Source of the DNA: an uncultured Saprospiraceae bacterium | GTDB lineage: Bacteria > Bacteroidota > Bacteroidia > Chitinophagales > Saprospiraceae | DNA: 63,949 nt | Assembly: GCA_905480605.1 (NCBI GenBank) | Contig: CAJQRD010000064.1 | Span: 1 to 63,949 of the forward strand | Reading direction: 5' to 3' | In this document: positions 1 to 63,949 of the stretch, piece after piece | Layout of the letters: every line of letters starts with the position of its first letter | Position numbering within the stretch: the stretch's first letter is position 1 | Program-made: the position numbers and the translations under genes | Notes under the pieces: model-generated | What the model was told of the DNA's origin: nothing | Seen by the model: only the letters and a program-made list of their open reading frames with translations | The model's database searches: none

Positions 1-24
1 ATTTATAAATAATTGCAACATTAT

Positions 25-49
25 CCGTATATTAACGGTAAATATACGG
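25..49. other. Inverted repeat upstream of the first gene
   Basis: CCGTATATT at 25-33 is complementary to AATATACGG at 41-49 with a 7-nt spacer. The hairpin lies about 40 bp before the start codon at 91. It has no T-tract, so an operator or 5'-UTR hairpin is more likely than a terminator. No function can be assigned. Confidence 0.4.
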
Positions 50-90
50 TTAGAGGAATTTCATCATTATAAATACACAGCCCTACCAGG

Positions 91-441
91 ATGACACTTT
101 GTAAAATTTGTAAAACAAAGCTAAAAGGACGCAGCGATAAAATTTTTTGCAGCATAAGATGTAAATCATATTATCATCAAAAATTATCTTCTGTTACAAA
201 TGACGCTACACAAAGAATTGATAAAATACTACACCGAAACAGATCTATTTTATTAGAAATTATGGGCAAAAACAAACATCAAATTCAAATTGATAAAATA
301 GTACTAGATCGGAAAAAACTTAACTATACGTATGTTACGGGGTATTACTTAAATTCCAAAAATAAAATGTACAATTACGTATATGATTTTGCCTGGATGA
401 TTTTCGGCACAAATAAAATTCATGTCTATAGACGCAAATAA
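91..441 (+). CDS. Small zinc-ribbon protein of unknown function
   Basis: This encodes 116 residues. The N-terminus has a CxxC...CxxxC pattern (CKIC near residues 4-7, then FCSIRC near residues 19-24) in the arrangement GRSDKIFCSIRCKSYY. That pattern resembles small Bacteroidota proteins in which a Cys4 knuckle binds zinc. The rest is a basic alpha/beta segment ending in HVYRRK, without signal peptide or membrane helix, so the protein should be cytoplasmic. The family resemblance is from memory and no specific role is known. It stands alone; the next gene on this strand starts 140 bp later after a stretch of heptad repeats. The 5' neighbour lies outside the window. Confidence 0.75.
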   Translation: MTLCKICKTKLKGRSDKIFCSIRCKSYYHQKLSSVTNDATQRIDKILHRNRSILLEIMGKNKHQIQIDKIVLDRKKLNYTYVTGYYLNSKNKMYNYVYDFAWMIFGTNKIHVYRRK

Positions 442-542
442 TTGAAAATGTCAAGACACTTTTTAAAATTCAATTTTTCAATATCCTTTAATCAATAATC
501 TTTATTAACAGAAGTTTTTTAAGAAAACGAAGGTGAACATAA

Positions 543-566
543 CCTCTGACCCCTAACCTCTGACCC
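543..566. repeat. Short heptad-phased repeat (CCTCTGA/CCCCTAA)
   Basis: CCTCTGA (543-549), CCCCTAA (550-556), CCTCTGA (557-563) and a following CCC form three and a half 7-bp units directly before the GTG start at 581. The related pentamer TCTGA recurs in the same 7-bp phase at 4586, 4593 and 4607. This looks like a relic of a heptanucleotide tandem repeat. Confidence 0.5.
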
Positions 567-580
567 GAATATATAACGCT

Positions 581-898
581 GTGACCAGTATCATTAACTT
601 TTCTTCTGACTTTAGTTCAATATTAGAGTTTAGTTATAGCGAATCGCATTTTAAAAATGATTTTTTTGGTGATTATGATTTCGATATTTCTTTTGTTGCC
701 GAAAATATGTCTTATAAATCTCTTATGGGACTAGGTCTTACTGCATATAATGGTATTATGGAAGGACTAAACGACTTAGCATACATAAAAAGAATTTTTG
801 ACGGAAACGGTGATATTGTCTTAACAGAAACTGCTGAGGACATTTCAACTTTCGAAGGTGTGTACGATGTTCATTTGTATTTTGATAAAGTAGAATAA
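581..898 (+). CDS. Hypothetical acidic 105-residue protein
   Basis: The frame is open from GTG 581 to TAA 898 and encodes an acidic protein of 105 residues. It has no signal peptide, no membrane helix and no motif I recognise. It ends in VYDVHLYFDKVE, which looks like a beta-strand-rich C-terminus. The start is uncertain: GTG is the only reasonable initiator, and the preceding 40 bases are heptad repeat, so the gene may have lost its original 5' end. A hairpin at 915-947 follows the stop. The composition fits coding sequence, but expression is not certain. Confidence 0.5.
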   Translation: MTSIINFSSDFSSILEFSYSESHFKNDFFGDYDFDISFVAENMSYKSLMGLGLTAYNGIMEGLNDLAYIKRIFDGNGDIVLTETAEDISTFEGVYDVHLYFDKVE

Positions 899-914
899 TC
901 AAGTCGTTATATTT

Positions 915-947
915 GTAAAAGGGAGAAGTTTTTGTTCTTCCTTTTAC
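915..947 (+). terminator. Hairpin after the 105-residue gene
   Basis: A 13-bp stem (915-927 with 935-947, one G-T wobble) encloses a 7-nt loop, 17 bp after the stop at 898. It is followed by CCCC rather than a T-run, so it may be a weak or factor-assisted terminator, or may protect the 3' end. Confidence 0.4.
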
Positions 948-950
948 CCC

Positions 951-1350
951 GCGCAAGGTTTCCAACCTGGCGCTAATCTAACACCATCCCAGAACCAAGC
1001 TGTCACAAACCAGGCGCAAACCATCCACCAACCCCAAGAACATAATTCCCACAAATTTATTCACTCACCAATCCCATTTACACAAAAAACAATAGCTCAG
1101 ACAACGTTTAGAAAAATAATCATATCCAAGTTTTTACACAAGGTTTTTACTACATCGAAATTATAAATGAAAAAGTAAAGACTTATCGATACCCAGTAAT
1201 TATCGATACCCAGAAATAAAATTCTAAGGACTCTTTGGCGCACGGTTTGTAACCATAGCGATCTCAAGGATAGTTCTTAGCGCGAGGGTCTAACATTGAG
1301 CCTCACAAATTATATCCCTGCACGTGGTTTCCAACTTAGAACCCCTATCG
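951..1350. repeat. Cluster of degenerate REP-like hairpins
   Basis: GCGCAAGGTT (951-960), TCC, AACCTGGCGC (964-973) form a 10-bp stem with one mismatch. Diverged relatives with the core GGTTTnnAACC or GGTTTnnAACT occur near 1238-1260 (GCGCACGGTTTGTAACC) and 1322-1340 (GTGGTTTCCAACTT). GC content is above the neighbourhood. These look like decayed copies of a short palindromic intergenic repeat; no linked transposase is present. Confidence 0.45.
1183..1213. repeat. Direct repeat TTATCGATACCCAG x2
   Basis: TTATCGATACCCAG occurs at 1183-1196 and again at 1200-1213, a 17-bp period. Function unknown. Confidence 0.6.
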
Positions 1351-1381
1351 TTGAAATGACAATGCGAGTTTACATAATGAT

Positions 1382-1418
1382 ATTATCTCCAAAAAATATT
1401 ATATTTTTTGGAGATAAT
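1382..1418. repeat. Perfect 37-bp palindrome
   Basis: Bases 1382-1399 are the exact reverse complement of 1401-1418 around a single central base. The core is CTCCAAAAAATAT / ATATTTTTTGGAG. On the minus strand it overlaps the stop codon of the remnant at 1399-1565, so it may once have been that gene's terminator. Confidence 0.8.
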
Positions 1419-1565
1419 TGAACTCTTTTAATCCAATTGTAGTTTTGTTTTGCTTAATGGAAGTTGTTCTATAATGATTGAATAGTGCTGTGGTAGCTTT
1501 ATTCGGACTAGGATTTTTGCCCCAATTTGAATTTGTAGAAGCTTTCTCAAGAAAACGTATGAGAA
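1399..1565 (-). pseudogene. 3' remnant of an unidentified gene
   Basis: On the minus strand about 54 codons remain open after the heptamer array ends. The residues include FLEKASTNSNWGKNPSPNK and end at LKEFNYLQKI before a TAA. The sequence is protein-like, not low-complexity, and ends in a palindrome. The upstream part of the frame consists only of heptamer repeats, so the 5' end appears to have been lost. I do not recognise the family. Confidence 0.35.
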
Positions 1566-1838
<273 letters not shown>

Positions 1839-1861
1839 TTTATGTTAATAAGTTCTTAAAA

Positions 1862-1908
1862 TACGAATTAAATCGTACTAATATTTGATAATACGATTAC
1901 TTTCGTAT
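1862..1908. promoter_or_regulatory. Paired operators of the BlaI/MecI-type repressor
   Basis: Two dyads of identical design precede the repressor gene: TACGA-N6-TCGTA at 1862-1877 and ATACGA-N6-TCGTAT at 1891-1908. Their centres are 30 bp apart, about three helical turns. A TTTG at 1884-1887, preceded by AATA and thus close to the Bacteroidota -7 box, lies between them, so bound dimers would flank or cover the promoter. BlaI/MecI proteins are known to bind dyads in their own promoter; assigning these sites to the adjacent gene is inference. Confidence 0.65.
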
Positions 1909-1934
1909 ATAATTGTAAGACTTAAATCATAATT

Positions 1935-2324
1935 ATGAGTTCAAGACAAAAAAATATGCCTACAGAATCTGAATTAGAAATACTTCAAATTTTATGGCAA
2001 CATGGTCCATCTTCTGTGCGATTTGTAAATGAGCTTCTAAATGAAAAAAGGGAAGTTGGCTATACGACAACGCTTAAGATTATGCAGATCATGACTGAAA
2101 AAGGTCTTGTCTCAAGAGATACCAGTTCTCGAACGCATGTCTATGATTCTGTTGCAAAAGAAAAGGATACTCAAACAAGTTTACTAGATACGTTTATAGA
2201 AAAAACATATCGAGGCTCAGCAATGAAGTTGGTAATGCAAGCCTTAGGACAGAAAAAAGCAAGTGCAGATGATCTTGAAAAATTGAAAGCTATTATTGAT
2301 GAAATAGAAAAACAAAATAAATAG
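1935..2324 (+). CDS. BlaI/MecI/CopY-family transcriptional repressor
   Basis: A 129-residue winged-helix repressor, the usual length for the family. The N-terminal half (about residues 8-75, including PTESELEILQILWQHGP and a GYTTTLKIMQIMTEKG recognition-helix region) is the DNA-binding domain. The C-terminal half is the dimerisation segment that in this family is cut by the partner M56 protease. The stop is 2 bp before the start of that protease gene, so the two are co-transcribed and probably translationally coupled. Autoregulation through the dyads at 1862-1908 is likely. The inducing signal is unknown; in Bacteroidota such pairs often have no link to beta-lactam resistance, and no beta-lactamase is present here. 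Confidence 0.93.
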   Translation: MSSRQKNMPTESELEILQILWQHGPSSVRFVNELLNEKREVGYTTTLKIMQIMTEKGLVSRDTSSRTHVYDSVAKEKDTQTSLLDTFIEKTYRGSAMKLVMQALGQKKASADDLEKLKAIIDEIEKQNK

Positions 2325-2326
2325 TC

Positions 2327-4402
2327 ATGATTACATCGATCCTATCTAATGAATTGGCTCAAGCTTTTGCTTGGACATTGATACATTCTATTTGGCAATT
2401 TACACTCGTTGCAATTCTTTTGACCTTAACCTTAAAAGCATTATACAAAAGCAAGTCAACATACCGATACTTTATTGGTTTCGGTGCCCTAGGAATTTGT
2501 TTACTTATGGCGCTTATGACTTTTGCTATCTATTATATGGACAGTTTAGGAGCCTCGTCGGGACTTGATATTCAAACTCAATATCAGACTTTTGTCGCCT
2601 CCTCAACTACAGGTTTTTCATTGGCCAAGTTGTTGACACTGATTGATCCTTACCTTCTTGCTATTGTAAATGCATGGCTAATAGGATCTATATTGTTTTT
2701 TATAAAATTTACAACAGGTTATTTTTATTTAAATAGCATCATTAAAAAAGCAACGTCTAATAAAGCCCTTAACAAGTCACTGAAGAAAATCAAATCGAAA
2801 TATAAAATTAACCGAGATGTAATTATCAAGGAGTCAATCAATATTACAACTCCTATTGTAATGGGCATCGTCAAACCAGTAATCTTATTTCCCTTAGGAC
2901 TAGTGAATCAATTGTCTTTACATGAAGTTAACGCCATTTTGGCGCATGAACTTGCACATATAAAAAGACATGATTATTTGTTTAATATTCTTCAAATTGT
3001 TGTTGAAACATTATTCTATTTTCATCCAGCAATCTGGTACATTTCGTCTAACATTAGAAATGAAAGAGAAAACTGTTGTGACGATCTTGCGATAACTCAT
3101 GTGGAAAATAACGTGTCATACGCCAAGACCTTAATTAAACTACAGGAATTAAATATCACAGAAATTCAACCTGCAATGGGATTCTCTGGTTCAAAAAACA
3201 CATTCTCCAATAGGATTCTAAGAATATTAGATCAGCCTACAAGTCAGTCGTCTCATAAGGATAAATTTCTTGTAGCTCTATTGCTTTTTACGACGCTATT
3301 TGTGACTGCTGAAAATTATCAAGGCCATGAAAGAAACATTGATGATAATTTTGAAGTTTATGTAATTGATGATTGCCCAAGGTCGCCTGAAGACATAAAG
3401 TATTACTTAGATACAATTCCTGAGCGCAATACTTTTCATATCAAAAAAAGGTCAGATAAAAGAGATATTGAACTCGTAATGGAAGACGGAGAAATAAAAA
3501 GTCTGAAAATAAATGGAGATTCTATTCCTCAAAATGATCTGTCAAAGCATGAGAATATATTAGAGGAATTGATTCCAGACACGAACAAAGATATTATTAC
3601 GTTATTTCCTGAATGCGGAGATTTCGGGAAGGTGTACTTGTTGGAAAAACTCAGCAGAAACGCTGTGAATATGGATTCTGTATTAGATCTATTAAAAGAA
3701 AATTATTCTGGTTTTCCACAGTGGGGAAATGAAAATGAATGGCAATTTAATTTTGAAGATTATGATAATATCATGATCGACACAATTAAAGATGGCGTAA
3801 AATATTTTTCATTTGAAAACAATCATTTTGAAGAAAATGATAAAATAATAATAGATTCAATTTGGGATTTATTTCCGCACAAGTTACCTCAGTGGTCAAA
3901 TGACAATAACTCATTATTTAACAACGAATTTCCTGAGAGAATCAAAGAACTATTTCAGGGCCAAAATGGAAATATTAATCTAGAAGATTTCAGGTTAAGA
4001 CAAGATGATATTTTTTCAGATGATAATAAATTTCCTGAATGGGTATTTGAAAATGAAAAATTTCCTGAAGAGCTATTCGAAATGCGAAATGATTTATTTC
4101 TTGAAAAGAACAAGTTAAAGGATTTGTTTCAAAGACCACAAGGAGAAACAGTTGCCAATATAATTTCTAAAAAACTTTTATCTGATGAGTTAATTGACGA
4201 CAATGGAGATACAAAAGTTGAATTGACAGGAAAGTTCATGAAAATTAATGGAGAAAAACAACCATCTAATATTTGGAAAAAGTACAAGAGAGTTTATGAA
4301 TCAAACACAGGTCTGGAATTAACCAAAGAATCTAAGCTTGTAATCAATATCTCTAAAGAAACAAAAGAAAAGATCAATAGCAAGTCTCTATTTGGAATTT
4401 AA
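2327..4402 (+). CDS. M56 family (BlaR1-like) membrane metallopeptidase
   Basis: 691 residues. Hydrophobic helices lie near residues 12-36, 46-70 and 108-127, with a fourth near 315-333. The zinc site HELAH (H207-E208-H211) is followed by IKRHD, as in M56 peptidases such as BlaR1 and MecR1. The known role is to sense a signal and cleave the partner repressor encoded 2 bp upstream. It lacks the penicillin-binding sensor domain of BlaR1. Instead, after the fourth helix there are about 350 acidic, Asn-rich residues with imperfect repeats of the type FPQWGNEN, LPQWSNDN and FPEWVFEN. The sensor therefore detects something other than a beta-lactam (inference). The C-terminal region is unlike any domain I know. 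Confidence 0.9.
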   Translation: MITSILSNELAQAFAWTLIHSIWQFTLVAILLTLTLKALYKSKSTYRYFIGFGALGICLLMALMTFAIYYMDSLGASSGLDIQTQYQTFVASSTTGFSLAKLLTLIDPYLLAIVNAWLIGSILFFIKFTTGYFYLNSIIKKATSNKALNKSLKKIKSKYKINRDVIIKESINITTPIVMGIVKPVILFPLGLVNQLSLHEVNAILAHELAHIKRHDYLFNILQIVVETLFYFHPAIWYISSNIRNERENCCDDLAITHVENNVSYAKTLIKLQELNITEIQPAMGFSGSKNTFSNRILRILDQPTSQSSHKDKFLVALLLFTTLFVTAENYQGHERNIDDNFEVYVIDDCPRSPEDIKYYLDTIPERNTFHIKKRSDKRDIELVMEDGEIKSLKINGDSIPQNDLSKHENILEELIPDTNKDIITLFPECGDFGKVYLLEKLSRNAVNMDSVLDLLKENYSGFPQWGNENEWQFNFEDYDNIMIDTIKDGVKYFSFENNHFEENDKIIIDSIWDLFPHKLPQWSNDNNSLFNNEFPERIKELFQGQNGNINLEDFRLRQDDIFSDDNKFPEWVFENEKFPEELFEMRNDLFLEKNKLKDLFQRPQGETVANIISKKLLSDELIDDNGDTKVELTGKFMKINGEKQPSNIWKKYKRVYESNTGLELTKESKLVINISKETKEKINSKSLFGI

Positions 4403-4888
4403 AAAAATGCTAATATACATTCTTAAGGGGATTAACTTTTCTGCATCAGTTTAATTTAATTCGCAGAACGCTGCTTTACGATTCTGATTCCTAAAGTCTT
4501 CCCCTTGATCTCCTTAATAAGCAGATCGCAAGGTCAAAGACACTCGCGAAGGACGAATTATTGATAGTTTATACTATTTGGAATCTCTGATGTCTGACGC
4601 CTGGCTTCTGACCCCTATTAGTCAAAAAAATAGCCCTCCCGAATCGAGAAGGCTATAAGTTAAATCCATTTTTCATTATCCAATTATAAGACATTTATTT
4701 TAGGGTCAACCCCTATGTTTTTTACATGTAAATATTAAATTAAATAAGACCTTATACGTAAGTCTATGATTATTAACCCTTACACGTTTTAAGCGCGTTG
4801 TCAAATGTAATATGCCCGTCTATTTATGAAAGAATGAAATATCTAATTATTGAATTATTAGAGCATTGAAGCATTGTTGGACATTGAA
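4403..4888. other. Intergenic region between convergent genes
   Basis: Between the stop of the M56 gene and the 3' end of the oxidoreductase gene. It contains heptad-phased TCTGA pentamers (4586, 4593, 4607) and a minus-strand terminator (4624-4654). No coding potential was seen. Confidence 0.6.
4624..4654 (-). terminator. Rho-independent terminator of the oxidoreductase operon
   Basis: Read on the minus strand, AGCCTTCTCG (4654-4645), loop ATT, CGGGAGGGCT (4641-4632) form a 10-bp stem with two G-U pairs, followed by a T-run complementary to the seven A at 4624-4630. It lies about 235 bp beyond the stop at 4889, leaving a long 3' UTR. Confidence 0.7.
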
Positions 4889-6046
4889 TCAATGAATCAA
4901 AGAAATCCATTTTGATTCTGATCGTCCAGACTCAATAACTTTATATATAAAATTCATTCCTCTTACACCATCTTCAACAGTCGGGTAGTCATCGTAAATG
5001 GCATCGACTTCTTTACCCTCAATTCGAGCTCTAACGCACATTGCGAAATTGCGGTAGATATTTGCGAAAGCTTCTAGATATCCTTCAGGGTGGCCCGCTG
5101 GTATTCTTGCATGTGCTTGTGCTTGAGGGTATAAGTCTCCGACACCAGTCCTGTAAATTTGCTTAGGTTGATCTAGCCATTTAACTTCTAAACTGTTTGG
5201 TTCCATTTGATGCCATTCTAGACCTCCTTTCTCACCATATACCCTAATGGAAAGAGCATTTTCTTCTCCAGCACAAATTTGTGAGGCAAATAAAATACCT
5301 CTAGCTCCATTGTCAAATCTAAGAAGAACACTTCCATCATCATCTAATTGACGACCAGTGACTAAGGTGCTGATGTCTGCACAGATAGAGCTGATTTTTA
5401 AGCCTGTAATATATTCAGCAAGGTTCTCTGCATGAGTTCCAATATCTCCCATCGCACCTGCTATACCAGATTTTGTGGGATCTGTTCTCCAGGCAGCTTG
5501 TTTTTGATCTGTAGCTTCAACCTTTGTAGAAAGCCATCCCTGTGGGTATTCCACTACAACTTTTCTAATCTTACCCAATTCATTGTGCTTGATCATTTGT
5601 TTGGCTTGCTTCACCATGGGGTAGCCAGTATAATTATGAGTCAATGCAAAAATTAAACCTGAATCATTCACCAAATTTTTAAGTGTTTCGGCTTCTTCTA
5701 AATTAAAAGAAAGAGGTTTGTCACACACAACATGAAATCCATTTTCCAATGCCATTTTAGCTGGACCAAAATGAACATGATTGGGTGTTACAATCGACAC
5801 AAAATCCATACGTTCACCTTCAGACAATTCTTTTTCCTTCTCTATCATTTCTGAGTATGAACCATAAACACGATTTGGGTTTAGAAAAAAGTCTTCTCCA
5901 GATAGTTTTGACTTTTCAGCATTGCTGCTAAATGCACCACATACCAATTCGATTTGTCCATCCAAAGCAGCTGCCATTCTGTGCACATTCCCGATAAACG
6001 CACCTCGACCACCGCCAATCATTCCCATTCTAATTTTTCTTGACAT
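4889..6046 (-). CDS. Gfo/Idh/MocA family NAD(P)-dependent oxidoreductase
   Basis: 385 residues. The N-terminal Rossmann fold shows MIGGGRGAFIGNVHR (residues 9-23) for dinucleotide binding. VCDKPLSFNLEEAETL near residues 108-123 matches the conserved [ED]KP motif whose lysine takes part in catalysis. The C-terminal half is the alpha/beta sugar-binding domain. Family members oxidise or epimerise sugars, inositols or their derivatives; the substrate cannot be told from sequence. There is no signal peptide, so it is cytoplasmic. The gene overlaps the 3' end of the DUF885 gene by 17 bp, which suggests translational coupling, although the two functions have no obvious link. The start at 6046 fits the Rossmann motif spacing. 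Confidence 0.9.
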   Translation of the reverse strand: MSRKIRMGMIGGGRGAFIGNVHRMAAALDGQIELVCGAFSSNAEKSKLSGEDFFLNPNRVYGSYSEMIEKEKELSEGERMDFVSIVTPNHVHFGPAKMALENGFHVVCDKPLSFNLEEAETLKNLVNDSGLIFALTHNYTGYPMVKQAKQMIKHNELGKIRKVVVEYPQGWLSTKVEATDQKQAAWRTDPTKSGIAGAMGDIGTHAENLAEYITGLKISSICADISTLVTGRQLDDDGSVLLRFDNGARGILFASQICAGEENALSIRVYGEKGGLEWHQMEPNSLEVKWLDQPKQIYRTGVGDLYPQAQAHARIPAGHPEGYLEAFANIYRNFAMCVRARIEGKEVDAIYDDYPTVEDGVRGMNFIYKVIESGRSESKWISLIH

Positions 6047-7715
6047 CTTTCTTTTTTGCTTTTATAAAGTCATTAATTATTCTCTCTAATGTATTGAGTG
6101 GAATTGATCCATTGGCCAAAACAACATCATGAAAAGATCTGATGTCAAATTTATCACCCAATTCTTTTTCTGCACGTTTTCGCAGTTCTCTGATTTTTAA
6201 TTCTCCAATTTTGTAAGATACTGCTTGAGCTGGCCAACCAATATATCTATTGATTTCTGTATTTACTTCATGTATTGACAATGCAGTGTTTTCAGTCATG
6301 AATGCCACGGCTTCATCCCTTGTCATTCCAAAGTAATGCATACCTGGATCAACTACCAATCTGCATGCACGCCACATCTCATATGTCAATCGACCAAAGT
6401 CTTGATAAGGTGTAATATAGATGCCTGCTTCCTTACCTAAGAATTCTGAATATAATCCCCAACCTTCACCAAAGGCACTCAAGTAGTAAGATCGAAATTT
6501 TGGCAAATCAGTTAATTCTTTTGCCAGACTAATTTGCAAGTGGTGACCTGGTACTGCTTCATGCAAAGTTAAAGATGGAAGCACATATAACGGTCGAGAT
6601 GGTAGCTTTGTCGTATTTACCCAGTATTGTCCTGCTTTTTGATCTTCCATAGATCCACCTGAATACCTGCCAGTTGTATAGTTGGGTGCTATCTCCAATG
6701 GAACTGGTGTAACGGTAAATGGAAGTCTTGGCAGTTTATTGAAATAACGTGGTAATATTTCTTCTGCTTTTTTAGAAAGCCATGAAGCATAGTACAAAAT
6801 CTCTTTGTCGGATTTGGCATAAAACTGTTCGTCTGTCCTTAAGAAATTTGTGAAATCTTTGAAACTACCTTCATATTTTATATCATTAATTATTTGGTCC
6901 ATCTGTGACCTGATGCGCTTAACTTCTTGCTGACCTAAATCAAAAATTTCTTTTGGACTCATGTCCAAAGTAGTGTAATACTTTACTCTCTGCTCATAAT
7001 ATGCTTTCCCATTTTTTATTTCACGGATACCAATTTTATCTGGAGCAGCAGGTAAATATGTTTTTGTTAAATATTTATGCAATCTTTTAAAACCGTTATA
7101 AATAGCATTTTCATAATGTGAATCAAATTCATGTTTGCCTATTAATGGTTTGAAAAGAAAAAATGTTTCATCCTTGAGAATGTCTTCTAGTACTTCTAAG
7201 CAATTGTTAACCACAAGTTTTGGTCTTACCTTGCCACTTTCTATGCCTTTGTTAAGCCATTCAATTTGATTGTCTAAATAAAAAAGAGTTGTCCCTAATT
7301 TTTCAATATAATTGTCAATGTCTTCTTGACTCTTTAAGTTTTTACCTCTAACACTTCCTAGCATAGAGGTTATAAATCCACCTTCACTATTAAGTGGCAT
7401 CATATGGCTGCCAAATTCGAGGTTGTAAATGTCATTCCCTAGAATGAAGTCCAACATTTCAATATTAATTTGAGAATTGGGATTGTCACCATTTGCTTCT
7501 ATTTTTAAGAGCTCTTTTTTTAATGATTTTAAAAAGTGAGACTTTTCTTTTATATCAAAATCTGTCTCTATTGGCCAAGTCTTTTTATTTTTTGTACTCA
7601 ACCCTTCATTAAATTCATCATATCTTTTTATAATATCATCTAATGAATTCTGTGCTGAAATAACAATCGAGCAGTTGAATATGAGTAAACAAGTAAAACA
7701 AAGTGTTTTGGACAT
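6030..7715 (-). CDS. DUF885 family exported protein (putative metallopeptidase)
   Basis: 561 residues with an N-terminal hydrophobic signal (about residues 1-21, ending ISAQN). The core has HEAVPGHHLQ (about residues 391-400) followed by FGEGWGLYSE. This resembles the HExxxGHH and downstream Glu arrangement of zinc metallopeptidases and is typical of DUF885 proteins. Length is normal for the family. It probably acts as a periplasmic or outer-envelope peptidase, but no substrate is established. It is the first gene of a two-gene minus-strand unit. The start at 7715 places the signal peptide correctly. Confidence 0.88.
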   Translation of the reverse strand: MSKTLCFTCLLIFNCSIVISAQNSLDDIIKRYDEFNEGLSTKNKKTWPIETDFDIKEKSHFLKSLKKELLKIEANGDNPNSQINIEMLDFILGNDIYNLEFGSHMMPLNSEGGFITSMLGSVRGKNLKSQEDIDNYIEKLGTTLFYLDNQIEWLNKGIESGKVRPKLVVNNCLEVLEDILKDETFFLFKPLIGKHEFDSHYENAIYNGFKRLHKYLTKTYLPAAPDKIGIREIKNGKAYYEQRVKYYTTLDMSPKEIFDLGQQEVKRIRSQMDQIINDIKYEGSFKDFTNFLRTDEQFYAKSDKEILYYASWLSKKAEEILPRYFNKLPRLPFTVTPVPLEIAPNYTTGRYSGGSMEDQKAGQYWVNTTKLPSRPLYVLPSLTLHEAVPGHHLQISLAKELTDLPKFRSYYLSAFGEGWGLYSEFLGKEAGIYITPYQDFGRLTYEMWRACRLVVDPGMHYFGMTRDEAVAFMTENTALSIHEVNTEINRYIGWPAQAVSYKIGELKIRELRKRAEKELGDKFDIRSFHDVVLANGSIPLNTLERIINDFIKAKKKDVKKN

Positions 7716-7828
7716 TTTTATATATTAAGAATTAAATATCGCAAAATATTAGCATAATGTCCTAAGTTATTGGATTGACTGTATTTATTTAAGTAAAAGA
7801 GAGCCTTATATCTCAGCTAAATTTTTAA

Positions 7829-7836
7829 TACTTTTG
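7829..7836 (+). promoter_or_regulatory. TAnnTTTG -7 box before prfC
   Basis: TACTTTTG matches the Bacteroidota -7 consensus TAnnTTTG and ends 16 bp before the ATG at 7853. No clear TTG -33 element is seen at the expected distance, so the call rests on the -7 box alone. Confidence 0.45.
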
Positions 7837-7852
7837 CAGTCATTTTTAGATT

Positions 7853-9433
7853 ATGGGCCTTATACAAGAAATAGAGAAAAGAAAGACATTTGGGATTATT
7901 TCTCACCCGGATGCAGGTAAGACAACTTTGACAGAAAAACTTTTGTTATTTGGTGGTGCTATTCAAGTGGCCGGTGCTGTAAAGTCCAACAAAATAAAGA
8001 AGCACGCCACTTCTGACTTTATGGAGATAGAGCGACAAAGAGGAATATCTGTGGCTACTTCAGTAATGGCTTTTGAATATAGAGATAAGCAAATCAATAT
8101 TTTAGATACTCCTGGTCACAAAGATTTCGCTGAAGACACCTACCGGACATTAACGGCGGTCGATAGTGCTATTGTAGTAATTGATGTTGCCAAAGGTGTG
8201 GAGGAGCAAACAGAAAATCTGGTTAAGGTTTGCCGTACACGTAGTACACCGATGATTGTTTTCATCAATAAGATGGATAGAGAAGGAAAAGATGGTTTTG
8301 ATCTATTGGATGATATTGAAGGCAAATTGGGAATGACTGCCTGTCCATTAAGTTGGCCAATTGGTATGGGACAAAGGTTTAAGGGAGTTTATAATATTTA
8401 TGAGAAAAAAGTGCGTTTATTTTCTGCTCACGGAAAACAAGTAGAAGAAGAAACAATCGAAATAAATGATTTATCAGATCCTATCATCAATGAAGTGCTA
8501 GGGGAGTCGGTTGCAAATGAATTGAGAGAGGAGATAGATATGATTAACCAGATTTATCCGCCGTTTGACAAGGAAGCTTATGCAAAAGGTGAATTGAATC
8601 CTGTTTTTTTTGGAAGTGCTATCAATAATTTCGGTGTAAAAGAAATGTTAGACTGTTTTGTTGAGATCGCGCCATCACCTTTGCCAAGAGAAACAGAAGA
8701 ACGAGTAGTTTTACCTACAGAAGAAAAGTTTACCGGATTTATATTTAAGATTCATGCAAATATGGATCCTAAGCATAGAGATAGAATTGCTTTTTTAAGA
8801 GTTTGTTCTGGTGTGTTTGAGCGAAATACAAATTACTACCACGTAAGACAAAACAAAAAAATGAAATTCTCTAATCCAACGATGTTTATGGCCTCTAAAA
8901 AGAGTATTGTTGATGATGCCTACCCAGGTGATATTGTAGGTATCTACGATTCTGGTAATTTTAAAATTGGAGATTCAATGACTGAAGGAGAAATAATCCA
9001 CTTTAAAGGAATTCCTTCTTTTTCTCCTGAGCAATTTAGATATATCAACAATGCTGATCCAATGAAGACTAAGCAGTTGAATAAAGGAATTGATCAATTG
9101 ATGGAAGAAGGGGTTGCGCAGTTATTCACAAAAATAGATTCCAACAGAAAAATAATTGGGACGGTTGGAGCTCTTCAATTTGATGTGATCCAACATAGAT
9201 TAGAACATGAGTATGGGGCAAAGTGTAGCTACGAAGGTTTAGCAATGCACAAGGCTTGTTGGGTGTCTAGTGAGAGTCAAGAAGCATTGGATGAATTGAA
9301 AGCAAGGCGTCGTAACAACATTGCAATAGACAAAGATGGCAAACTGGTTTATTTAGCGGAATCTTCTTGGACACTAAAAATGGCCCAAGATAATCACCCT
9401 GACGTAACCTTCCACACAACAAGTGAATTTTAA
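7853..9433 (+). CDS. prfC: Peptide chain release factor 3
   Basis: 526 residues, the normal length of RF3, a translational GTPase that recycles RF1 and RF2 from the ribosome after peptide release. The GTPase motifs are in place: G1 SHPDAGKTT (about residues 17-25), RGIS in switch I, G3 DTPGHKDF (near residues 86-93) and G4 NKMD (near residues 139-142). The C-terminal half has the RF3-specific domains, with [10 protein letters not shown] and [18 protein letters not shown]. It stands alone between its promoter box and a strong bidirectional terminator at 9501-9532. Confidence 0.97.
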
Positions 9434-9500
9434 TAAAATTGTCTCTTTTTTTGTGATGCTAAAATGATTTGCGAAGCTAATTACTAGATAATAGGAATAA

Positions 9501-9532
9501 AAAAAGCTTGGATAATTTTATCCAAGCTTTTT
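9501..9532 (+). terminator. Terminator after prfC
   Basis: AAAAAGCTTGGATAA pairs perfectly with TTATCCAAGCTTTTT around a TT centre (in practice a loop of 4-6 nt). A-tract and T-tract flank both sides, so it can work on either strand. Confidence 0.85.
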
Positions 9533-9625
9533 AATTTAAATTCTTAATTCTTAATTTTCATGATCAGAAGTTTTTATAGGGAATTCCTTAGTTTTTCACA
9601 TATAAGAACCAGATCTTTTTTTAAT

Positions 9626-9667
9626 TCATAATTCATAATTCATAATTCATAATTCATAATTTATAAT
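9626..9667. repeat. Second heptamer array (TCATAAT)5
   Basis: Five exact TCATAAT units (9626-9660) and one variant TTATAAT (9661-9667) form the same heptamer family as 1566-1838, but all of the T type. Two TCTTAAT heptamers also occur at 9542-9555. The array lies about 60 bp from the 3' end of the minus-strand lipoprotein gene. Confidence 0.9.
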
Positions 9668-9727
9668 TTTCCCACTACTCTCTTCCCCAATTATTAATAT
9701 TCCTTATTAATCATTAATTTCAGAAAC

Positions 9728-10657
9728 TTATTCCTTAAACCGAATAACCCGCCCCTTAGTTTTCTTATTCTTCGCAAGATCCATAAACGAATCCTTAAAT
9801 CTAATTTGATTTCCAAATATATCAGCTGTAGGGTCATCGCACGAAATCACTTCGCCTGGTAAATGCATTTTGGTAATAATACTAGCATCACCAAATAGGA
9901 TTTGCATCATACCCGCACCTTCTTCACCCATGTCATCTATATTTTTTCCTCCAGTAAGATTATCATCGATAAAACCTTCTGAAAAATCCTGAGAAGGAAT
10001 AGTAATAATTCCATTCCTTAAATCAGCTTCATATTTTGTAATCATGCTCTTTAATTTATCCAAAGCTTTAGTCTTTTCTGCTTCGTTTTTGTCTTTATCG
10101 AGGGCAGACAATGACTCTGCCATTTCTGTGAACTCATCGTAATTGTTGTATTCAAATGAAAGACCAAATTTGGCAATTTGGTCTACTTTATTTGAAACCA
10201 CATTGAAATTCATCTTTTTAAATGACTCTGAGTTTTTTAATGTATTCTTAATACTGTCAGGCATGACATCATAAAGATTAAAAGTCGTATCAATGTCTTC
10301 CATTGTAGTTGGGTTGGTTAATTGATCCATGATGTCATCAAAATTTTGAATGTCACTGAAGTCATTATCATCATCCTTTTTATCGTGATTTTGTTCATGT
10401 TCTTTATTCTTTGGTTCTGTACTCCCATCATCGCTTTCGTAATCATGACTTTGATGCTCATGGTCAGAACTTTTTTGCATACCATCTCCCACACCTTCAA
10501 ACATTGATGCCATTTCAAGCATAGAACTCATGTCGTAATTGACTGTTAATTTGCCTGAGCCATCTTTGTTTATCCAAATCTCATTTTCAACATCTGAACA
10601 TGAGCTAAAAAAGGCAATTCCTATTATGATTAATAAGTAGATTTTAATTTTTTTCAT
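9728..10657 (-). CDS. Lipoprotein with His/Asp-rich insert, function unknown
   Basis: 309 residues. The N-terminal hydrophobic stretch ends in a lipobox (FFSSC, Cys at residue 20), so the protein should be lipidated and anchored in the envelope. The first strands (IWINKDGSGKLTVNYDMS) look like a beta-sheet start. Residues about 63-105 form a low-complexity region rich in His, Asp, Glu and Lys (DHEHQSHDYESDD and similar) that could bind metal ions. The remainder is alpha/beta. I do not recognise the family; metal binding is inference from composition. It is monocistronic and flanked by a heptamer array and a pseudogene. Confidence 0.75.
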   Translation of the reverse strand: MKKIKIYLLIIIGIAFFSSCSDVENEIWINKDGSGKLTVNYDMSSMLEMASMFEGVGDGMQKSSDHEHQSHDYESDDGSTEPKNKEHEQNHDKKDDDNDFSDIQNFDDIMDQLTNPTTMEDIDTTFNLYDVMPDSIKNTLKNSESFKKMNFNVVSNKVDQIAKFGLSFEYNNYDEFTEMAESLSALDKDKNEAEKTKALDKLKSMITKYEADLRNGIITIPSQDFSEGFIDDNLTGGKNIDDMGEEGAGMMQILFGDASIITKMHLPGEVISCDDPTADIFGNQIRFKDSFMDLAKNKKTKGRVIRFKE

Positions 10658-10724
10658 TGTATTTGCTTGACATTATAAGTATAGCGATAGTTTTTAATTA
10701 AACTATCTTTTAATACTAAGATAA

Positions 10725-11543
10725 CTAAATATCTCCTCTATAAATTCCCAGAAATTTCAATTCTTGGGTGACTATGGATTGTTTATCGACCACTGCCCTA
10801 AATTGTTGGATAGACTCTAATTTTAAATCTAGGTGAGAGCAGTATTTATTGATTTAACCTGGGACTGGATAAGATTGTAGCTTACTGAGGTTAATATCTA
10901 GATTTTTATCGGGATGAGTACTTTTAATAGGCTTCATTTTTGATACTTTGTTTTTAAATACAAAGATGCTTTATTAGCATCTTCAATTACAGGATCTTAC
11001 ATGTTTTTTGAAATGATAAAGAATTGTGTAAAATTGATATTTTCAGATGCAATACTATTTTCGAGTATTCCCAAGTTATAGATTTCACTTTCTAATTGAC
11101 TGCCTATTGCTGCTACTGATTTGTTTTTTAATTGTGATACCTTTTCTTCAGCATTTACTGTACCTGCAGGTTCTAAAAATTTAACATTTGAGTACATTTT
11201 TAAAAAACCCCTGCACTGAAAAATGACCATCGGAAGCGATATCACTTATTATACATATTTTAACTTGGTTCCTTTAGGCCAATTAAATTATGTCGAATTG
11301 ATAGGTTTTTTCTTCAACGATATTAAATTGACGCTCTCGCAGTATACGATAGTTTTGAAGTGTGATTCCAGTAATAGAATATTCAATAGCAAGGACACCA
11401 AGTTTTATAAATTTTTATTCTAAACAATGGGCCAGATTAATAAATGAATGCGTTGAAACGATATCTATTGGTTCTTTAAAGTAAGTATATGCCGCCACTT
11501 GGAGAAAACTACTTTTCTTTCTTAATTTGACGACCTTATCCAT
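10725..11543 (-). pseudogene. pheA: Decayed prephenate dehydratase (catalytic plus ACT domain)
   Basis: Translating the minus strand in pieces recovers almost all of a prephenate dehydratase, the enzyme converting prephenate to phenylpyruvate in phenylalanine synthesis. From ATG 11543 the pieces are: KKSSFLQVAAYTYFKEPIDIV, stop at 11415-11417; KLGVLAIEYSITG then LQNYRILRE (intact enzymes have GVLAIENSIAG...LQNY.LL); stop at 11283-11285; after a frameshift, SLPMVIFQCRGFL to AAIGSQLESEIYNLGIL and NFTQFFIIS (11245-10997; the TRF motif reads TQF); then NKASLYLK; finally the ACT domain with DINLSKLQSYPVPG, a stop and LGIYRGDI (10937-10725). Total span is 819 bp, or 273 codons, about the length of an intact enzyme. 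The start overlaps the upstream gene's stop by 8 bp, so they were once an operon. At least four stops and two frame changes make function impossible. Confidence 0.9.
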
Positions 11544-13080
11544 TAATGGCTAATTTTGATTGTATAATTTCCTTCATTGATTTACCTTGAATTTTGCTTT
11601 CTAGCCAAGAAATAATATCTAAATATAAAAATGGTCTTTTTTCAAAATCTTCTTTTTCGATTTCAATCAGTTTGTCTTTCAGTAGTTTAAATTCTTCATT
11701 CATTTTTGAAGCTTGCATTGTTGTTGTTTTCCGCAAGAATTTAATTATTTCTAATTGAACCTTTTGAAGTTCCTTTAGTTTTGAAAGAAATCGATAAAGT
11801 GACTTTATTTGATAGCTTACCAATTCTTCATTTCCCAAATCAAAATGAGCAATTAAATTTAAAATTTTTGAAAAACTTTGTATGTCAGTTCTAAATTCTG
11901 GAATATTGTTATTGGCTATTTTATTGAGATAGAATATGCATTTATCTAAGTCGCCTCGACCAAAATAGACACAACCTAGCTTATGATTGAAAATTAGTAT
12001 TCTGTGTGGATCCCAGCCATAAGTATTGTCAATTAGAACTTTTTCCAGTTCTTTTAATGGAGAGACGTCAGAACTGTATTCTGCATTTAAGAAAATACCA
12101 TTCAATAAGTGAACGTATTTAATTAAATAATACATTGAGAGATCATTTTGTGATAAATGAGGTTTTGTTAAAATATCGAAATCTAAAAATTTTGAGTAAG
12201 CATCATTAAAACGCAGACGGCGACCAGTCATAAATATTGCGTTCAAAAGGTTATGCACACCTTTGACATATTGCGAAATTGCAGAGAAACGCATTGACTT
12301 ATTTTTATGAAATAATTCTACCCATTTAAAAGCGTATTTGTAATAATTTGGAAAATCCTGGGTCATATTGTAAAACCAAACATAAGATTGAAAGAGATAT
12401 AGCTTTTGATAAAATTTTAAATCTGAAACATTGTGATTAGGAATTAATTTGTTAAATAGGTTTATCACCCTCTCATAATCTTCTTTACTTTTAGTATATC
12501 CATGTCGCAAATACTCTCCATACAATAAAAGAGATGCATTAGACAATTGATTGGTAAGCGCTATTTCTTTTAAAGTTTCACTTGATTGAGTACTCAATTC
12601 ATCTGCTTTTGAGGCCATACTGCCTGTCACATGCTGGCTTTCAATCCGTTTTTCAAAATATAATATTGACAAAGAAAGTGTTTCATAATCTATATCAAAA
12701 GCTTGTCGTTTGGCTTTGTCTAATATATCGAGACATGATTTGTACATCCCACGTTCATAAAGAATCTTTGCAAAATCAATTTGTTCTCTAATTTGGATCT
12801 CTTCGTATTTGCTTCTTTCTATTAATCTCAAACATGTTAAAATCTGTTTAAATAGGTTAGCCTTTAAATTAGAAATTTGACTTTTTTTAAGAGCTGGAAT
12901 TTTTTTAAGAACTTTTTCTTCTTCAATTATTTTTTGCTTAGCGATTAAATCAAATAATTGAACAAATAAGCTATCTGATGTACTCGCATTTCTATTTACA
13001 TAAAGCCTAAAACTTCTTTTTTCAGCTTTTGTCAAGCTGTTTATTAAAGAAACTAATTTATCTTTTTGAAGCTTTGGCAT
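11536..13080 (-). CDS. Hypothetical helical-repeat (TPR-like) protein
   Basis: 514 residues, nearly all predicted helical, starting MPKLQKDKLVSLINSLTKAE. Pairs of amphipathic helices recur (for example ILYERGMYKSCLDILDKAKR), as in TPR or related alpha-solenoids. There is no signal peptide or membrane helix, so it is likely cytoplasmic. Similar proteins are common as unnamed genes in Bacteroidota (general recollection). It is divergently transcribed from leuA over a 154-bp spacer that holds a long inverted repeat. It was followed by pheA in the same unit, now a pseudogene. Its function is unknown; a scaffold or protein-interaction role is the only reasonable inference. Confidence 0.8.
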   Translation of the reverse strand: MPKLQKDKLVSLINSLTKAEKRSFRLYVNRNASTSDSLFVQLFDLIAKQKIIEEEKVLKKIPALKKSQISNLKANLFKQILTCLRLIERSKYEEIQIREQIDFAKILYERGMYKSCLDILDKAKRQAFDIDYETLSLSILYFEKRIESQHVTGSMASKADELSTQSSETLKEIALTNQLSNASLLLYGEYLRHGYTKSKEDYERVINLFNKLIPNHNVSDLKFYQKLYLFQSYVWFYNMTQDFPNYYKYAFKWVELFHKNKSMRFSAISQYVKGVHNLLNAIFMTGRRLRFNDAYSKFLDFDILTKPHLSQNDLSMYYLIKYVHLLNGIFLNAEYSSDVSPLKELEKVLIDNTYGWDPHRILIFNHKLGCVYFGRGDLDKCIFYLNKIANNNIPEFRTDIQSFSKILNLIAHFDLGNEELVSYQIKSLYRFLSKLKELQKVQLEIIKFLRKTTTMQASKMNEEFKLLKDKLIEIEKEDFEKRPFLYLDIISWLESKIQGKSMKEIIQSKLAING

Positions 13081-13140
13081 TGTAATTTTATTGTCGTTAT
13101 TTAATTGATATACAATCAGATATAGTTATAAATAAGATTT

Positions 13141-13174
13141 TGAGCATTGGATAATTTAAATTATTTGATGCTCA
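13141..13174. promoter_or_regulatory. Long inverted repeat between divergent genes, before leuA
   Basis: TGAGCAT (13141-13147) pairs with ATGCTCA (13168-13174). The interior holds three G-T pairs and the palindrome ATAATTTAAATTAT, giving a nearly continuous 17-bp half-site. It lies 61 bp before the leuA start and 61 bp from the start of the divergent gene. It could be a shared operator or a leader hairpin. Confidence 0.5.
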
Positions 13175-13234
13175 TAAGATTTAAGACAATGATAATTTTA
13201 TACTAATAATTTAAAAAGCCTAAGGTATATAATT

Positions 13235-14401
13235 ATGTCTGATAAACAAGTTTTCATTTTTGATACAACTCTGCGTGATGGCGAACAAGTTCCCGGGTGC
13301 AAGTTAAATCATAAGGAAAAATTAAAAGTAGCAAAAGGAATTGAAGCTTTAGGCGTTGATGTTCTAGAAGCTGGATTTCCAATTTCCAGTCCTGGAGACT
13401 TTCAGGCTGTAGAACTTATAAGCAAAGAGATTCGAGAGCCTATTATTTGTGCATTGTCAAGGGCTGTAGAGGCAGATGTCAAATGTGCGGCAGAAGCTTT
13501 AAAACATGCACAACGTCCTAGAATCCATACGGGTATCGGAACTTCAGAGCAACATATAAAATATAAATTCAAATCATCGCCAGAGGGAATTATTGAAAGA
13601 GCTAAAGCAGCAGTTAAATACGCCAAGTCATTTGTAGAGGATGTAGAGTTTTTTGCTGAAGATGCAGGAAGGACTGACAATGTATATCTAGCAAAAGTTA
13701 TCGAGGCAGTAATTTCTGCGGGAGCAACAGTTGTCAACATTCCAGACACTACAGGTTATTGCTTGCCCTATGAGTACGGGCACAAAATCGCTTTTCTAAA
13801 GGAGCATGTAAAAAATATTGACAAAGTCATTATTTCAGCGCACTGCCATAATGATTTAGGTTTAGCTACAGCAAATTCTCTTGTAGGAGTTGAGCATGGT
13901 GTAAGACAAATTGAATGCACTTTAAATGGTATTGGTGAACGTGCAGGAAACACTTCTTTGGAAGAAGTTGTAATGGTTTTGAAACAAAAATATAAGTCCA
14001 AATACTTTACAAACATCAATACACAAATGTTGAATCCATTGAGTCGCTTGGTTTCTGAAAGTATGTCCATGCCAGTACAAGCCAACAAGGCAATAGTTGG
14101 TGAAAATGCATTTGCTCATTCTTCAGGTATTCACCAAGATGGAGTGATTAAAAACAGGTTGAATTATGAGATTATAAATCCGCTAGATGTTGGTGTTGAT
14201 AAATCTCAAATAGTTTTAACAGCAAGGAGCGGAAGAGCGGCATTGGCTTATAGAGCTAAAGAAGTGGGTTATGAATTAAGCAAAGATGAATTGGATATTG
14301 CTTACCGTCAATTTATTCAATTGGCAGACAGAAAGAAGCAAGTAGAGTCCTATGAATTGGAGACAATGTTGTCGCAGTCATTTAGAATGGTGAACGTATA
14401 A
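13235..14401 (+). CDS. leuA: 2-isopropylmalate synthase, short form
   Basis: 388 residues. It condenses 2-oxoisovalerate with acetyl-CoA in the first committed step of leucine synthesis. The TIM-barrel signature [13 protein letters not shown] (residues 9-21) has the metal and catalytic residues, and [13 protein letters not shown] (about residues 203-215) carries the second metal-binding His motif. [14 protein letters not shown] follows. The protein ends soon after the SGIHQDG region and lacks the C-terminal LeuA dimer (leucine-binding) domain of the roughly 500-residue enzymes, so classical leucine feedback is not expected at this enzyme (inference). It is the first gene of leuACDB, 1 bp before leuC. 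Confidence 0.95.
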
Positions 14402-14402
14402 T

Positions 14403-15785
14403 ATGGGTAAAACAATGTTTGATAAAATTTGGGATCAACATGTTGTCAAGGAGATTCCAGGTGGCCGCCAAGTTATTTATATTGATCAACACTTTATCCA
14501 TGAGGTGACTAGCCCTCAGGCATTTGCAGGAATGCGAAAAAGGGGTATTAATGTATTTAGAAAAAGAAAAACATTGGCAACTGCTGATCACAACGTCCCT
14601 ACATTAAATCAAAATCAACCAATCAAAGAACCTCTTTCAAAAAAACAAGTTGATACTTTGATTCAGAACTGTAAGGACTTTGATGTAGAACTGTATGGAC
14701 TTGGACATGAACGCCAAGGAATTGTGCATGTCATAGGGCCCGAACTCGGACTGACCAAGCCAGGTAAAACAATTGTTTGTGGTGATAGTCATACTTCTAC
14801 ACATGGTGCCTTTGGTGCAATAGCTTTCGGAATCGGGACTAGTCAAGTTGAGCAGGTATTGTCAACACAATGTTTGATCCTCCAAAAGCCCAAACGCATG
14901 TTAATAAATGTTAATGGGGAGCTGTCGAAGGGGACGACTGCCAAAGATATTATTTTGTATATTATTTCTAAAATGACTGTTGGGGGATGCACTGGATTCT
15001 TTGTTGAATACGCTGGTGACACAATTGAACGATTGTCGATGGAGGCACGCATGACGGTTTGTAATATGAGTATAGAAATGGGTGCAAGAGGAGGATTAAT
15101 TGCACCTGATCAGATAACTTACAATTATCTAAAGGGACGGGTTTTCTCTCCGGATGAAAAGGAATTTAATAAAGCCATTAGTTATTGGGAAAGTCTTAAG
15201 ACGGATGCAAATGCAGAATTTGATAAGGTTATAAATATTGATGCAACTGATATAGAACCAATGATAACTTACGGCACAAATCCTGGAATGGGAATTAAAA
15301 TAACAGAAGCAATACCACACATTAATTCTGATTCCTTTTCGAAGTCTCTGTCATATATGAATTTTAATCCAGGAGAAAATATGATTGGTAAACAAATTCA
15401 AAATGTATTCATTGGGAGCTGTACAAATGCTAGAATAGAGGACTTAAGAGAAGTTGCAAAATTTATAAAAGGGAAACAAAAGTCATTACAAGTTAAAGCA
15501 ATGATTGTCCCGGGTTCTAAACAAGTTGAATTGCAAGCCAGGCAAGAAGGACTTGATAAAATATTTAAACAAGCAGGATTTGAATTACGCGAAGCAGGAT
15601 GTTCTGCATGCTTGAGCATGAATGAAGATAAAATTCCTTCAGGTGAATATTGTGTATCTACTTCAAATAGAAATTTTGAAGGAAGACAAGGGCCTGGTGC
15701 TCGTACAATTCTAGTAAGTCCGTTGATGGCTGCTGCAGCAGCAATTGAAGGTAAAATAGTTGATGTTCGAAAATATTTGAATTAA
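14403..15785 (+). CDS. leuC: 3-isopropylmalate dehydratase large subunit
   Basis: 460 residues, the normal length. With LeuD it isomerises 2-isopropylmalate to 3-isopropylmalate in leucine synthesis. The aconitase-type [4Fe-4S] cluster ligands are visible in [11 protein letters not shown] (Cys near residue 340) and [10 protein letters not shown] (Cys pair near residues 400-403). [12 protein letters not shown] is the active-site loop. It begins 1 bp after leuA and is followed after 3 bp by leuD, so the four leu genes form one tightly packed transcript. Confidence 0.97.
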
Positions 15786-15788
15786 GAT

Positions 15789-16379
15789 ATGGATAAATTT
15801 ATAAGACTGAAATCAACAGCTGTGCCTATACCAGTAGAAGATATTGATACAGATCAAATTATACCCGCACGTTTCTTAAAGGCAACTACGAGAGATGGGT
15901 TTGGGTCTAATCTTTTCAGAGACTGGCGATTTGACAACAATGGTAATTCGATTCACGATTTTGTTTTAAATAACAATATTTATAAAGGACAAATTTTAAT
16001 AGCTGGCAGAAATTTTGGTTGTGGTTCTAGTCGTGAACATGCTGCATGGGCATTGGGAGATTATGGATTTAGGGTTATTATCTCAAGTTTCTTTGCTGAT
16101 ATTTTTAAATCTAACGCACTTAATAATGGAATACTTCCCCTGCAAGTTGAAGATAAGATATTGCATTTGATTTTTAAAGAAATAGAAAAGAATGCATCAG
16201 CTGAATTTGAAGTTGATTTGGAGAGACAAACTTTATCCTCTGAGGAGATTGGTGATGTCAGTTTTGAAATTGACAGTTACAAAAAAAAGTGTTTGCTAAA
16301 TGGATATGATGATATAGATTTTTTAATATCCATCAGATCTGAAATAGAAGAATTCGAAAAAATACAAGAAACGTATTAA
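15789..16379 (+). CDS. leuD: 3-isopropylmalate dehydratase small subunit
   Basis: 196 residues, the usual length. It is the swivelling aconitase domain-4 partner of LeuC. The N-terminus has [20 protein letters not shown], and [17 protein letters not shown] (about residues 75-91) is the substrate-recognition loop typical of the subunit. It is 3 bp after leuC and 1 bp before leuB. Confidence 0.97.
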
Positions 16380-16380
16380 T

Positions 16381-17454
16381 ATGAAGAAGCATATTGCTGT
16401 TTTAAAAGGTGATGGAATTGGTCCAGAAGTCATAAATCAATCTTTAAAGGTTTTAGATGCAGTTGGTTTGTTATTTGGACATCAATTTCAATATGAAGAA
16501 TGCTTAATTGGTGGTATAGCAATAGATCAAACCGGTTCCCCTCTGCCAGAAAGAACAATTAAAGTTTGTAAGTCTACTGACGCTGTTTTATTAGGAGCGA
16601 TTGGTGATCCTAAATTTGACAATGATCCGTCAGCGAAAATTAGACCTGAACAGGGATTGTTGGAGTTGAGAAAAACTTTAGGTCTTTATGCTAATATTCG
16701 TCCTATTAAAATATACAAGTCCCTAATACATTTATCTCCTTTAAAAGCAGAACGTCTCGATGGAGTAGATATGGTTATCTATCGTGAACTAACTGGGGGT
16801 ATTTACTTTGGTAAGAAAGAGAAGGGTGAAGACTATGCGTCTGATCTATGTTTATATAATAAGTATGAAATAGAACGCATAGCCAATTTGGCATTCCTTG
16901 CCGCTACAAAACGAAATAGGAAATTATGCCTAGTTGACAAAGCAAATGTTTTAGAAAGTTCAAGACTTTGGCGAAAGACTGTTCAAGACATGTCTAAACA
17001 TTATCCAGAAGTAGCAGTGAGTTTCTTATATGTGGACAATGCTGCAATGCAATTAATTGTGAATCCATCTCAATTTGATGTAATCCTGACATCAAATATG
17101 TTTGGAGATATCTTGTCTGATGAAGCCAGTGTTCTGAGTGGATCAATTGGATTATTGGCCTCCTCATCTTTTGGTTTGGATAATAAACTGTATGAACCAG
17201 TACATGGATCCTATCCTCAAGCTAAAGGTATGGATATTGCAAATCCTATAGCCAGTATTCTTTCTGTTGAAATGATGTTGAGAGATTTTAAAATGACAGA
17301 AGAGGCAGATGTAGTTATGAGTGCAGTTGATTATTGTATTGAAAATAATATACTGACTGTAGATATAAATAAGAAGGCTGAATTAAAATGTTCAGAAGTT
17401 GGTAATGCAATGAGCAAGCAAATTGCCAAATACAAGACAGTTTCAATTTATTGA
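16381..17454 (+). CDS. leuB: 3-isopropylmalate dehydrogenase
   Basis: 357 residues, full length. It oxidatively decarboxylates 3-isopropylmalate to 2-oxoisocaproate with NAD. GDGIGPEV (residues 10-17) and RELTGGIYFG (about residues 137-146) are the family signatures, and NMFGDILSDEAS carries the metal-binding aspartates. It is the last gene of leuACDB. There is no terminator directly after it; the next 210 bp hold the promoter and attenuator of the ilv genes, so some leu read-through into ilv is possible but would meet the attenuator. Confidence 0.97.
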   Translation: MKKHIAVLKGDGIGPEVINQSLKVLDAVGLLFGHQFQYEECLIGGIAIDQTGSPLPERTIKVCKSTDAVLLGAIGDPKFDNDPSAKIRPEQGLLELRKTLGLYANIRPIKIYKSLIHLSPLKAERLDGVDMVIYRELTGGIYFGKKEKGEDYASDLCLYNKYEIERIANLAFLAATKRNRKLCLVDKANVLESSRLWRKTVQDMSKHYPEVAVSFLYVDNAAMQLIVNPSQFDVILTSNMFGDILSDEASVLSGSIGLLASSSFGLDNKLYEPVHGSYPQAKGMDIANPIASILSVEMMLRDFKMTEEADVVMSAVDYCIENNILTVDINKKAELKCSEVGNAMSKQIAKYKTVSIY

Positions 17455-17496
17455 AAATAATTTTTAATAATTTTTTTATTGGAATATGAACTACTC

Positions 17497-17504
17497 TACA
17501 TTTG
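17497..17504 (+). promoter_or_regulatory. Promoter -7 box of the ilv leader
   Basis: TACATTTG fits TAnnTTTG exactly. A TTG at 17479-17481 lies 15 bp upstream, shorter than usual. Transcription would start about 17510, just before the leader peptide start at 17532, so ilvDBNCA probably has its own promoter. Confidence 0.45.
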
Positions 17505-17531
17505 AATTTGATAAGTCTTCAAAGGACAGTT

Positions 17532-17594
17532 ATGAATACAAACATCAACAGTATAATTTCAATTATTATTAACAGTGTGATTATTATCACGTAA
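17532..17594 (+). CDS. Ile-rich leader peptide of the ilv attenuator
   Basis: A 20-codon open frame, ATG 17532 to TAA 17592-17594, reads MNTNINSIISIIINSVIIIT. Nine of 20 residues are isoleucine and one is valine, including two runs of three Ile codons. Such composition is the hallmark of leader peptides that sense charged tRNA-Ile. It sits directly upstream of an antiterminator/terminator pair and the isoleucine/valine gene ilvD. The stop codon ends 2 bp before the antiterminator arm (17597), so a ribosome at the stop would mask that arm. Stalling at the earlier Ile codons would leave it free. The peptide itself needs no function. Confidence 0.85.
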   Translation: MNTNINSIISIIINSVIIIT

Positions 17595-17596
17595 TG

Positions 17597-17660
17597 ATTG
17601 AGAATGGTATTTGAAAAAAATATAATAATAAAAGCCATCCTCATTGAGAATGGCTTTTTT
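17597..17660 (+). promoter_or_regulatory. Antiterminator/terminator of the ilv attenuator
   Basis: ATTGAGAATGG occurs twice: at 17597-17607 (arm 2) and at 17643-17653 (within the terminator's 3' side, arm 4). Between them lies AAAAGCCATCCTC (17630-17642, arm 3). Arm 3 can pair with arm 4 to make the terminator: 9 bp AAAAGCCAT/ATGGCTTTT, one mismatch, then CTC/GAG and a T-run at 17655-17660. It can equally pair with arm 2 to make the antiterminator. The T-run ends 11 bp before the ilvD ATG at 17672. With the leader peptide this is a complete ribosome-mediated transcription attenuator. Confidence 0.88.
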
Positions 17661-17671
17661 AATTGGCACAT

Positions 17672-19345
17672 ATGGAACTGAATAAATATAGTAAACATGT
17701 AACATCTGATCCTACACAACCAGCAGCTAAAGCTATGCTTCATGCTATAGGGCTAACGGAGGAGGATCTTAGTAAGCCACAAGTAGGAATTGTCAGCACT
17801 GGTTGGGAAGGGAATCCTTGTAATATGCATCTAAATGATTTGGCTAAACAAATTAAAGTGGGTGTGAATGCTCAAGACTTAATAGGGCTGATATTTCATA
17901 CAATTGGGGTGTCAGATGGTATTTCAATGGGAACTTCTGGTATGAGATTTTCGATGCCTTCACGTGATATTATTGCTGACTCTATAGAGACTGTAGCTTC
18001 AGCTCAGTGGTATGATAGTATAATAGCGGTTGTAGGTTGTGATAAAAACATGCCTGGTGCGCTTATGGCGTTGGGACGACTAAACAGACCTGGAATTTTG
18101 TTCTATGGGGGTTCAATTGCGCCTGGTTGTCACAAAGAAAAGGACTTAACAATTATCTCAACTTTCGAAGCTTTAGGAGAACACATTGCGGGCAATATAG
18201 AAGAAGTAGAATTAAAAAATATTATTAAAAAAGCTTGCCCTGGAGCTGGTGCCTGTGGTGGAATGTTTACGGCCAATACAATGGCATCAGCAATCGAGGC
18301 AATGGGAATGAGCCTACCTTTTAATGCCTCTAATCCTGCAGTAAGTGATAATAAAAATATTGAATGCGGTCATGTTGGAAAGTATGCAAGATTGCTTTTA
18401 GAAAAAGATATTAAGCCTAGAGATATTGTAACGAAGTCATCATTGATCAATGCGATGAAAGTCGTTACTGTATTGGGTGGATCAACAAATGCTACTTTAC
18501 ATATACTTGCTATTGCTCATGCTTTTGGACTTGATTTTAGTTTGGATGATATTCAAAAAATAAGCGACGAAACACCTTATTTGGCAGACTTGAAACCTAG
18601 TGGAAAATATGTTATGCAAGACCTACACAAGGTTGGGGGAGTCCCTGCAGTTATGAAATTAATGCTAAATGAAGATTTGCTTGATGGCAGTTGTTTGACC
18701 GTAACCGGTAAGACAATTGCAGAGAACTTAGCAAATGTTAGTGAACTCACTCAAGGGCAAAAAGTGATATATCCGGTTGTTCAACCATTAAAGTCTTCAG
18801 GTCACTTACAGGTTTTAAAAGGAAATCTTGCAAGTGAAGGATCCGTAGCTAAGATAACAGGAAAAGAAGGATTAAAATTTGTTGGCCTTGCTCAAGTTTT
18901 TAATTCAGAAAAGGAATGCAATATCGCAATTCAAGCTAAGAAAATTAATGCTGGAAGTGTAGTTGTTATCCGATATGCGGGACCAAAAGGCGCACCAGGA
19001 ATGCCTGAAATGCTAAAGCCTACTGGTCTTTTAGTGGGTGCTGGTTTGGGTAACGATGTTGCGCTAATTACCGATGGGCGATTTTCTGGAGGAACACATG
19101 GGTTTGTTGTTGGTCATATAACACCAGAAGCTTACAATGGAGGGATGATTGGGTTACTTAAAAATGGAGATAAAATCACAATCGATACCGAAAGTAATTT
19201 GATAGAAGTTGACCTTTCCGATAAGGAAATTGATAAACGTAAACGCAATTGGCAACGACCAAAAGATGAAGTGACAGGGTTTTTAAAAAAATATAGATAT
19301 ACTGTTTCATCTGCAAGCCAAGGGTGTATAACCGATGGGTTTTAA
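17672..19345 (+). CDS. ilvD: Dihydroxy-acid dehydratase
   Basis: 557 residues from ATG 17672; the in-frame TTG at 17663 is less likely because it lies 2 bp after the attenuator T-run. It dehydrates dihydroxy-acids to the 2-oxo acids of isoleucine and valine. Iron-sulfur ligands are in [13 protein letters not shown] and [15 protein letters not shown], and [14 protein letters not shown] is the C-terminal signature. It is the first gene of ilvDBNCA, directly behind the attenuator, so its expression should follow the supply of charged tRNA-Ile. The next gene starts 11 bp after its stop. Confidence 0.97.
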
Positions 19346-19356
19346 AATCAACAATA

Positions 19357-21093
19357 ATGGGAACATTAATAGCAAAAAGAAAGAAAGAATCCTCTCAAAT
19401 TAATAGACCAATCTCTGGATCTGAAGCAATATTGAAATGCTTATTAAAAGAGAAAGTGGATACGATTTTTGGTTATCCTGGTGGTGCAATTATGCCAATT
19501 TATGATGCGCTATACGATTATCAAAAAAGACTTACCCATTTGATGTCTAGACATGAACAAGGAGCGATTCATGCTGCTGAGGGATATGCAAGAGCGTCAA
19601 GAAAAGTTGGTGTTTGTTTTGCAACATCAGGACCTGGTGCAACAAATATGTTTACTGGTTTAGGAGATGCCTTGATGGATTCGACTCCCTTGGTTTGCAT
19701 CACAGGACAAGTTTACAGTCACTTACTGGGATCTGATGCTTTTCAGGAGGTTGATGTTATTGGTTGCACAACATCGATTACAAAATGGAATTATCAAATT
19801 ACTGATGCTAACGAAATTCCTGAAGTTATGGCAAAAGCATTTTATATAGCCAATTCAGGACGACCTGGTCCTGTCCTTATTGATATTACAAAGGATGCTC
19901 AGTTTCAGGAGATTAAATTTAAGTATAAGTCTAAGCCAGATATTAGAAGTTACAGACCTCTGCCACTTGTTAACCCAGATCAAATTAATGAGGCTGCAAA
20001 ATTAATTAATGATGCTAAACGTCCTTTGATCTTGGCTGGTCATGGAATTCAAATTGCTGAAGCTCACGATGTGTTTAAAAAATTTATTGAAAAATCAGGT
20101 ATTCCTGTCGGTGCAACGATTCATGGCTTGTCCTCAATTCCAAGTGATCATCCTTTGTTTATGGGTATGCTAGGCATGCATGGTAATATGGGACCTAATG
20201 TTATGACAAATCGTTGTGATGTTCTCATTGCAATTGGTATGAGGTTTGACGATAGAGTTACAGGTGATCTTAAACGGTATGCCAGTCAGGCCAAAGTAAT
20301 TCATATAGAAATTGACGCTTCGGAGTTTAATAAAAATGTAAAGGTCGATATGCCGATTCATGCTGATGCTAAAGAAGCATTAGTGGAATTGATCAAGAAA
20401 GTTAAAAAGAAATCCTACCCGACGTGGTTGAAGAGATTTCATGATTGTGATAAAAAGGAATTTAAAAAAGTAATTTCTAATGCTACTGCTGAATTAAAAA
20501 GTGGGCCAATTAGAATGTCTCAAATTATAAATGAAATTTCTAATCAAACTAAAGGAAATGCAATAGTAGTAACAGATGTGGGTCAGCATCAGATGTTAGC
20601 AGCACGTTATTACAATTATGCAGATAAAAACTTATGGATTTCTTCTGGTGGTGCAGGAACAATGGGGTTTGGCCTACCTGCGGCTATTGGAGCAAAAGTT
20701 GCACGGCCTGAAAAGGAAGTTATTGCATTTGTTGGTGATGGAGGTATTCAAATGACGATACAGGAACTGGGCATGTGCTTTCAATATGGGATTAGCGTGA
20801 AAATAGTTTTGCTAGATAATGAATATCTAGGAATGGTACGCCAATGGCAGGAATTGTTTTTTGAGAAACGGTATTCATTTGTAGATATGGTCAATCCAAA
20901 TTTCACAAAAATTGCTGACGCCTATAATATAGCGACATGCAAAATAGATGATGCTAAAGATGCTAAAGAATCAATTTCGAAAATGTTAGAACATGATGGT
21001 TCTTTTTTACTACATGTAAAGTGTATAAAAGAAGAAAATGTATTTCCAATGATTTCTACAGGTAAAGCTGTGGATGAAATTGTATTAGAATAA
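19357..21093 (+). CDS. ilvB: Acetolactate synthase large subunit
   Basis: 578 residues from ATG 19357; the frame is open to 19324, but the ATG there lies inside ilvD, so the later start is preferred. It makes acetolactate or acetohydroxybutyrate from pyruvate and 2-oxobutyrate using thiamine diphosphate. [15 protein letters not shown] and the catalytic Glu in [15 protein letters not shown] are near the N-terminus; [13 protein letters not shown] to [14 protein letters not shown] is the diphosphate/Mg motif near the C-terminus. It pairs with the regulatory subunit encoded 14 bp downstream. Confidence 0.97.
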
Positions 21094-21107
21094 AAATAAA
21101 AAATAAT

Positions 21108-21638
21108 ATGGTTAAAGATTTTACACTAACTGTTTTTACAGAAAACAGGACAGGTGTTCTTAGCAGAGTTGTTGGTATAGTCACAAGAAGGCACATTAAT
21201 ATTGAGTCAGTTTCAGCTTCTGAATCTTCAATTGATGGCATACATAAAATAGTCGTTGTTGTAAAAGTTACAGAAGCTTTAATTCAAAAACTAATAGGTC
21301 AATTGGACAAGCAAGTTGATGTTTTGAAATCCTTTTATTATGACAATGACGAAATTGTCTATCAAGAAATTGCACTCTATAAAATACCTAGTGAAAAATT
21401 CTATAATGGTGATGAAGTAGAAACGTTGGTTCGAGAATATAATGCAAGAATTTTACGGATTGAACAAGAGTATATTGTTGTTGAAAAAGCTGGCTATCCT
21501 GAAGAAATTGTGGCTTTACTCAATGAGTTTAAACGAATTGGCATTTACGAATTTATAAGATCAGGCAGAGTTGCAATTGTTAAACAAATGGAAAGACTAA
21601 ATACATATTTAAAAACTGAACAGGCGAGAGTCAATTAA
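21108..21638 (+). CDS. ilvN: Acetolactate synthase small (regulatory) subunit
   Basis: 176 residues. The N-terminal ACT domain (FTLTVFTENRTGVLSRVVGI, then RRHINIESVSASES) binds valine in known homologues and confers feedback inhibition on IlvB. The C-terminal domain (about residues 85-165) is the usual second half of the long-form small subunit. It lies between ilvB and ilvC in the same transcript. The symbol ilvH would be equally valid. Confidence 0.94.
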   Translation: MVKDFTLTVFTENRTGVLSRVVGIVTRRHINIESVSASESSIDGIHKIVVVVKVTEALIQKLIGQLDKQVDVLKSFYYDNDEIVYQEIALYKIPSEKFYNGDEVETLVREYNARILRIEQEYIVVEKAGYPEEIVALLNEFKRIGIYEFIRSGRVAIVKQMERLNTYLKTEQARVN

Positions 21639-21674
21639 TAATATTCAATACAGATTATTTAAAACAAAAAGATT

Positions 21675-22718
21675 ATGGCTAAAATTAATTTTGGAGGAGT
21701 TGAGGAGGAAGTAGTAACAAGAGAAGAGTTCCCTTTGTCAAAGGCTAGAGAGGTTCTAAAGGATGAAACAATAGCAATTATAGGATATGGAGTACAAGGT
21801 CCAGGACAAGCACTGAACCTCAAAGATAATGGCTTCAATGTTATAGTAGGTCAGCGATCACCATCTAAATCTTATGATAAGGCTATTGCTGATGGATTTG
21901 TTCCAGGTGAAACATTATTCTCTATTGATGAAGCTGCCAATAGGGGGACAATTATACAGTATTTGTTGTCAGATGCCGCACAGATTGCTGTTTGGCCTAC
22001 AATTAAACATCACTTAACTGCTGGAAAAGCATTGTATTTTTCTCATGGATTTGGTGTTACATATAAGGAACGAACAGGTATTATACCTCCTTTGGATGTT
22101 GATGTTATTCTAGCTGCACCAAAAGGGTCAGGGACCAGTTTAAGACGGTTGTTCTTAGCAGGTAAAGGTTTGAATTCGAGTTATGCTATTTTTCAAGATG
22201 CAACTGGAAAAGCACAGGAACGTGTTACCGCTTTGGGAATAGGTATTGGTTCTGGCTATCTGTTTGAGACAACTTTTAAAAAGGAGGTTTTTAGTGATTT
22301 AACGGGAGAGCGAGGAACATTGATGGGTGCAATACAAGGTTTGTTTGCTGCGCAATATGATCTTCTTAGAAGTAAAGGGCATTCACCATCTGAGGCGTTT
22401 AACGAGACTGTTGAAGAGGCAACTGAATCTCTGTATCCGCTAATTGCGGAGAATGGGATGGATTGGATGTATGCGAATTGCTCGACCACTGCACAACGAG
22501 GGGCTCTTGATTGGTGGAAAAAATTTAGAGATGCTACTGCACCCGTATTTAAAGAATTGTATGAGAGTGTGGAAGTTGGTAATGAAGCTCAATTGTCTAT
22601 TGATAGTAACAGTAAAGAAGACTATAGGGTTAAGCTAGAGGCTGAGTTGGCTGAGTTAAAAAATTCTGAAATGTGGAGAACAGGAAGAGCAGTAAGGGGG
22701 TTGAGACCAAGAAATTAA
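21675..22718 (+). CDS. ilvC: Ketol-acid reductoisomerase
   Basis: 347 residues, the short (class I) length. It isomerises and reduces acetolactate or acetohydroxybutyrate with NAD(P)H and Mg. The Rossmann signature reads IGYGVQGPGQALNLKDNG (about residues 36-53). The more common form has GSQGHAHALNL, so the usual His is replaced by Pro, as I recall for the Bacteroidota branch. The next loop GQRSPSKSYDKA has Arg and Ser residues that suggest NADPH preference (inference). The C-terminal knotted domain includes SDLTGERGTLMGAIQGLF with the metal-binding Asp and Glu. It ends 20 bp before ilvA. Confidence 0.95.
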   Translation: MAKINFGGVEEEVVTREEFPLSKAREVLKDETIAIIGYGVQGPGQALNLKDNGFNVIVGQRSPSKSYDKAIADGFVPGETLFSIDEAANRGTIIQYLLSDAAQIAVWPTIKHHLTAGKALYFSHGFGVTYKERTGIIPPLDVDVILAAPKGSGTSLRRLFLAGKGLNSSYAIFQDATGKAQERVTALGIGIGSGYLFETTFKKEVFSDLTGERGTLMGAIQGLFAAQYDLLRSKGHSPSEAFNETVEEATESLYPLIAENGMDWMYANCSTTAQRGALDWWKKFRDATAPVFKELYESVEVGNEAQLSIDSNSKEDYRVKLEAELAELKNSEMWRTGRAVRGLRPRN

Positions 22719-22738
22719 TTTATCACACATTTAGCAGT

Positions 22739-23998
22739 ATGGCAATAAAAATATCATCATTAATTTCTGTTTCAGAAATTCAATCCGCACGATCTCGTAT
22801 ATCAGATGTAGTGGTGAAAACACCATTCATGTATAATTTCAATTTGTCAGAAAAGTATGATTGTAACATCTATTTAAAACGAGAAGATATGCAGTCTGTT
22901 AGGTCATTTAAAATTAGAGGAGCTTATAATAAAATAGCATCTTTAAACGAAAAAGAAATAGCTAACGGTATTGTTTGTGCGTCAGCAGGAAACCATGCTC
23001 AAGGAGTGGCTTTGTCGTGTTGTAGATTAGGAATAAAGGGAAAGATATTTATGCCAAATACTACACCAAGTCAAAAGATTAAAAAGGTTAAATACTTTGG
23101 TAAATCATTTGTTGAAGTTGTGCTAATTGGTGATACTTTTGATGATGCTTATGAAGCAGCTTGTTTAGATGCAAATCGAACTAATGCTGAGTTTATACAT
23201 CCTTTCAATGATAAAAAAGTAATTGAAGGACAAGGGACTGTTGGGGCTGAAATATTAGAACAAACAGATGTTGCTTTAGATTATATCCTAGTAGCAGTAG
23301 GAGGGGGAGGTTTGATTTCTGGTGTAGGATCTTATTTCAAAACACTAAGTCCTAAAACTAAAATAATTGCTATTGAAGCTGAGGGCGCACCAGCTTTATC
23401 TGAATCATTAAAGTTACAGAAAGTTGTTCGGTTAAATTCAATTGATGGCTTTGCAGATGGCATAGCCGTTAAGGCTATAGGTAGCTTAACTTTTGAAATT
23501 TGCCAGAAAGTTGTAGATTCAAACATATTGGTCCCTGAAGGAAAAATTTGCTCAACAATATTGTCCTTGTATAATGATGATGCTATTGTAGTCGAACCTG
23601 CAGGGGCAGTATCAATTGCAGCATTGGATTTTATTAAAGATAACATTAAAGGAAAGAATGTTGCTGTGATAGTTTGTGGCGGAAACAATGATATTGAACG
23701 CACACAAGAGATAAAAGAGCGTGCACTTTTATACGAAGGATTAAAGCATTATTTTATTATTAAATTTCCTCAACGAGCAGGCGCATTGAAAGATTTTTTA
23801 AATGTTCTAGGTCCAAATGATGATATTACTCATTTCCAATATACAAAGAAAAACAATCGAACAAACGGTCCGGCCTTGGTTGGTATAGAATTGAAAAAGA
23901 AAGAGGATTTTGAAATGTTAACAGATCGAATGAATAAGCAAGGAATAAATTATCAACATATTAACAATAATCCTATGCTTTTTGAAATGTTGGTCTAG
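22739..23998 (+). CDS. ilvA: Threonine ammonia-lyase (biosynthetic)
   Basis: 419 residues from ATG 22739. The frame is open to 22673, but that would overlap ilvC and adds no conserved sequence. It deaminates threonine to 2-oxobutyrate, the entry to isoleucine synthesis, with pyridoxal phosphate. The PLP lysine lies in RSFKIRGAYNK (about residues 55-65) and the glycine-rich phosphate loop in VAVGGGGLISG. A C-terminal ACT-like regulatory domain (YFIIKFPQRAGALKDFLNVLG onward) would allow isoleucine feedback. It is the last gene of the ilv transcript, which ends at a 20-bp hairpin. Confidence 0.96.
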   Translation: MAIKISSLISVSEIQSARSRISDVVVKTPFMYNFNLSEKYDCNIYLKREDMQSVRSFKIRGAYNKIASLNEKEIANGIVCASAGNHAQGVALSCCRLGIKGKIFMPNTTPSQKIKKVKYFGKSFVEVVLIGDTFDDAYEAACLDANRTNAEFIHPFNDKKVIEGQGTVGAEILEQTDVALDYILVAVGGGGLISGVGSYFKTLSPKTKIIAIEAEGAPALSESLKLQKVVRLNSIDGFADGIAVKAIGSLTFEICQKVVDSNILVPEGKICSTILSLYNDDAIVVEPAGAVSIAALDFIKDNIKGKNVAVIVCGGNNDIERTQEIKERALLYEGLKHYFIIKFPQRAGALKDFLNVLGPNDDITHFQYTKKNNRTNGPALVGIELKKKEDFEMLTDRMNKQGINYQHINNNPMLFEMLV

Positions 23999-24120
23999 AA
24001 TAGAATGATTTACACCTTACTCGAGTCTGCCTATTGAATGTCATCAAAGTTATTTGCAATATGAGAGATCAATGTAAAGTTGATAACTTTAAAGCAATAC
24101 AATCTTTAAGTTCAAATAAA

Positions 24121-24165
24121 TAGAACAAAGGTGCAGACTCCTTGAGAGTCTGCACCTTTGTTCTA
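24121..24165. terminator. Perfect 20-bp hairpin between convergent genes
   Basis: Bases 24121-24140 are the exact reverse complement of 24146-24165 around the loop CTTGA. The flanking sequence is AT-rich with only short T-runs. Placed between ilvA and the convergent lectin-domain gene, it can serve both strands. Confidence 0.7.
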
Positions 24166-24197
24166 TTAGAATTTATTGGTAGGATGATTATAAAAAA

Positions 24198-25316
24198 TTA
24201 GTTTTGAATCAACTGAAAATCAAATCCTTCTGGACTCCACACATCATCCCATTCTATGTAATAGATAGCTCCCTGTACAAAATTAAGTGTTGGTATTGAT
24301 GAGGCAAAGATTTCGGTGCCTCCAATATGTTGTGTACAAGCATCATCTGATTCTGCAAAGGCTGTAAGTGTGCCGCAACTACCTGTATAAATCCATAATC
24401 GTGTGTCTACACCTTGATTGCAAGCAGAAATAGAGTATGTAGCAGTCACTTCGGGTGTAAATGTGTACCAATTTGCATGCGTAGCATCTGCCTTAGACCC
24501 ACCTGATCCCTGATAAGGACCGATAGCAGTTTGTGTTCCAACTTGAATGGCAATAGCATCTGCACATGTAAAACCTTTTGCACAACCACTATCAGTGTTG
24601 GCTTCAAATACGGCATTGGCTTCTACTTCAAATCCTCCTTCAAGATCCACTTCAGATCCTGAGTCATATTTTACATTTTTATTGGCCAAAATATTTTGAG
24701 TAGACTCAATGTTCCCATCAGTATCAAAATGTTCACTAGAATTTTGCGGACCAATAAGTTTTGTATTTGCAGCCTGCGTATAAGACGCGACACAATAATT
24801 TGTTTCTAAATTTATATCACAGACTTTATGGTTTGCACTTAAACCTCCAGTATAACCTGTAAAACCCCAAATAACACCTGCTCCATCGCCATTAAATACA
24901 TTGGTTACAAGGTCATTTGAATAGACCATATCAATTCCATCATCTCCCCAGTCCACTGAAAGTTCCTGTAAAGGTTCATCCCAAATAACAGTTACTAGAA
25001 AACTACCACTGCCTGAAATCGCATATGGGGTTCCACCAACATTTGTATCGGAATTTCCATTTATCCAAATATTTATTTCATCAAAAACATATGTCCTAAA
25101 AGCAACTGCGATAGAATTATTTATTCCGCCATACCCCAAACCAGAATTTGATAAAGCTGAATAGCCTTGCTTTTGAAACGCTAAAGTCATACCGTCTGCA
25201 TCATTTCCAGAGATATTCCCTAAGTCTAAATTAAAACTCAACTTAAAGGACTCCTTAAAGTCTAACTTATCTGAACTCCAAATACTTCCTCTCCGGAAAA
25301 GTTCTGTGGGTGTCAA
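24198..25316 (-). CDS. C-terminal part of interrupted surface protein (lectin, coathanger and PPC-like domains)
   Basis: The frame, open from TTG 25316, continues without shift from the upstream Asp-box/PKD open frame after a TAG at 25359-25361; the 14 codons in between are sense. It has an L-type (legume-like) lectin domain (DKLDFKESFKLSFNLDLGN, GMTLAFQKQG, IWINGNSDTN), then a short strand-rich segment (QNILANKNVKYDSGSEVDLE) like the '3-coathanger stack' found in type IX-secreted proteins. It ends with a PPC-like domain (WYTFTPEVTATYSIS to the end). No type IX C-terminal sorting domain follows, so its anchoring is unclear. On its own it has no signal peptide, so it is probably the tail of one 1300-residue protein. 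Confidence 0.7.
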   Translation of the reverse strand: MTPTELFRRGSIWSSDKLDFKESFKLSFNLDLGNISGNDADGMTLAFQKQGYSALSNSGLGYGGINNSIAVAFRTYVFDEINIWINGNSDTNVGGTPYAISGSGSFLVTVIWDEPLQELSVDWGDDGIDMVYSNDLVTNVFNGDGAGVIWGFTGYTGGLSANHKVCDINLETNYCVASYTQAANTKLIGPQNSSEHFDTDGNIESTQNILANKNVKYDSGSEVDLEGGFEVEANAVFEANTDSGCAKGFTCADAIAIQVGTQTAIGPYQGSGGSKADATHANWYTFTPEVTATYSISACNQGVDTRLWIYTGSCGTLTAFAESDDACTQHIGGTEIFASSIPTLNFVQGAIYYIEWDDVWSPEGFDFQLIQN

Positions 25317-25358
25317 TTCATAACAGCAACCCGTAGCAGCCTTAAAGGCAGAGCCATT

Positions 25359-27752
25359 CTAATCAAAAATAGATGAACAATTGTAACAAGGCGAACAAGC
25401 TGTGGCACAAGCTCCCACTGTTACCATGTCGTTAACTACTCTAGTATATGTTACGCCACCTTTAGTTACAGCCAATGTGACACTGTAAGCCCCCGCATTT
25501 CCAAATCTCACTTCTGGGTTTCTCACAAAAGGTGAGCTTATATAATCTGGAGCAGGAGCAAAAGTCCATTGATAAGTTACACCGGTCTGGTTTACCATTG
25601 AATGAGAATCGAATTGAACAAGATCAGTTCCACAGTCAACATTTGGATTTGCTGTCATTGGCAAGGCCAATGGTACAGTTGGTACAGCAGGTGGGAAATC
25701 AACCTCCCATATCCCTCGACAAGAGCCAAGTCTCAATTTGCTATCCTTGTAAAATGCTTTGATTACCTTCTTTTCTGAGACTCCTAGGTTTGCAGGTAGA
25801 CCTAGATTGTATTGTACCCATTCTGGTGTCGTTGACCAGTAGTAAAAGTTATTCTCTGTTAATAAGACTATATTATTGTTTCCACTTCCTCCTAAAAATT
25901 CAATATCATAAATCTTCTCTCCATCTAATACTGAGGTTGTAGAATTAATAAAACCCGTACCACCAGTATCAGAATAATAGGTTTTTTGCCCATTTGGCCC
26001 AAGACCAACAGCCACCCACAATTGCTCACAGTTATCTGGATTAATTGCAAGCATATATCTATCATTGGAAGCACTGGGTGGTGTCCCCTTCAGATTCCAA
26101 CTAGTTCCTCCATCTGTAGATTTATAAATTTGGTTTTGGTCATTAACAGAACCTCCATTTTGATAAATTGCATATATAATATTTGGATCCTTTCTGCAGT
26201 ATTCAATCTCAGTAACTTTGCCTCCACCAAAACTCTTAATTGAAACCCAAGATTTTCCACCATCTGTTGTCCTATATATATCACCATCTTTACCCGCTAA
26301 CATTGTTTCTGCATAATAAGGATGAGGGAATAGTCCCGATGATTGCCATTGAGAATAAGATTCATTATGTCTAAATTCAGCTACTGTTGAGGCACCAGTA
26401 GCATCTCCTATATTTTTTGGAATAGTAGACTTTTCTAGTCTACTCCCAACCCCAAAATAGCCTTTGAAATTATCTAATCTGTTAATATATCCTGTAGGTT
26501 CTTCTGCGCCTCCTGTATTTAATTTTTGACTTATTCCAAGTCCATAGTTTGCATATAGTGCAGCATCACCGTTGTGATATCTACCTCCTACTACTAAATC
26601 CTCATTCCAAGCATGGTCCATGCCCCAAAAGGCAGAAGATGATATTCCTTTTGTTTTATCAACGTGAGTTAGCAGTTGATCTGTTGATAAACTAACCCCA
26701 CCATCAGTTACGACCCAAACGTCACCATTGTTTATTTCTATTGCCTGCACATCCGAATGTATATTTTGTAATCTTGTAGTATTCTGAACGCCAATAGAAG
26801 TAAAACTTACACCACCATTTGTCGATTCTGTGAGACGTAGAGTTCCTAACCACATAAGATTTGCATCTGTAGGTGAAACTTCAAAGTCAAAATTGTAAAA
26901 CCCTTGATGATAACTTGTCCCAGCAACATTCCAGATAGCTGTATTTGCTGCTCCATAAGGACTTCCAATTTGTCCTATAGGTAGTGTCCAGGTATCTCCA
27001 GAGTCATTTGATCTGTATACACCGATCCATCCAATATCCCCTGATTTGCTATCACCAATTAAAGCTGCATAAACGCGATTTGGATCTGCTGCAGATACTT
27101 CAATTTTAGCTCCATCTGCTTTAGCTTGTGCAATATTTTCTGGAACATACCAACCATTTCCTACTGTGGGTACCAAGGTTGTAAAAGATGCTCCTCCATC
27201 TGTAGATTTCATAAAATCCATACTTTTCGCAGCTACATTCTCTTTAATAGTATATACAATATTTGCATGGGTTGGGTGATACTCAAGATCCCAGAATTTT
27301 CCAGCCAGCAGCAATGTCCAGTTATCTCCTGAATTTGCTGATGTATACAATCCCCCAGATGAAATTGCCCACATCTGACTAGTTGAACTAGGACTTGTAA
27401 TAATCTCATGAATAGATCCTCCTAAATCAGCTACCTCTGTCCAAGTTACTCCTCTATTTGTGGTTTTATATAGTTTATTTGAAGCCCCTGCAAAATATGT
27501 ATCTGCATCAGCTTTACTGATTGCTACACTATTAACGCCAGTACAAAAAGCAGCAGTTTTGGAAATCAACTGCCAATTTGAACCTTTATCGTCAGACTCA
27601 AAAACGCCTCCAGATTCTGTCCCAATGATTAAACGCATATTACTATGTATGGATGTTGATATCGAGTAAACGTTTGCTTGAACTGAAACTCTAGTTATTT
27701 GTCCTGTTGTATAAGTTTCAAATGGTCCTATATTTTCCCAAGTTGTACTCAT
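25359..27752 (-). CDS. Central part of interrupted surface protein (Asp-box propeller and PKD)
   Basis: 797 residues from ATG 27752, but the same frame is open back to a TAG at 27807-27809, and beyond that lies the signal-peptide segment. At least six Asp-box (BNR) motifs are visible, such as SDDKGSNW, TNRGVTW, SNDSGDTW, TTDGGKSW and STDGGTSW, as in sialidase-like or sortilin-like propellers. A PKD domain (about residues 685-785, with VTYQWTFAP and GAYSVTLAVTKGGVTY) and a Cys cluster CSPCYNC end the segment at TAG 25359. As an isolated gene it would lack a secretion signal. Either the gene is broken by two nonsense mutations or the TAGs are read through; the first is more likely. Confidence 0.75.
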   Translation of the reverse strand: MSTTWENIGPFETYTTGQITRVSVQANVYSISTSIHSNMRLIIGTESGGVFESDDKGSNWQLISKTAAFCTGVNSVAISKADADTYFAGASNKLYKTTNRGVTWTEVADLGGSIHEIITSPSSTSQMWAISSGGLYTSANSGDNWTLLLAGKFWDLEYHPTHANIVYTIKENVAAKSMDFMKSTDGGASFTTLVPTVGNGWYVPENIAQAKADGAKIEVSAADPNRVYAALIGDSKSGDIGWIGVYRSNDSGDTWTLPIGQIGSPYGAANTAIWNVAGTSYHQGFYNFDFEVSPTDANLMWLGTLRLTESTNGGVSFTSIGVQNTTRLQNIHSDVQAIEINNGDVWVVTDGGVSLSTDQLLTHVDKTKGISSSAFWGMDHAWNEDLVVGGRYHNGDAALYANYGLGISQKLNTGGAEEPTGYINRLDNFKGYFGVGSRLEKSTIPKNIGDATGASTVAEFRHNESYSQWQSSGLFPHPYYAETMLAGKDGDIYRTTDGGKSWVSIKSFGGGKVTEIEYCRKDPNIIYAIYQNGGSVNDQNQIYKSTDGGTSWNLKGTPPSASNDRYMLAINPDNCEQLWVAVGLGPNGQKTYYSDTGGTGFINSTTSVLDGEKIYDIEFLGGSGNNNIVLLTENNFYYWSTTPEWVQYNLGLPANLGVSEKKVIKAFYKDSKLRLGSCRGIWEVDFPPAVPTVPLALPMTANPNVDCGTDLVQFDSHSMVNQTGVTYQWTFAPAPDYISSPFVRNPEVRFGNAGAYSVTLAVTKGGVTYTRVVNDMVTVGACATACSPCYNCSSIFD

Positions 27753-27806
27753 AGAACGCTGTGAATTTGAAGAATTCTTATGTGATGTATTATTAAGGTA
27801 GACTGT

Positions 27807-28109
27807 CTATTCTTTCGCTGATCTAGGTCTAATAAGACCATCCTCATCTACATGCTGTGCGGTAAACCTAATCCAATGTTTATAATTCTGAGTGTGAATC
27901 GTTTTAACAAACTCATTTTCAGAATAGAACATTTGATAAGCGGAAATCACCTCAGGCACATTGGGATCATCTGAATACATTGCTTGAACCCATTTCGGTG
28001 AAAACTTTATGCTTTCTTCACTTGGTATTGTTTTAAAGAAGTCTGAATTGTTTTGTGAATATATCTGCGTCAAGAAAGACAAACTTAATAACAGTGTTAA
28101 TATTTTCAT
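27807..28109 (-). CDS. N-terminal part of interrupted surface protein (signal peptide)
   Basis: About 100 residues from ATG 28109, chosen because MKILTLLLSLSFLTQIYSQ is a typical signal peptide; the frame is open back to 28142. The rest (SPKWVQAMYSDDPNVPEV, FVKTIHTQNYKHWIRF) resembles the mature N-terminus of large Bacteroidota Asp-box proteins. It ends at TAG 27807-27809, after which the same frame continues for 18 sense codons into the Asp-box segment. A matching promoter lies at 28157-28187. Confidence 0.7.
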   Translation of the reverse strand: MKILTLLLSLSFLTQIYSQNNSDFFKTIPSEESIKFSPKWVQAMYSDDPNVPEVISAYQMFYSENEFVKTIHTQNYKHWIRFTAQHVDEDGLIRPRSAKE

Positions 28110-28156
28110 TATTCTCGTTGTTTGAATGAGTAGGAAGATCAAGATTGATCAAAAAT

Positions 28157-28187
28157 CAAAATTACCTATATATGCTGTCTAAATCAA
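28157..28187 (-). promoter_or_regulatory. Promoter of the interrupted surface-protein gene
   Basis: On the minus strand, TTG (28187-28185), a 20-bp spacer and TAATTTTG (28164-28157) match the Bacteroidota -33/-7 promoter. The inferred start is about 40 bp before ATG 28109. A dyad GATCAA-GA-TTGATC at 28137-28150 lies just downstream. Confidence 0.55.
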
Positions 28188-28337
28188 TCACCCTAATGAA
28201 GGAAATATAGAATCAATATTTGTGTTCATTGGTATTGAAATAGATAAAAGTAAGCAATAATTTGGTTTTGTTTGTAGGGTTAGAATTCACCAACCTATCA
28301 ATATTAATGGATGTAATTTTAAACTGGTTAAAAGTTT

Positions 28338-28374
28338 AAAAATCTCAGCACCCATGTTTAGGAAGTGCTGAGAT
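28338..28374 (-). terminator. Terminator of the 183-residue membrane protein gene
   Basis: ATCTCAGCAC (28342-28351) pairs with GTGCTGAGAT (28365-28374). On the minus strand the stem is followed by TTTTTAAAC. It lies 19 bp after the stop at 28393. Confidence 0.7.
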
Positions 28375-28392
28375 AAGGATTTGCACTATAAT

Positions 28393-28944
28393 TTACTTTG
28401 TTGCGTCTCTGGGTAAGTACCAGCCAAGCCAACAGCCAACTAGTCCCCAAGCAACAATAGTATCAATCAGGTATGGGATACTATTGGTCTCAAACCAAAT
28501 ACTATCCAGATAACTAATTGTTAAATATCCAATCATTCCAACTGCTAGAGAAGTTAAAAGAGAGTGTTTGAAATTGTTACCTCTATTTGACATAAGAATC
28601 CAAACCAGAAAAAATGCAGCTAAAACATCAATTACAAAGCCTCTCAGTAAATTCATTGGAAATGAAAAATCATGTGCTTTGTGATAGCGGATTTGAGCCC
28701 AAGGCTTACCAGGCATTGATTCTTGCAAGGCTGTTCTTTGCTCATTTGTCGCATTTTGAGGAACGTTTGGCAGGAAATAAGCACCTTCTTCAAGTCCTTG
28801 ATCTGCCATTGCTTTAAGTAGAGCATCTTGCTTTGGAGTGTATTCCATGCCCGAACCATGTACAAATAGGGGACCCCATGACGCAAATTGCCAAAAAAAG
28901 AGGATTAACCCTGCCACAAGCGTAGCGATTATTGTTTTTTTCAT
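28393..28944 (-). CDS. Small integral membrane protein of unknown function
   Basis: 183 residues. The first hydrophobic segment (about residues 5-25, TIIATLVAGLILFFWQFASW) is followed by an extracytoplasmic loop of some 75 residues and three more membrane spans (near 98-116, 126-145 and 153-175). The loop contains EGAYFLPNVPQNATNEQR. Similar unnamed proteins occur in Bacteroidota (general recollection), but I cannot name a family with confidence. It is divergent from gyrB across a 117-bp spacer and has its own terminator. Confidence 0.75.
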   Translation of the reverse strand: MKKTIIATLVAGLILFFWQFASWGPLFVHGSGMEYTPKQDALLKAMADQGLEEGAYFLPNVPQNATNEQRTALQESMPGKPWAQIRYHKAHDFSFPMNLLRGFVIDVLAAFFLVWILMSNRGNNFKHSLLTSLAVGMIGYLTISYLDSIWFETNSIPYLIDTIVAWGLVGCWLGWYLPRDATK

Positions 28945-29003
28945 GTTGTTAGTTTTATTTACCCTAAAATAGTAAAAAAATAAGGCTTTTAGGGCTTATT
29001 TAA

Positions 29004-29036
29004 TTGAGAAAATGACCCCATTTTTATGTATCTTTG
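29004..29036 (+). promoter_or_regulatory. gyrB promoter
   Basis: TTG (29004-29006), a 22-bp spacer and TATCTTTG (29029-29036) match the Bacteroidota promoter. The start codon at 29062 is 25 bp beyond. Confidence 0.6.
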
Positions 29037-29058
29037 CACCCTTAAAGCACAAGGCTAA

Positions 29059-31005
<1,947 letters not shown>

Positions 31006-31055
31006 TAAACTTTATCATAACTTTTCTGTTCAATAAAAAAATAAAACAAATTTAA

Positions 31056-32369
31056 ATGGTAGATTCACAACAAACAGTTAAATACAAAGTCAAAGATATA
31101 TCTTTGGCAGACTGGGGAAGAAAAGAGATTTCTTTAGCAGAGGCAGAAATGCCAGGTCTAATGAGTCTAAGAAAAGAATTCGGCGATTCAAAACCTTTAG
31201 CAGGTGCAAGAGTTGCGGGATGCCTTCATATGACAATTCAAACAGCAGTACTCATCGAAACTTTGGTTGAGTTAGGTGCTGATGTGACTTGGAGTTCTTG
31301 CAATATTTTTAGTACACAAGATCATGCTGCTGCTGCAATTGCTGCTGCTGGTGTTCCTGTTTATGCCTGGAAAGGTATGAATGAAGAAGAATTTGATTGG
31401 TGTATTCTTCAAACATTAAGAGGATTTAAAGATGGTCAGCCATTGAATATGATCCTTGATGATGGAGGTGATTTAACAAATATGGTATTGGATAGATTTC
31501 CAGAATTGGTACCAGGAATTAAAGGCCTTTCTGAGGAAACAACTACAGGTGTTCACAGATTGGTTGAAAGAGAAAACAATGGAACATTGCCTCTTCCTGC
31601 TATTAACATTAATGATTCAGTTACAAAATCTAAGTTTGATAACAAATACGGTTGTAAAGAATCTTGTGTAGATGCAATCAGAAGAGCAACTGATGTAATG
31701 ATAGCTGGAAAAGTAGCTGTAGTTGCAGGTTACGGTGATGTTGGAAAAGGTTCTGCAGCCTCATTGGTTGGTGCAGGAGCAAGAGTTATTATAACTGAAA
31801 TTGATCCAATATGTGCTTTGCAAGCTGCTATGGATGGTTTTGAGGTTAAGAAAATGGCTGATGCAGTAAAAGAGGCAAATATTATTGTGACTGCTACTGG
31901 TAATAAAAACATTATCGATGCGGAACACTTTAAAAACATGATGGATAAGGCCATTGTTTCTAACATTGGGCACTTTGATAATGAAATCAATATGTCTTGG
32001 TTGAATGAAAATTATGGTGCTACAAAAAACCAAATTAAGCCTCAAGTAGATATGTATACTATTGGTGATAAAGATATCATCGTTTTGGCTGAGGGTAGAT
32101 TGGTAAACTTAGGCTGTGCCACAGGTCACCCATCATTTGTAATGTCTAATTCATTTACAAATCAAGTTTTGGCGCAATTGGAATTATGGAACAATACTGA
32201 TAAGTATGAAAACAAAGTTTACATGTTGCCTAAGCACTTAGATGAAAAAGTGGCAAGATTACACTTGTCTAAGATCGGAGTAGTTTTAGAAGAATTGACG
32301 GACGACCAGGCTGAATATATTGGCATTAAAAAGGAAGGTCCTTATAAGCCAGATTACTACAGATACTAA
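31056..32369 (+). CDS. ahcY: Adenosylhomocysteinase
   Basis: 437 residues. It hydrolyses S-adenosylhomocysteine to adenosine and homocysteine, relieving inhibition of methyltransferases. The NAD-binding motif is [19 protein letters not shown] (about residues 227-245) and [16 protein letters not shown] is a family signature. [21 protein letters not shown] is conserved near the C-terminus, which ends PYKPDYYRY as expected. It is 50 bp after gyrB and closes with a strong terminator. The short leader leaves no room for an SAH riboswitch. Confidence 0.97.
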
Positions 32370-32407
32370 GAGAAGGGTGATATAACCCTTTTAAAAATAC
32401 ATTTATT

Positions 32408-32439
32408 AAAGCCCTCTTGTTTTCAAGAGGGCTTTTTTT
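32408..32439 (+). terminator. Terminator after ahcY
   Basis: AAAGCCCTCTTG, loop TTTT, CAAGAGGGCTTT, then a T-run: a perfect 12-bp stem with seven consecutive T, ideal for rho-independent termination. Confidence 0.95.
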
Positions 32440-32699
32440 ATTTGAGTACTATTTTTATTTAGCTTCGCAGAGCTGTTCTGGACTTTTCAACTCAATTTGA
32501 TCGTTAACAAATTGTTGATATTGTTCGTTAAATCAATAAAACGTTCAAACTTTGTCAATTCCTATTCATTTTATAAACTAAATAATTTTAAATAAATTAC
32601 TACGTATTCATATTGGAAAATTCTTGCATTAAGTATCGTCTTAATTTCATTCTTTAGCTGTTGAAGTAATTATCAGGACTTAAACAGCAGTTACTATGA

Positions 32700-33160
32700 T
32701 CGACGGCACTTTTAAATCGTGATGGTTCTACAGGACAAGAAGGTTTAGATTTAGATACAGTAAACTCCCTTGGAAGTAATGACTCAATCGTTGAATTTAA
32801 AGATGAAGGACTTGATATAATTAAATCAGTGGACTCCAATTGTTTGCAACAGATTTCTGTAGCCAATGGACCTGAAATTAGAACTTTTGTGAAGGAGTAA
32901 ACGGTCTTGTGAAAATTATAGTTTTGAGGGTATTGGCGTAAGCCAGAAAATCGAAGTATTATAGTCAAATAGGTCTGCTTTGACTTTAACAAATTCAGGC
33001 AGTGAGTTGATAATTACCCAAATTGTAGGAGGTGAAAACCTTGTTGTCTTTAATGGTAGCAAATATTACTAAAGCTCTATAAAAGTAGTTAGAGCTATTG
33101 CTAATGCAGGTCAAGATGTTATCGATATTAAGTTAATCAAGCAAATAACGTTCTTGTTAC
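32700..33160 (+). pseudogene. Remnant of an unidentified gene
   Basis: Two protein-like stretches survive on the plus strand. The first (32700-32900) includes GLDLDTVNSLGSNDSIVEF, KSVDSNCLQQISVANGPEI and ends at TAA 32898. The second (about 32970-33150, another frame) includes ALTLTNSGSELIITQIVGG, NLVVFNGSKYY, an in-frame TAA and IKVVRAIANAGQDVIDIK. Neither has a start codon. Composition suggests a secreted beta-rich protein. The open frame on the opposite strand (32654-32992) is taken to be its shadow. I do not recognise the family. Confidence 0.35.
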
Positions 33161-33208
33161 AAAGTCTTCTAGAAGGTTTTTTTATACCAATTTAGTATTA
33201 ACGAGGCA

Positions 33209-33850
33209 CTATAATCTGGAATCTAGTAAATGTAGTTTCTTGTTTACCCTCTTAGCCAACTTCATTTGATTATTTAGTGAGTAACTTTTTTTTCCAACTA
33301 AGAGATCAAAAAAATTAGTGAGGCCACTTAAACCAAAGCTATTTGGAAATGGTGCGGGGGGTCTTTTAAAATCTTCATTGACAATTATCCAGTGTCCATC
33401 ATTTCTACCTTTGATAAGATAGAAAAGATTTTCTGTTTTCTTAATTAGATCAATTGCATCAACTTTGCCTTCAATATTCACATCTTCACCATCAAGAAAA
33501 GCTTTAAATTTTTGATTTTCAATAAATACCAATTTTGAATAGGTATAGTGTCTTGAAAAAGCTTCAATAACAGCTTCTTTGTATATTTTTCTTTCCATTT
33601 TAATCTCTTGTAAATTTTCTTCCATTCTGATCGAGTCCTTTTCAGAAAGGTTTCCATATGAAATTGAGGCTTCATAAGCTTCTATCTTTTTTTGCTGCAT
33701 GTCCAATCTAACCACAAGCACACCTTCCTGAAGAGCTTTTATACTTTCAGAAGATGTTAAAATTTGGCAATTCAGATTCGAAGATGAAACCATTCCGATA
33801 GCTATCTGAAACAAACAAAATGTAATTATATAATTTACTGATATTTTCAT
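33209..33850 (-). CDS. Exported protein of unknown function
   Basis: 213 residues with a hydrophobic signal sequence (about residues 1-29, up to NCQILTSS). The mature part is charged and largely helical at first (MQQKKIEAYEASISYG, IRMEENLQEIKMERKIYKE), then mixed, including FLIKG-like strands near FYLIKGRNDGHWIIVN. No catalytic motif is visible. It is monocistronic, with its 3' end next to the gene remnant at 32700-33160 and divergent from the moxR cluster. Likely periplasmic; no family recognised. Confidence 0.7.
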   Translation of the reverse strand: MKISVNYIITFCLFQIAIGMVSSSNLNCQILTSSESIKALQEGVLVVRLDMQQKKIEAYEASISYGNLSEKDSIRMEENLQEIKMERKIYKEAVIEAFSRHYTYSKLVFIENQKFKAFLDGEDVNIEGKVDAIDLIKKTENLFYLIKGRNDGHWIIVNEDFKRPPAPFPNSFGLSGLTNFFDLLVGKKSYSLNNQMKLAKRVNKKLHLLDSRL

Positions 33851-34194
33851 AACTTAAAATTCAAAGACTAAGGTATAATATAAATTTGTGTTAAGCTGAA
33901 AACTGAAGACATATGGTGATAGTATGTAGAATAACAACAAAGGAGTCAAGTTGAAATATTACATTGCTATATATAAAGCAATTCAAGGATCAACGGTGAA
34001 TAAAATCAAAGGGAAATCCTATAAAAAATGACGAGAAAGATAGTCTTTTGTCGATTTACTCCTAGTAAATAAGATATTATCTCAAATTCATACCTTTTGG
34101 CCAAAGTTTAAGAAAAGTTTAAAAAATCTTTGTTTTGATTAAATAGGCATTATGTTAATTTTGCTAGGCTTTAAAGAACAAACAATTATAAACT
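33851..34194. other. Intergenic region with the moxR promoter
   Basis: 344 bp between divergent genes. It holds the promoter at 34134-34163 and a possible micro-ORF from TTG 33951 to TGA (26 codons, preceded by AAAGGAG). Nothing else is recognisable. Confidence 0.5.
34134..34163 (+). promoter_or_regulatory. Promoter of the moxR/bat cluster
   Basis: TTTG (34134-34137), an 18-bp spacer and TAATTTTG (34156-34163) match the Bacteroidota -33 and -7 elements well. The ATG at 34195 follows 31 bp later. Confidence 0.65.
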
Positions 34195-35193
34195 ATGCAA
34201 GCATCAGTCGATATAGAAGCTCTAAGTCAGCAAATTCAAATAGATAGTGCATTTTTGGATGATATTAATGCGGCCACATCAAAGGTTATTGTTGGACAAG
34301 AATATATGGTACAACGGTTACTCTTAGGTCTATTGGCCAATGGGCACGTTTTGTTGGAAGGTTTACCCGGTCTAGCGAAGACTTTATCCATCAAAACGTT
34401 GGCAAATGCAGTAGATGCTAAATTTAGTAGAATACAGTTTACACCTGATTTGTTGCCAGCTGATATTTTGGGAACAATGATTTACAATCCTAGTAAAAAT
34501 GACTTTACGGTAAGAAAGGGACCCATATTCGCTAATTTTATTTTGGCGGATGAGATAAATAGGGCTCCTGCTAAAGTACAGTCTGCGTTGCTTGAGTCGA
34601 TGCAAGAAAAGCAGGTCACAATTGGTAAGGAGACTTTCAAGTTGGAAGAACCCTTTTTAGTATTGGCTACTCAAAACCCAATCGAGCAAGAAGGAACATA
34701 CCCATTGCCAGAAGCACAAGTGGATAGATTTATGCTCAAAGTAAAAATCGACTATCCAACAAAAGATGAAGAAAGGCAAATCATCAAACGTGTTATCAGT
34801 GGCGAGACACTTCAAAAAGTAAAAGCTGTTGTCAAACCAGATGTTATTTTAAAAGCCAGAGATTTGGTAAAGAAAATCTACATGGATGAGAAAATCGAAA
34901 ATTATATTTTGGATATAGTTTTTGCAACACGTAACCCTGAAAATAGCGGATTGGCAGATTTAAGACCTTTGATCAATTACGGAGGGTCTCCAAGAGCAAG
35001 TATCAATTTAGCCGTAGCTTCAAAGGCACAAGCATTTTTAAACAGAAGAGGGTTTGTAATTCCCGATGATGTAAGAAATGTTTGTATGGATATTTTGCGT
35101 CATAGAATTGGTTTGACTTATGAAGCTGAGGCTGAAAATATCACGCAAGAAAATATTATAGATAAAATAATCAACACGATTGAAGTCCCTTAG
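34195..35193 (+). CDS. MoxR-family AAA+ ATPase
   Basis: 332 residues. Walker A is LLEGLPGLAKTLSIKT (about residues 52-67) and Walker B FILADEINRAP (about residues 115-125); the sensor-1 region reads LATQNPIEQEGTYPLPEAQ. MoxR ATPases act as chaperones that activate partner proteins with von Willebrand A domains through their metal site. The partners are encoded next: DUF58 after 6 bp, then the BatA-like vWA protein. It is the first gene of the cluster, behind a clear promoter. Confidence 0.93.
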   Translation: MQASVDIEALSQQIQIDSAFLDDINAATSKVIVGQEYMVQRLLLGLLANGHVLLEGLPGLAKTLSIKTLANAVDAKFSRIQFTPDLLPADILGTMIYNPSKNDFTVRKGPIFANFILADEINRAPAKVQSALLESMQEKQVTIGKETFKLEEPFLVLATQNPIEQEGTYPLPEAQVDRFMLKVKIDYPTKDEERQIIKRVISGETLQKVKAVVKPDVILKARDLVKKIYMDEKIENYILDIVFATRNPENSGLADLRPLINYGGSPRASINLAVASKAQAFLNRRGFVIPDDVRNVCMDILRHRIGLTYEAEAENITQENIIDKIINTIEVP

Positions 35194-35199
35194 CAGAGT

Positions 35200-36069
35200 A
35201 TGGACGCTACTGAAATATTAAAGAAAATTCGTAAGATTGAAATTAAGACCAAGGGCCTTAGCAAACATATCTTCTCTGGTGAATACCACAGTGCATTCAA
35301 GGGTAGAGGTATGTCTTTTTCTGAAGTACGTGATTATCAATATGGTGATGATGTTCGTAATATCGATTGGAACGTAACTGCAAGGACAGGAGATCCGCAT
35401 ATAAAAGTTTTTGAAGAAGATAGAGAGTTAACCGTCATGTTAATTGTTGATATCAGTAAGTCATCATACTTTGGATCAGTCAATCAATTTAAAAGTGAAT
35501 TGACTGCCGAAATTAGTGCCATAATTGCATTTTCTGCAATTACAAATAATGATAAAGTCGGAGCAATATTACACACTGATAAAGTTGAAAAGTATATCCC
35601 ACCAAAGAAAGGGAAATCGCATATTTTGAGAATTATCAGAGAAATAATTTTTTTAAAACCTCAGTCTAACGGTACTAGCTTGGATGAAGCTTTGATCTAT
35701 TTAAATAACATTCAAAAAAAGCGCGCAATAGTATTTGTACTTTCGGATTTTATGTGCACGGGTTATGAGTCCGCATTGTCTGTCGCTTCAAAACGTCATG
35801 ATATTATTGGCCTTCACATTTATGATCAAATAGAAAGAGACCTGCCTAATGTTGGCCTAATCAATACCACAGATTCAGAAAGTGGAAAACAAGTTGTTTT
35901 AGATACAAGTTCGAAAAAAGTAAGAACTAATTATAACAACTGGTTTGCCAATAATTATGAGTATTTTAAATCAACATTTAACCGTTACAGATCTGACAAT
36001 ATAAGTATTAATACCAAAGATGACTATGTGAAACTATTACTTCAATTTTTTAAAAGAAGATCTTCTTAA
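35200..36069 (+). CDS. DUF58 domain protein (vWA-like)
   Basis: 289 residues. GMSFSEVRDYQYGDDVRNIDWNVTARTG (shown here only as a landmark, about residues 33-60) contains the DUF58 core, and MLIVDISKSSYFGS (about residues 77-90) is a degenerate MIDAS (DxSxS). Such proteins are encoded beside moxR in nearly all Bat clusters and are thought to bind the MoxR ATPase. There is no membrane helix or signal. The stop codon shares its last base with the start of the next gene (36069), which indicates translational coupling. Confidence 0.92.
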   Translation: MDATEILKKIRKIEIKTKGLSKHIFSGEYHSAFKGRGMSFSEVRDYQYGDDVRNIDWNVTARTGDPHIKVFEEDRELTVMLIVDISKSSYFGSVNQFKSELTAEISAIIAFSAITNNDKVGAILHTDKVEKYIPPKKGKSHILRIIREIIFLKPQSNGTSLDEALIYLNNIQKKRAIVFVLSDFMCTGYESALSVASKRHDIIGLHIYDQIERDLPNVGLINTTDSESGKQVVLDTSSKKVRTNYNNWFANNYEYFKSTFNRYRSDNISINTKDDYVKLLLQFFKRRSS

Positions 36070-38153
36070 TGAGGTATATTATTTTTATAGTAGCAATAAT
36101 TTTTTCCACAAAAGCAAGTAGCCAATCTGTTACTCAAGGATATGTATTGTCTAAAGATTCTATCATCATTGGTGATGTTGTAGATTTGATATATACCATA
36201 GAATCTAATGACCCTACACAAATAAAACGCATTGACTTTTCTTCTATGGATAGTCTTCAATCCATAGTTAAAACAAATGAAGCAGATACCTCAGAGTATT
36301 TTGCAGAAGTAGATTGGAATGGTGATTTTTACAACTCAAAAACTATTGAAGTAGGTGCAAATTTTTTCAAAAGAGAGAATAATAAATTTACCTATCGAGA
36401 TACATTTAAAATAAACATTTGGGATGTTGGTGTGTATCAAATGCGATTGCCAATATTGACTTTAGATACCGCAAGAAAAATGCAAAAGTATGATTTGCAG
36501 TCTCCTATGCTTTTGGTCAATATTCCTCTAGATGTTGTCAATACAGATTCAACTTCTGTGTTAATGCCAATAACGGATATACTGGTGGAGGAGAAATCTT
36601 TTATGGATCGCTTTTGGTTTCTATTTGTTTTACTGCCTTTTCTTTTATTAGGCTTTATAATATATAAATCCATTGAATATAGAAAGAGAATTCAAATCCC
36701 AATTCCTGAGCCAGTGAAAATGCCTGCTCACTTTATTGCATTCAATCAATTGTATGATTTAAAGTCAAAAGGATTATGGAAAGAAGGTAAGGTCAAAGAG
36801 CATCAATCTCAGCTTACACATATAATTAGAGAGTATCTTGAGAACAGATTCAATATTAAAGCCTTAGAGTCTACCACGGATCAAATATTACAAGCTTTAA
36901 AGCAAAAGAATTTTAGTTTGAACCATGAAAGTGATTTGAGGCAAATATTACAGATTGCCGATATGGTTAAGTTTGCAAAGGCAAAACCTCCTGTAGATAT
37001 CAATGCTGAATTTATTGTAAAGGCAGAGCAGCTTGTAGAGCAAACCCAAATAAAATTAACAGATGAAGAAGAAGAATTACTTCTAAAGGAAAAGCAAGAC
37101 TACGATGCAATAATGCGAAAGATTAATAAAAAATCATTATTGTTATTGGCAATGCCGTTTGGTGAATTTGAATTTCAACATCCATGGTTTTTATTAGTGC
37201 TCTTACTACTCCCACTCATGTGGTATTGGAAGTTTCGGTTAAAGACTAACAAGGACTCTTCAATGACATTCCCAAATGTAGGGTCAATAGAAGATATATT
37301 AAGTGTTAAAGCAATGATGGTAACGTATTTACCATTGTTAAGATATATTGGCATGGCCGCTCTTATAATTGCATTGGCAAGACCACGATTGGTTCTTAAA
37401 GAAGAGGAAGTAAAAGCTGAAGGGATAGACATTATGTTAGTCATGGATTTATCAAGTAGCATGTTGGCAAGAGACTTCAATCCTGATAGATTGACAGTTA
37501 GTAAGGAAATGGCAAAAAAGTTTATTGACAAAAGACCTTATGATCGCATAGGATTGGTTGTGTTTGCGGGTGAAAGTTTTACACAAAGTCCCTTGACAAC
37601 GGACCATAGAATTGTCAAGGAGTTTTTAACGTCTTTAGAATCTGGAATGCTTGAAGATGGAACTGCAATTGGAATGGGACTTGCGTCAGCTGTTAATCGA
37701 CTTAAGACCAGTGAGTCAGAAAGTAAGGTTGTTATATTATTGACGGATGGCGTCAATAATGCAGGTTATATCAAACCTATGACTGCAGCTGAAATTGCAA
37801 AAGAAATAGATGTCAAAACATATACAATTGGTGTAGGGTCGATGGGAGAGGCTATTTCTCCTATTAGCAGAAGAAGTGATGGTAGATATGTTTTTGGAGT
37901 GTCTCGTGTAGAGATTGATGAAGAATTACTCACTGAAATATCCAAGCTAACGGGAGGTCAATATTTTAGAGCTACCAACGAAGTAGGTCTTGAGCAAATA
38001 TATTCTGAAATTGATAGATTGGAGAAAACTGAAATTGAGGTATCTGTGTTTAAACGATACTCGGAAGAATTCAGACGTTTTCTAATCTTTGGTTTAATCT
38101 GTCTAGTATTGGAATGGATGCTAAGTCAGACAATTCTAAGAACTCACCCTTAA
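36069..38153 (+). CDS. Fusion of a DUF4381-like membrane protein with BatA (vWA)
   Basis: 694 residues. Residues 1-361 resemble the membrane protein usually encoded between DUF58 and batA: signal sequence (1-19), beta-rich periplasmic part, membrane span near 182-201 and a cytoplasmic helical part. Residues 362-694, from an internal Met in MPFGEFEFQHPWFLL, are a complete BatA: two membrane spans (about 375-392 and 425-445), a vWA domain with the MIDAS DLSSSM (Asp460) and T in PLTTD, and a C-terminal span (near 672-690). The two parts are normally separate genes; here the frame runs through without a stop. Internal initiation at ATG 37152 could still give separate BatA. No batB, batD or batE follows. 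Confidence 0.85.
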   Translation: MRYIIFIVAIIFSTKASSQSVTQGYVLSKDSIIIGDVVDLIYTIESNDPTQIKRIDFSSMDSLQSIVKTNEADTSEYFAEVDWNGDFYNSKTIEVGANFFKRENNKFTYRDTFKINIWDVGVYQMRLPILTLDTARKMQKYDLQSPMLLVNIPLDVVNTDSTSVLMPITDILVEEKSFMDRFWFLFVLLPFLLLGFIIYKSIEYRKRIQIPIPEPVKMPAHFIAFNQLYDLKSKGLWKEGKVKEHQSQLTHIIREYLENRFNIKALESTTDQILQALKQKNFSLNHESDLRQILQIADMVKFAKAKPPVDINAEFIVKAEQLVEQTQIKLTDEEEELLLKEKQDYDAIMRKINKKSLLLLAMPFGEFEFQHPWFLLVLLLLPLMWYWKFRLKTNKDSSMTFPNVGSIEDILSVKAMMVTYLPLLRYIGMAALIIALARPRLVLKEEEVKAEGIDIMLVMDLSSSMLARDFNPDRLTVSKEMAKKFIDKRPYDRIGLVVFAGESFTQSPLTTDHRIVKEFLTSLESGMLEDGTAIGMGLASAVNRLKTSESESKVVILLTDGVNNAGYIKPMTAAEIAKEIDVKTYTIGVGSMGEAISPISRRSDGRYVFGVSRVEIDEELLTEISKLTGGQYFRATNEVGLEQIYSEIDRLEKTEIEVSVFKRYSEEFRRFLIFGLICLVLEWMLSQTILRTHP

Positions 38154-39661
38154 TGAATATACATATACTAGGACGGATAATTTTATTTTGTTTCCTAGTA
38201 TTCTATTCTCCAAACTCTATTTTGATTTTTCAAAACTTCTATATAGATTATTCTTCCGACGCAAGAATAATCTATAAAGATATAATAGATCTAAAGTTAG
38301 ATAGTGTTCCATTTAAAATCAGTGAATTCAAAAAGGCTGAACCGTTTAATCTGGCAAGTTTACATCTTGAAAACTATCTTGATTTTTTTACAATTTTTAT
38401 CAATGAAGACGAAGTCAGCTTTAGGCAAAGGAGTAAAAAAAAAGATGAAAGATTAAAAATCATAGAAAAAAACATTGAAGATTCTAGCCCTTATAAAAGA
38501 TTCGTTCAAGCAGAAATACACTTACAATGGGCGCTTACAAGATCTAAATTTAATCAACTTTTTAAAGCAGGACGTGAAGTCTATAAAGCTTACAATCTGC
38601 TTACAGAAAATCAAGCGATATTTCCTGATTTTATTTACAATAAAAAAAGCTTGAGTATCCTGCATTCTTTGATTGAAACAATCACCATTGCAAATGTTTT
38701 TAAGAGTATACTGGGGTTGGATGGTTCGATAGATCTTGCTATAGTTGAAATAGGTGAGGTCATTGAATATGGAAAACAAAATGATTTTATATTCAAGGAA
38801 GAGGCAGATGCTATCAAAGCGTTAATCCTGTTTTATCAGGCCAATGAAAAAAATGAAGCTTGGTCATTTATACAGGAATCTTCTTTGAATGTTGATGAAA
38901 GTTTATTATCTGTTTTTTTGATAGCAAAATTAGCTCAACGAATAGGGGAGAATGAAGAGGCAATCCATATTCTAAAAGAAAAACCAACCAGTTTAGCTTA
39001 TTCTGAATTTGCCTATTTGGATTATCAAATGGGCCTCTCACTGTTGAGAAAATTGGATCCAGCTTGTAAAAAGTACTTGTTGCAATTTGTACATACATTT
39101 GAAGGAAAACATTTTATAAAAGATGCGTATCAGAAACTGGCTTGGGCATCAATTATTTTTGACAATGACTCAATGTCTTATCAACAGTATATGTCGAAAG
39201 TTCAATCAGAGGGCGATTATTTGGTAGATGGTGATAAACAAGCTTTATTGGAAAGTGAAGGAAGTATAATACCTAATGTTATCTTATTGAAATCTCGATT
39301 GTTATTTGATGGCGGATATTATGAGAACGCCTTTAAAATGCTTGATGAAAACAGGAATGCAATTTCTGTTAATAAACAATTATTTGCCGAATACAATTAT
39401 AGACAAGGAAGAATACTTCAAAGGTTAAATCGAATTGATGAAGCTAGAAAGCATTTCGATTTCCTTATTCAAAATCATTCGGATGACAAAGAATTTTATG
39501 CGTGTAATTCTGCTCTTCAGATGGGACTTATTGAGGAAAAACTAGAGCATTATAATCAAGCTAAAGTATATTTTGAAAAATGTTTAGCCATTAAACCAAA
39601 ATCATACAAACGAAGCCTACACCAAAAGGCAACGACCGGACTTGAAAGAATTCTAAAATAG
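38153..39661 (+). CDS. Membrane-anchored TPR-repeat protein
   Basis: 502 residues from ATG 38153, which overlaps the previous stop as TAATG; the frame is open 13 codons further back, but the coupled start is preferred. An N-terminal hydrophobic stretch (ILGRIILFCFLVFYSPNSILIF) is a signal or anchor. The rest is helical with tetratricopeptide-type helix pairs, clearest near the C-terminus (YNYRQGRILQRLNRIDEARK, YNQAKVYFEKCLAIKPKS). It occupies the place of the later Bat genes, where a TPR protein (BatC or BatE) often occurs, but I see no specific match to either. Function unknown. Confidence 0.8.
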   Translation: MNIHILGRIILFCFLVFYSPNSILIFQNFYIDYSSDARIIYKDIIDLKLDSVPFKISEFKKAEPFNLASLHLENYLDFFTIFINEDEVSFRQRSKKKDERLKIIEKNIEDSSPYKRFVQAEIHLQWALTRSKFNQLFKAGREVYKAYNLLTENQAIFPDFIYNKKSLSILHSLIETITIANVFKSILGLDGSIDLAIVEIGEVIEYGKQNDFIFKEEADAIKALILFYQANEKNEAWSFIQESSLNVDESLLSVFLIAKLAQRIGENEEAIHILKEKPTSLAYSEFAYLDYQMGLSLLRKLDPACKKYLLQFVHTFEGKHFIKDAYQKLAWASIIFDNDSMSYQQYMSKVQSEGDYLVDGDKQALLESEGSIIPNVILLKSRLLFDGGYYENAFKMLDENRNAISVNKQLFAEYNYRQGRILQRLNRIDEARKHFDFLIQNHSDDKEFYACNSALQMGLIEEKLEHYNQAKVYFEKCLAIKPKSYKRSLHQKATTGLERILK

Positions 39662-40305
39662 ATAAGCCTCTGAACTTTTTCAAAGACTTATCTTCAACAC
39701 CCTTAATATTGAGAATTTAGTTAATTCACGTACAAGATATATCTTGTATAGTTATGGCCTGTAATAATATTGGTGATAAGAGGTAGGATTGTAATAGTTT
39801 GACAACTAGTTTACTTATTTTGTATACTCAGTGTAAGTCTATATTGGTTTGGGGCATGAAAAAGCCTTGTGTTAAATGCTTAACACAAGGCTATAACTAT
39901 CAATAACTTTCTTTAAAGCCATGATTAGCAATGTTACATTAGTGTAAGTTATGTAACAAATCAATTGTCAATTACTGTGCATTTTTCAAGAATTGTACCA
40001 ATTTCAGAATATAAATGACAATCAGTTTACTTTTTTTTTGTAAGGCTTAAATATGCTTGGTTTTATAATCATTGTATAAACGTTTTGTTCCGAGTAATTC
40101 ACTTAATTGATAAATGTTTATTTGCTTGTTTAATTTTGAAAAGCCATATGCCCAGATCGAGAGCGTATTTTGTGTTGGATATTTAGACTATTCAAAAGAG
40201 TGTAGATATATGTCATAATACTTTATATGTTTTATTACCTTGAAAAGCCCGATACTCTATGCTTTTTTGCTATTTTTAAGTTAGCACTCAAATTAGCCTT
40301 AAACG
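39662..40305. other. Intergenic region with several palindromes
   Basis: 644 bp without a gene. It contains a perfect 18-bp palindrome TACAAGATATATCTTGTA (39731-39748), a 13-bp-stem hairpin (39863-39892) and a 7-bp inverted repeat GTTACAT/ATGTAAC (39933-39957). No TAnnTTTG box was seen close to the next gene. A structured RNA cannot be excluded. Confidence 0.5.
39863..39892. terminator. Hairpin with A-tract on the 5' side
   Basis: AGCCTTGTGTTAA (39863-39875), loop ATGC, TTAACACAAGGCT (39880-39892): a perfect 13-bp stem. The A-run before it would be a T-run on the minus strand, yet no minus-strand gene reads into it. On the plus strand it lies 200 bp after the TPR gene. Confidence 0.45.
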
Positions 40306-43300
40306 ATGACGTCACGAAAATCACAGAACTGCCTCTTATATGCATGGCTATTGTGCTTTGTGCTATTATCTAGTCATAAATTATCTTCTCAAAACAATTG
40401 CCCATTTATTTGGCCACTTGATGGTGGAGTGTGTTCTAATTGTGTTCCAAGTGGTTGGGAGAGTGAATTGACAGCTGATATTGTTAATGGCTTAAATTGG
40501 TTCGTATGTGATTTGGATGGTTACGGACAATCTCCTCAAGGAGGGAACAGTGTTTTGTTATATGGGACAAACAACAATTCTGAAGCAATTATTACACTTG
40601 TGGGTGGCTTAACTCCCGGCGTAGTTTATAATATTGCGTTTTATTGGACGCAAGCATATACGGCATGCCCTGGTGGACTTAATTTTGGTGGTGGGGATTT
40701 GCTGATTACAATTGACGGTAATGTGTATGAATTTTCTGGAGCAGATGATTGGGAGTTAGCAGAAATATGCTATACAGCAGAGAATGTAATTGCTGAAATT
40801 CACATTACCCTTCAAACAGATATGCCAGGTGTGATCTTAGTTGATTCAGCTATATGTGAAGAGCTACAAACTTGTTGTGAATTAAAAGTCGATGTAAATA
40901 ACAATATTACTTTGTGTCCAGGTGATGAATTTATTTTTGATGGAAGCTATAGCGATGAGCAAGGTGCAGTAATAGTAGAGTGGACATCTGAACCAGATGA
41001 TGGGGTTGACTTCTTGGATGATCGTTTTTCGTTAAATCCTACTTTTGTAATCCCAGACATTGGTGACTACAATGGAGAGTCTTATAGATTTAAATTAACA
41101 ATTACAGATGCTGCTTGTGAACGAGATGAGGAGTTTTTATTGGTGGTTACACCTAGCGAAGTTCCAGAGTTTGAAATTGATTTATGTGAGGTTTTTGGTG
41201 ATTATGAATTGCCATTCTCATCATTAGATCCATATACAGGTACATGGGAGGGTGATTTTGATTTTGCAAGTTTAGGAGGAACTTTCCAGGAATATACTTT
41301 TACTCTGGATGATGACCAGAATAACTGCGTTGAATCAGAAGTTTATGAATTATATATAACAGAAGCGGAACCAGTTATTTTTGCACTTCCCGAGAGCTAT
41401 TGTGGATTAGATTCTGAAACATATTTTATTGAGTTTACCTCAGATAATGGAGTTGCTGGAACGTGGGACATAGATGGAATATCTCCTGATGACTTATCAC
41501 CTGATTTTTACACCTATACTTTCGTGCCTGATCCAGAATTACATTGTGCCTATGATTATATTTATATTTTTGAAGTTAAAGAGCCGGACTCATTAACTTT
41601 TAATATTCCGTCTACATTTTGTATAGTTCAAGATAATTATATTCTACCGACAATATCTCTTGAAGGCATTCAAGGTGATTGGAATGTTACTGAAATTGAT
41701 GTTTCTACAGTTGGTATAAACTATGAAGTTGAATTTATAGCTGAAGAAGTTCAAGATTGCTATTATCCATATGTCCACACGTATGAGATTACCACTAGCA
41801 TTCAGAATAGTTTTTCAATTCCAACTAGTATTTGCAGTACAAATGGAGAGTATCAATTTCCAGTACTTTCAGATCAAGGATACGAAGGGATTTGGACTCC
41901 TGCAGTTGTAAATTTTGATTCTTTAAATAGCAATACAATTACATCAACTTGGCAGCCTATTCCTGACCAATCGGATTGCCTGATTCCTTCTTCTCAATCT
42001 ATAAATATAGAACAGGCGGAGATCTTGAATTTTAATTTGTCTTCGGTAATTTGCCGGATGTCTCCTTCTTTTGTTTTGCCTTTAAGTAATTTGGAGAATA
42101 CTGTCACAGGGCAATGGAATGAGATAACGATAAACCCTAACCTATTGAATATAGGTGTTAATCTATTTGAATTTACACCTGATGCAATTTATTGTGCAGA
42201 GAATTATATTTATACTGTAAATATTGTTGAAGAGTTTGAACCCACTTTTAACCTTGTAACAGGGTTCTGTCCTTCTCAACCTGCTATTACTTTGCCAACG
42301 ATTTCTCAAGATGGTTATACAGGAGCTTGGACGATACCTGTGATTGAACCTTCTATTCCCGGAACAGTTTCAATTCAATCTACTTTTGTACCTGATCAAG
42401 GGCAAGCCAATTGCTTGGATAATTATACTGAAACATTTACAATTGATCTATTGATTGATCCTGCATTTGATATCCCAGAATATATTTGTTCAAATGATTT
42501 TCCATATGCCTTACCTGAAATTTCAAACAATGGTGTTCCTGGCTTGTGGAGTATTCAGGTATTGGATAGTAATATAACCGATCAAGTAGTATCTCTTATT
42601 TTCACACCTGATGACCTTAGTTGTTATAATGTAATAAACACATCTTTGGAAATTATTCAACTAGACCTTTTAAGTATTGATTTTATAAATGCTTCTGATT
42701 GTAATGCTGATGATGGTTCAATTATAATAAATAATCCTATCGCCAATTTTGAATATTCTATTGATGATGGGGTAACATGGCAGACCAATAATATTTTTGA
42801 CAATCTGGATCCAAACAATTATCAAATATTAGCGAGACCAAATATTTTACAAACCTGTATTCAAGCCTTTGATGCAATTGTCAATGAGCCAGACTTGGTT
42901 CAACTTACGTCAATAGAATCAGACAACATTTCAAATTGCACTGTTGATGACGGTCGTTTAACAGCTTTTGCGAGTCTACCCAATGTAGAATATTCTATTG
43001 ATGATGGAGCATCATGGCAAGTAAGTAATGTCTTTGAAAACTTGTCTTCAGGTTCATACTCAATTTTAGTTCGAAATGCTTTGGGTATCTCATGTCAAGA
43101 TACTTTAGTATCAAACATTGAAGACTTTCCAGTTACACAAATTTTAATGATTGATTCAGAAAATATAACTGAATGTGAGATTGATAATGGAACTATTGAG
43201 GTATTTTCAGCCGAAGGTCAAGATTTAGAATATTCGATAAATGGAACAGATTGGCAGAATGAAACTGATTTTGAAAACATGGCAGTTGGAATTTATATTG

Positions 43301-45090
43301 TCTATGCTCGATCTTCGATTTCTCCTGATTGCATTGATTCAATTTCTGTTGAATTGGTTGGTCCTGATGTTCCCATGATTGTAGATGTATTGTCTCAAAA
43401 TACCAATGACTGTCAAGCTTCCGATGGATCAATTAAAATAGACGCAATTGGCAGTAATTTAGAATACTCAGTAGATGATGGTATTACCTGGCAGGATGAT
43501 TCTTTATTTGAATTTTTAATTGCAGGTATATATAATATTGTAGTAAGAGAAAAAGGAACAACATCCTGTTTGGCTAAAACGGAAGTAACAATTAGTGACC
43601 CTGAACCTTTTGTTTTAAATGAAATTGAAACTGAAAATGTAACAACATGTTTTCCTAATATAGGCAGTATAAATGTTATAGCTACAAGTATTTATAATTT
43701 GGAATATTCAATTGATGAAGGATTAACTTGGCAAGCCGAAACTGAATTTAATAATTTAGAAAATGGTGAAATTACAGTTTCAGTAAGGCCAATTGATTTT
43801 ATTAATTGTGAGCAATCACAAGTTGTAAATATTGAATTGTTGCCGCAAGAAATTGAACTTATAGAAGCCAGATTAAGCCAACCTTCTGATTGTGTTACCC
43901 GTGATGCTTCAATAGAATTTGTAACTGATATTGGAGGTTTAGAATACAGTATTGATAATGGATCTAATTGGCAACTTGGTAATATTTTTAATAATATCCC
44001 AGATGGATTATATACAGCTATTATAAGAAAACCTAATACAACAAGTTGTGAAATTACACATGAATTTGAAGTAAAAACACCTCCTTGTCCTTGTAATGAT
44101 TTAGTTGTTGATGTTAATGTAAATCATGTTACATGTGAGGATATAAATTCTGGTAATCTAGAAATATTAAATATTGAGGGAGCTTACACAAATGATGATA
44201 TAAATATTTTATGGTCAAATGGTGTCAGTGGAGAGTCTAATCAAATGTTAGCATCTGGTAGGTATACGTATGATCTTAACTATGATAAAAACTGTGTTTG
44301 GTCTGACTCTATTTATATAGAAGATTTTGACCTCATCACCTTTGGATTGCTTTCATTTGATAAGACATGTACTGAAGAAGGTCATATTGAGGTAGTAGAC
44401 TTTATGGGTGGTAATGGAGAGTATAATTTTTCTATTGATGAATATTTATTCCAAGAAGAATCTGTATTTTACAATTTGGATCCTGGTCAATATATGATTT
44501 ATGTGATGGACCAACTGGGTTGTCAAGAAAGCGAAAGCATTACATTAAACTCCAATTTAGACCTATCGCTAGACTTAAATGGAATAGATCCAATTATTAT
44601 AAATCAATCTACATTCTTAAACCCACTAATCAATCAAAGCTCAATTGATAGTTTTGAGTGGTATCCAGAAGTTGGCATTTTAAATCCTGGTGAATTGGTT
44701 GCCAATGTTGCACCTAGGGAAACAACTGAATATACGCTTACGATTTATTATGGAGAGTGTATTGAAACACGTTCAATTGTTGTTCAAGTAATAGACAATA
44801 GGAAATTTTATGTTGCCAATATTATTTCATTGTCGGATGATAATAACAATATCTTATTCCTGCAAGGAGGTGAAGATTTGGATGTTGCAATTCATAATTT
44901 TAATATTTATGATCGTTGGGGAAATAAAGTATTCGCTAAAGAAAACGTCCCTCTTAATGATAGATCTTATGGATGGAACGGCTACTTCAATGGCAAGAAG
45001 GCTATAGTGGGCGTTTATACATATTATATCAATTATACATTGCGTGGTACAGTATATAAGGATGCCGGCACGTTGACTCTAATCAGATAG
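40306..45090 (+). CDS. Giant secreted repeat protein with gliding-motility-associated C-terminal domain
   Basis: 1594 residues. A signal peptide (about residues 1-28) precedes a GWESELTADIVNGLNWF-type module and a PKD-like domain (about 200-285). Then come about six modules of roughly 80-85 residues with the pattern (F)xxPxxxC...LPxxSxxGxxGxW. After these are six copies of a second module of about 80 residues marked by LEYSIDDGxTWQ...F.NL..G.Y.I.VR (from about residue 815 to 1250), and a weaker seventh. The end (FNIYDRWGNKVFA to the C-terminus) is the type B sorting domain used for type IX secretion. It is presumably a cell-surface or secreted adhesin, monocistronic. Ligand unknown. Confidence 0.93.
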   Translation: MTSRKSQNCLLYAWLLCFVLLSSHKLSSQNNCPFIWPLDGGVCSNCVPSGWESELTADIVNGLNWFVCDLDGYGQSPQGGNSVLLYGTNNNSEAIITLVGGLTPGVVYNIAFYWTQAYTACPGGLNFGGGDLLITIDGNVYEFSGADDWELAEICYTAENVIAEIHITLQTDMPGVILVDSAICEELQTCCELKVDVNNNITLCPGDEFIFDGSYSDEQGAVIVEWTSEPDDGVDFLDDRFSLNPTFVIPDIGDYNGESYRFKLTITDAACERDEEFLLVVTPSEVPEFEIDLCEVFGDYELPFSSLDPYTGTWEGDFDFASLGGTFQEYTFTLDDDQNNCVESEVYELYITEAEPVIFALPESYCGLDSETYFIEFTSDNGVAGTWDIDGISPDDLSPDFYTYTFVPDPELHCAYDYIYIFEVKEPDSLTFNIPSTFCIVQDNYILPTISLEGIQGDWNVTEIDVSTVGINYEVEFIAEEVQDCYYPYVHTYEITTSIQNSFSIPTSICSTNGEYQFPVLSDQGYEGIWTPAVVNFDSLNSNTITSTWQPIPDQSDCLIPSSQSINIEQAEILNFNLSSVICRMSPSFVLPLSNLENTVTGQWNEITINPNLLNIGVNLFEFTPDAIYCAENYIYTVNIVEEFEPTFNLVTGFCPSQPAITLPTISQDGYTGAWTIPVIEPSIPGTVSIQSTFVPDQGQANCLDNYTETFTIDLLIDPAFDIPEYICSNDFPYALPEISNNGVPGLWSIQVLDSNITDQVVSLIFTPDDLSCYNVINTSLEIIQLDLLSIDFINASDCNADDGSIIINNPIANFEYSIDDGVTWQTNNIFDNLDPNNYQILARPNILQTCIQAFDAIVNEPDLVQLTSIESDNISNCTVDDGRLTAFASLPNVEYSIDDGASWQVSNVFENLSSGSYSILVRNALGISCQDTLVSNIEDFPVTQILMIDSENITECEIDNGTIEVFSAEGQDLEYSINGTDWQNETDFENMAVGIYIVYARSSISPDCIDSISVELVGPDVPMIVDVLSQNTNDCQASDGSIKIDAIGSNLEYSVDDGITWQDDSLFEFLIAGIYNIVVREKGTTSCLAKTEVTISDPEPFVLNEIETENVTTCFPNIGSINVIATSIYNLEYSIDEGLTWQAETEFNNLENGEITVSVRPIDFINCEQSQVVNIELLPQEIELIEARLSQPSDCVTRDASIEFVTDIGGLEYSIDNGSNWQLGNIFNNIPDGLYTAIIRKPNTTSCEITHEFEVKTPPCPCNDLVVDVNVNHVTCEDINSGNLEILNIEGAYTNDDINILWSNGVSGESNQMLASGRYTYDLNYDKNCVWSDSIYIEDFDLITFGLLSFDKTCTEEGHIEVVDFMGGNGEYNFSIDEYLFQEESVFYNLDPGQYMIYVMDQLGCQESESITLNSNLDLSLDLNGIDPIIINQSTFLNPLINQSSIDSFEWYPEVGILNPGELVANVAPRETTEYTLTIYYGECIETRSIVVQVIDNRKFYVANIISLSDDNNNILFLQGGEDLDVAIHNFNIYDRWGNKVFAKENVPLNDRSYGWNGYFNGKKAIVGVYTYYINYTLRGTVYKDAGTLTLIR

Positions 45091-45188
45091 TGGCTTTGAT
45101 TCATATCTAATTATAACTTCACATAACGTAAGTCATAAAACGTTTACTCAAACACTGATTTCTAAACAGATTCTATTATTTTTGAATC

Positions 45189-47972
45189 ATGAGCGAAAAG
45201 AAATTATTTCTACTTGACGGACATGCATTGGTTTATAGAGCACACTACGCTTTTATCAACAGGCCTCTTATCAATTCTAAAGGCATTAATACGTCTGCCA
45301 TCACTGGATTTGTAAGATTCTTATGGGATATTTTGAAAAACCAAAATCCTACTCATATTGCTGTAGCTTTTGATCCTAAGGGGAAAACGTTCAGGCACGA
45401 AGCTTATGAACCCTATAAAGCAAATAGAGATGCAACACCTGAGGATATCTCTATTGCCTTGCCTTATATCCATGAAATAGTTGAAGCCTTCAATATTCCG
45501 ATCATGATGATTCCAGGATTTGAAGCAGATGATGCCATTGGTACAATTGCCAAGCAAGCTGAAAAAGAAGGTTTTAAAGTTTACATGGTTACGCCTGATA
45601 AGGATTACGCTCAATTGGTTTCAGAGAATATATTTATGTATAAGCCTTCACGCTCTGGAAATGGTGTTGAGGTTTTAGGAGAGCCAGAGATTTTAGAAAA
45701 ATGGGACATCGAAAATGTATTGCAAGTTATTGATGTATTGGGTTTACAAGGAGATAGCGTTGATAATATTCCTGGAATACCGGGTATTGGTGCAAAGACT
45801 GCAGTAAAGCTATTGAAGATTTATAATTCTGTTGAAGGCATAATTGAAAATGCTGAAGAATTAAAAGGCAAACAAAAAGAAAATATTATAAACTTCGCGG
45901 ATCAAGGTTTGATGTCAAAGGAATTGGCAACCATCAAATTAGATGTGCCTATTCAATTTGATGCAGATAAATATGTAGTTGAAAAGTATAACCGAGATAA
46001 GTTGGCAGAGCTATTTGCGAATTTAGAATTCAGATCTTTGGCAGATAGTGTATTAGGGAAATCTGAACCAAAACAAGGTGATCTGTTTGGTGGCGGTGGT
46101 GATGAAACAAAACCAAAGGCCAAAATTAAGCCAGTTCCTGAATACTCAGTTAGTGATCATAATATTGAAAATACACCTCATGAATATCACTTCGTAAATA
46201 CCAATGAAGAAATAATAAGTTTAGCCGAAAAATTGGCCAAACAAAAAGTAATTTGTTTTGATACCGAAACAACTGGCATTGATGCAAACCAAGCCGAGTT
46301 GGTTGGGTTGGCATTTTCCATAGAACCAACTAAGGGGTATTATGTTCCAATAGCTGAGGATAAAGAGGAAGCTAAAAAACGCATTGATATTTTCAGACCA
46401 ATATTAGAGGATGAAAGTATATTGAAAATAGGACAAAATATCAAGTATGATATTTTAATTATGAGGTGGGCCGGTGTTGAAGTAAAAGGGCAACTGTTTG
46501 ACACTATGATTGCCCATTATTTGCTTGAACCAGATTTGAGACACAAGTTAGATTATATATCTGCCGCTTTGTTGAATTACAAAATGGTTCCTATTGAGGC
46601 TTTGATTGGTAAAAAAGGAAAAAACCAATTGAGCATGCGAGATTTGGATCCTGAAAAAGTATCTGATTATGCTGCTGAAGATGCTGATATTACCTTGCAA
46701 GTGAAATCTATTTTGGATGAAGAACTGAAAGTACAAGAGCTTAAAGAATTGTATCTGAAAGTGGAGGAACCTTTAATCAATGTATTGTCAGAAATTGAAT
46801 ATAACGGGGTTCGTGTCGATGGTGATTTTCTAAACAATTATTCAAAGGAATTAGAAATAAAAATTAGAGAGGAAGAAAAGGGAATATACGAAATGGCAGG
46901 TGTTAATTTTAATATTGCTAGTCCAAAGCAAGTCGGTGAAGTGTTGTTTGATAAAATGAAAATTCCTTACCGATGGAGAAAGACTGCATCTGGGCAATAT
47001 TCAACCGATGTTGAAAAATTAACTGAACTGTCTACAGATAATGAAATTGTCAATAAAATTTTGACTTTTAGAATGTATTCTAAATTGAAGTCCACTTATG
47101 TTGATGCTTTGCCTTTGATGATAAACCCTAGAACGGGAAGAGTTCACAGTAACTTTAATCAAGCAAGAGCAGCAACAGGAAGACTAAGTTCTGACAATCC
47201 AAATTTGCAAAACATTCCTATTAAAAATGCAGCAGGAAGAGAGGTTAGAAAAGCATTTGTACCAAGAGACGAAGATCATATTTTGCTGGCAGCTGATTAT
47301 TCTCAAATTGAATTGAGATTGATCGCTGAAATTTCAAAAGATGAATTTATGCTTGAAGCTTTTCATGCTGGTAGAGATTTTCACAGAGCAACAGCAGCTA
47401 AGGTCTTTAATGTAGAATTTGATGATGTGACTCCAGAACAACGTCGAAATGCAAAAACTGTAAATTTTTCTATTATCTATGGAGCAGGTGCAACAAATTT
47501 GTCGAAACAATTAGGTATCAAAAGGTCAGAAGCTAAGGAATTGATTGACAATTATTTTTCACAATTTAAAGGCTTAAAGAATTACATGAATGATACAATT
47601 GAGTATGCACGAGAACATGGTTATGTCAAAACACTGGTTGGTCGAAAAAGGATACTAAGAGATATAAACAGCCGCAATGGTTTGGCAAGAAGTAATGCTG
47701 AGCGTATGGCCATCAATACCCCAATTCAAGGATCTGCTGCTGATATGATTAAATTGGCTATGATTAATGTACATGAGGCCATGATTAAAGGCAACTACAA
47801 GTCAAAGATGATTTTGCAAGTTCATGATGAATTGGTATTTGATATTTACAAGCCTGAACTAGAAGAAATGACAGAATTAATTGTCAAGAATATGAAAGAT
47901 GCACTCCCAGGATTATCAGTGCCAATTTTGGTAGAGCCTGGCACTGGGCAAAACTGGTTAGAGGCGCATTAA
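45189..47972 (+). CDS. polA: DNA polymerase I
   Basis: 927 residues with all three domains. The 5'-3' nuclease is residues 1-300 (FLLDGHALVYRAHYAF, GFEADDAIGTIA, TPDKDYAQLV). The 3'-5' exonuclease has intact acidic residues in CFDTETTGID (Asp358, Glu360), so proofreading should be active. The polymerase domain has motif A AADYSQIELRLIAEIS (Asp703) and motif C VHDELVFD. It fills gaps and removes RNA primers. A TATTTTTG box at 45177-45184 lies only 4 bp before the ATG, which would make the message nearly leaderless, so that match may be chance. Confidence 0.97.
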   Translation: MSEKKLFLLDGHALVYRAHYAFINRPLINSKGINTSAITGFVRFLWDILKNQNPTHIAVAFDPKGKTFRHEAYEPYKANRDATPEDISIALPYIHEIVEAFNIPIMMIPGFEADDAIGTIAKQAEKEGFKVYMVTPDKDYAQLVSENIFMYKPSRSGNGVEVLGEPEILEKWDIENVLQVIDVLGLQGDSVDNIPGIPGIGAKTAVKLLKIYNSVEGIIENAEELKGKQKENIINFADQGLMSKELATIKLDVPIQFDADKYVVEKYNRDKLAELFANLEFRSLADSVLGKSEPKQGDLFGGGGDETKPKAKIKPVPEYSVSDHNIENTPHEYHFVNTNEEIISLAEKLAKQKVICFDTETTGIDANQAELVGLAFSIEPTKGYYVPIAEDKEEAKKRIDIFRPILEDESILKIGQNIKYDILIMRWAGVEVKGQLFDTMIAHYLLEPDLRHKLDYISAALLNYKMVPIEALIGKKGKNQLSMRDLDPEKVSDYAAEDADITLQVKSILDEELKVQELKELYLKVEEPLINVLSEIEYNGVRVDGDFLNNYSKELEIKIREEEKGIYEMAGVNFNIASPKQVGEVLFDKMKIPYRWRKTASGQYSTDVEKLTELSTDNEIVNKILTFRMYSKLKSTYVDALPLMINPRTGRVHSNFNQARAATGRLSSDNPNLQNIPIKNAAGREVRKAFVPRDEDHILLAADYSQIELRLIAEISKDEFMLEAFHAGRDFHRATAAKVFNVEFDDVTPEQRRNAKTVNFSIIYGAGATNLSKQLGIKRSEAKELIDNYFSQFKGLKNYMNDTIEYAREHGYVKTLVGRKRILRDINSRNGLARSNAERMAINTPIQGSAADMIKLAMINVHEAMIKGNYKSKMILQVHDELVFDIYKPELEEMTELIVKNMKDALPGLSVPILVEPGTGQNWLEAH

Positions 47973-47982
47973 GTTTACACCA

Positions 47983-48625
47983 CTAATCTTTTGTTCCAGC
48001 GTTGTTGTATCTGATAAATGTATTTTTATAAATAATTTTATATTCAAAATAAATTGTCGAAGTTGTTACATCTAGATAGTATGGGCCAAGTTCGGCATAG
48101 TTGGCCGCTATTATCTTACCGTTATTAGGGTTTGTAGCAGGCGGATTTCGAATGCCGTAATTTTAATTGTCACCACCATCAGCATTCTCATCTTGATATG
48201 CTTCGTTTGAGTCACTAAATCCATCATCATGGCTATCTGGGTCTATGTATTTGGGTAAGCCAGTTCCATTTAAATCCATGATGAGAAAGGAAATGTTGGC
48301 ATTTAATGGACATTAGTGGTAGTGTTAGCGAAACCATCGAAAGAAGATATATTGAGCCCAGCTTGCATTCTATTATCAGAAAAGAACCGCGTCGCAGGAA
48401 CAATGGAACCATCAAAAGTTACAGTGTTATCTGCGGAATACTACCTGATACTGCCCAGTATAGAAAAACCGTCCCAACTTCAGCATCAGCTGGGATTGTT
48501 AGATCACCATAGACAGTACTACTTAGTTATGCAGCATTTGTGTTATTGTCATTATTTCTGAAAGTATCAGCAGTTGTAATGAAGTCTACACTATCGTTAA
48601 TTCTTGATAAAATCCAACAGGAGAT
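47983..48625 (-). pseudogene. Decayed surface-protein gene with Ca-binding repeat
   Basis: Piecewise translation of the minus strand gives DSVDFITTADTFRNNDNN, stop, GDLTIPADAEVGTVFLYWAV, then after a frameshift TVTFDGSIVPATRFFSDNRM and LNISSFDGFANTTTNVH, stop. Another shift gives DLNGTGLPKYIDPDSHDDGF, stop at 48163-48165, and the same frame continues with NGKIIAANYAELGPYYLDV to TAG 47983. The FLYWAxSG...FxxFAxxT pattern resembles a domain near the front of large Bacteroidota surface proteins. The D-x-NGTGLPxYIDPDSxDDG segment resembles thrombospondin type 3 calcium-binding repeats. At least four stops and two shifts in 640 bp exclude function. It is convergent with polA, whose stop is 10 bp away. 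Confidence 0.7.
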
Positions 48626-48950
48626 TGCTCCAATACCATAGGTATAGGAAAAATAATAAATAATTGAAAGTAGAAAGTGAGTTGTATTAGAGCATGTTTA
48701 CAATTGGATGAAAGTGAAAGGTCAAAACAATTACACCATTAACAATAATTCAAAAGAATAAATACTAAGTTGGTGTTTTGCAAATAGTCAGCTATTTTAC
48801 TTAATTAATGGTTGGCACCAGATATTAATATGATAAATAGTTAAATTCACCTTAACACAGTTAAAGCATAGTTAAACTGGAAACGAATTCTGCCGTAATT
48901 TTGTATTTAATAGTACATTACACATCCAAACAAACTAAAAATTAATACCA
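48626..48950. promoter_or_regulatory. Intergenic region with TAnnTTTG box
   Basis: 325 bp, AT-rich, without coding signal. TAATTTTG at 48896-48903 matches the -7 consensus and lies 47 bp before the thioredoxin-like gene's ATG; no TTG is seen at the expected -33 distance. Confidence 0.4.
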
Positions 48951-49448
48951 ATGAAATTATTTTCAACCATCGCAGTTCTAGGTTTAGCCATTTTTATGAC
49001 TTCATTCGAAGGAACTATGAGTACTGTGCCTTCAGTAGATGTAAAAACATTGGATGGCAAGACTGTAAACATTAAAGATTATATATCTAAAGATAAAATA
49101 ACTGTGATGAGTTTTTGGGCAACTTGGTGTAGTCCATGCAAAAGAGAATTAGATGCTATTATGGATGTATATCCCGATTGGCAAGAAGAATATGATGTTG
49201 AATTACTGGCAATTACTATTGACGATGCAAGATCTTTAGCAAAAGTACCAGCAATGATTGAAACCAAAGGCTGGGAGTACACAGTATTAGCTGATGTTAA
49301 GCGTGAATTGCAAAAATCATTAAATTTTCAGACAGTTCCTCAAACATTTTTGATTGATAAAAATGGAGAAATTGTATACACTCACTCTGGGTATAATCCA
49401 GGTGATGAGTTTGAACTTGAAGACGAGATTAAGAAATTGGCTGAATAA
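48951..49448 (+). CDS. TlpA/ResA-like thioredoxin-fold protein
   Basis: 165 residues. A short hydrophobic N-terminus (LFSTIAVLGLAIFMTSFEG) targets it to the envelope. The active site WATWCSPCKRE (about residues 58-68) has the CxxC redox pair, and TVPQTFLIDKNGEIVYTHSGY (cis-Pro in VPQTF) completes the fold. Proteins of this type reduce or exchange disulfides in the periplasm, for example in cytochrome c maturation; the partner is unknown here. It is monocistronic, between a promoter box and a strong terminator. Confidence 0.92.
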   Translation: MKLFSTIAVLGLAIFMTSFEGTMSTVPSVDVKTLDGKTVNIKDYISKDKITVMSFWATWCSPCKRELDAIMDVYPDWQEEYDVELLAITIDDARSLAKVPAMIETKGWEYTVLADVKRELQKSLNFQTVPQTFLIDKNGEIVYTHSGYNPGDEFELEDEIKKLAE

Positions 49449-49470
49449 GTCATTTTTCCAAGAAAATATT

Positions 49471-49505
49471 AAAAAAGGGATTCAATAAATTGAGTCCCTT
49501 TTTTT
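49471..49505 (+). terminator. Terminator after the thioredoxin-like gene
   Basis: AAAAAGGGA pairs with TCCCTTTTT, extended inward by TCAA/TTGA past one mismatch around loop TAAA. The 3' side runs into seven T. Starts 23 bp after the stop. Confidence 0.88.
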
Positions 49506-49612
49506 AGTTAATTACTATAAGAATAATCATAAGAATCAGCATTAGGTTTTTGAATCATTTCCTTATCATTTAAAACCTATTCTTTGCAATAGCGTTTAAT
49601 AGTTTTTTAGAG

Positions 49613-49620
49613 TACTTTTG
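49613..49620 (+). promoter_or_regulatory. TAnnTTTG box before the ferredoxin reductase gene
   Basis: TACTTTTG, 17 bp before ATG 49638. TTTG at 49583-49586 is a possible -33 element but its 26-bp spacing is long. Confidence 0.45.
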
Positions 49621-49637
49621 CAACTTAAAATTTATAC

Positions 49638-50738
49638 ATGTCAAGTAACTTCAACAGTTTAAAGGTTATTGAGAAAATTAATGAAACTGTAGACAGCAGT
49701 TCTTTTTTATTAGAAATACCAGAGTCTATTAAAGATTCTTATGCTTATAAAGCGGGGCAGTATCTAACAATCAAAGTCGTTGTGAATGGCGAAGAATTGA
49801 GAAGGGCTTATTCTATTTTTACATCTCCAAGTGAAAATAAATTTGGCTTTACCGTCAAACGAGTTGACAAAGGTAAAGTGTCAAACTATCTGATTGATAA
49901 ATTATATGAAGGTGATTCAATTGAAGTGATGGCTCCTGAGGGAAAATTTGTCCTAGAACCAAATGTTGATTTAGGGCGTGATCACTATTTTATTGCAGGA
50001 GGTTCTGGAATTACACCCATTATGTCTATGATAATGACAGTGTTAGAAGAAGAACCTAAAAGCACTGCTTATTTGATTTATGGAAATAGAAATGAGAACA
50101 ATATCATTTTCAAATCAAAGCTTGATCAATTAGAATCAAATTATAAAGATCAATTTGTAGTATCACATGTTATATCTCAACCTACCAAAGAAAAATCAGG
50201 TGGTTTAAAAGGCTTGTTTTCCAAAGGTAAAATCTCTTGGGGTGGGATCACTGGACGTATTAATAATAAATGTTTATTGACCTTTATGGATGAAAATCAA
50301 TCTAAGTCAAAAAACAACTATTATTACCTGTGTGGACCTGGTGGCTTGATAGATACAGCTGAAGTATGCTTAAAAGAAAGTGGTGTTGATAGCACTAAAA
50401 TTAAAAGAGAATACTTTACAAGTGCAGATACCGCAGCAGCTTCAGGGATAGAGGGATCAAGTGATGCAATAGTTAGTGTTAGTTTAAATGGTGAGAAATT
50501 TAAAATTAATGTATCAAAAGATAAAACAATTTTAGAAGCCCTTTTGGATGAAGGTAAAGATGCACCGTATTCATGTACTTCTGGGGCTTGTTCAACTTGT
50601 ATTGCGAAAGTAAAAGAGGGTAGTGTCGAAATGGATGCGTGCTTTGCTTTAGATGATGATGAAATTAAAAGCGGTTATATCTTAACATGTCAAGCAAGAG
50701 CAACTACGCCAACTTTAGATATTGATTTTGATGCATAA
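49638..50738 (+). CDS. Ferredoxin-NADP reductase-like flavoprotein with 2Fe-2S domain (PaaE type)
   Basis: 366 residues. The FAD-binding domain has RRAYSIFTSP (about residues 55-64, the RxYS motif). The NAD(P)-binding domain has FIAGGSGITPIMSM (about residues 117-130) and YYLCGPGGLID. The C-terminal ferredoxin domain has the plant-type cluster SCTSGACSTC (CxxxxCxxC), with a fourth Cys in YILTCQA. This domain order is that of PaaE/HmpF-like reductases, which pass electrons from NADPH to an oxygenase or other acceptor. No phenylacetate genes are nearby, so the electron acceptor is unknown. Monocistronic. Confidence 0.92.
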   Translation: MSSNFNSLKVIEKINETVDSSSFLLEIPESIKDSYAYKAGQYLTIKVVVNGEELRRAYSIFTSPSENKFGFTVKRVDKGKVSNYLIDKLYEGDSIEVMAPEGKFVLEPNVDLGRDHYFIAGGSGITPIMSMIMTVLEEEPKSTAYLIYGNRNENNIIFKSKLDQLESNYKDQFVVSHVISQPTKEKSGGLKGLFSKGKISWGGITGRINNKCLLTFMDENQSKSKNNYYYLCGPGGLIDTAEVCLKESGVDSTKIKREYFTSADTAAASGIEGSSDAIVSVSLNGEKFKINVSKDKTILEALLDEGKDAPYSCTSGACSTCIAKVKEGSVEMDACFALDDDEIKSGYILTCQARATTPTLDIDFDA

Positions 50739-50782
50739 AAAAACGTTTAATACGTATTACTAGAAAGTAATAATTGAAACAA

Positions 50783-50819
50783 AAAAGACGAAGTTGATAT
50801 AATATCAACTTCGTCTTTT
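50783..50819. terminator. Bidirectional terminator between convergent genes
   Basis: AAAAGACGAAGTTGATA (50783-50799), loop TAA, then the exact complement (50803-50819): 17-bp perfect stem with A-run and T-run flanks. It serves the reductase gene and the convergent LURP-one-like gene. Confidence 0.88.
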
Positions 50820-50847
50820 ATATTTATTTCATGAATGGAAAGAGTTG

Positions 50848-51336
50848 TCAAGCTGATCTTTGTCTTCTCATAATTCTAATAGCCTCCATTGCAAATGCAA
50901 TTCCAAGGATTAATTCCTGATCCTCTTCTGTGTCAACGGCTATGCCATATCGTTTGTCTCGACTCATTGACTTTCTTGAAACTCTAGCCACATCTTCCAT
51001 GCCATTGTTAATTGTAAATTCTTTCATAGCAAAGCTTCCACCAACTTGATAAGTGAGGTCATCTGTCTCTACGTCAAAGTTGTTTTTAAAAATGCCACTA
51101 GTGCTTTTTATTCTTGCCAATAACTGACCATCTCTAAACAGGTTGAAATTTGTTTTAAAAAATTTAAACACATGATTTAGAGTCATAGCTTCATGTCCAT
51201 AAGAATCATAGAAAATATAACTTGAACGGAAAAGTCCTTTTCGCTTTACTGTAAAAAGCAATTTTGAATTTTCAGTGATTTCATATTTTGCAAATATGAA
51301 CCCCTTCTTGGATATGTTGTATAGATTAAAGTTCAT
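50848..51336 (-). CDS. LURP-one-related (tubby-like fold) protein
   Basis: 162 residues, beta-rich throughout, with short strands such as KLLFTVKRKGLFRSSYIFYD, LFRDGQLLARIKS and QVGGSFAMKEFTIN, ending in a hydrophobic helix LILGIAFAMEAIRIM. This is the pattern of the LURP-one-related/scramblase-like fold (12-stranded barrel around a central helix). No signal peptide. Bacterial members have no settled role. The gene is 6 bp after the ABC permease gene on the same strand, so it is the third gene of that operon. Confidence 0.75.
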   Translation of the reverse strand: MNFNLYNISKKGFIFAKYEITENSKLLFTVKRKGLFRSSYIFYDSYGHEAMTLNHVFKFFKTNFNLFRDGQLLARIKSTSGIFKNNFDVETDDLTYQVGGSFAMKEFTINNGMEDVARVSRKSMSRDKRYGIAVDTEEDQELILGIAFAMEAIRIMRRQRSA

Positions 51337-51342
51337 TGAGGT

Positions 51343-52689
51343 TTATGCTTTGTATCTAATCCACTTTCCTATTTCCTTAAAATTCACCTTCTTTCCATAC
51401 ATTAAAATACCTACTCTGTATATACGGCCGGCAAACCATGCAAAAAACCAACAAGCTAAAACTAAGAATAAGATCGAAAGTAATAATTGCCAAACAGGTG
51501 GGTCAAAGGCCAATCTCGATGGCATTATGATTGGTGATGTTAATGGAAAAAGTGATCCAAAAAGCGCCATTCCTCCATTGGGATTTTCTAAAGTTCCTGG
51601 CAGCATCATAAATGCAACTATTACAGGAATCATAATAGGCAACATCAATTGTTGTCCTTCTCCCATGTCATCTCCCATAGCTGCTCCAACAGCTGCAAAT
51701 AAAGATGAGTAAATAAAGTAACCACCAAAAAAGAAAATTACAAATGATGGTATAATGAACAACCAATTCATTTGTCCCAGTTCTCTTAATATGTTTGCAG
51801 GATTAATTTCATTCAACTGCTCGGTTGGAAGACCTCCAGTCTGATTTACTATCTGTTGCATTTGATCTGGATCAGTTGAAATCCCTAAGGCCATACTAAC
51901 ACCAATCGAGATTAGTGGGATTAGAATTAACCAAAGTGCAAGTTGAGTCAAGCCAACGCCGCCAACACCTAAGATTTTTCCTAACATGAGAGTAGTAGGT
52001 TTGACAGAGGATATTATAACTTCTACAATTCTATTGATTTTTTCTTCCATGACCGACCTCATTACCATGCTTCCATAGATGAAGATGACCATGTACATTA
52101 TAAAACCCATGATGCCGCCTAATACAGTTCCAATTACTGTTGAAAGTTTTGACGATGTATTGTCTTGTTCTTTTCCATCTTCAGTTAATTCACCAATGGC
52201 ACCATTTTCCATATTGATGTCCATTTTAAAGCTGTTGAGAATATCTCTATCAACACCTGACTGAGCAATTTTATATTCTTTAAAAGAAGATTCAATATTT
52301 CTTTCAATATCACTAATAGTTGAAAGGCTTAATTTTTCAATGCTGTAATATTCTATTTTGTGCTTAACGTCTTTTACGTCCTGAAAAGGAGGAATGTGAA
52401 CCAATAGATCATGACCTTCTTTTTTATAGTCTTCTTTCAATCTGTTAAGCGGGGCTGCACTAAACTCATAGTCATGTTTGTACTTTTCAATCTTTGCTTC
52501 ACTAAATATTTGAGACTCATCCTTAACAAGAACTTTCTTGTGTGACTGGCCACCTTTAGCAGAAAAGTATCCCGATAATAACATCAATAACCCAAAGGCA
52601 ATAGGTGTTAAAAGAGTCGTCAGGATAAACTTTTTATTTTTAACTCTAATAAAATATTCACGTTTTATAACTAGCAAAAGTTTATTCAT
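51343..52689 (-). CDS. ABC-2 type exporter permease (NatB-like)
   Basis: 448 residues. A first span near residues 22-45 (ILTTLLTPIAFGLLMLLSGYF) is followed by a large extracytoplasmic region (about 45-190) and then five further spans from about residue 190. This is the topology of ABC-2 permeases of the NatB/YhaP type, which in known cases export sodium or peptides. The ATPase is encoded 30 bp upstream on the same strand. Substrate unknown. MRSVMEEKINRIVEVIISSV is the conserved coupling segment after the second span. Confidence 0.9.
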   Translation of the reverse strand: MNKLLLVIKREYFIRVKNKKFILTTLLTPIAFGLLMLLSGYFSAKGGQSHKKVLVKDESQIFSEAKIEKYKHDYEFSAAPLNRLKEDYKKEGHDLLVHIPPFQDVKDVKHKIEYYSIEKLSLSTISDIERNIESSFKEYKIAQSGVDRDILNSFKMDINMENGAIGELTEDGKEQDNTSSKLSTVIGTVLGGIMGFIMYMVIFIYGSMVMRSVMEEKINRIVEVIISSVKPTTLMLGKILGVGGVGLTQLALWLILIPLISIGVSMALGISTDPDQMQQIVNQTGGLPTEQLNEINPANILRELGQMNWLFIIPSFVIFFFGGYFIYSSLFAAVGAAMGDDMGEGQQLMLPIMIPVIVAFMMLPGTLENPNGGMALFGSLFPLTSPIIMPSRLAFDPPVWQLLLSILFLVLACWFFAWFAGRIYRVGILMYGKKVNFKEIGKWIRYKA

Positions 52690-52719
52690 TTTATCGTTGT
52701 TTTGTGTTGGTTAAAAGGA

Positions 52720-53610
52720 TTAATGAGATTCAACTTGTTTAATGAATATATCGTTGAGTGTAGGCAGAATCTCATTGAATGCCAATACGTGACAACCTTG
52801 TTTCACAGCTTGGCTGATGATGTCATTGCCATTTTGTCCTTCTGTTAATTTGATTGTTATACTTGAATTTGATTTCTTAACTACATTGAAGTTCGATAAA
52901 TCGGGCGTACTGCCTTCAAAGTCAAGTTTAAATTTATGTTCTTTAAATTTTTGTTTGATTTCATCAACATTTCCTTCCAGCATAACTTGACCATCGTTAA
53001 TTAAAACGATGTCTTCACAAATTTCTTCAACTTGCTCCATTCTATGGGTAGAGAAAATTATACTTGTTCCATTTTCCTTTAATTGACGAATTTCCTCTTT
53101 GATTAAGTTGGTATTGATGGGGTCAAGACCTGTAAATGGTTCGTCAAGAATAATGAGTTTAGGATCATGAACTACAGTGGCAATAAATTGTACTTTTTGT
53201 TGCATTCCTTTAGAAAGTTCTTCAACTTTTTTATGCCACCAGTCTGTTATTTCAAATTTTCGTAGCCAGTGATCAATTTTTTGTTTGGCCTCCTTTGTAC
53301 TCAATCCTTTTAACTGAGCCAAATATAATAGCTGTTCACCTACTTTCATCTTTTTATAAAGACCTCTTTCTTCTGGCATGTAGCCAATATCTTTTGGATG
53401 GTATCCATTTAGTTTTTCACCATCTAGAAATACATCGCCAGAATCAGATCCAGTTATCGAGGTAATAATTCTGATAATAGATGTTTTTCCTGCCCCATTT
53501 GGTCCGAGAAGTCCAAATATTTTTTGCTTTTGAACATCAAATGAAACACTATTAACAGCTAAATGATTGTGATATTGTTTTACCACATTTTTGAGCGATA
53601 ATATTGGCAT
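52720..53610 (-). CDS. ABC transporter ATP-binding protein (NatA-like)
   Basis: 296 residues from ATG 53610; the frame is open 20 codons further upstream, but MPILSLKNVVKQY is the typical start. Walker A is GLLGPNGAGKTS (about residues 33-44), the ABC signature LSKGMQQKV (near 131-139) and Walker B LIILDEPFTGLDP (near 152-164). The C-terminal extension of about 80 residues is like that of NatA-type ATPases. It energises the permease encoded next, in an operon of three minus-strand genes. Confidence 0.95.
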   Translation of the reverse strand: MPILSLKNVVKQYHNHLAVNSVSFDVQKQKIFGLLGPNGAGKTSIIRIITSITGSDSGDVFLDGEKLNGYHPKDIGYMPEERGLYKKMKVGEQLLYLAQLKGLSTKEAKQKIDHWLRKFEITDWWHKKVEELSKGMQQKVQFIATVVHDPKLIILDEPFTGLDPINTNLIKEEIRQLKENGTSIIFSTHRMEQVEEICEDIVLINDGQVMLEGNVDEIKQKFKEHKFKLDFEGSTPDLSNFNVVKKSNSSITIKLTEGQNGNDIISQAVKQGCHVLAFNEILPTLNDIFIKQVESH

Positions 53611-53928
53611 ATTGGTTTTTATTATTTGTTTCTTTAAAATAAAAGGAAAATTACATAAAATGTTTGTCAAATAGACAAGACTATACTTTTTTGGTATATA
53701 AGCTTATTTTTTGGAGATTATAGTTTTGTTAAAATAATGCAAAATGGAGTTTTTTTTACATTGGTCTTGTTATTTGATATATAAAGTGACATTATAAAAT
53801 GATAAATAACCTGTTTTGATAGGGAATTATTGCTATGTTTTATAAAGCACTTTTAAATAAACACTTGATTTTAAATCTTTTGTTTTACTTTTAAATGGCT
53901 CATTATTCAAAAATCAACACAAAATACA
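53611..53928. other. AT-rich intergenic region between divergent genes
   Basis: 318 bp of very AT-rich sequence that must hold promoters for the ABC operon and the divergent exported protein. No exact TAnnTTTG box, repeat or stable hairpin was recognised. Confidence 0.4.
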
Positions 53929-54543
53929 ATGAAACACTTATTATCTTTATTTGTAGTATTATTGACAATCAATATTCAAGCACAAGTATCTGAAAAATCT
54001 GCTTCTCTCAGTTTAGGTGACCAAATGGCATATGCTATGGATCATAAGAATGCTGACAAAAAGACTGTTGAAAAAATAGTTGAAAAGGCTTTCAAACAAT
54101 ATGGTAAGGTAAAACGCAATAGAAAAGCCAACGAGTGGACATGTGAATCTTGTGAAATATCAATGATTGCTGGACAGCCAATTAACGTATATTATAAAGT
54201 TGAGAAGAAAAATGGTTTTATAAGAACATACACTTTTTTTGATGATGGAACAAAGTTCTTGACAAGTGATAATGATAGTAGAGCGTCAAGAGCAATCACC
54301 CAATTAAATCTTGAAATTTACTTTGATGTTTTACGAGCAGTAATATCAGAGGAGTTAAAAAATGAAGAAAAGAATCTTAAAAACTATGGAAAAGATTTAT
54401 CAAAATTAAGTAAAAAGGAGGAAGGTTTGCATGGCGATATTGATAAATATCTACAGAAAATTAAGGACGCTGAAAAGGAAATTGAAAAAAATCTTTTAGA
54501 GCAAGAGGAGAAAAGAATGCAAATTGCAAAACAAGAAAGGTAA
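53929..54543 (+). CDS. Exported protein with C-terminal coiled coil
   Basis: 204 residues. Signal peptide LLSLFVVLLTINIQAQV (about residues 3-19). The middle has two Cys in WTCESCEISMIAG, which may form a disulfide or bind metal, and a strand-rich part. The last 65 residues are a charged coiled coil (EEKNLKNYGKDLSKLSKKEEG to the end). The frame continues after TAA 54541-54543 for 14 further sense codons (LSEVKKKLNNLGNQ) that keep the coiled-coil character, to TAA 54586-54588. The original protein probably ended there, so a recent nonsense mutation may have trimmed the tail. No family recognised. Confidence 0.75.
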   Translation: MKHLLSLFVVLLTINIQAQVSEKSASLSLGDQMAYAMDHKNADKKTVEKIVEKAFKQYGKVKRNRKANEWTCESCEISMIAGQPINVYYKVEKKNGFIRTYTFFDDGTKFLTSDNDSRASRAITQLNLEIYFDVLRAVISEELKNEEKNLKNYGKDLSKLSKKEEGLHGDIDKYLQKIKDAEKEIEKNLLEQEEKRMQIAKQER

Positions 54544-54831
54544 CTGAGTGAAGTTAAGAAAAAGCTAAACAATTTAGGTAATCAATAAATGACTTTGTTG
54601 AAAAGTATCCACAAATCATAATATTTTGTCATAACTTCTTCTTCTAAAATAAACATATAACTTCTTCATTATGAGCGGTTCCTCCCCCATGATGAGGAAG
54701 TATTTCACATTATAAATACTGTTATCAACATTTATTCAATGTTCGCCAACAGCTCTATATCTGTACTCCTACCTAGATTGATATTTAATTTTTATTTAAT
54801 GTTAGCTTTACACAAAACTTAATTAGCACAA

Positions 54832-56340
54832 ATGGCGAAAGGTACTTACAAGAAAAGAGAGGAGAAGTCTGATGACATGAGTCAATTGGTTTATGGAAGA
54901 GTAATGCCGCAGGCTGTTGATTTAGAGGAAGCTGTTTTAGGTGCTGCTATGTTGGATAAAGGTGCTTTTTCAATAATAATTGAAAAATTAAAATCAGAAA
55001 CGTTCTATATTCCAGCACACCAGGAGATTTTTCAGGTTATGATGGATTTGTTTGCAAATTCTAAACCTATTGATATATTGACCGTTCATGAAGAATTACG
55101 TCGAAAAGGGAAACTGGATTCTCTTGGGGGTGTAAATTATTTGATGGATCTGACAAACAAAGTGGCATCAGCCGCTAATATTGAATATCATGCACAGATT
55201 ATTGTTCAGAAATTTATTCAGAGATCATTAATTGAGGTTTCAACTAGGACAATCAAAGATGCTTATGAGGATTCAAAAGATGTTCTTGAAATGCTTGATC
55301 ATGCAGAGAAAGGACTTTTTGATATCACAGATCAAAACCTAAATACTGGATACCAACCGGTAAGTACAGTAGCCGCGAGAGTTGCAAAAAACATTGAAGC
55401 GCTTTCCGAACGTACAGATGGTTTAACTGGAGTTACAACCGGGTTTATGGATCTTGATAAAATGACAAACGGATGGCAATCATCTGACCTTATCATTTTA
55501 GCTGCTCGTCCTGGTATGGGAAAAACAGCATTTACTTTATCCCTTGCCAACAATGCAGCCCATAACAATCAAGGTGTCGGTATCTTCTCACTGGAGATGT
55601 CAGATGACCAGTTGGTTCAACGTTTGATTTCAATGGAATCTATGATTCCTGCCTCAAAGTTGAGAGAGGGTAGTTTGGATAAAGATGAATTTAAGCGATT
55701 ACACCAAGCTGTGGAGAAGCTTTCAAGTATGCCAATTTTTATTGATGATACTCCAGCAATTAACATTTTTGAATTGCGTGCCAAATGTAGACGTTTAAAG
55801 CAAAACAACAATATATCAATGATTGTCATTGATTACCTGCAGTTGATGACAGCAGGTGATAAATCCAAAGGAGGAAACAGGGAACAAGAAATTTCAGCTA
55901 TTTCAAGAGCTTTGAAAGGGATGGCGAAGGAATTGAAAATCCCAGTTATCGCTCTATCTCAGTTAAGTAGAGCTGTGGAGACAAGGGGGGGAGATAAAAG
56001 ACCGCAACTATCGGATTTGAGGGAATCAGGTGCGATTGAGCAGGATGCGGATATCGTTACATTTATTTATCGTCCAGATTATTATGCCTTGGCAGATGGT
56101 GTGGATATGCCAGACAATATCGCAGAAGTAATCATAGCCAAGCACAGGAATGGTTCATTAGGAACAGTTAACTTGAGATTCTTAAAAGAGTATGTTAAGT
56201 TTGTCGATGATGACTCTTCTGGTTTTAGAAATATGCCTGGCCAAGAAGGTGAGGATATTTTTGGAGATGGGGGCAACAGCTTTATTACAAGACCTTCAAG
56301 AATGAACTCTGATACTGACGATATTTTTTTTGATGCCTAA
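54832..56340 (+). CDS. dnaB: Replicative DNA helicase
   Basis: 502 residues. The N-terminal DnaB domain (VMPQAVDLEEAVLGAAMLD onward, residues 24-125) is followed by a linker and the RecA-like ATPase: Walker A AARPGMGKTAF (about residues 225-235), Walker B VIDYLQLM and the arginine-finger region LSQLSRAVETR, then SDLRESGAIEQDAD. It unwinds DNA at the replication fork as a hexamer. No intein is present. It ends 12 bp before the pseudouridine synthase gene, so the two may share a transcript. Confidence 0.97.
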   Translation: MAKGTYKKREEKSDDMSQLVYGRVMPQAVDLEEAVLGAAMLDKGAFSIIIEKLKSETFYIPAHQEIFQVMMDLFANSKPIDILTVHEELRRKGKLDSLGGVNYLMDLTNKVASAANIEYHAQIIVQKFIQRSLIEVSTRTIKDAYEDSKDVLEMLDHAEKGLFDITDQNLNTGYQPVSTVAARVAKNIEALSERTDGLTGVTTGFMDLDKMTNGWQSSDLIILAARPGMGKTAFTLSLANNAAHNNQGVGIFSLEMSDDQLVQRLISMESMIPASKLREGSLDKDEFKRLHQAVEKLSSMPIFIDDTPAINIFELRAKCRRLKQNNNISMIVIDYLQLMTAGDKSKGGNREQEISAISRALKGMAKELKIPVIALSQLSRAVETRGGDKRPQLSDLRESGAIEQDADIVTFIYRPDYYALADGVDMPDNIAEVIIAKHRNGSLGTVNLRFLKEYVKFVDDDSSGFRNMPGQEGEDIFGDGGNSFITRPSRMNSDTDDIFFDA

Positions 56341-56352
56341 ATTTTTAATGAT

Positions 56353-57072
56353 ATGATGCGACTTAATAAATATATAGCTCACTCAGGTGTTTGCTCGAGG
56401 CGTAAAGCTGGTGACTTGGTTAAAAACGGATTTATAAAAGTGAATGGAAGAAAAGAAACCAATCCTGCAATAGAAATCAATGATGATGATGAGGTAGAAT
56501 ATCTGGGAAAGGTTCTTAAACCCGTCAAAGAAAAAATATATCTCCTAATGAACAAACCACGTAACGTCATCACAACCATGGAGGATGAACGTGGTAGAAA
56601 AACAGTTTGGGATATCGTGAAAGAAAAAGTCGACCACAAAGTATATCCAATTGGGAGATTGGATAGAAACACGACTGGTTTGTTGCTTATGACCAACGAT
56701 GGTGATTTGGCACAAAAATTATCTCATCCTAGTTGTAAAATCAAAAAAATATATCACGTTGTTTTAGATAGACCTTTGACAGAAGAGCATATCAATCAAA
56801 TTTCAAAGGGTGTAGTTTTAGAAGATGGCCGGATTAAAGTCGATCAGATTTCATACATTCAAGAACAAGGGCCAAATCATATCGGTGTAGAATTGCACAG
56901 TGGTAAAAACCGAATCATCAGACGCCTATTCGAACACTTCGATTACGAAGTTGAAAAATTAGATCGTGTATTTTTTGCTGGACTTACAAAGAAAGACTTG
57001 CCAAGAGGTTGGTCAAGAAAACTGAATGAGAAGGAGATAATTATGTTAAGACATTTTCAGAGTGGCAAATAA
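56353..57072 (+). CDS. rRNA pseudouridine synthase, RsuA/RluB/E/F family
   Basis: 239 residues from ATG 56353; a second Met follows directly. An N-terminal S4 RNA-binding domain (RLNKYIAHSGVCSRRKAGDLV, residues 3-23) precedes the catalytic domain, whose active-site Asp is in PIGRLDRNTTGLLLMTNDGDL. RHFQ-type C-terminus. Such enzymes isomerise a single uridine in 16S or 23S rRNA; size and motifs fit RluB more than RsuA, but the target cannot be fixed from sequence. It is 12 bp behind dnaB. Confidence 0.93.
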   Translation: MMRLNKYIAHSGVCSRRKAGDLVKNGFIKVNGRKETNPAIEINDDDEVEYLGKVLKPVKEKIYLLMNKPRNVITTMEDERGRKTVWDIVKEKVDHKVYPIGRLDRNTTGLLLMTNDGDLAQKLSHPSCKIKKIYHVVLDRPLTEEHINQISKGVVLEDGRIKVDQISYIQEQGPNHIGVELHSGKNRIIRRLFEHFDYEVEKLDRVFFAGLTKKDLPRGWSRKLNEKEIIMLRHFQSGK

Positions 57073-57340
57073 AATATTTTGCGGTTCGTAAATTATTGTA
57101 ATGGCAGATGCGACATTGTATAAGTTGGTTAATCACTATATTGGTAGTATTCAATTATATAAATGTGCTAAGATATTTCCTAAATAACAAGCAAGAGCTT
57201 TCCTATATATAGTTTTAATTAGGCCCACTTTAATAACGATATTTCAAAGTATTAAAAGGTTGATTTTTGCATCATAGAACCTTATTACTGAAATTTTCCA
57301 ACCTACATTTTTAAATCATGCTAAATAATAAAATAAACTT

Positions 57341-59896
57341 ATGGATATCTTGAAACAGTCAAAACGATTAAAAGAATTCAAAAAGTCCGTAACCAATAAG
57401 TTTGCTATATACAACAGTCTTTTTCTTAGCTTGCCTTTTGGTGACGTGAAAAATGTAGGAAAGTTAATTCCACTTTTGATTGACCAATGTGAAGAAGGAT
57501 TGAATGAAGGTAAAAGTCCTCAAGATATTCTAGAAGTGTTTTTCACAAATTTTGCTGACATAACTGATGTTCGTGAAAGACTAGATTTTATGTTCAAAAC
57601 TATTCAATACGTTGAACGACAAGTCGTGCTTTATGATAGTGTTGAAGATGCGGCTTTTCCTAAGCTTCAACAATTCACGGATTCTTTTTCGATTAAAGAT
57701 TATTCTAGGTTGATTGAAGAGAATAAAAATAAAGAAAAGATTGCTGAAAAATTGGCATCCTTTAGTGCAAGAATAGTGCTTACAGCACACCCAACACAGT
57801 TTTATACTTCAAATGTTCTTGACATAATTGATGAATTGAGAAATCTAATTGATAACAATCAGATAGATGACATTGATACGACCTTGCAGCAATTGGGATT
57901 GACATCTTTGGTTAATGCAAAAAAACCAACGCCATTGTATGAAGCTAAAAACATTATTCACATTTTACGTAAAACTTATTATACCGCTATTGGTGATCTT
58001 TTTCAATACATTAAAAGCAATGTCAATGATGAAAGTTTTGACAATTACAATATTATCAAGTTGGGATTTTGGCCAGGAGGTGATAGGGATGGAAATCCTT
58101 TTGTAACAGCTCAAACTACAGCTGATGTAGCTGATGAACTAAGGATAAGTATTATGAAGTGCTACTACAATGATTTGAAAGCGCTTCGTAAAAAACTTAC
58201 ATTTCAAGGCCTTCAAGAAAATTTCGATAACTTAATCGGCAGTGTTTATAAAGCAATGTTTGATGCTAAGAGTATAATCACATACCCTGAAATGATCGAA
58301 AAATTGAAGTCCATCAAACATACTTTGATCAAAGATTATCACAGTTTATATATAGATCAGCTTGACGAGTTCATAGACAAGGTTCATATATTTAAAACCA
58401 ATTTTGCGACCTTGGATATTCGTGAAGATCATAGCAAGCATCACTTAGCTGTTGAATCAATTTTAAAAAACCAAGGGGTTATAAAGGAAAGTTTAGATGA
58501 ACTTAGTCAAAGTGAGTTGATCGATTGTTTACTAGAAAAAGAAATTTCTTTAGACGCAGAAAATTTTGAAGAAGAAAGAACAAAGGATATCATTACTAAC
58601 ATCAAACAACTGAAATTAATTCAACAAAAAAATGGAGTGGATGGATGCAATCGCTATATAATTAGTAATTCAGAAGATGTTTTTTCAGTGCTCTTTGTTT
58701 TTGGATTATTCAGATGGTGTGGTTGGAAAACTGAAGAAATCACTTTTGATATTGTGCCATTGTTTGAGACGATGAAAGGCATGGAAACGGCAGGAGAGGT
58801 GATGACAACACTTTTTGATATACCAAGTTATCGTAAGCATATAAGCCTAAGAAATGATAAGCAAACGATTATGCTTGGTTTTTCTGATGGAACTAAAGAT
58901 GGCGGATATTTAAAAGCAAATTGGTCAATTTTAAAAACGAAAGAGACCTTGAGTAAGGTTTGTGATACTAACGGAATCAATGCCATTTTCTTTGATGGCA
59001 GAGGAGGGCCACCTGCAAGAGGAGGTGGTAAAACGCATAGGTTTTATGCAGCCCAAACAAAAGATGTGGCTAACCATGAGATTCAATTAACTGTTCAAGG
59101 GCAAACTATTACAAGTACATATGGTACCAGAGATCAGTTTATGCATAATGCAGAACAGTTGCTGACTGCAGGTTTAAGTAACAATATTCCTGGAAAAGAA
59201 CATTTTATTTCAAAGGATCATCGACAATTAATCGAAGCACTTTCTGATTTAAGTTTTGAGAAATACGACGCATTAAAAAATCATGAAAAATTCATTTCTT
59301 ATTTGGAGCAACGAAGCACTTTACAATATTACAAAAATGCAAATATTGGAAGTAGACCAGGAAAGCGTGGAAAGAAAGCAAAACTGACGCTTTCAGATTT
59401 ACGTGCAATTTCATTTGTGGGTTCATGGAATCAATTGAAGCAAAATGTACCAGGATATTTTGGATTAGGCACTGCTATTAAGACAATCGCCGATCAAGGC
59501 AAGTTAGGAGAATTGAAGCAGCTATTCAAAGACGAACCCTTCTTTCGGGCTTTAATGATGAACAGTATGATGTCTTTAACCAAAACGAATTTTAACCTGA
59601 CCAGATATATGAGAGAGGATTCTGAATTTGGTGAATTCTGGAGCATACTTTATGATGAATGTCAATTGTCTAAAAAAATGTTATTGGAAATTTCCGGGCA
59701 GAAAAATTTGATGGAGAACGAACTTGTTTCTAGGGAGTCAATAAGAATTAGAGAAACTATAGTTTTACCATTGTTGGTGATTCAGCAAAATGCTTTGTAC
59801 CATATTAATCAAGGTTCTGAATTCAAAGAACTGTATCAGAAAATAGTAACGCGTTCATTATACGGGAATATTAATGCAAGTAGAAATTCTGCTTAA
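57341..59896 (+). CDS. ppc: Phosphoenolpyruvate carboxylase
   Basis: 851 residues, slightly shorter than the 880-930 of typical bacterial enzymes. It carboxylates PEP to oxaloacetate to refill the TCA cycle and supply aspartate-family amino acids. The first catalytic His is in VLTAHPTQ (about residues 148-155), WPGGDRDGNPFV follows (about 245-256), and the second conserved region is MLGFSDGTKDGGYLKANW and FDGRGGPPARGGG. The very C-terminus reads RNSA where most enzymes end in RNTG; the final Gly is important in characterised enzymes. Preceded by 268 bp with no clear promoter box. Confidence 0.95.
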   Translation: MDILKQSKRLKEFKKSVTNKFAIYNSLFLSLPFGDVKNVGKLIPLLIDQCEEGLNEGKSPQDILEVFFTNFADITDVRERLDFMFKTIQYVERQVVLYDSVEDAAFPKLQQFTDSFSIKDYSRLIEENKNKEKIAEKLASFSARIVLTAHPTQFYTSNVLDIIDELRNLIDNNQIDDIDTTLQQLGLTSLVNAKKPTPLYEAKNIIHILRKTYYTAIGDLFQYIKSNVNDESFDNYNIIKLGFWPGGDRDGNPFVTAQTTADVADELRISIMKCYYNDLKALRKKLTFQGLQENFDNLIGSVYKAMFDAKSIITYPEMIEKLKSIKHTLIKDYHSLYIDQLDEFIDKVHIFKTNFATLDIREDHSKHHLAVESILKNQGVIKESLDELSQSELIDCLLEKEISLDAENFEEERTKDIITNIKQLKLIQQKNGVDGCNRYIISNSEDVFSVLFVFGLFRWCGWKTEEITFDIVPLFETMKGMETAGEVMTTLFDIPSYRKHISLRNDKQTIMLGFSDGTKDGGYLKANWSILKTKETLSKVCDTNGINAIFFDGRGGPPARGGGKTHRFYAAQTKDVANHEIQLTVQGQTITSTYGTRDQFMHNAEQLLTAGLSNNIPGKEHFISKDHRQLIEALSDLSFEKYDALKNHEKFISYLEQRSTLQYYKNANIGSRPGKRGKKAKLTLSDLRAISFVGSWNQLKQNVPGYFGLGTAIKTIADQGKLGELKQLFKDEPFFRALMMNSMMSLTKTNFNLTRYMREDSEFGEFWSILYDECQLSKKMLLEISGQKNLMENELVSRESIRIRETIVLPLLVIQQNALYHINQGSEFKELYQKIVTRSLYGNINASRNSA

Positions 59897-59987
59897 TTTG
59901 AATAGAAAATTGCCGAGGACAATTAGTGATTTTTTATAAAAAAATTGGGCAATAGTAAGGAGTAATAAAGTTTCTTATTATGAATAT

Positions 59988-60665
59988 TTGAAGAATTTTG
60001 ATCTAAATTTGAAAAATTTGAAAGAGATTACATGTGTGCTATTTGATATGGACGGAGTCATAATTGATTCTGAATTTATCCATAAAAAAGCTTATTACGA
60101 AACCTTTATTTCTTTAGGTTTAGATGTGTCTGATGAGCTATACAAAACCATAACTGGATCCTCCACTATAAATGTTTTTCAGAAATTGATTGCACACTTT
60201 AAATTGGATGAAGATCCAAACGAATTGGTCTTAAAGAAACGAAATCGCTATATCAATTATTTTGAAAATGATCCAACTTTGCACTTAGTAAATGGGGTAG
60301 AAGAAATTATTAAGTATTTTTATAATAAAGGAATTACTTTAATATTGGCTTCTTCTGCTTCGATGCCAAATATAGAACGCGTATTTAAGAGATTTGATTT
60401 AAATCAATACTTTACAGCTAAAATTAGCGGAGCAGATTTAGCCAAATCTAAACCGCATCCAGAGATTTATGAAAAAGCGGCAATGTTAGGAAGTACAGCC
60501 AAAGAAAATTGTATTGTAATCGAAGATTCTGACAACGGAATACAAGCAGCAAATGAAGCTGGGATCTTTGTTTTCGGATATAAAAACCCAATGTCAGCAG
60601 ATCAAAATTTAAAAAATGCTGATACAATAATTACTGATTTTAGTGAATTGAAAAATTATGTTTAA
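59988..60665 (+). CDS. HAD-superfamily phosphatase (beta-phosphoglucomutase-like)
   Basis: 225 residues. The nucleophile motif is LFDMDGVIIDSE, motif II the Ser in LASSASM, and motif III/IV is KPHPEIYEKAA and IEDSDNGIQAA, with a helical cap domain in between (subfamily I). Known members dephosphorylate sugar phosphates or isomerise beta-phosphoglucose. The only usable start before motif I is TTG 59988. An ATG at 59980 is out of frame and hits a stop after three codons, so a 1-2 base indel at the start is possible. Separate transcription unit. Confidence 0.88.
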   Translation: MKNFDLNLKNLKEITCVLFDMDGVIIDSEFIHKKAYYETFISLGLDVSDELYKTITGSSTINVFQKLIAHFKLDEDPNELVLKKRNRYINYFENDPTLHLVNGVEEIIKYFYNKGITLILASSASMPNIERVFKRFDLNQYFTAKISGADLAKSKPHPEIYEKAAMLGSTAKENCIVIEDSDNGIQAANEAGIFVFGYKNPMSADQNLKNADTIITDFSELKNYV

Positions 60666-60745
60666 ATAAATTACTATCAGAAGTTTTCCTAGCTAAGATT
60701 ATTAAAATAATTCTGTATTGCAGAAAATCCTTTTATGATAGCAAT

Positions 60746-60789
60746 AAAGCGAAGCAATCGTAAAGCAAAGTAATCGTAAAAGCGAAGCT
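60746..60789. repeat. 16-bp direct repeat, 2.7 copies
   Basis: AAAGCGAAGCAATCGT (60746-60761), AAAGCAAAGTAATCGT (60762-60777) and a partial third AAAAGCGAAGCT (60778-60789). Intergenic, function unknown. Confidence 0.7.
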
Positions 60790-60921
60790 AAAACCGCATT
60801 TTTTATCGAAGTTTAAGATTTGAGGCCTTTATTTTAGTGTTTAACTCCCTAATCGCTCAATTATTTTATCATTTCTAACTAGATTATACCCTAAATCGCA
60901 ATATTTTATTGTCACTTCACA

Positions 60922-60929
60922 TATATTTG
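60922..60929 (+). promoter_or_regulatory. TAnnTTTG box before the 121-residue gene
   Basis: TATATTTG matches the -7 consensus. It lies 8 bp before ATG 60938 and 14 bp before the second ATG at 60944, which favours the second start or a very short leader. Confidence 0.4.
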
Positions 60930-60937
60930 CAACTTTT

Positions 60938-61303
60938 ATGATTATGGAAGACTGGGAAATAGATTTTCACTGGCTAAAAGTGAGGCATATGTTAAAAAGT
61001 GTAATGAATATTGATTCATTACCAGAAATGAAATCTATCCTTTTTCTTATTGGATTACAGGAATACGGCCGTGTCAGTAAAGATTTTTCTAAAGAGGAAA
61101 AGCAAGATTTGATTCATATCGCAGCATGTGCTCTTTTGGAAAAAGAAGGTTATTATAAATTTACAGGAAGAGATGGTGATGGATGGCCACATTGGGATAT
61201 TGAAAAGCCTTTTAATATTAAAGGTCATGAAGAGCAAGAAAAAATTTTAAAACGAAATATCATTGACTACTTTAAAAAGTTAGATCAACCTATTGTTAAT
61301 TAA
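60938..61303 (+). CDS. Hypothetical protein, probably conserved in Bacteroidota
   Basis: 121 residues (119 if the ATG at 60944 is used). Soluble, mixed alpha/beta, with WEIDFHWLKVRHMLK at the N-terminus, a helix LPEMKSILFLIGLQEYGR and an aromatic segment TGRDGDGWPHWDIEKPF near the C-terminus. No signal, membrane span or catalytic motif is evident. It is 14 bp before the cyclophilin lipoprotein gene, so it is likely the first gene of the four-gene unit ending with polyphosphate glucokinase. The family is familiar only as an unnamed protein. Confidence 0.75.
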   Translation: MIMEDWEIDFHWLKVRHMLKSVMNIDSLPEMKSILFLIGLQEYGRVSKDFSKEEKQDLIHIAACALLEKEGYYKFTGRDGDGWPHWDIEKPFNIKGHEEQEKILKRNIIDYFKKLDQPIVN

Positions 61304-61317
61304 AAAATATTGAAAAC

Positions 61318-61962
61318 ATGATTAAGAAGTTATTTTTAATTTGTACTGTTTTGTCAATTATCTCTTGTGCCCCAAAGCAAGAATTGGTCTTGTTGGAAAC
61401 AGACTACGGCAACATGAAAATTTCATTATATGATTCAACACCATTACACAGAGATAATTTTAAAAAATTGGTGAAAGAAGGATTCTACAATGATTTACTT
61501 TTCCATAGAATAATCAAGGGATTTATGATACAAGGTGGAGATCCTAAATCTAAAGGTGCTGATGCTTCAGCAAGATTAGGTGGTGGTGGACCAGGATATC
61601 AAATCGATGCTGAAATAGGAGCTTATCATTTTAAAGGAACATTGGCAGCTGCTAGAACAGGTGGGCCAAGTAATCCTGAAAAACGTTCTTCGGGATCTCA
61701 ATTTTATATTGTACAAGGAAGACAAACTCCAGCAATGCAATTGCAGCAGATGGCTACTCAAAAAGGAATTAAGTACTCTCCAGAAGATATAGCTAGGTAT
61801 GAAACTGACGGAGGAACTCCTGGGCTAGATGCTGACTATACTGTTTTTGGTGAAGTTATCGAAGGCATGGATATCATTGATAAAATTGCAGCGGTACAAA
61901 CAGCACCTGGTGACAGACCAGTTAATGATGTAAAAATGAAATTAAGCATCGTTAAGAAGTAA
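61318..61962 (+). CDS. Cyclophilin-type peptidyl-prolyl isomerase, lipoprotein
   Basis: 214 residues. The signal ends in a lipobox (SIISC, Cys17), so it is anchored in the envelope and should fold periplasmic or outer-membrane proteins. Cyclophilin motifs are complete: FHRIIKGFMIQGGDP, an insert of Gly residues (RLGGGGPGY), SSGSQFYIVQG and YTVFGEVIEGMD. There is a short insert (TPAMQLQQMATQKGIKYS) between strands. The following gene begins 2 bp after the stop and encodes a related enzyme, so the pair arose by duplication or shares a task. Confidence 0.93.
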   Translation: MIKKLFLICTVLSIISCAPKQELVLLETDYGNMKISLYDSTPLHRDNFKKLVKEGFYNDLLFHRIIKGFMIQGGDPKSKGADASARLGGGGPGYQIDAEIGAYHFKGTLAAARTGGPSNPEKRSSGSQFYIVQGRQTPAMQLQQMATQKGIKYSPEDIARYETDGGTPGLDADYTVFGEVIEGMDIIDKIAAVQTAPGDRPVNDVKMKLSIVKK

Positions 61963-61964
61963 AT

Positions 61965-62831
61965 TTGAGATCAATATTATTTTTTACGATTTTATTATTG
62001 GCAACAGCTTGTTCAAAACCTGTTGCCAATTTTTTAGTTGAGGGTGACACTCAACTGATATTTCCAATTACATTTAAAAACATATCTACTAATGCTGAGA
62101 AGTATACTTGGAAAGTAGATGATAAAATAGTGAGCGAAGATGTAGATCTTCAATATTATTTTTACGAATCGGGAAGGCATTCAGTTCAATTGATCGCAAC
62201 TAAGGGACATAAAAGTGTTTCGGAAGCTAATGATGTTTTTATTGATCCTCCCTCAACTTGTTTGGTTCTTTTAAAAACTAATTATGGCAATATGACATTG
62301 TCTTTGAATGAAGAAACGCCAATGCATTTACAGAACTTTGTTGACATGGTAAACAGTGGATACTATGAAGGTGTCATTTTTCATAGGGTAATGGATGGAT
62401 TTATGATTCAAGGAGGTGATGACAAATTGCGAAAAACAAGATTTAAAGGAATAATTCCTGATGTAATACAGCCTGAAATAAACAATTCATTATATCACAC
62501 ACGAGGAGCGTTAGCCGCTGCAAGAATGCCTGATGAAATAAATCCAGGTAAAAATTCTTCAAGTACTCAGTTTTATATAGTTGATGGACGTTCTGTTGAT
62601 GAAGATAAATTGAAAGATACCGAGTCAAGTAAATTGATTAATTATTCTGATGAACAAATTGAAGGTTATTTGAGTAATGGCGGTGCGCCTCAATTGGATG
62701 GTGAATATACTGTCTTCGGATTTTTAGTAGATGGATTTGATGTGTTAGAAGCCATTTCTGTAGTTAAAACAAATGAAAGAGATAAACCTTTGGAAGAGGT
62801 TGTAATTTTAGAAGCAAAGATTTTAAATTAA
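61965..62831 (+). CDS. PKD-cyclophilin fusion lipoprotein
   Basis: 288 residues from TTG 61965, chosen because it gives the signal MRSILFFTILLLATACS with a lipobox Cys near residue 16. A PKD-like domain (about residues 22-88; FPITFKNISTNAEKYTWKV, YFYESGRHSVQLIATKG) precedes a cyclophilin domain (FHRVMDGFMIQGGD, NSSSTQFYIVDG, YTVFGFLVDGFDVLE). The PKD domain may bring the isomerase to a surface target (inference). It lies 2 bp after the first cyclophilin gene and 1 bp before the kinase gene. The rare start codon may lower its level compared with the neighbour. Confidence 0.88.
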   Translation: MRSILFFTILLLATACSKPVANFLVEGDTQLIFPITFKNISTNAEKYTWKVDDKIVSEDVDLQYYFYESGRHSVQLIATKGHKSVSEANDVFIDPPSTCLVLLKTNYGNMTLSLNEETPMHLQNFVDMVNSGYYEGVIFHRVMDGFMIQGGDDKLRKTRFKGIIPDVIQPEINNSLYHTRGALAAARMPDEINPGKNSSSTQFYIVDGRSVDEDKLKDTESSKLINYSDEQIEGYLSNGGAPQLDGEYTVFGFLVDGFDVLEAISVVKTNERDKPLEEVVILEAKILN

Positions 62832-62832
62832 G

Positions 62833-63579
62833 ATGAATCGAATATTAGGTATTGATGTAGGTGCTACAGGCATAAAAAGTGCAATTGTAGATTTGCAAGA
62901 AGGAACTTTGATCACAGAGCGATTTAAGTTGCAGACTCCTGTTTCGGGAAAACCGAAAGAGATGATAGATGTGATTCATCAAATAGTAGAACACTTTGAT
63001 TGGGAAGGTAAACCAATTGGTTTAGGTTTTCCAGCAATTATAAAAAACGATATATCCTGGTCGGCGTCTAACATCCATGAAAGCTGGATAGGATTCAAAA
63101 TAAAAAACGAGATCGAAGCGCAAACAGGTTGTTCGTGTGTTGTAATTAACGATGCAGATGCAGCGGGTTTGGCCGAACTTTCTTTTGGCAAAGGAAAAGG
63201 TATCAAAGGCACCATGATCTTGCTTACTTTGGGTACAGGTATTGGTTCCGCAATTTTTAACGATGGCGTTTTATTGCCAAATACAGAACTTGGGCATTTA
63301 AAATATAAAGATAGCATTGCAGAAAAATATGCCGCGAACAGCTCTCGTAAATTAAAAGATTTAAGTTGGGAAGAGTATGGTACTGAGCTGAATGATGTGC
63401 TGGAACATATTGACTTTGTTTTTTCACCAAACCTAATATTATTGGGCGGTGGAATAAGTAAAAAATTCAAAAACTTTTCTGATTATATTTCTTCAGGCCT
63501 CAATGTTTGTCCAGCAGAGAAGTTTAACAATGCAGGAATTATTGGTGCAGCATTGGCGTATAAAATTTATGGTAAATAA
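62833..63579 (+). CDS. ppgK: Polyphosphate glucokinase (ROK family)
   Basis: 248 residues. The phosphate motif GIDVGATGIKSAIVDL (residues 5-20), the catalytic Asp region VINDADAAGLAE and LGTGIGSAIFNDG place it in the ROK family. ELGHLKYKDS with AEKYAANSSRKLKDLSWEEYG is the pattern of polyphosphate-dependent glucokinases, which phosphorylate glucose with polyphosphate (often also ATP). Cytoplasmic, unlike its two lipoprotein neighbours. The start is 1 bp after the previous stop. The tandem repeat begins 12 bp after its stop. Confidence 0.92.
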   Translation: MNRILGIDVGATGIKSAIVDLQEGTLITERFKLQTPVSGKPKEMIDVIHQIVEHFDWEGKPIGLGFPAIIKNDISWSASNIHESWIGFKIKNEIEAQTGCSCVVINDADAAGLAELSFGKGKGIKGTMILLTLGTGIGSAIFNDGVLLPNTELGHLKYKDSIAEKYAANSSRKLKDLSWEEYGTELNDVLEHIDFVFSPNLILLGGGISKKFKNFSDYISSGLNVCPAEKFNNAGIIGAALAYKIYGK

Positions 63580-63590
63580 GCTTTTATATT

Positions 63591-63949
63591 AGAACTGGTA
63601 CACTCACCCCGAATTTTTCTATTGAAAAACCCACCCCTCTCTATACTAAAGAGGGGAAAAGGCAGCGCATACTTTGTTCTTTTTCTGCTTGAGAGAACTG
63701 GTACACTCACCCCGAATTTTTCTATTGAAAAATCCACCCCTCTCTATACTAAAGATGGGAAAAGGCAGCGCATACTTTGTTCTTTTTCTGCTTGAGAGAA
63801 CTGGTACACTCACCCCAAATTTTTCTATTGAAAAACCCACCCCTCTCTAAACTAAAGAGGGGAAAAGGCAGCGCATACCTTGTTCTTTTTCTACTTGAGA
63901 GAACTGGTACACTCACCCCGAGTTTTTCTATTGAAAAACCCACCCCTCT
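63591..63949. repeat. 103-bp tandem repeat running off the window
   Basis: Copies start at 63591, 63694, 63797 and 63900, an exact 103-bp period; the last is cut by the window end. Copies differ at only a few positions. Each contains CCCCTCT and AGAGGGG 9 bp apart (a stem-loop; copy 2 has AGATGGG). Since 103 is not a multiple of 3, reading frames shift between copies, so the open frames found here are not genes. Confidence 0.97.

Follow-up and report, generated by a model that had tools for sequence, protein, structure and literature searches.

What controls transcription of the ilvDBNCA genes in an uncultured Saprospiraceae bacterium? We analyzed a 63,949-nt stretch of its DNA (hereafter the window) in which, by NCBIfam assignment, the gene order leuA-leuC-leuD-leuB is followed by ilvD-ilvB-ilvN-ilvC-ilvA, with a spacer at 17455-17671 separating leuB from ilvD. 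An earlier reading of this DNA from its letters alone (the sequence-only reading) had placed a ribosome-mediated attenuator in this spacer, ahead of an ilvDBNCA operon. The five gene identities that it gave are supported by NCBIfam models scoring over cut-off, all on the + strand: ilvD, dihydroxy-acid dehydratase (17672-19345, TIGR00110); ilvB, acetolactate synthase large subunit (19324-21093, TIGR00118; the longest frame, with the domain match starting at residue 31); ilvN, acetolactate synthase small subunit (21108-21638, TIGR00119); ilvC, ketol-acid reductoisomerase (21675-22718, TIGR00465); and ilvA, threonine ammonia-lyase (22673-23998, TIGR02079; again the longest frame, matched from residue 35).

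Within the spacer, on the + strand, lies a predicted leader frame of 20 codons, MNTNINSIISIIINSVIIIT (17532-17594; ATG at 17532, TAA at 17592-17594), nine of which read as Ile and one as Val. A second in-frame stop, TGA, stands directly behind the TAA (17595-17597). The leader stop ends 2 nt ahead of an 11-mer, ATTGAGAATGG, that is present twice, at 17597-17607 and at 17643-17653; its first copy is arm 2, the 5′ arm of a putative antiterminator, defined by sequence, folding and pairing tests in relatives. The shared partner, arm 3 (AAAAGCCATCCTC, 17630-17642), is placed by sequence and the same pairing tests, and arm 4, the 3′ arm of the terminator (GAGAATGGCTTTT, 17646-17658), by sequence and folding. 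With a T6 run at 17655-17660, the hairpin (-12.2 kcal/mol) constitutes an intrinsic terminator between leader and ilvD, whose ATG at 17672 is 11 bp past the T6 run and 77 nt downstream of the leader stop. A terminator scan reports the hairpin before ilvD on the - strand only; by our reading of its rule, the + strand call is absent because the scan treats the T run as part of the stem. Further upstream, an element at 17497-17504 (TACATTTG) resembles TAnnTTTG, which we take to be the Bacteroidota -7 promoter box motif. All coordinates of the sequence-only reading held when re-read (box, leader, pair of 11-mers, shared arm, T6 run and ilvD start), as did its arms 2 and 3 and its terminator, but it contained neither the tandem stop nor an arm 1.

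This further arm emerges from the minimum-energy structure of 17512-17661, which, folded without a ribosome, reaches -32.1 kcal/mol (z -3.4). The structure holds the terminator together with a long hairpin in which arm 1, within the leader (17557-17569), pairs with 17591-17603 and thereby takes up arm 2 as far as its seventh base. This hairpin encloses a smaller one, GTGAT-TATT-ATCAC, over the last leader codons (17577-17590); by eye, a relative (L046) has GTCAT-TATT-ATGAC as its counterpart. A fold without arm 4 (17595-17645) brings arms 2 and 3 together at -8.5 kcal/mol, and when arm 2 is left out (17608-17661) the terminator forms (z -4.2). Folding with and without arm 2 had been proposed in the sequence-only reading. 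The classical set of 1:2, 2:3 and 3:4 pairings can therefore be drawn in full, with 2:3 and 3:4 mutually exclusive. Taken singly in the window, the 1:2 hairpin is no better than shuffled sequence (z -1.0), and the 2:3 pairing is modest on its own, with p of 0.007 or 0.045 against shuffled linkers, depending on where the linker is cut. The combination of a leader as dense as the window's (9 I/L/V in 12 codons) with a hairpin of -10 kcal/mol or lower and a T run occurred in 0 of 604 dinucleotide shuffles made from 151 ilvD upstream regions.

We give a probability of roughly 93% to the reading that this region is a ribosome-mediated transcription attenuator through which charged tRNA-Ile (and, family-wide, tRNA-Val as well) would control ilvDBNCA. 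RNA polymerase would either start upstream of 17532 or read through from leuACDB, and transcripts arriving from leuB would meet the same switch. A ribosome would then begin the 20-codon leader. With isoleucine plentiful, it would get to the tandem stop at 17592 and mask arm 2 (17597-17607), leaving arm 3 to pair with arm 4 as a terminator and the transcript to end near 17660. When isoleucine is short, the ribosome would stall within a run of Ile codons (8-13 or 17-19) and open arm 1; arm 2, now free, would pair with arm 3, blocking the terminator and allowing ilvDBNCA to be transcribed. In a transcript that carries no translating ribosome, arm 1 would be expected to sequester arm 2, so that termination would be the default. 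The mechanism itself is ordinary, a textbook case, and unsurprising. If it works as drawn, transcription-translation coupling would be required in Bacteroidota.

If the spacer is a regulatory leader, its parts should recur before ilvD in related genomes, as the sequence-only reading had expected of an alignment. It is this comparison between genomes that supplies the strong evidence. A first scan of 120 genomes located ilvD in 53, the window's own included; the comparison covers genomes with an ilvD match, and those lacking one (6 of 13 from the same genus among them) fall outside it. Also set aside from the upstream set were G057, whose match lies at the end of a contig, G099, in which the match is split, and the more distant second copies of IlvD/Edd. 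By eye, the pattern is present in about half of the 51 upstream regions from the own and relatives set. We then used a detector that calls a frame of 8-45 codons with at least 7 I/L/V in 12 and, behind it, a hairpin at least as stable as -10 kcal/mol before TTTT, the hairpin starting between -6 and +70 nt from the leader stop. It was applied to 161 ilvD loci (51 from the own and relatives set, 30 from a phylum-wide draw and 80 named), which came to 151 distinct regions after removal of eight duplicates and two loci with less than 400 nt upstream (L009, 156 nt; L092, 28 nt).

The detector passes 63 of the 151 distinct upstream regions, window included, as against 5 of 604 dinucleotide shuffles. 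Because its threshold of 7 in 12 was picked after the relatives had been viewed, we give the real and shuffled passes at other thresholds alongside: 69 and 16 at six, 57 and 2 at eight, 40 and 0 at nine, and 24 and 0 at ten. By source, passes number 25/50 for the own and relatives set, 6/30 for the phylum draw and 32/71 for the named loci. Sixty further regions, hand-picked from the matches listed so as to spread over other families of the phylum and run as real sequence only, yielded 18 passes; one of them (L224) repeats an earlier region (L018), neither passing, so that overall 81 of 210 distinct regions pass. The remaining 129 fail the detector (25/50 own and relatives, 24/30 phylum draw, 39/71 named and 41/59 hand-picked). 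The anticipated alignment is borne out among carriers, where frame and competing arm are kept amid drift, but not across the 129 regions that fail.

Within the same genus, seven loci, counting the window, have 400 nt or more of upstream sequence, and the pattern is present in six of them (L001, L006, L017, L036, L046 and L049). L020, of this genus too, retains sequences that resemble the arms when inspected by eye but lacks an Ile-rich frame, and is perhaps a decayed copy of the attenuator; L009, also from this genus, shows no terminator in the 156 nt examined. A Saprospiraceae MAG (L087, JAHDFP010000017) carries the same leader as the same-genus genome G002. Named loci that pass include Saprospiraceae MAGs and Flavobacteriaceae such as Dokdonia pacifica (L115), Aquimarina (among them A. 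mytili, L143), Winogradskyella epiphytica (L129), Bizionia arctica, Allomuricauda and a Maribacter MAG. Over the 81 leaders (1648 residues), Ile makes up 29.6%, Val 15.4% and Leu 6.8%; the first 26 leaders gave 171 Ile, 77 Val and 23 Leu in 516 residues. This mixture in the relatives suggests that the family probably senses both Ile and Val, the window copy being nearly pure Ile. Seven leaders of a single family (f43; L194, L197, L199, L202, L206, L221 and L225) have in common a stretch I-S-L-V-I-I and a tail Y-[RHQ]-[SP]-G-[KRE], a degree of peptide conservation that, as judged from these frames, exceeds mere richness in branched-chain residues.

These counts bear on a simpler account, in which the hairpin is a mere constitutive terminator of leuACDB and the Ile-rich frame a by-product of ATT-rich intergenic DNA. 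The hairpin does lie 3′ of leuB in an AT-rich region, and the detector also accepts 10 of 151 reverse complements of the upstream regions, a higher rate than for shuffles. The low rate for the shuffles themselves speaks against such an origin, however, and leader and terminator also stand together before ilvD genes that have no leuB in the upstream DNA examined (e.g. L005, L010, L016 and L036). Furthermore, a plain terminator has no need of an arm 2 that follows arm 3 from genome to genome.

Across the 63 passing loci, the mean pairing energy of arm 2 (taken as the sequence surrounding the stop) with the arm 3 of its own locus is -13.09 kcal/mol, compared with -8.44 for foreign arm 3s. In 2000 permutations of the arm 3 partners the mean was -8.52 kcal/mol (sd 0.34) and the lowest value -9.77, the permutations leaving shared base composition and ancestry in place. 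Locus by locus, the 2:3 pairing reaches p ≤ 0.05 against shuffled linkers in 47 of 63; the other 16 lie above this value, and L039, L144, L146 and L150 are without any sign of it. A pair table aligned on the GCC of arm 3, covering 64 of the 81 leaders and leaving out the 17 with no usable GCC, shows two-sided changes at six of the nine positions (4-9), in 3:4 and 2:3 alike, with inherited changes counted repeatedly. Arm 3 occurs, for instance, as GCCATTC, GCCGTTC, GCCTTTC or GCCTGTATC, and both partners change to match; G-U wobbles are more frequent in 2:3 than in 3:4. The table leans towards pairing because arm 2 was placed wherever it formed the best duplex with arm 3, and the permutation of 2:3 partners is the fairer test. 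With arm 2 tracking arm 3 across genomes in this way, we regard a constitutive leuACDB terminator as very unlikely. The attenuation logic of the sequence-only reading gains support from this joint change of the arms in carriers, together with the kept frame rich in branched-chain residues. Its duplicated 11-mer fared differently: both arms do pair with arm 3 in relatives, but exact identity of the two copies is only local.

The putative arm 1 was compared in the same way. Paired with its own partner, arm 1:2 reaches -10.87 kcal/mol over the 63 loci, against a permuted mean of -8.49 (sd 0.28), while its z has a median of -0.97 and falls below -1.64 in 23 of 63.

The attenuator as drawn also depends on where arm 2 lies relative to the stop. 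With arm 2 sought from -18 to at most +25 nt of the stop end, the paired segment has its start at -18 to +6 nt in 59 of the 63 passing loci, window included. In several relatives (e.g. L007, L021, L022, L029 and L108) arm 2 falls within the final codons of the leader (...GWY); elsewhere, as in the window, it lies just past the stop. Judged by the size of the ribosome footprint, a ribosome at the stop would cover arm 2 in both placements.

Translation of the leader might instead act on ilvD mainly by another route. Upstream open reading frames in other bacteria can work through a Rho site or through re-initiation, and here stalling in the leader might expose or hide such a site, or ribosomes might re-initiate at ilvD, whose start is 77 nt past the leader stop in the window. 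Against both schemes stand a complete intrinsic terminator and a co-varying antiterminator. Moreover, although the hairpin lies within 86 nt of ilvD in 35 of the 63 passing loci, ilvD is 139-307 nt past it in the other 28, which is far for simple re-initiation. We hold an upstream frame acting mainly in either of these ways to be very improbable.

Mutually exclusive hairpins suit any attenuator, and the choice between them could in principle fall to a metabolite, an uncharged tRNA or a protein, as in a riboswitch, a T-box or a binding-protein attenuator. Against a switch that is independent of translation, Rfam searches of 40 loci (window included) gave no match at gathering score over the ilvD leaders: one batch of 20 loci had no matches at all, and the other had three, all away from the ilvD leader and none to a leader family. 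The window likewise has no gathering-score match to Rfam leader families (Thr_leader, Leu_leader, His_leader, Trp_leader and others). Its best-scoring family over the leader is Thr_leader (RF00506; 17545-17664), which reaches 23.4 bits where 55 would be required (E 0.045), a weak sub-threshold match that does not make the window leader a member. In addition, the conserved sequence 5′ of the arms is a reading frame that abounds in codons for the products of the pathway and ends near arm 2. We regard a translation-independent switch as very unlikely. We accordingly rejected a plain terminator with a chance frame, a riboswitch or T-box, and an Rfam leader family as descriptions of this locus. The Rfam matches at gathering score among the flavobacterial loci are a SAM-II riboswitch (L128, 1611-1670), a tRNA (L129, 1001-1073) and a Flavo-1 RNA (L143, 6549-6650).

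The promoter is far less clear. The -7 motif occurs within 75 nt ahead of 7 of 60 leaders, against 3.6 expected, which is barely above chance (three of the 63 leaders, with less than 70 nt in front, are left out of this count). The box that the sequence-only reading had marked is present in the window at its given position, but the motif is not clearly enriched before the leaders of relatives, and we rejected the promoter claim on this ground. The promoter itself is a guess.

Attenuators of this type are well known from enterobacteria, in ilvGMEDA with its leader ilvL and in ilvBN with ivbL. In general features, these share with the window locus a leader peptide rich in branched-chain amino acids, alternative hairpins and a downstream operon of the same pathway. 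They differ in that the window leader is almost pure Ile, with Ile/Val and little Leu in its relatives, and in the gene order, ilvDBNCA here standing behind leuACDB. Outside the Proteobacteria, passages of PMC11857589 and PMC10272879 describe a leader frame and hairpins before the ilvBNC operon of Corynebacterium; this leader belongs to another phylum and precedes other genes, and is termed the ilvB-II motif there, and the window leader has no Rfam match at gathering score.

In the same phylum as the window, the sections of a 2021 study of Flavobacterium psychrophilum that bear on 5′ regions report strong clues for leader-peptide attenuation before amino-acid operons, naming structured 5′ elements ahead of hisG and pheA (PMC9723704). 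In that paper, 'ilv' is absent from the main text, and the section on 5′ cis-regulatory RNAs gives neither arms nor covariation. For Bacteroides thetaiotaomicron, an extract of PMC7366714 notes short ORFs that resemble leader peptides, and PMC4833913, in the portion seen, cites a comparative paper by Lopatovskaya et al. 2010. Among the matches listed, titles and abstract openings of open-licence papers, a scope that excludes most subscription papers, described no ilv leader in Bacteroidota. The remark in the sequence-only reading that its author knew of little experimental work on such leaders in this phylum is qualified by the flavobacterial leaders reported in the 2021 study (PMC9723704). 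Such attenuators are already suspected in the phylum but have seldom been described there; candidates with co-varying hairpins are now seen in many of its members. Our results provide sequence-level evidence that a classical, translation-coupled attenuator regulates the synthesis of branched-chain amino acids in a phylum that is both large and of ecological importance. The 81 candidate leaders are material for a family model.

The window's genome has further candidate leaders. Before hisG (G000 C91, L052) is a frame, MNFSHLHHHHFHTCYQARS, with six His codons and the stop TAATGA, followed by a strong GC hairpin whose T tail is poor, starting with T3 only, and which the detector does not call; we regard it as a probable his leader. 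Before trpE (G000 C123, L053), the frame MKLFTNTSWWLKSDNTYRD has two Trp codons and the stop TGATAG, with a terminator of -18.8 kcal/mol and an antiterminator pairing at p 0.019. Tandem stops close all three leaders (ilv, his and trp) of this genome, yet over the 81 ilv leaders they number 10 against 4.5 expected, and we dropped them as a striking hallmark. By eye, the 5′ flank of thrA has no Thr/Ile-rich frame with a terminator, and there is no leader with a terminator upstream of leuA.

A broader reading is that ribosome-mediated ilv attenuation is old and inherited in Bacteroidota: one leader-arm architecture, its arm bases replaced in step, would control ilvD in Saprospiraceae, in Flavobacteriaceae and in certain remoter families, and, with the his and trp leaders, the mechanism would represent standard amino-acid control in the phylum. 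We consider this an even bet.

The LeuA protein of the window (13235-14401, 388 aa) matches only the first 381 of the 494 positions of TIGR00973, below cut-off. It seems to be without the C-terminal part, which we take to be the regulatory domain; leucine is possibly sensed elsewhere.

A second element came to light before ilvD in relatives, mostly where the attenuator is far from the gene. It comprises two GTAA boxes (TCGTAAG, TCGTAAC or TTGTAAG) whose spacing is exactly 67 nt in 13 of 18 loci and 66-69 nt in 17 of 18, counts that are biased because the 18 loci were chosen by eye and anchored by hand, some being close relatives. The 67-nt spacing is found in L007, L008, L011, L021, L022, L026, L108, L120, L116, L137, L140, L143 and L146, and spacings of 66, 68 or 69 nt in L003, L010, L029 and L040. 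The window, where the T run and ilvD are only 11 nt apart, does not carry the pair. An RNA consensus structure was sought for the element in 17 loci, and none was obtained. In a search of 10 genomes, one-mismatch matches were at the level of a reversed-pattern control, while the zero-mismatch pattern gave one match in each of four genomes, all before ilvD. Between the boxes, most loci have yTGnnnnTCA near position +23, and as a sequence pattern the pair looks like a fixed-spacing, protein-binding DNA element.
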